DNA of 16,003 bases, taken from contig JASJBO010000175.1 in assembly GCA_030066475.1 (NCBI GenBank), positions 1 through 16,003 of the forward strand, given 5' to 3'. Shown piece by piece: positions 1 through 16,003 of this stretch. This DNA comes from Myxococcota bacterium (lineage in GTDB: Bacteria; Myxococcota_A; UBA9160; PR03). Every line of letters starts with the position of its first letter. Position 1 is the first letter of the stretch. Below the pieces are notes generated by a model. That model searched no databases and was not told the DNA's origin. It worked only from the letters and a program-made list of their open reading frames with translations. The translations under genes and the position numbers were made by a program.

Positions 1-251
1 GCGAAGCGGCGGAGCGCGCAGCGAGCCGAAGGCGAGCGAAGTCCATCAGGCCGTCTTCGCAGAGCAACCAGCCCTTCGACGGCACCCCCGCAAGCGCAGC
101 CGCGAAGCGGCGGAGCGCGCAGCGAGCCGAAGGCGAGCGAAGTCCATCAGGCCGTCTTCGCAGAGCAACCAGCCCTTCGACGGCACCCCCGCAAGCGCAG
201 CCGCGAAGCGGCGGAGCGCGCAGCGAGCCGCAGGCGAGCGAAGTCCATCAG
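1..251. repeat. 101-bp tandem repeat, about 2.5 copies, at the 3' end of the FAD monooxygenase gene
   Basis: Units begin at 1, 102 and 203; the first two are identical over the full 101 bases. The third is partial, matching for about 48 bases up to 250 with one visible change at 231 (a to c). It then runs into the monooxygenase reading frame, whose stop codon (248-250, - strand) lies inside the repeat. Further copies may lie beyond the left edge. Each unit has an internal 6-bp inverted repeat (gccgtc at 50-55, gacggc at 78-83). Since 101 is not a multiple of three, the unit is unlikely to be a protein repeat. On the - strand the unit begins with a GACTTCG-rich block that resembles a block at 13347-13376. 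The layout suggests tandem amplification of an intergenic element beginning at a stop codon. Confidence 0.93.
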
Positions 252-1456
252 ACCTGCAGCCGGACATCGGTGACGCCGAAGGCGAAGCGGCGGAACAGCG
301 GGCCGTTGCGGGCCAGCGGCACGGCGGCGGCCAGCAGCGGCATCGCGGCGCGCAGCGCCAGCCGGCTCCACCAGGTGTTGCGCAGCACGACGCGCGGCGG
401 CTGCGCCTGGATGCGCTGGATCAGCGAGACCTCGCGCAGGCGCTCGTCCTGGATGGCGCGGCTGGCCCGATCGATCGCGGCCGGGTCGGGGCCCTCGCGG
501 AACGCCGGCACCAGGTGGTTGGCGGCGACGACCGCGTCGCGGATCGCGATGTTGATGCCCTGGGCGCCCACCGGCGACATGGTGTGGGCGGCGTCGCCGA
601 TCACGAGCAGGCCGGGGCGCGTCCACTCGGTCACGCGGTCGGCGACCACGGAGAGCAGGAACGGGCTGACCCCGTCGTCGCGGTGGCGGCGCACGTGGGC
701 GGCCAGGTCGGGCGAGACGTGTCGCGCCATCTCCTCCAGGTACTCGGGAACGCCGCGCTCGCGCAGCTCGCCGTAGCTGCCCTTCTCGATGATCCACGCC
801 AGCTGGAGCGCGTCGTCGTAGACCGGGGCGGCCACGGCGAGGTGGCCGGCGCCCGCGTAGAAGCGCGCGTGCGGGTCGCCTGCCAGGAACTCGGGCAGCG
901 GCAGCTTGCACCACACGACGTCCATTGGCGCGCGGTCCGCCTGCTGCGGCAGCCCGGCGCGGCGGCGCACGGCGGAGCTGCGCCCGTCGGCGCCCACCAC
1001 CAGGTCCCCGCGCACCTCGCGGTCGCCGACCAGCCGCACACCGACCACGCGGCCGTCCTGTTCGACCAGACTGCGCACGTTGGCGCCCCGCTCGAGCGTG
1101 AAGCTCGGGTGCTGCGCCGCCTCCTGCACCAGCATCTCGAGCAGCGCCGGCTGCGACAGCCAGCGCGGCTGGTAGTCGCCGAACGCCTCGGGGTCGAACG
1201 CCGCGCGCGCCACGCGGCGACCGTTCAGGTAGAGCTCGAGGGCCCCGAGCGTGGTGTGGGGCACGGCCTCGAGCTGCTTCCAGAGGCCCATCTGGCGGAA
1301 GGGCTCGAGCCCGCCCGGCTGGAGCACCTCGCCGCGGAACTCGCGGGCGAAGTCGGTGTGGCGCTCGAGCAGCACGACCTCGACGCCGCGGCGGGCGAGC
1401 AGGTAGGCCAGCACGGCGCCGGCCGGACCGGCCCCGGCGATCACGACCCGCGCCAT
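248..1456 (-). CDS. FAD-dependent monooxygenase (UbiH/PHBH-like, class A flavoprotein)
   Basis: A 402-residue protein of normal length for a single-component class A flavoprotein hydroxylase. These enzymes use FAD, NAD(P)H and O2 to hydroxylate or epoxidise small, often aromatic or isoprenoid, substrates. Visible motifs are the N-terminal dinucleotide-binding GAGPAG (residues 8-13) with an acidic residue at the end of the second strand (LLERH), the DG motif VVGADGRSS (about 153-161), and the GD motif LLVIGDAAHTMSPVGAQG (about 283-300) that contacts the FAD ribityl chain. The start is ATG at 1456, chosen because a consensus AAGGAGG (complement of 1461-1467) lies six bases upstream and the protein begins directly with the Rossmann strand MARVVIAGAG. 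The gene is divergent from the P450 gene with a shared 99-bp control region. The stop codon lies within a tandem repeat. The substrate cannot be read from the sequence. Confidence 0.93.
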   Translation of the reverse strand: MARVVIAGAGPAGAVLAYLLARRGVEVVLLERHTDFAREFRGEVLQPGGLEPFRQMGLWKQLEAVPHTTLGALELYLNGRRVARAAFDPEAFGDYQPRWLSQPALLEMLVQEAAQHPSFTLERGANVRSLVEQDGRVVGVRLVGDREVRGDLVVGADGRSSAVRRRAGLPQQADRAPMDVVWCKLPLPEFLAGDPHARFYAGAGHLAVAAPVYDDALQLAWIIEKGSYGELRERGVPEYLEEMARHVSPDLAAHVRRHRDDGVSPFLLSVVADRVTEWTRPGLLVIGDAAHTMSPVGAQGINIAIRDAVVAANHLVPAFREGPDPAAIDRASRAIQDERLREVSLIQRIQAQPPRVVLRNTWWSRLALRAAMPLLAAAVPLARNGPLFRRFAFGVTDVRLQV

Positions 1457-1467
1457 GGGACCTCCTT

Positions 1468-1483
1468 CGTCGTGTCCACGACG
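1468..1483. promoter_or_regulatory. Perfect 7-2-7 inverted repeat next to the monooxygenase ribosome binding site
   Basis: The bases CGTCGTG-TC-CACGACG form a perfect inverted repeat with 7-bp arms. It directly abuts the Shine-Dalgarno of the - strand monooxygenase (1461-1467). It could be a second operator in this divergent region, or an mRNA hairpin next to the ribosome binding site. The arms are seen in the sequence; the role is inferred. Confidence 0.5.
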
Positions 1484-1492
1484 CGCCTCGGC

Positions 1493-1499
1493 TATCGTA
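1493..1499. promoter_or_regulatory. Overlapping back-to-back -10-like boxes of the divergent monooxygenase/P450 pair
   Basis: On the + strand TATCGT (1493-1498) fits the TAnnnT pattern of a -10 box and would drive the P450. On the - strand TACGAT (1499-1494) matches four of six bases of TATAAT and would drive the monooxygenase. No convincing -35 box was found at either standard spacing, so these are candidates only. Confidence 0.35.
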
Positions 1500-1520
1500 C
1501 CGCGCCAGTCAGCGCTCAGG

Positions 1521-1536
1521 CCGACCGATCGGTCGG
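1521..1536. promoter_or_regulatory. Perfect 16-bp palindrome, likely operator of a TetR-type regulator
   Basis: CCGACCGATCGGTCGG is an uninterrupted perfect palindrome. It lies between the divergent genes, about 23 bases downstream of the + strand -10 candidate (near the expected transcript start) and at about -35 of the - strand candidate. It is therefore placed where one bound dimer could control both genes. Palindromes built on GACCGnnCGGTC are typical of TetR-family operators; that is family knowledge, and no regulator gene lies in the window. Confidence 0.55.
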
Positions 1537-1555
1537 ACGAAGGACTCCTCAAGTC

Positions 1556-2905
1556 ATGAGCCAGGCCGTCGCCGATTCGCCGCCGTCCGACTCGCGCCCG
1601 CGTCGGATTCCCGTCGTCCACCCCCTCGAGCTGGTGTCGCAGCTGCAGCGCTTCCGCATGCACACGCTCGACGTGACCCGGACGCTCTACGAGCGCTACG
1701 GCCCGGTGGCGCTGCAGGAGTTCGGGATCTGGAAGCAGGTCCACCTCTTCGGCCCCGAAGCGAACCGCATGCTGCTGCTCGACCGCGACGGCAACCTGTC
1801 CGCACAGCGCTCCTGGAATCGGATCATGGGGCGCATCTTCTCGAACGGCCTGCTGCTGCGCGACGGCGACGACCACCGGCACCACCGCAACACGATGCGC
1901 CCGGCGTTCCGCAGGCCGGCGCTGCGAACCTACGGCGAGCGCATGAATCCCGCGGTCGCGAGCGCGCTCGACGGCTGGCGCGACCACACCGACGGCTTCC
2001 AGGCCTTTCCCGCCTTCAAGCAGCTCACGCTCGATCTGGCCTGCACGATCTTCCTGGGCATCGAGCTGGGGCCCGCCGCCGCCCGGCTGAACCGCGCTTT
2101 CGAGGACACCGTGGCCGCGTCGATGTCGGTGCTGCGCCTCCCGCTGCCGGGGCTCGAGTTCAACCGCGGCCTCCAGGGGCGCAAGTGGATGCTCGAGTAC
2201 TTCGGCGGCCTGCTGGCGGAGAAGCGCGGCGGCGAGGGCGACGACCTGTTCAGCCGCCTGTGCCGGGCCGAGAGCGAGGACGGCCGCCGCTTCAGCGACA
2301 CGGAGATCCTCGACCACCTGATCTTCACCATGATGGCGGCGCACGACACCACCACCAGCACGCTCACCTCGCTCGTCTACGAGCTGGCGAAGCACCCCGA
2401 GTGGCAGGAGCGCGTGCGCGAGGAGTCGCTCGACCTCGGCGGCGACGGACTCGCCTTCGACGACATGCCCCGCCTGCAGGCGCTGAATCTGTGCCTCCAG
2501 GAGACGCTGCGGCGCTACCCGCCGCTCTCCACCATCCCGCGCGTGGCGACGCGCAGCTTCCTCTGGGACGGCTACCAGATTCCCGCCGACGCCATGGTCG
2601 TGATCTACCCGCTGCACACGCACCACATGCCGGAGTGGTGGAGCGCCCCGTTCGAGTTCGACCCGGAGCGCTTCGCCGAGCCGCGCGCCGAGCACCGGCG
2701 CCACACCCACTCCTATCTCCCGTTCGGCGGCGGCGAGCACATGTGCCTGGGCCTGCGCTTCGCCGAGCTCCAGATCCGCATCGTGCTCTTCCACCTCACC
2801 CGCCGCTTCCGCTGGAGCGTCCCCCCCGACTACCGCATGCCCGTCCAGCAGGCCCCCATCTCCAAGCCCACGGACGGCCTGCCCCTCCACCTCGCCCCGC
2901 TGTAG
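1556..2905 (+). CDS. Cytochrome P450
   Basis: A 449-residue protein, the usual length of a soluble bacterial P450. It is a haem-thiolate monooxygenase that would need an external ferredoxin and reductase, neither of which is in the window. All three diagnostic motifs are present: I-helix oxygen-binding AHDTT (residues 262-266), K-helix ExxR as ETLR (316-319) followed by RYPP, and the haem-binding loop FGGGEHMCLG with axial ligand Cys397. No membrane anchor is seen at the N-terminus. The start is ATG 1556 with AAGGA at 1540-1544, an eleven-base spacing that is slightly long. The gene is divergent from the FAD monooxygenase and shares its palindromic control region, which suggests co-regulation, perhaps on one hydrophobic substrate. 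The CYP family and substrate cannot be assigned by eye. Confidence 0.95.
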   Translation: MSQAVADSPPSDSRPRRIPVVHPLELVSQLQRFRMHTLDVTRTLYERYGPVALQEFGIWKQVHLFGPEANRMLLLDRDGNLSAQRSWNRIMGRIFSNGLLLRDGDDHRHHRNTMRPAFRRPALRTYGERMNPAVASALDGWRDHTDGFQAFPAFKQLTLDLACTIFLGIELGPAAARLNRAFEDTVAASMSVLRLPLPGLEFNRGLQGRKWMLEYFGGLLAEKRGGEGDDLFSRLCRAESEDGRRFSDTEILDHLIFTMMAAHDTTTSTLTSLVYELAKHPEWQERVREESLDLGGDGLAFDDMPRLQALNLCLQETLRRYPPLSTIPRVATRSFLWDGYQIPADAMVVIYPLHTHHMPEWWSAPFEFDPERFAEPRAEHRRHTHSYLPFGGGEHMCLGLRFAELQIRIVLFHLTRRFRWSVPPDYRMPVQQAPISKPTDGLPLHLAPL

Positions 2906-2921
2906 GGGGCCGCGGTTGCGA

Positions 2922-2927
2922 TATGCT
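2922..2927 (+). promoter_or_regulatory. Possible -10 box (TATGCT) for the LLM oxidoreductase gene
   Basis: TATGCT fits TAnnnT and lies 29 bases before the start codon, just after the P450 stop. No -35 box is recognisable. Read-through from the P450 gene, which ends 51 bases before the next start, is an alternative. Confidence 0.25.
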
Positions 2928-2956
2928 GCCTGCTCGTTGGGCCTGGAGGGAGCGCG

Positions 2957-3841
2957 ATGGCGACGGAGCTGGGGCGGCTGGGTGTGTGGACGTGGCTGGA
3001 CGGGATGGCGCCCGCGGACGCGGCGGCGTTCGTGCGCGATCTCGAGGGGTGGGGGTACTCGGCGCTCTGGCTGCCGGAGGCGGTGGGGCGCGATCCCTTC
3101 GCGACGATCGCGTGGCTGGGCGCGCACAGCGAGCGGATCGTGTTCGCCACGGGGATCGCCAACATCTACGCGCGCGACCCGATGACGACGAACGCAGTCG
3201 CCCGCACCGTGGCCGAGCTGACCGGCGGACGCTTCGTGCTCGGGCTCGGCGTCTCGCACTCGCACCTGGTGACCGGCGTGCGCGGCCACGAGTACAAGAA
3301 GCCGCTCTCGACGATGCGCGCCTATCTCGAGGCGATGGAGAAGGCGCTGTTCCGCGCGGCCGAGACGCAGGAGCCGCCGCCCGTCGTGCTCGCCGCGCTG
3401 CGACCGCGCATGCTGGCGTTGGCCGCCGAGCGCGCCGCCGGTGCGCATCCCTACTTCGTGACGCCCGAGCATACGGCGCGCGCGCGCGAGGTGCTGGGCG
3501 CCGGCAAGATCCTCGCGCCCGAGCAGAAGGTGCTGCTCGAGACCGACCCGACCCAGGCGCGCGCCGTCGCGCGCGCGGCCATGAAGATCTACGCCGGGCT
3601 TCCGAACTACCAGAACAACCTGCGCTGGCTGGGCTTCGACGAGAGCGACTTCGCGGGCGACTGCTCCGACAAGCTGGTGGACGCCATCGTGGCCTGGGGC
3701 GACGAGGACGCCATCCGCCGCCGCATCCAGGAGCACTACGACGCGGGCGCCGACCACGTGTGCATCCAGCCGCTGCATCCGGAGGGTGCTCCCGTCCCAC
3801 ACCGCGAGCTGCTCGCGCTGCTCGCCCCCGCCCGGAGCTAG
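2957..3841 (+). CDS. LLM-class, F420-type flavin oxidoreductase
   Basis: A 294-residue luciferase-like TIM-barrel protein resembling the F420-dependent branch often labelled TIGR03620. Such enzymes move hydride between F420 (or FMN) and a substrate. Visible family signatures are the N-terminal GVWTWLDGM strand, the GYSALWLPEAVGRDPF segment (barrel strand 2 region), ATGIANIYARDP, and the glycine-rich GGRFVLGLGVSH. The C-terminal half contains the usual GDEDAIRRRIQEHYDAGADHV region. The start is ATG 2957 with a strong GGAGGGAG at 2945-2952. The stop is followed after four bases by the start of the AGPS-like gene, so the two are probably co-translated. Whether the cofactor is F420 or FMN cannot be told; F420 would require cofactor synthesis genes elsewhere. 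Confidence 0.88.
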   Translation: MATELGRLGVWTWLDGMAPADAAAFVRDLEGWGYSALWLPEAVGRDPFATIAWLGAHSERIVFATGIANIYARDPMTTNAVARTVAELTGGRFVLGLGVSHSHLVTGVRGHEYKKPLSTMRAYLEAMEKALFRAAETQEPPPVVLAALRPRMLALAAERAAGAHPYFVTPEHTARAREVLGAGKILAPEQKVLLETDPTQARAVARAAMKIYAGLPNYQNNLRWLGFDESDFAGDCSDKLVDAIVAWGDEDAIRRRIQEHYDAGADHVCIQPLHPEGAPVPHRELLALLAPARS

Positions 3842-3845
3842 GCGC

Positions 3846-5459
3846 TTGGGGACGCGGCGCCGCAAGTTCTGGGGCTGGGGCTGGGAGGACGGCGGCCCCG
3901 ACGCGGAGCAGGAGGCCGGCATCCTGCGCACACTGGCCGCGCGCTTCGACGAGCCGCTCGAGCCGATCGCCCCGCCGCGCGTGGACGAGATCCCGCTGGC
4001 CGCGCCGCGCGTGGCGCCGCCGGCGAGCCTCGCGGAGATCGTCACGGCCGACCCCCACGAGCGTCTGGGCCACGCCATGGGCAAGGGCTACCGCGACGTG
4101 GTGCGCGCGCTGCGCCGCCGCTTCGACCACGTGCCCGACCAGGTCGCCTTCCCGCGCGACGAGTCCGAGGTGACCGCCGTGCTCGACTGGTGCAGCGACG
4201 CGCGCATCGCCATCGTCCCCTACGGCGGTGGCTCGAGCGTGGTGGGCGGCGTCGAGCCCGCCGTGGGCGACGCCTACGCCGGCGCCGTCTCGCTCGACCT
4301 CGGGCGCCTCGACCAGATCCTCGAGATCGACCGCACCTCGCGCGCCGCGCGCATCCAGGCCGGCATCCTGGGCCCTGCGCTCGAGGACGCGCTGCGCCCC
4401 GAAGGCCTGACCCTGCGCCACTTCCCGCAGTCGTTCGAGTTCTCGACCCTGGGCGGCTGGATCGCCACGCGCTCGGGCGGCCACTACGCCACGCTCTACA
4501 CCCACATCGACGACTTCGTCGAGTCGACGCGCAGCGTGACCCCGACCGGCGTGCTCGAGACGCGGCGCCTCCCGGGCAGCGGCGCCGGCTCGAGCCCCGA
4601 CCGGCTGATGATCGGCTCGGAGGGCATCCTGGGCGTGATCACCGAGGCGTGGATGCGACTGCAGGACCGCCCGCGCTTCCGCGCGTCGGCCGCCGTGCGC
4701 TTCCCGGGCGACGACGGCTTCGCACGCGGCGCCGAGGCCGTGCGGCGGCTGTCGCAGTCGGGTCTGTTCCCGTCCAACTGCCGACTGCTCGACGCCCGCG
4801 AGGCGGGCCAGGCCGGCGCCGGCTCGGGCGACGAGACCGTGCTGCTCGTCGCGTTCGAGTCGGCCGACCACCTGCTCGACGCCTGGATGGCGCGCGCACT
4901 CGAGCTGGCGGCCGACGCGGGTGGCCTGCTGCCCGAGGGCGGCGCCCGGACGAGCGAGGGCGGCAGCGGCGCGCGCGACGGCGCCGCCGGCGCCTGGCGC
5001 AGCGCCTTCGTCAACGCCCCCTACCTGCGCGACCTCGTGGCGCGCGCCTCGGGTGTCTCCGAGACCTTCGAGACCGCGATCCCGTGGGACCGCTTCGCCG
5101 ACTTCCACGCCGGCGTAATGGAGCGAGTCGGCGACGCCATCGAGCGCGTGTGCGGTACGGGCACCCTCGCCTGCCGCTTCACCCACGTCTACCCCGACGG
5201 GCCGGCGCCCTACTACACGATCATGGCGCCCGGCCGCCGCGGCTCCGAGCTCGAGCAGTGGGACGAGCTGAAGGCCGCCGCGATGGAGGCCGTCGTCGGC
5301 CTCGGCGGCACCATCACGCACCACCACGCGGTGGGCCGCGACCACCGCCCCGGCTACGACCGGCAGCGCCCCGACGCCTTCGCCCGCGCGCTGCGCGCCG
5401 CCAAGCACGAGCTCGACCCGGCCGGCGTGCTCAACCCCGGCGTCCTGATCGACCCGTAG
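3846..5459 (+). CDS. FAD-binding oxidase, alkylglycerone-phosphate synthase (AGPS)-like
   Basis: A 537-residue VAO/PCMH-type flavoprotein. AGPS exchanges the acyl group of acyl-dihydroxyacetone phosphate for a fatty alcohol, making the ether bond of ether lipids. Signatures are the N-terminal KFWGWGWED (AGPS proteins often start with a W-GWG segment), the FAD loop [11 protein letters not shown] (residues 125-135), the [20 protein letters not shown] region, and the C-terminal triple histidine [11 protein letters not shown] (HHH 492-494), a conserved active-site feature of AGPS. The tail [11 protein letters not shown] is typical of the family. TTG 3846 is chosen because GGAG at 3834-3837 is spaced eight bases away and homologues begin near the RRKFWGWG segment; an ATG at 3786 would lie inside the previous gene. 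No DHAP acyltransferase or fatty alcohol enzyme is nearby, so the ether-lipid role is inferred. Confidence 0.88.
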
Positions 5460-5465
5460 CGCCTC

Positions 5466-5474
5466 TGCTAGCTT
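5466..5474 (+). promoter_or_regulatory. Extended -10 promoter element immediately upstream of dapL
   Basis: TGCTAGCTT fits the extended -10 pattern TGnTAnnnT. It ends only seven bases before the ATG at 5482, and no Shine-Dalgarno is present. Transcription from it would begin at or next to the start codon, giving a leaderless or nearly leaderless mRNA. No clear -35 box is seen, as is usual for extended -10 promoters. Confidence 0.45.
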
Positions 5475-5481
5475 GCGCGCC

Positions 5482-6711
5482 ATGGCACGCATCAACGAGC
5501 ACTACCAGAAGCTGGCCGCCGGCTACCTGTTCCCCGAGATCGGCCGCCGCACGCGCGCCTTCGCCGAGGCGAACCCCGACGCCGCGATCATCCGGCTCGG
5601 GATCGGCGACGTGACCCTGCCGCTGGCGCCGGCCATCGTCGACGCCATGCGCCGCGCCGCCGAGGAGATGGGCACGCCCGACGGCGTGCACGGCTACGCG
5701 CCCGACCAGGGCTACGAGTTCCTGCTCGACGCGATCCGCGAGCACGACTTCGCGACTCGCGGCGTCGAGCTGTCGCGCGACGAGATCTTCGTGTCGGACG
5801 GCAGCAAGCAGGACAGCGGGAACATCCAGGAGATCTTCGGCGCCGACTGCCGCGTGGCCGTGACCGACCCGGTCTACCCCGTCTACGTCGACACCAACGT
5901 GATGGCGGGCCGCACGGGCGGGGCCGGTGCCGAGGGCCACTACGAGGGCATCCTCTACCTGCCCGCCACCGAGGCGAACGGCTTCGCACCAGGCCCGCCC
6001 GACCAGGCCGTGGAGCTGGCCTACCTGTGCTCGCCCAACAACCCCACCGGCACGGTGGCGCCGCGCGAGACGCTGGCGCAGTGGGTCGCCTGGGCGCGCG
6101 ACTGCGGCGCGGTGCTGATCTACGACGCCGCCTACGACGCCTTCATCCAGGACCCCGCCCTGCCCCGCTCGATCTACGAGATCGACGGCGCCCGCGAGTG
6201 CGCCATCGAGATGCGCAGCTTCTCGAAGCGCGCCGGCTTCACCGGCGTGCGCTGCGCCTACACCGTGGTGCCGGGCGAGCTGCACGGGACCACGGCCGCC
6301 GGCGAGCGGGTCCCGATCCGCGCGCTCTGGGCGCGCCGCCAGGCCACCAAGTTCAACGGCGTGCCCTACATCGTGCAGCGCGGCGCCGAGGCCGTCTACT
6401 CGCCCGAGGGCCGCAAGCAGACCGCCGAGCAGATCGCCTACTACATGGAGAACGCGCGCCGCCTGCGCGAGGGCCTGGGCGGCGCCGGCTTCACCGTCTT
6501 CGGCGGCGAGCACGCGCCCTACATCTGGCTGCGCACGCCCGAGGGGCTGGGCTCGTGGGACTTCTTCGACGCGCTGCTCGAGAAGACCCACGTGGTCGGC
6601 ACGCCGGGCGCCGGCTTCGGCCCGGCCGGCGAGGGCTACTTCCGGCTCTCGGCGTTCAACTCGCGCGAGAACGTCGACGAGGCGATCGGGCGGATCAGCG
6701 GGGCGTTCTGA
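5482..6711 (+). CDS. dapL: LL-diaminopimelate aminotransferase
   Basis: A 409-residue PLP enzyme, matching the usual DapL length of about 410. It converts tetrahydrodipicolinate directly to LL-diaminopimelate with glutamate, bypassing the succinylase or acetylase steps of lysine and peptidoglycan precursor synthesis. The N-terminus [20 protein letters not shown] is the characteristic DapL opening. [35 protein letters not shown] and the PLP lysine in [12 protein letters not shown] (Lys249) are all visible. The ATG at 5482 is preferred over an upstream in-frame TTG at 5473, because that TTG lies within the -10 element. The gene follows the AGPS-like gene by 22 bases but appears to have its own promoter. 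Presence of DapL is widespread in deltaproteobacteria, Bacteroidetes, chlamydiae and plants (established knowledge). Confidence 0.96.
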
Positions 6712-6776
6712 GCCGCAGGCGGGGCGCGCCCGAGGCCGGACTTCAGCAACCCGCCGCACCCGCCGATCGGGGAGGG

Positions 6777-8195
6777 ATGAGCGGGCTCCGCATGACCAAG
6801 ATCGTCGCGACGATCGGCCCCGCGTGCGACGCGCCCGAGACGCTGCGCCTCATGGTCGAGGCGGGCATGAACGTGGCGCGCCTCAATCTCTCGCACGGAA
6901 GCCACGACGACCACGCCCGCCGCATCGACCGCATCCGCAGCGCGGCGGACGCGCTCGGGGCCAACGTGGCGATCATGGCCGACACGCGGGGGATGGAGAT
7001 TCGCACCGGCGGGCTCGCGGGCGGCGCCGTGGAGCTGCGGCCCGAGGAGCCCTTCCGACTCTACGCCGACCCGCGCGACGGCGGGCCCGACGGGGTCTCG
7101 GTGTCCCATCCGGGTTTGCCCAAAGAGGTCTCGCCGGGCAGCCGGGTGCTGCTCGACGACGGGGCGATCGAGCTCCTGGTGGTCGAGGTGAAGCCGGAGA
7201 CGGTGGTGTGCCGGGTGGTGCGCGGCGGCCGGCTCGAGAGCCGGCGCGGCGTGAACCTGCCCGACGACGCCATCCAGCGCCACGGGCTCGACGAGGCCGA
7301 CCGCGCCGACCTGCTGTTCGCCGCCGGGCACGGAGCGGACTACGTGGCTGCGTCGTTCGTGCAGAACGCCGGCGACGTGCGCGCGATCCAGGCGCTGCTC
7401 GAGGACGCCGCCGCGCCCATCCCCGTGATCGCGAAGATCGAGAACCGCGAGGGGCAGCGGAACCTCGACTCGATCGTCGCCGTGGCGGCGGGCACGATGG
7501 TGGCGCGCGGCGACCTCGGCGTGGAGATCCCGGCCGAGGAGGTGCCGCTGGTCCAGAAGCGGATCATCCACACCACGGTCGCGAGCGGCCGCCCGGTCAT
7601 CACGGCCACGCAGATGCTGAGCTCGATGGAGCAGCGCGAGCGGCCGACGCGCGCCGAGGTGAGCGACGTGGCCAACGCCATCCTCGACGGCACCTCGGCG
7701 CTGATGCTCTCGGGCGAGACGGCCGTGGGCCGCTTCCCGGTCGAGGCGGTGCGCACGATGGCGCGCATCGCCGAGCGCACCGAGGCGTCGCTCGACGACT
7801 ACGGACACCTCCAGCGCATCGAGCCCGAGCCCTCCAACGTGATGACCGAGTCGGCGAGCCAGGCGGCGATCACCATGGCCCACCACCTGGGTGCGGCGGC
7901 GATCGTCGCGCTCACCGAGTCGGGCTTCACGCCGCGCTCCATCTCCAAGCACCGCCCCCGCTGCCCCATCCTGGCCGTGACGCCCGCGGCCTGGGTGGTG
8001 CGCGCCCTGGCGATCAACTGGGGCGTGAAGGCGCTCCACTACGAAGGCGAGCGCTGCGACGAGGCGATGATCGCCTTCGCTCTCGACTGGCTGCGCTCGC
8101 AGGGCCACGCGCGCGCCGGCGACGTCGTCGTCGCCACCACCGGCGTCTCCAGCGAGCCGGGCACGACGAACCGGATCTCCGTCGTCCCGGTCTGA
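6777..8195 (+). CDS. pyk: Pyruvate kinase
   Basis: A 472-residue protein of full length (E. coli PykF is 470). It converts phosphoenolpyruvate and ADP to pyruvate and ATP in the cytoplasm. Motifs are KIVATIGPA at the N-terminus, NVARLNLSHG, the catalytic lysine in IAKIENREG (Lys220), the Mg-binding VARGDLGVEIPAEEV, ITATQMLSSM, and DGTSALMLSGETAVGRFP. The normally LDTKGPEIR segment reads ADTRGMEIR (residues 68-76). The glutamate that marks K+-dependent enzymes is kept (Glu74), but the usual Lys and Pro are Arg and Met. The ATG at 6777 sits almost touching GGGGAGGG (6769-6776); an in-frame ATG at 6792 begins right at MTKIVATIGPA, but with a long spacing. The start is therefore uncertain by five codons. 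Confidence 0.96.
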   Translation: MSGLRMTKIVATIGPACDAPETLRLMVEAGMNVARLNLSHGSHDDHARRIDRIRSAADALGANVAIMADTRGMEIRTGGLAGGAVELRPEEPFRLYADPRDGGPDGVSVSHPGLPKEVSPGSRVLLDDGAIELLVVEVKPETVVCRVVRGGRLESRRGVNLPDDAIQRHGLDEADRADLLFAAGHGADYVAASFVQNAGDVRAIQALLEDAAAPIPVIAKIENREGQRNLDSIVAVAAGTMVARGDLGVEIPAEEVPLVQKRIIHTTVASGRPVITATQMLSSMEQRERPTRAEVSDVANAILDGTSALMLSGETAVGRFPVEAVRTMARIAERTEASLDDYGHLQRIEPEPSNVMTESASQAAITMAHHLGAAAIVALTESGFTPRSISKHRPRCPILAVTPAAWVVRALAINWGVKALHYEGERCDEAMIAFALDWLRSQGHARAGDVVVATTGVSSEPGTTNRISVVPV

Positions 8196-8244
8196 CCGGG
8201 CCCGTGCGCATCGCGCGGCGCGACGACGCCACGGCGCCGCCGCC

Positions 8245-8259
8245 GGGGCGGATTGCCCC
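8245..8259 (+). terminator. Short GC hairpin after pyruvate kinase
   Basis: GGGGC (8245-8249) and GCCCC (8255-8259) pair around a five-base loop, 50 bases after the pyruvate kinase stop. No T tract follows, so an intrinsic terminator is doubtful. The rest of the 175-base gap (8196-8370) shows no gene and no clear promoter. Confidence 0.25.
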
Positions 8260-8370
8260 AGTCGCGCCGCCAGCGCCCACTCGGCCCCGCCCGCGCGGCA
8301 GCCGTGGCCGTCTCCCGGGCACGGGCATTGCACCGGCCTGGAGCGGGGGTCGCTTCGGGGAGAGCGAGAC

Positions 8371-9168
8371 ATGGGCGAACGACTGCGCGACAAGGTGGCG
8401 ATCGTGGTGGGCGCGGGCTCTACGCCCGGCGAGACCCTCGGGAACGGTCGGGCCACGGCGATCCTGTTCGCGCGCGAGGGCGCGCGCGTGCTCGCCGTGG
8501 ATCGCGACGAGGGGTCGGCCGCCGAGACCGTGGAGCGGATCCGGACGGAGGGCGGCGAGGCGTCGGTTTTTGGCGCCGACGTCACGCAGGGCGAGGACTG
8601 CCGGCGCATGGTCGACCGCTGCGTCGAGCAGTACGGACGCATCGACGTGCTGCACAACAACGTGGGGATCGGCGACCTGGGCGGGCCGGTCGAGCTGACC
8701 GAAGCGCAGTGGGAGCACGTGATGGCGACCAACCTGAAGAGCATGTTCCTCGCCTGCAAGCACGCGCTGCCGCCGATGGAGGCGCAGGGCGGGGGCGCGA
8801 TCATCAACATCTCGTCGCTCGCCGCCGTGCGCTTCGCGCCCTACCCGATGCTCTCCTACAGCGCCTCGAAGGCCGCGGTGAACGCGCTGACCCGCTCGAT
8901 CGCGATGCAGTACGCGGCGCGCGGGATCCGCGCCAACGCGATCATGCCCGGCCTGATCGAGACCCCGATGGCGATGGAGGGGATCTCGGCGCGGCTCGGG
9001 ATCGGCAAGCCCGAGCTGAAGCGCATGCGCGAGCAGGCGGTGCCGATGCAGCGCATGGGCGAGGCCTGGGACGTGGCCCACGCGGCCGTCTACCTGGCGT
9101 CGGACGAGGCGCAGTACGTCACCGGTGTGGTGCTGCCGGTCGACGGCGGGCTGGCGCTCAAGGGATGA
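8371..9168 (+). CDS. Short-chain dehydrogenase/reductase (SDR)
   Basis: A 265-residue classical SDR that would oxidise an alcohol or reduce a ketone with NAD(P). The coenzyme loop reads VGAGSTPGETLGNGRA (about residues 13-28), an extended form of the usual TGxxxGxG found in one SDR subgroup. An acidic residue after the second strand (AVDRD) suggests NAD preference, an inference. HNNVGIG corresponds to the NNAG motif, INISSLAA carries the catalytic serine (Ser148/149), and YSASK provides Tyr163 and Lys167. The C-terminus YVTGVVLPVDGG is standard. The start is ATG 8371 with GGGGAGAG at 8357-8364. The stop overlaps the patatin start (ATGA), indicating a translationally coupled operon. Confidence 0.94.
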   Translation: MGERLRDKVAIVVGAGSTPGETLGNGRATAILFAREGARVLAVDRDEGSAAETVERIRTEGGEASVFGADVTQGEDCRRMVDRCVEQYGRIDVLHNNVGIGDLGGPVELTEAQWEHVMATNLKSMFLACKHALPPMEAQGGGAIINISSLAAVRFAPYPMLSYSASKAAVNALTRSIAMQYAARGIRANAIMPGLIETPMAMEGISARLGIGKPELKRMREQAVPMQRMGEAWDVAHAAVYLASDEAQYVTGVVLPVDGGLALKG

Positions 9169-10211
9169 GCCCGCGCGGACCGGCGATCGGGCTCGTGCTC
9201 GGCGGCGGCGGGGTGATCGGCAACGCCTATCTCACCGGCGTCCTGGAGGCGGTGCGCCAGGTCTCCGGCTGGGACCCCGGCCGGGCGCGCATCACGGTCG
9301 GCACCTCGGCGGGCTCGGTGAACGGCGCGCTCTCGGCCCTCGGCGTGCCGTGCGCGCTGATGTACCGCTACCTGTGTCGCGGGCTCGCCGACGACCCCGA
9401 GCCGGTCGACCCGGACGGTCCCGCCGCGCGCTTCCAACGGCACCCGGACCGCGAGTGGATGCGCCGCCTCTACCCGCGTACCGGCGTGCTGCCGCGCCCG
9501 CTGCTGTCGAGCCCGGCGGCCGTGCTGCGCGCCCTGCTGCGTCCGGACCGCACCTCGCTCGACCTGTTCGTGGCGGGGCTGATCGGCGAAGGGCTCATCT
9601 CGACACGCACCATCGGGGAGGTGATCGAGAGCGTCCAGCCCCGCGGCTGGCCCGAACGGGAGTTCTGGGCCGTCGCCGTCGACCTCGAGCGCGGCCGCCG
9701 CGTGGCGCTGGGCCGCGACGATGCACCGCGGACCGACGTGGCCCGAGCGGTGCGGGCGTCTTGCGCGATCCCCGCCTTCTTCGCCCCGGTGCGCATCGAA
9801 GGGCGCCGCTACGTCGACGGCGGCGTGTGGAGCGTCTCCAACCTCGACCTGCTGGCGGGGCAGGGCCTCGACCTGGTGGTGTGCGTGAATCCGATGTCGA
9901 CGCTCGAGGGCCGCTCCTACGAGGGTCCCGTCGACCGCTTCACGGGCGCCGTCCACGCGCTCGAGAGCCGCACCTGGCGCCGCTTCGGCCGGCGCCTCGG
10001 CTGGGAGCGCCGCCGCGTCGAGCAGAGCGGAACCCCCGTGCTCCTGGTCCAGCCGACCGCGGCCGACCTCGAGGTCATCCCGACCAACCTGATGAACCCC
10101 CGCCGTCGCCAAGCGGTCGCCGAGCGCGCGTTCGAGACCACCGTGGCGGGGCTGGAGACGCGCTTCGACTGGCGGCCCAGCCTGCGCGTGCTCGAGGCCG
10201 CGGCCGGCTGA
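9165..10211 (+). CDS. Patatin-like phospholipase / serine acyl hydrolase
   Basis: A 348-residue protein with the patatin fold. It would hydrolyse lipid acyl esters by a Ser-Asp dyad. The oxyanion-hole glycine run GLVLGGGGVIG (residues 9-19), the nucleophile elbow GTSAGS (Ser48) and the dyad aspartate in YVDGGVWS (Asp218) are all visible and correctly ordered. No signal peptide is seen, so it is probably cytoplasmic or membrane-associated. The ATG overlaps the SDR stop by four bases, with AAGGG directly before it. The pairing with an SDR suggests lipid or polyester turnover, but the substrate is unknown. The C-terminal region is arginine-rich (about residues 270-285). Confidence 0.93.
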   Translation: MSPRGPAIGLVLGGGGVIGNAYLTGVLEAVRQVSGWDPGRARITVGTSAGSVNGALSALGVPCALMYRYLCRGLADDPEPVDPDGPAARFQRHPDREWMRRLYPRTGVLPRPLLSSPAAVLRALLRPDRTSLDLFVAGLIGEGLISTRTIGEVIESVQPRGWPEREFWAVAVDLERGRRVALGRDDAPRTDVARAVRASCAIPAFFAPVRIEGRRYVDGGVWSVSNLDLLAGQGLDLVVCVNPMSTLEGRSYEGPVDRFTGAVHALESRTWRRFGRRLGWERRRVEQSGTPVLLVQPTAADLEVIPTNLMNPRRRQAVAERAFETTVAGLETRFDWRPSLRVLEAAAG

Positions 10212-10249
10212 ACGCCGTCCATCGGCTCTCGCCCGCCCCGAAGCCAGGC

Positions 10250-10303
10250 GCTCTTCTTCCGTCACTCGCCCCTCCTCGCGGCCGCAGCCGACCCGCGAAG
10301 AGC
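10250..10303. terminator. Spaced inverted repeat between convergent genes
   Basis: GCTCTTC (10250-10256) and GAAGAGC (10297-10303) are inverted and separated by 40 bases, within the 98-base gap between the convergent patatin and methyltransferase genes. The location suits a bidirectional terminator, but the stem is short, the loop long and there is no T run. Confidence 0.22.
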
Positions 10304-10309
10304 AGCCAA

Positions 10310-11068
10310 TCAGGCTCGTCGCGCCACCACGAACACATAGCCGTAGCAGTCCGCGTGCGTGCGATAGGTCTCGATCTCGGTGCGCGCGCCCGCGACCACC
10401 GCGGCGGCTGCCGGGTCGCCCGCGTAGCGCCGTTCGATCAGGGGGATGCGCTGCTCCAGCGGCGTGTAGTACTGCCGCCACCACGACGACTCGGGCAGCA
10501 CGAAGTGACCGACGACGTCGTAGCCGGCGCGCGCGACCAGCGCGAGCACGCCGTCCACGTCGAGGAGCTCGAGTCCCTCGTCGGCCCAGCAGCGTTCCAC
10601 CTCCGCCGGCAGCTCGTCGCGGAGCCGGCAGGCCTCGGTCAACGCGAGGTAGCCGGGATCGCGCAGCAGGGCGCGCCAGGCGGTGCAGGCGGCCTCGGTC
10701 CCCATCTGGTAGGCGGCGCCTTCGCTCCAGACCAGATCGAAGCGAGCGTCGGGCAGGGGCAGCGCCGCCATGTCCGCCTGCACGGGCTCGATGCGATCGG
10801 CGAGGCCTGCTTCGGCGGCGGCGGCGCGCAGGCGCCCGAGAAAGGGCCGGTAGTCGTCGAGGCCGATCACGCGGGCGCCGCGCCGCGCGAGCACCAGGGT
10901 CTGGCGGCCGGGCCCGCAGCCCACGTCGAGCGCGCGCGGTGCCGCGACCAGCTCCTCGCACAGGCCTAGCGCGCGCTCGGTCGACTCGTCGTCACCCGGA
11001 CCGGCGCGCGGCAGCCAGGCGTAGAGGTCGTAGAAGATCTCGCGGAAGCGCGGGTCGTCGAAGCCCAT
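10310..11068 (-). CDS. SAM-dependent class I methyltransferase
   Basis: A 252-residue protein with a Rossmann-like methyltransferase core. Motif I is DVGCGPG (residues 48-54), followed by the acidic end of strand 2 in VIGLDDY, the motif II-like region RIEPVQADMAALPLPDARFDLVW (broken here only by variable residues), and SEGAAYQMG. The C-terminal part contains an aromatic segment, SSWWRQYYTPLEQRI, probably part of the substrate pocket. Such proteins methylate small molecules; the substrate cannot be named. The ATG at 11068 is chosen because MGFDDPRFREIFYDLY matches how these proteins begin; the frame stays open upstream into low-complexity antisense sequence. No strong Shine-Dalgarno is seen. 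The gene is divergent from the vWA gene across a 151-base region with an inverted repeat. Confidence 0.88.
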   Translation of the reverse strand: MGFDDPRFREIFYDLYAWLPRAGPGDDESTERALGLCEELVAAPRALDVGCGPGRQTLVLARRGARVIGLDDYRPFLGRLRAAAAEAGLADRIEPVQADMAALPLPDARFDLVWSEGAAYQMGTEAACTAWRALLRDPGYLALTEACRLRDELPAEVERCWADEGLELLDVDGVLALVARAGYDVVGHFVLPESSWWRQYYTPLEQRIPLIERRYAGDPAAAAVVAGARTEIETYRTHADCYGYVFVVARRA

Positions 11069-11087
11069 GAGAGCCCGGCCTGCATAC

Positions 11088-11121
11088 CACACCGGGACCG
11101 GAACGGATCCGATCCGGTGTG
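11088..11121. promoter_or_regulatory. 8-bp inverted repeat with inner palindrome in a divergent promoter region
   Basis: CACACCGG (11088-11095) and CCGGTGTG (11114-11121) are perfect inverted arms separated by 18 bases. Inside is CGGATC-C-GATCCG (11104-11116), a second inverted repeat. The cluster lies 20 bases from the methyltransferase start and about 100 bases before the vWA start. It may be an operator pair or an RNA hairpin in the methyltransferase leader; no -10 box is convincing nearby. Confidence 0.4.
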
Positions 11122-11219
11122 CCGGCTTCGATTCCCCAACGGGCTCGACCAGTTCCGCGCTCGGATTCAAGCCGCTGAGGCGTCCCGCCGATCCCTCTCC
11201 ACCAGGGGGAGAACGTCCG

Positions 11220-13340
11220 ATGTCCGCTTCCGCCTTCCGACCCGTGCTGCTGGCCGTGCTGGCGGCCCTGCTGGCGCCGTCGCTCGAGGCCGTCGCCGAT
11301 TCCGGCGAGCTGCGCGTGGAGATCCACGAGCCGGCGCCCGGCAGCGTGATCGGCCGCGTCGACGAGCCCGTCACCGTGGTGGGCGGCGCCTCGATCTTCG
11401 GCGGCGTGAAGCAGCTCGACCTGTTCCTCGTGATCGACACCTCGAAGAGCCTGAACACGACCGACCCCCGGGACTACCGCGTCCGCGGCGCGACGGCGCT
11501 GGTACGCCGCCTGCCCTTGCGCAGCGACATCCAGCTCGGCGTGGTCGACGTGGACGGCGACGCGGAGCTGGTGCAGGGCCTCACGAAGGACCGCGACCAG
11601 GTGGTGCTGGCGCTCAAGCGCCTCGACCGCCGCGGCTCCACGGACCTGGCCGAGGGCATCCAGGTCGCGCTCGCCGGCTTCGAGTCCGGCGCGCGATCGG
11701 GCTCGTCGCGGGTGATCCTGCTCTTCACGGACGGGCGCTCGAACGAGAAGGCGGCGCTACGGGCGATGGCCGCGGCGCGCGACCGCGGTATCGCGATCCA
11801 CACGCTGCTGCTGGGCCGGGACGACGACGGCGAGGAGCTGCTCCAGACCATCGCGAGCGAGACCGGCGGCAGCTTCGTGCAGGTGACGGACCCGGCGAAG
11901 CTGCCCGAGGCGTTCCTGAGCCTGCGCACGACGGGCGTCGACCAGGTCACGATCGCGGTGAACGGCGGCCTGCCCTACGCCGCGCAGCTGGCCGGCGGCA
12001 CGTTCACCGGGAGCGTGCCGCTCGTGCCGGGCAGGAACGAGATCGTGGCCACCGCGCGGAGCCTGACGGGCCAGGTGCGCGAGGCGCGCACCGAGGTGAT
12101 GGTCTCCGACGAGCTCGCGGTCCGGATCGACGCGCCGCTCGACGGCGCCCTCTTCAGGCGCGACGTGAGCGAGACCGAGGTCAGCGGCGTCGCGACGCTG
12201 TTCGAAGGCATGGCGAGCGACGCCCTCCCGGCCGACCGCGGGGTGGCGAGCGTGGTGCTGCGGGTCGGGGACGCGGCGCCGGTCGCGGCGGCCCTCTCCG
12301 CGGGCCGCTTCGTCGGCCGGGTGCCGCTCGAGCGCGGCGAGAACCTCGTGGTGGCCGTCGCCACCTCGGTCGACGGCCGGGTGGCCGAGGCCCTGGCCAC
12401 CGTGACGGTCCAGCCGCCGGGGTGCGCGGAGCTCACCGTGGAGGCTCGGCGGGACGGCGCGCCCGCGCTGTCGCTCTCGGACCGCGGCGTCGAGATCGTG
12501 TTCGACGCCTCGAACAGCATGTGGGCGCAGATCGACGGGCGCTCGAAGATGGAGATCGCCAAGGAGACGCTGGAGCAGACGCTCGACGCGCTGCCCGACG
12601 ATCTGGGCGTGGCGCTGCGCGTCTACGGCCACCGCCACAGGCGCGAGGAGCGCAACTGCAGCGACTCGGAGCTGCTGGTGTCGTTCGACGACGACGGACG
12701 CGCGGCGGTCCGCGCGGCGATCGCCGGCGTGAAGCCGCGCGGGCAGACTCCGCTCGGCTACTCGCTCGAGCAGGTGGCGGCCGACTTCGGCGACTTCCCC
12801 GGCGAGCGCGCCGTGGTGCTCGTCACCGACGGCCTCGAGAGCTGCGGCGGCGACCCGGCGGCGGCGGCGGCGGCGCTCCAGCGCGACGCGCGGATGCCGG
12901 TGCACGTGATCAGCTTCGGCCTCGGCAGCGCCGACGACGAGGACGTGGCCAGCCTGCGCGCGATCGCCGCCGCCTCGGGCGGGCGCTTCCTGGCGGCGGG
13001 CAACGCGGACGAGCTGCGTGCGGCGCTCTCCGAGACCGTGGGCACACCGTTCGAGGTCTCGCGCGACGGCGCCCCGGTCGCGCGCGGCACCCTCGGCGCC
13101 GACGATCGCTTCCGGCTCCCGGAGGGCGAGTACCTCGTCACCTTCCAGAGCCAGCCCGAGCGCCGCGTGCCGGTGCGGCTGACCTCCGAGGAGGCACTCG
13201 CCCTCGTCGTCGAGCGCGAGGGCGACGGCGTCTCGCGCCGCGACCGGCGCACGCCGGCCGAGTACCACGTGTGCGCCTCGGCGGAGGTCGCGGCAGACGA
13301 GCCGGACGACCCGGCGCTGCCCGCCAGCCCCGCGCGCTAG
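11220..13340 (+). CDS. Secreted protein with two von Willebrand factor A domains and Ig-like segments
   Basis: A 706-residue protein with a signal peptide (hydrophobic VLLAVLAALLAP, likely cleavage AVA|DS after residue 26). vWA domain 1 (about 67-240) has a full metal-ion site: DTSKS (Asp73), GSTD, and FTDGRS (Asp171). vWA domain 2 (about 423-600) also has one: DASNS (Asp429), GQTPLGYS, VTDGLES. Between them is a beta-sandwich resembling glucodextranase-B/bacterial Ig domains (about 300-400). Half of a similar domain lies on each side of vWA 1. The C-terminus has a LPEGEYLVTF carboxypeptidase-regulatory or PEGA-like segment. Such proteins bind ligands or partners in the periplasm or at the surface in a metal-dependent way. 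The ATG at 11220 has GGGGGAG (11205-11211) eight bases before it; the frame is open further upstream but lacks a signal peptide there. Confidence 0.9.
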   Translation: MSASAFRPVLLAVLAALLAPSLEAVADSGELRVEIHEPAPGSVIGRVDEPVTVVGGASIFGGVKQLDLFLVIDTSKSLNTTDPRDYRVRGATALVRRLPLRSDIQLGVVDVDGDAELVQGLTKDRDQVVLALKRLDRRGSTDLAEGIQVALAGFESGARSGSSRVILLFTDGRSNEKAALRAMAAARDRGIAIHTLLLGRDDDGEELLQTIASETGGSFVQVTDPAKLPEAFLSLRTTGVDQVTIAVNGGLPYAAQLAGGTFTGSVPLVPGRNEIVATARSLTGQVREARTEVMVSDELAVRIDAPLDGALFRRDVSETEVSGVATLFEGMASDALPADRGVASVVLRVGDAAPVAAALSAGRFVGRVPLERGENLVVAVATSVDGRVAEALATVTVQPPGCAELTVEARRDGAPALSLSDRGVEIVFDASNSMWAQIDGRSKMEIAKETLEQTLDALPDDLGVALRVYGHRHRREERNCSDSELLVSFDDDGRAAVRAAIAGVKPRGQTPLGYSLEQVAADFGDFPGERAVVLVTDGLESCGGDPAAAAAALQRDARMPVHVISFGLGSADDEDVASLRAIAAASGGRFLAAGNADELRAALSETVGTPFEVSRDGAPVARGTLGADDRFRLPEGEYLVTFQSQPERRVPVRLTSEEALALVVEREGDGVSRRDRRTPAEYHVCASAEVAADEPDDPALPASPAR

Positions 13341-13346
13341 CAGTTC

Positions 13347-13376
13347 GACTTCGTTCGGCTTCGCCTCACTGCGCGC
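13347..13376 (+). repeat. Intergenic GACTTCG repeat related to the 101-bp tandem repeat
   Basis: This block begins six bases after the vWA stop codon. It matches the start of the tandem-repeat unit (read on the - strand from 245 down) at about 26 of 30 positions. In both cases the block starts within a few bases of a stop codon. It fills most of the 48-base gap between two convergent genes and is flanked by copies of GCGCTAGC. Confidence 0.6.
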
Positions 13377-13389
13377 GCCCTCCGGGCGC
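13375..13389. terminator. Compact GC hairpin between convergent genes
   Basis: GCGCCC (13375-13380) and GGGCGC (13384-13389) form a perfect 6-bp stem with loop TCC, placed between the convergent vWA and lipoprotein stops. It could end transcription in both directions, but it lacks a T tract. Confidence 0.4.
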
Positions 13390-13982
13390 TAGCGAACGGC
13401 GGCGATGGAGAGCGCCACGAGCTCGTCGGCGATGCGGGCAGAGAGATCGCGGAAGGTGCGCTCCTTGACCTTCTCCACGTAGGTCTCGGGGTTCGCGAAG
13501 ATCGCGTGCGTCACGCGCGCCCGCGTCTCCACCCCGAACTCCCCCACCAGCCGATCGCCGTCGCGCAGCCGCACCAGGCACTCGGAGTCATAGGACTGGA
13601 AGTAGGGCACGATCGGCATCGGGACGAAGTAGAAGAAGCCGGTGATGGTGGCGCCGATGAACGCCCAGGTCACGGCCTCGTCGAAGTGGCCCACGGCCTC
13701 CACCTCGAGCACGACGGAGGGCGGATCGACCGGCTCGACCGGGTAGTGGATCTCGTCGAAGACGTCCTGGGCCAGCAGGGCCTCCCGCAGCACCTCGCCG
13801 AACGACCCGTTGCTCCAGTAGAAGCCCGCCTCGTTCACGCGCAGGAGCGCCGCCCCGCCGATCGAGCCGCTGCTCGACGGTTGGTAGCCGGAGGCTCCGG
13901 TCAGGAAGTGCCAGCAGCCGGTGTTCGCCAGCGCGAGCAGGCCGATCGCCGCGATCGTGAGCGTGCGCCGGGCGCGGATCAA
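13389..13982 (-). CDS. Predicted lipoprotein of unknown function (197 aa)
   Basis: A 197-residue protein with an N-terminal charged and hydrophobic segment ending in LANTGC. Cys23 is the likely lipidated residue, though Asn at -3 is unusual for a lipobox. A hydrophobic aromatic stretch around residues 103-128 (including AFIGATITGFFYFVPMPIVP) is inserted between predicted beta strands and may contact a membrane or partner. The overall pattern loosely resembles small periplasmic lipoproteins of the YajG/LptE sort; this is a weak impression, not an assignment. The start is TTG at 13982, supported by GAGGAGGAG just upstream and by overlap with the previous stop (TTGA). It is the last gene of a three-gene lipoprotein operon. 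Confidence 0.8.
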   Translation of the reverse strand: MIRARRTLTIAAIGLLALANTGCWHFLTGASGYQPSSSGSIGGAALLRVNEAGFYWSNGSFGEVLREALLAQDVFDEIHYPVEPVDPPSVVLEVEAVGHFDEAVTWAFIGATITGFFYFVPMPIVPYFQSYDSECLVRLRDGDRLVGEFGVETRARVTHAIFANPETYVEKVKERTFRDLSARIADELVALSIAAVR

Positions 13983-14140
13983 GGCTCCTCCTCGCCGCGC
14001 GGCACCGGCTCCGACTCCACCGTCCAGTCCAGATCGTTCCCGTCGCGGGCCTGCTCCGGAAGCGCGAGGAAACGGCGCGCGCAGCCGGTCGCGAGCAGGG
14101 CCAGCATCAGGATCAGCGCGATCGCGCGGCCGGACCTCAT
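13979..14140 (-). CDS. Small predicted lipoprotein (53 aa)
   Basis: A 53-residue protein that could be missed by length cut-offs. It starts with a typical lipoprotein signal (MRSGRAIALILMLALLATGC, Cys20), leaving a mature part of only 34 residues. The tail NDLDWTVESEPVPRGEEEP resembles the C-terminus of the protein encoded just upstream (DPIGWTIESSPALARI). Its ATG overlaps the upstream stop (ATGA) and its TGA overlaps the downstream TTG start, so all three genes are translationally coupled. That coupling and the intact signal argue it is real. Function unknown. Confidence 0.75.
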   Translation of the reverse strand: MRSGRAIALILMLALLATGCARRFLALPEQARDGNDLDWTVESEPVPRGEEEP

Positions 14141-14919
14141 CCGTCTGCGCTCCGGATCCGCGCCAGCGCGGGCGACGACTCGATCGTCCAGCCGATCGGA
14201 TCCGGCCGGCCCAACCAGGGGTAGCGGTTGAGCAGGGAGATCACGGCGGCGGTCATGTCGCGCACCGCCCGATCCGTCGCATCCTGCAGCACCGACTGAT
14301 AGGTCGCCGTGGCTCCGCCGAGCCGGGAGCGCGAGCTCTTCACGAAGAAGGTCCGGCGCGCCCGAAGGCCGCTCGGGGTCTCTACGAGGAGGTCGATCTG
14401 GACGTCGGATTCGAAGAAGACGAGCGCCATCTGCGGTGCGCCTTCGAGCTCCAACGAGCGGAAGGAGCCCGAGATCTCGACGATCTCGCCCGCGGCCGTC
14501 GCCTGCGGATCGACGACCGTGAAGCCGGCGTGCTCGAGCCCCTCGCCGAGCCGATGCGCCATCCAGAACAGCGGCGCCTCCGAGCAGCCGAGCTGGTTGC
14601 GGATCGGGGGCTTGCGGGTCCGGCGGCGGCCGGGGCCGTGCGTCCGGGGCGGAGGCGGCGCACAATCGGGCGGCGGCCGGTGGTCGGCGAACGGCGCGGC
14701 GACCCGGACGAGCCGCCCGTCTCCACCCTGGAAGTCGAAGACCGGGGGACCGCTGGGCGCCACCAGGCCGGTGGTGCCCGAGCAGCTCGCGAGCAGCAGC
14801 CCTGCGAGGAGCCCGCCGGCCACGAGCACCGCGGTGCGCCATGCCGCACGAAGCTCGACTCGAGAACGGTTCCGAAGGAAGGTCCGATGCCAGGTCCCAA
14901 TCCCGATCCGCGCTGCCAA
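14137..14919 (-). CDS. Predicted lipoprotein of unknown function (about 260 aa)
   Basis: The hydrophobic segment AVLVAGGLLAGLLLASC ends in a good lipobox (LASC), so the mature protein is probably anchored to a membrane by that cysteine (Cys46 with the chosen start). The mature part has a proline/arginine-rich linker, then a mixed domain with LFWMAHRLGEGLEHAGFTVV, ALVFFESDVQIDLLVET and a long helix ending in MTAAVISLLNRYPWLG, vaguely like YajG-type periplasmic lipoproteins. It ends in GWTIESSPALARI, a motif shared with the next gene. The start is uncertain: TTG 14919 has GAGGGG just upstream and fits a promoter at 14945-14973; GTG 14829 would give a shorter signal without positive charges. It is the first gene of the operon. 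Confidence 0.75.
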   Translation of the reverse strand: MAARIGIGTWHRTFLRNRSRVELRAAWRTAVLVAGGLLAGLLLASCSGTTGLVAPSGPPVFDFQGGDGRLVRVAAPFADHRPPPDCAPPPPRTHGPGRRRTRKPPIRNQLGCSEAPLFWMAHRLGEGLEHAGFTVVDPQATAAGEIVEISGSFRSLELEGAPQMALVFFESDVQIDLLVETPSGLRARRTFFVKSSRSRLGGATATYQSVLQDATDRAVRDMTAAVISLLNRYPWLGRPDPIGWTIESSPALARIRSADG

Positions 14920-14944
14920 CGCCCCTCGCTTCCGGCCCGCGCAC

Positions 14945-14973
14945 ACTCTGACCAGGAGCGGACGCGATGTCAA
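14945..14973 (-). promoter_or_regulatory. Sigma-70-type promoter for the lipoprotein operon
   Basis: Read on the - strand, a consensus TTGACA (14973-14968) is followed after exactly 17 bases by CAGAGT (14950-14945), which matches three of six -10 positions including the last T. Transcription would start near 14938, about 18 bases before the TTG chosen as start of the first lipoprotein gene. Confidence 0.45.
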
Positions 14974-14991
14974 GCATCGAGCCGCCTGGGC

Positions 14992-14997
14992 TACGCT
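14992..14997 (+). promoter_or_regulatory. Possible -10 box (TACGCT) for the selenoprotein gene
   Basis: TACGCT fits TAnnnT and ends 11 bases before ATG 15009, an arrangement like that in front of dapL. No -35 box is convincing. If correct, the mRNA has almost no leader and the true start is 15009, not 14967. Confidence 0.35.
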
Positions 14998-15008
14998 ACG
15001 TGCCCTCC

Positions 15009-16003
15009 ATGACGATCGAGCGTGACGAGTTCGGCTTCGACGCCCCGGTCCCGCTCGGCCATCCCGGCCGGCTGGGGCTCGAGCAGGGACACCCGACCGG
15101 ACCCGAGGTCGGCGAGCGACTGCCCGACTTCCACCTGCCCGACGCCTACGGCCGCGAGGTCGCGTTCCACGCCGACCGCGGCGACGCGAAGGCGGTCGTC
15201 GTCTTCTTCCGCTCCGCCGTCTGGTGACCGCCCTGCTGGACGCAGCTCGGTGAGCTGCGCGACGCCTGGCCGCGGTTCGAGGCCGAGGGCATCCGGGTGT
15301 ACGCCGTCTCGTACGACGACCGCGAGGCGCTTCGCGAGTTCGCGGACAGGCAGTCCATCCCCTTTCCCCTGCTCTCCGATCTCGGCAGCCGCGTGATCCG
15401 CGAGTACGGGATCCTGAACGACCGGATCGGCGAGGACGACGCGTTCCTCTACGGCATCCCGTACCCCGGTGTCTACGTCTGCGACGAGGACGGCGTGGTC
15501 GTCGCCAAGTTCTTCCACGACACCTACAAGAAGCGCGACAGCCCCGAGACGCTGCTCGATGCCGCCCTCGGTCGGATCTCGCTGGCGGCCCACGCGCCCC
15601 GGGTCACCGCCGAGGACCCCGAGGTGCGGATCACCGCGGCGATCCACGGCGGCGCCGGGACCGTGCGCCAGGGCATCATCCGCCGGCTCGTGGTCCGCTT
15701 CGAGCCGACCGACGGCCTGCACCTGTACGGGCGACCGGTGCCGGAGGGGATGATCCCGACCACGGTCACCGCCCGCGGACCGGACGGTCTCGTCTTCGGC
15801 GAGGCCGACTACCCGGCCACCGAGCCGCTGCGTCTTCCCGGTCTCGACGTCGAGCTGCCGGTCTGGAAGGGCGCCTTCGACGTGGTGATCCCGTTCCATC
15901 CGGACGGCCGGGTCGCCAGCGAGACGCGCCCGCTCGACCGGGATTCGCTCGAGATCGAGATCGACGTGCGCTACCAGGCCTGCGACGACGAGACCTGCCT
16001 GCT
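15009..16003 (+). CDS. Selenocysteine-containing peroxiredoxin-like/DsbD-alpha fusion, read through TGA at 15225 (partial, runs off window)
   Basis: An AhpC/TSA-type redoxin domain (about residues 35-190: VGERLPDFHLPDAYG, VVVFFRSAVW, then U73-P-P-C76) is interrupted by TGA at 15225-15227. The frame stays open for another 258 codons to the window edge with clearly homologous redoxin sequence (GIRVYAVSYDD, IPFPLLSDLGSRVIREYGI). The TGA replaces the first Cys of a WCPPC motif, and a SECIS-like hairpin follows. A second domain (about 205 onward) resembles DsbD-alpha, with GLHLYG, PEGMIPTTV and the cysteine pair YQACDDETC (Cys325, Cys330). It would be a thiol:disulphide oxidoreductase or peroxidase. 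No signal peptide is seen. ATG 15009 is preferred to ATG 14967, which has AGGAG at 14954-14958, because the 14 extra codons include TCA, CCT and CTA, rare in this window. Confidence 0.85.
15225..15227 (+). other. In-frame TGA read as selenocysteine
   Basis: The codon lies between TGG and CCG CCC TGC, so the motif is W-U-P-P-C. Position, intact downstream homology and the hairpin that follows support recoding over termination. Confidence 0.85.
15241..15259 (+). promoter_or_regulatory. Bacterial SECIS-like hairpin
   Basis: Bases 15241-15248 (CGCAGCTC) pair perfectly with 15252-15259 (GAGCTGCG), closing a three-base loop GGT (GGU in RNA). The first loop guanine is 22 bases after the TGA. Bacterial SECIS elements sit just downstream of the UGA within the coding region and need a G in the first two loop positions, which this satisfies (established knowledge of SelB recognition). 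Confidence 0.8.

Follow-up and report, generated by a model that had tools for sequence, protein, structure and literature searches.

Bacterial selenoproteins of the Prx-like thiol:disulfide oxidoreductase kind, with a UxxC site in a PF00578 domain, are described in sections of PMC13188914, and the Global Ocean Sampling survey reported one of this kind as 'Prx-like 1', in the parts of PMC2398784 consulted; the initial annotation of the locus studied here had stated, rightly, that such Sec forms exist in bacteria. A table line in PMC13188914 gives TsoB (NF045694) as a rhodanese/DsbD fusion-like selenoprotein. The N-terminal domain of DsbD (nDsbD, or DsbD-alpha) is, according to the consulted part of PMC3961690, the only known oxidoreductase with an immunoglobulin (Ig) fold, and serves in the periplasm as a hub from which Dsb and Ccm proteins receive electrons. 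In Caulobacter, as outlined in part of PMC5403849, the membrane electron transporter ScsB feeds the peroxiredoxin PprX via the thioredoxin-like protein TlpA. Here we analysed a gene that appears broken and that most likely, judging from its relatives, encodes one whole selenoprotein with a second redox domain.

The gene lies at the end of the window (the whole stretch of DNA analysed, 16,003 nucleotides), which at its other end, positions 1-251, starts with 2.5 tandem copies of a repeat with period 101 (99% matches). The features of the locus are as follows.

15009..16003, plus strand: predicted selenoprotein gene, Sec redoxin plus DsbD-alpha-like domain, 3' end beyond the window edge
15108..15506, plus strand: redoxin (AhpC/TSA) domain, Pfam PF00578, residues 48-180 of the open reading frame from 14967
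15225..15227, plus strand: TGA probably read as Sec, residue 73 from ATG 15009, motif W-U-P-P-C; TGA in 35/35 sequences, Cys in some homologues
15234..15236, plus strand: Cys codon TGC, partner in U-x-x-C, in 44/44 sequences of the window type
15241..15259, plus strand: putative SECIS hairpin, 8-bp stem 15241-15248/15252-15259 with loop GGU 15249-15251, suggested by fold, codon conservation, two-sided changes and loss in Cys forms
15681..15998, plus strand: DsbD-alpha-like domain, Pfam PF11412, residues 239-344 of the open reading frame from 14967, end beyond the window
15981..15983, plus strand: first cysteine of CxxxxC, residue 325 counted from ATG 15009, from the motif in the sequence
15996..15998, plus strand: second cysteine of CxxxxC, residue 330 counted from ATG 15009, from the motif in the sequence

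As first noted, the frame from ATG 15009 meets a TGA at the first position of a CPPC-type motif, as the U of U-P-P-C, and then stays open for 258 codons up to the window end. Openness alone is little evidence, since at the 73% G+C of this region the opposite strand likewise runs here for 336 codons without a stop; it is homology, not open length, that sets the frame apart from chance. The proposed start at ATG 15009 is correct: most relatives begin at the same place with the conserved motif M-T/S-x-E-R-D-x-x-G-F-D-A-P. Complete relatives of the window type have 382-438 residues and end 50-110 residues past the window edge, typically near 80. The expectation that standard annotation would report two broken genes needs correcting, as protein lists contain one truncated gene; in 119 of the 120 homologues listed (out of 683 matches), the window's own included, the entry starts behind the TGA and the active site is absent.

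We scanned genomes for the family and obtained 41 matching loci, 34 of which span the Sec site (five of these being closely related marine loci). Together with the window, the codon at this site was TGA in 35/35 sequences, which rules out a one-off misreading. The initial annotation had held that homologues all ending at this TGA would speak against selenocysteine; they do not end there, and the conserved protein continues beyond. We also sampled evenly the phylum to which the closest relative's genome belongs; of the 188 genomes taken, 17 matched the family at E 1e-20 or better. These matches fall at 21 places, all of which contain exactly one TGA, positioned at the Sec site in 21/21. As to a reading of TGA as an ordinary sense codon, many copies of the gene also terminate at TGA.

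Cys homologues aligned at the TGA position, which the initial annotation had proposed to look for, were found both among proteins and among genomic loci. P0019 was the sole carrier of the active site, as Cys, among the 120 listed homologues; over two protein searches, 4 of the 234 proteins listed carried the site, with Cys in P0019 and P0121 (WCPLC and WCPIC) and Ser in P0183 and P0201 (WSPGC and WSPPC). P0201 has in addition lost the second cysteine of its DsbD-alpha pair, which P0183 retains. The distant relative L034 matched 29 of 149 Acidobacteriota genomes, and the best 12 places had TGA in ten cases and Cys in two; three further places, chosen for showing no stop, also had Cys. These distant Cys homologues (L076, L081, L085-L087) use the codon TGT or TGC. 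A conserved in-frame UGA aligned with Cys homologues, the pattern by which a selenoprotein is recognized, is thus present in this family.

Some matches showed other arrangements. Two distant loci had a further stop within the match, a second TGA in L078 and a TAA in L079, and one genome (G168) held three diverged copies (L068, L069 and L072) with one TGA each. In L010 (526-978) and L014 (2666-3124, minus strand) the family member has a further redoxin-like match close by, interrupted by an in-frame stop at a similar site (FRGHW*PYC). L001 has a weaker redoxin-like match of 31% identity, whose site also contains a stop (LH*LPC), at 2692-2991 on the minus strand.

A putative SECIS begins 13 nt behind the TGA. 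The bacterial rules given in section 5 of PMC13188914 specify a loop of 3-9 nt with G in its first two places, an upper stem of 4-16 bp, a distance of 16-37 nt from the UGA and a minimum free energy (MFE) of at most -7.5; the window hairpin satisfies them, with the loop GGU, 8 bp and 21 nt between UGA and loop. For a 32-nt hairpin piece, 48 of 49 sequences gave an MFE of at most -7.5, and the remaining one, L005, gave -7.4. The fold energy in the window is weakly unusual when taken alone (z -1.76; 9 of 200 shuffles fold equally well). Among 136 conserved columns in 40 sequences, the five most over-conserved at synonymous level were all stem codons (Thr+5, Leu+7, Arg+11, Glu+9 and Leu+10, counted from Sec). 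All eight stem pairs were kept in 35 of the 49 sequences, seven in 8 and six in 6; one pair changed from G-C to A-U through two-sided changes in five (L034, L063, L064, L066 and L070), and another was C-G instead of G-C in L033. The loop codon among the 35 sequences was GGC in 15, GGT in 14, GGG in 2 and a Val codon in 4, the third loop base being variable. An Rfam search over 15150-15400 gave no match up to E 1.

In the distant set, ten TGA forms (L073 being L033 again) kept 6-8 pairs with -9.9 to -14.9 kcal/mol, and 5/5 Cys forms kept 3-4 of 8 pairs with -3.8 to -7.9 kcal/mol; this is a small set, three of its Cys forms had been selected for showing no stop, and the Cys forms differ in protein sequence at the stem too. 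As far as these alignments go, the hairpin accompanies TGA, not Cys.

The selenocysteine machinery, which the initial annotation had proposed to look for in the same genome, was tested in relatives, in the genomes of 29 of the 41 loci; the other 12 were L008 (the same isolate as L003), all but one of the five closely related marine loci, and seven loci that matched weakly or in part. SelA was above the cut-off in 26/29 relatives vs 1/14 control genomes, and SelB in 23/29 vs 2/14. For tRNA-Sec, found at 67 bits or more in 25/29 relatives, we used a line of 67 bits, chosen once the scores had shown a gap down to 50.8, because the search cut-off of 47 is lax and is passed by 5/14 controls. SelA, SelB and tRNA-Sec occurred together in 20 of the 29 genomes. 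G002, G012 and G027 were below the cut-off for both SelA and SelB, and G004, G014 and G024 for SelB; tRNA-Sec fell short in G003, G006, G011 and G024. These shortfalls may reflect incomplete metagenome-assembled genomes (MAGs). SelD was above the cut-off in 9 of the 10 relatives' genomes tried, and three genomes, one of them from L001, the closest relative, have a SelD that contains one in-frame TGA of its own. In the phylum sample SelA was above the cut-off in 112/188 genomes (113 at 1e-20); at 1e-20 it was present in 16/17 carriers of the family vs 97/171 others (Fisher p 0.003, uncorrected for kinship).

The Pfam AhpC-TSA match spans the TGA (8.1e-32; 110.2 bits vs a curated cut-off of 26), and Foldseek assigned the redoxin part of the L001 model to the Bcp/AhpE/ResA fold. 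U aligns with a Ser of Bcp (2cx3) and with the first Cys of ResA, and the Cys three residues on aligns with a Cys of Bcp, presumably the peroxidatic one. The canonical peroxiredoxin TxxC, in which Thr or Ser precedes the peroxidatic Cys by three residues, was not seen, and from the alignment the active site is of the U-x-x-C kind, not T-x-x-C.

The DsbD-alpha-like CxxxxC pair that had been reported in the C-terminal segment is there, in a region that matches DsbD_N above its curated cut-off of 25 (2.4e-06; 28.0 bits in the window, 39.2 in L001). Since the Foldseek rows shown for the whole L001 model were redoxins, we folded the second half of L001 alone; the predicted fold, of L001 and not of the window protein, resembles nDsbD/ScsB, other Ig-type folds scoring not far below. 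Score, predicted Ig fold in L001 and cysteine pair are thus those of a DsbD N-terminal domain. A PDB profile search with the second half had redoxins among the matches listed, as its alignment contained longer rows, and was uninformative for DsbD-alpha; no NCBIfam model scored above its cut-off among the matches listed for the window and for L001, L034 and P0019. The C-x4-C pair is present in 44/44 sequences of the window type, and in 20 of them U, Cys+3 and this pair are the only Sec/Cys residues; the window protein is outside these 20 because it has one further Cys, residue 158. Our assignments of Sec, SECIS, two redox pairs and two folds are comparative, made from sequences and predicted models.

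The absence of a visible signal peptide, observed from the start, agrees with hydropathy: with the start fixed 73 residues before Sec, the first 45 residues were hydrophilic, with no signal-peptide-like start, in 44/44 sequences of the window type. It had also been suggested that a DsbD membrane domain might follow beyond 16003. As the window is cut, we examined relatives; none was seen in the complete ones, which end soon after the edge, and the candidate was rejected. The highest 19-residue hydropathy over the whole protein in the relatives was 1.62, the second half of L001 consists of DsbD_N and two helices only, and the membrane domain plus C-terminal thioredoxin domain of a DsbD protein did not appear in relatives. 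The fusion protein is therefore probably cytosolic. L001 and its relatives have a basic helical tail at the C-terminus. The redoxin-only relative L071 has a hydrophobic, signal-like start, and the distant Acidobacteriota fusions L033, L034, L074 and L077 have starts that look like signal peptides by eye.

We think it rather likely that the locus encodes a cytosolic selenoprotein fusion of ~410 residues in which the redoxin has its Se-S bond reduced by the DsbD-alpha pair. SelB and the hairpin behind the UGA would insert Sec at the first U-x-x-C position of the AhpC/TSA-fold domain, and the C-terminal domain would be an nDsbD-like Ig-fold domain that retains the C-x4-C pair. A cytosolic dithiol donor such as thioredoxin would reduce the DsbD-alpha pair; the pair would reduce the redoxin Se-S bond, as nDsbD does with CcmG and DsbC; and the selenol would reduce an oxidized substrate, which may be a peroxide or a disulfide, low-molecular or in a protein. 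Such a fusion would amount to a redoxin carrying its own reductase domain. By analogy with those partners we infer an electron relay inside one polypeptide, fused donor and acceptor being the simplest reading. We know of no partner for a DsbD-like relay in the cytosol. In its most specific form, that of a cytosolic nDsbD-type Ig-fold reductase fused to its own Sec acceptor and working as a self-recycling selenol peroxidase or disulfide reductase, with an intramolecular counterpart of the DsbD-to-CcmG or ScsB-to-peroxiredoxin relay, we give the proposal an even chance.

The UGA could instead be a genuine stop, or an error made in sequencing or assembly, the downstream part being a pseudogene or a separate gene. 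Gene callers do treat it as a stop, as the truncated entries show, and the window's own fold energy stands out weakly from shuffles. However, TGA recurs at every one of the 35 sequences and 21 phylum-sample places, the protein is conserved on both sides of it, the hairpin tracks TGA rather than Cys, and most relatives tested have the Sec machinery. We find this reading hardly credible, and reject stop, sequencing error and pseudogene on the invariant TGA together with the hairpin.

The remaining alternatives accept the selenoprotein. Thioredoxin might reduce U-x-x-C directly, with the DsbD-alpha-like domain serving as a partner or metal binder or in a structural role; the close scores of other Ig-type folds, the Ser form P0201 without the second Cys of its pair and the presence of the same Sec site in redoxin-only L071 are in keeping with this. 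The invariance of C-x4-C in the window type, where in nearly half of the sequences it makes up with U and Cys+3 the entire Sec/Cys set, argues against it, and we consider it rather unlikely. Still less probable is export without a recognizable signal, after which the protein would work as ordinary DsbD-alpha partners do, in the periplasm. The starts of the four Acidobacteriota fusions would fit, as would the periplasmic position of DsbD-alpha in the known systems treated in the consulted part of PMC3961690, but the hydrophilic N-termini of all 44 window-type sequences and the lack of a membrane domain in complete relatives do not.

In the tree the window groups weakly with L001 (89/41); both belong to a five-row group with support (100/99), whose other members are labelled Myxococcota or delta; MAG titles place further family members in Gamma- and Alphaproteobacteria and Spirochaeta. 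No operon partner emerged at the top of the family list for 35 loci, some with short flanks: families found in at least four loci at like positions came almost only from the five closely related marine loci. Two further ORF families there, in five loci each, were at scattered positions, and one neighbour family in four loci includes the sister loci L030 and L031.

No Sec redoxin/DsbD-alpha fusion is described in the literature searched. Section 9 of PMC2398784 lists other fusions and no DsbD fusion in its text, 'Unknown' fused domains appearing only in a figure, and a term search for DsbD in PMC12013277, PMC5029168 and PMC7539508 gave no hit. Thus UxxC Prx-like selenoproteins are known, and their fusion with a DsbD-alpha-like domain is new relative to that literature. 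The family adds a two-domain selenoprotein of which protein lists mostly show the part behind the Sec codon, and a DsbD-alpha-type domain without an export signal, joined to its likely acceptor; with two linked redox pairs, a trapped Sec-Cys intermediate is directly testable. The UxxC Prx-like selenoproteins share with the window protein the AhpC/TSA domain and U as the first residue of UxxC, and differ in that the sections of PMC13188914 and PMC2398784 that treat them mention no DsbD-alpha domain; the UxxC 'Redoxin family protein' of PF08534 (HEU0032618.1) is represented here by its table line in PMC13188914. TsoB, compared by its table line in the same source, is likewise a selenoprotein with a DsbD-like part, but it combines UxxxxU with rhodanese, whereas the window protein has Sec in the redoxin and a plain-Cys C-x4-C pair, and no rhodanese in a Pfam scan. 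The second domain resembles nDsbD, whose partners are CcmG, DsbC and cDsbD (PMC3961690, in part), in predicted fold and dithiol; nDsbD is periplasmic and part of a membrane protein, whereas the domain here is probably cytosolic and fused to its likely acceptor. In the ScsB-TlpA-PprX pathway, as far as the consulted part of PMC5403849 describes it, electrons pass between three separate proteins of the cell envelope, in contrast to the single Sec polypeptide predicted here.
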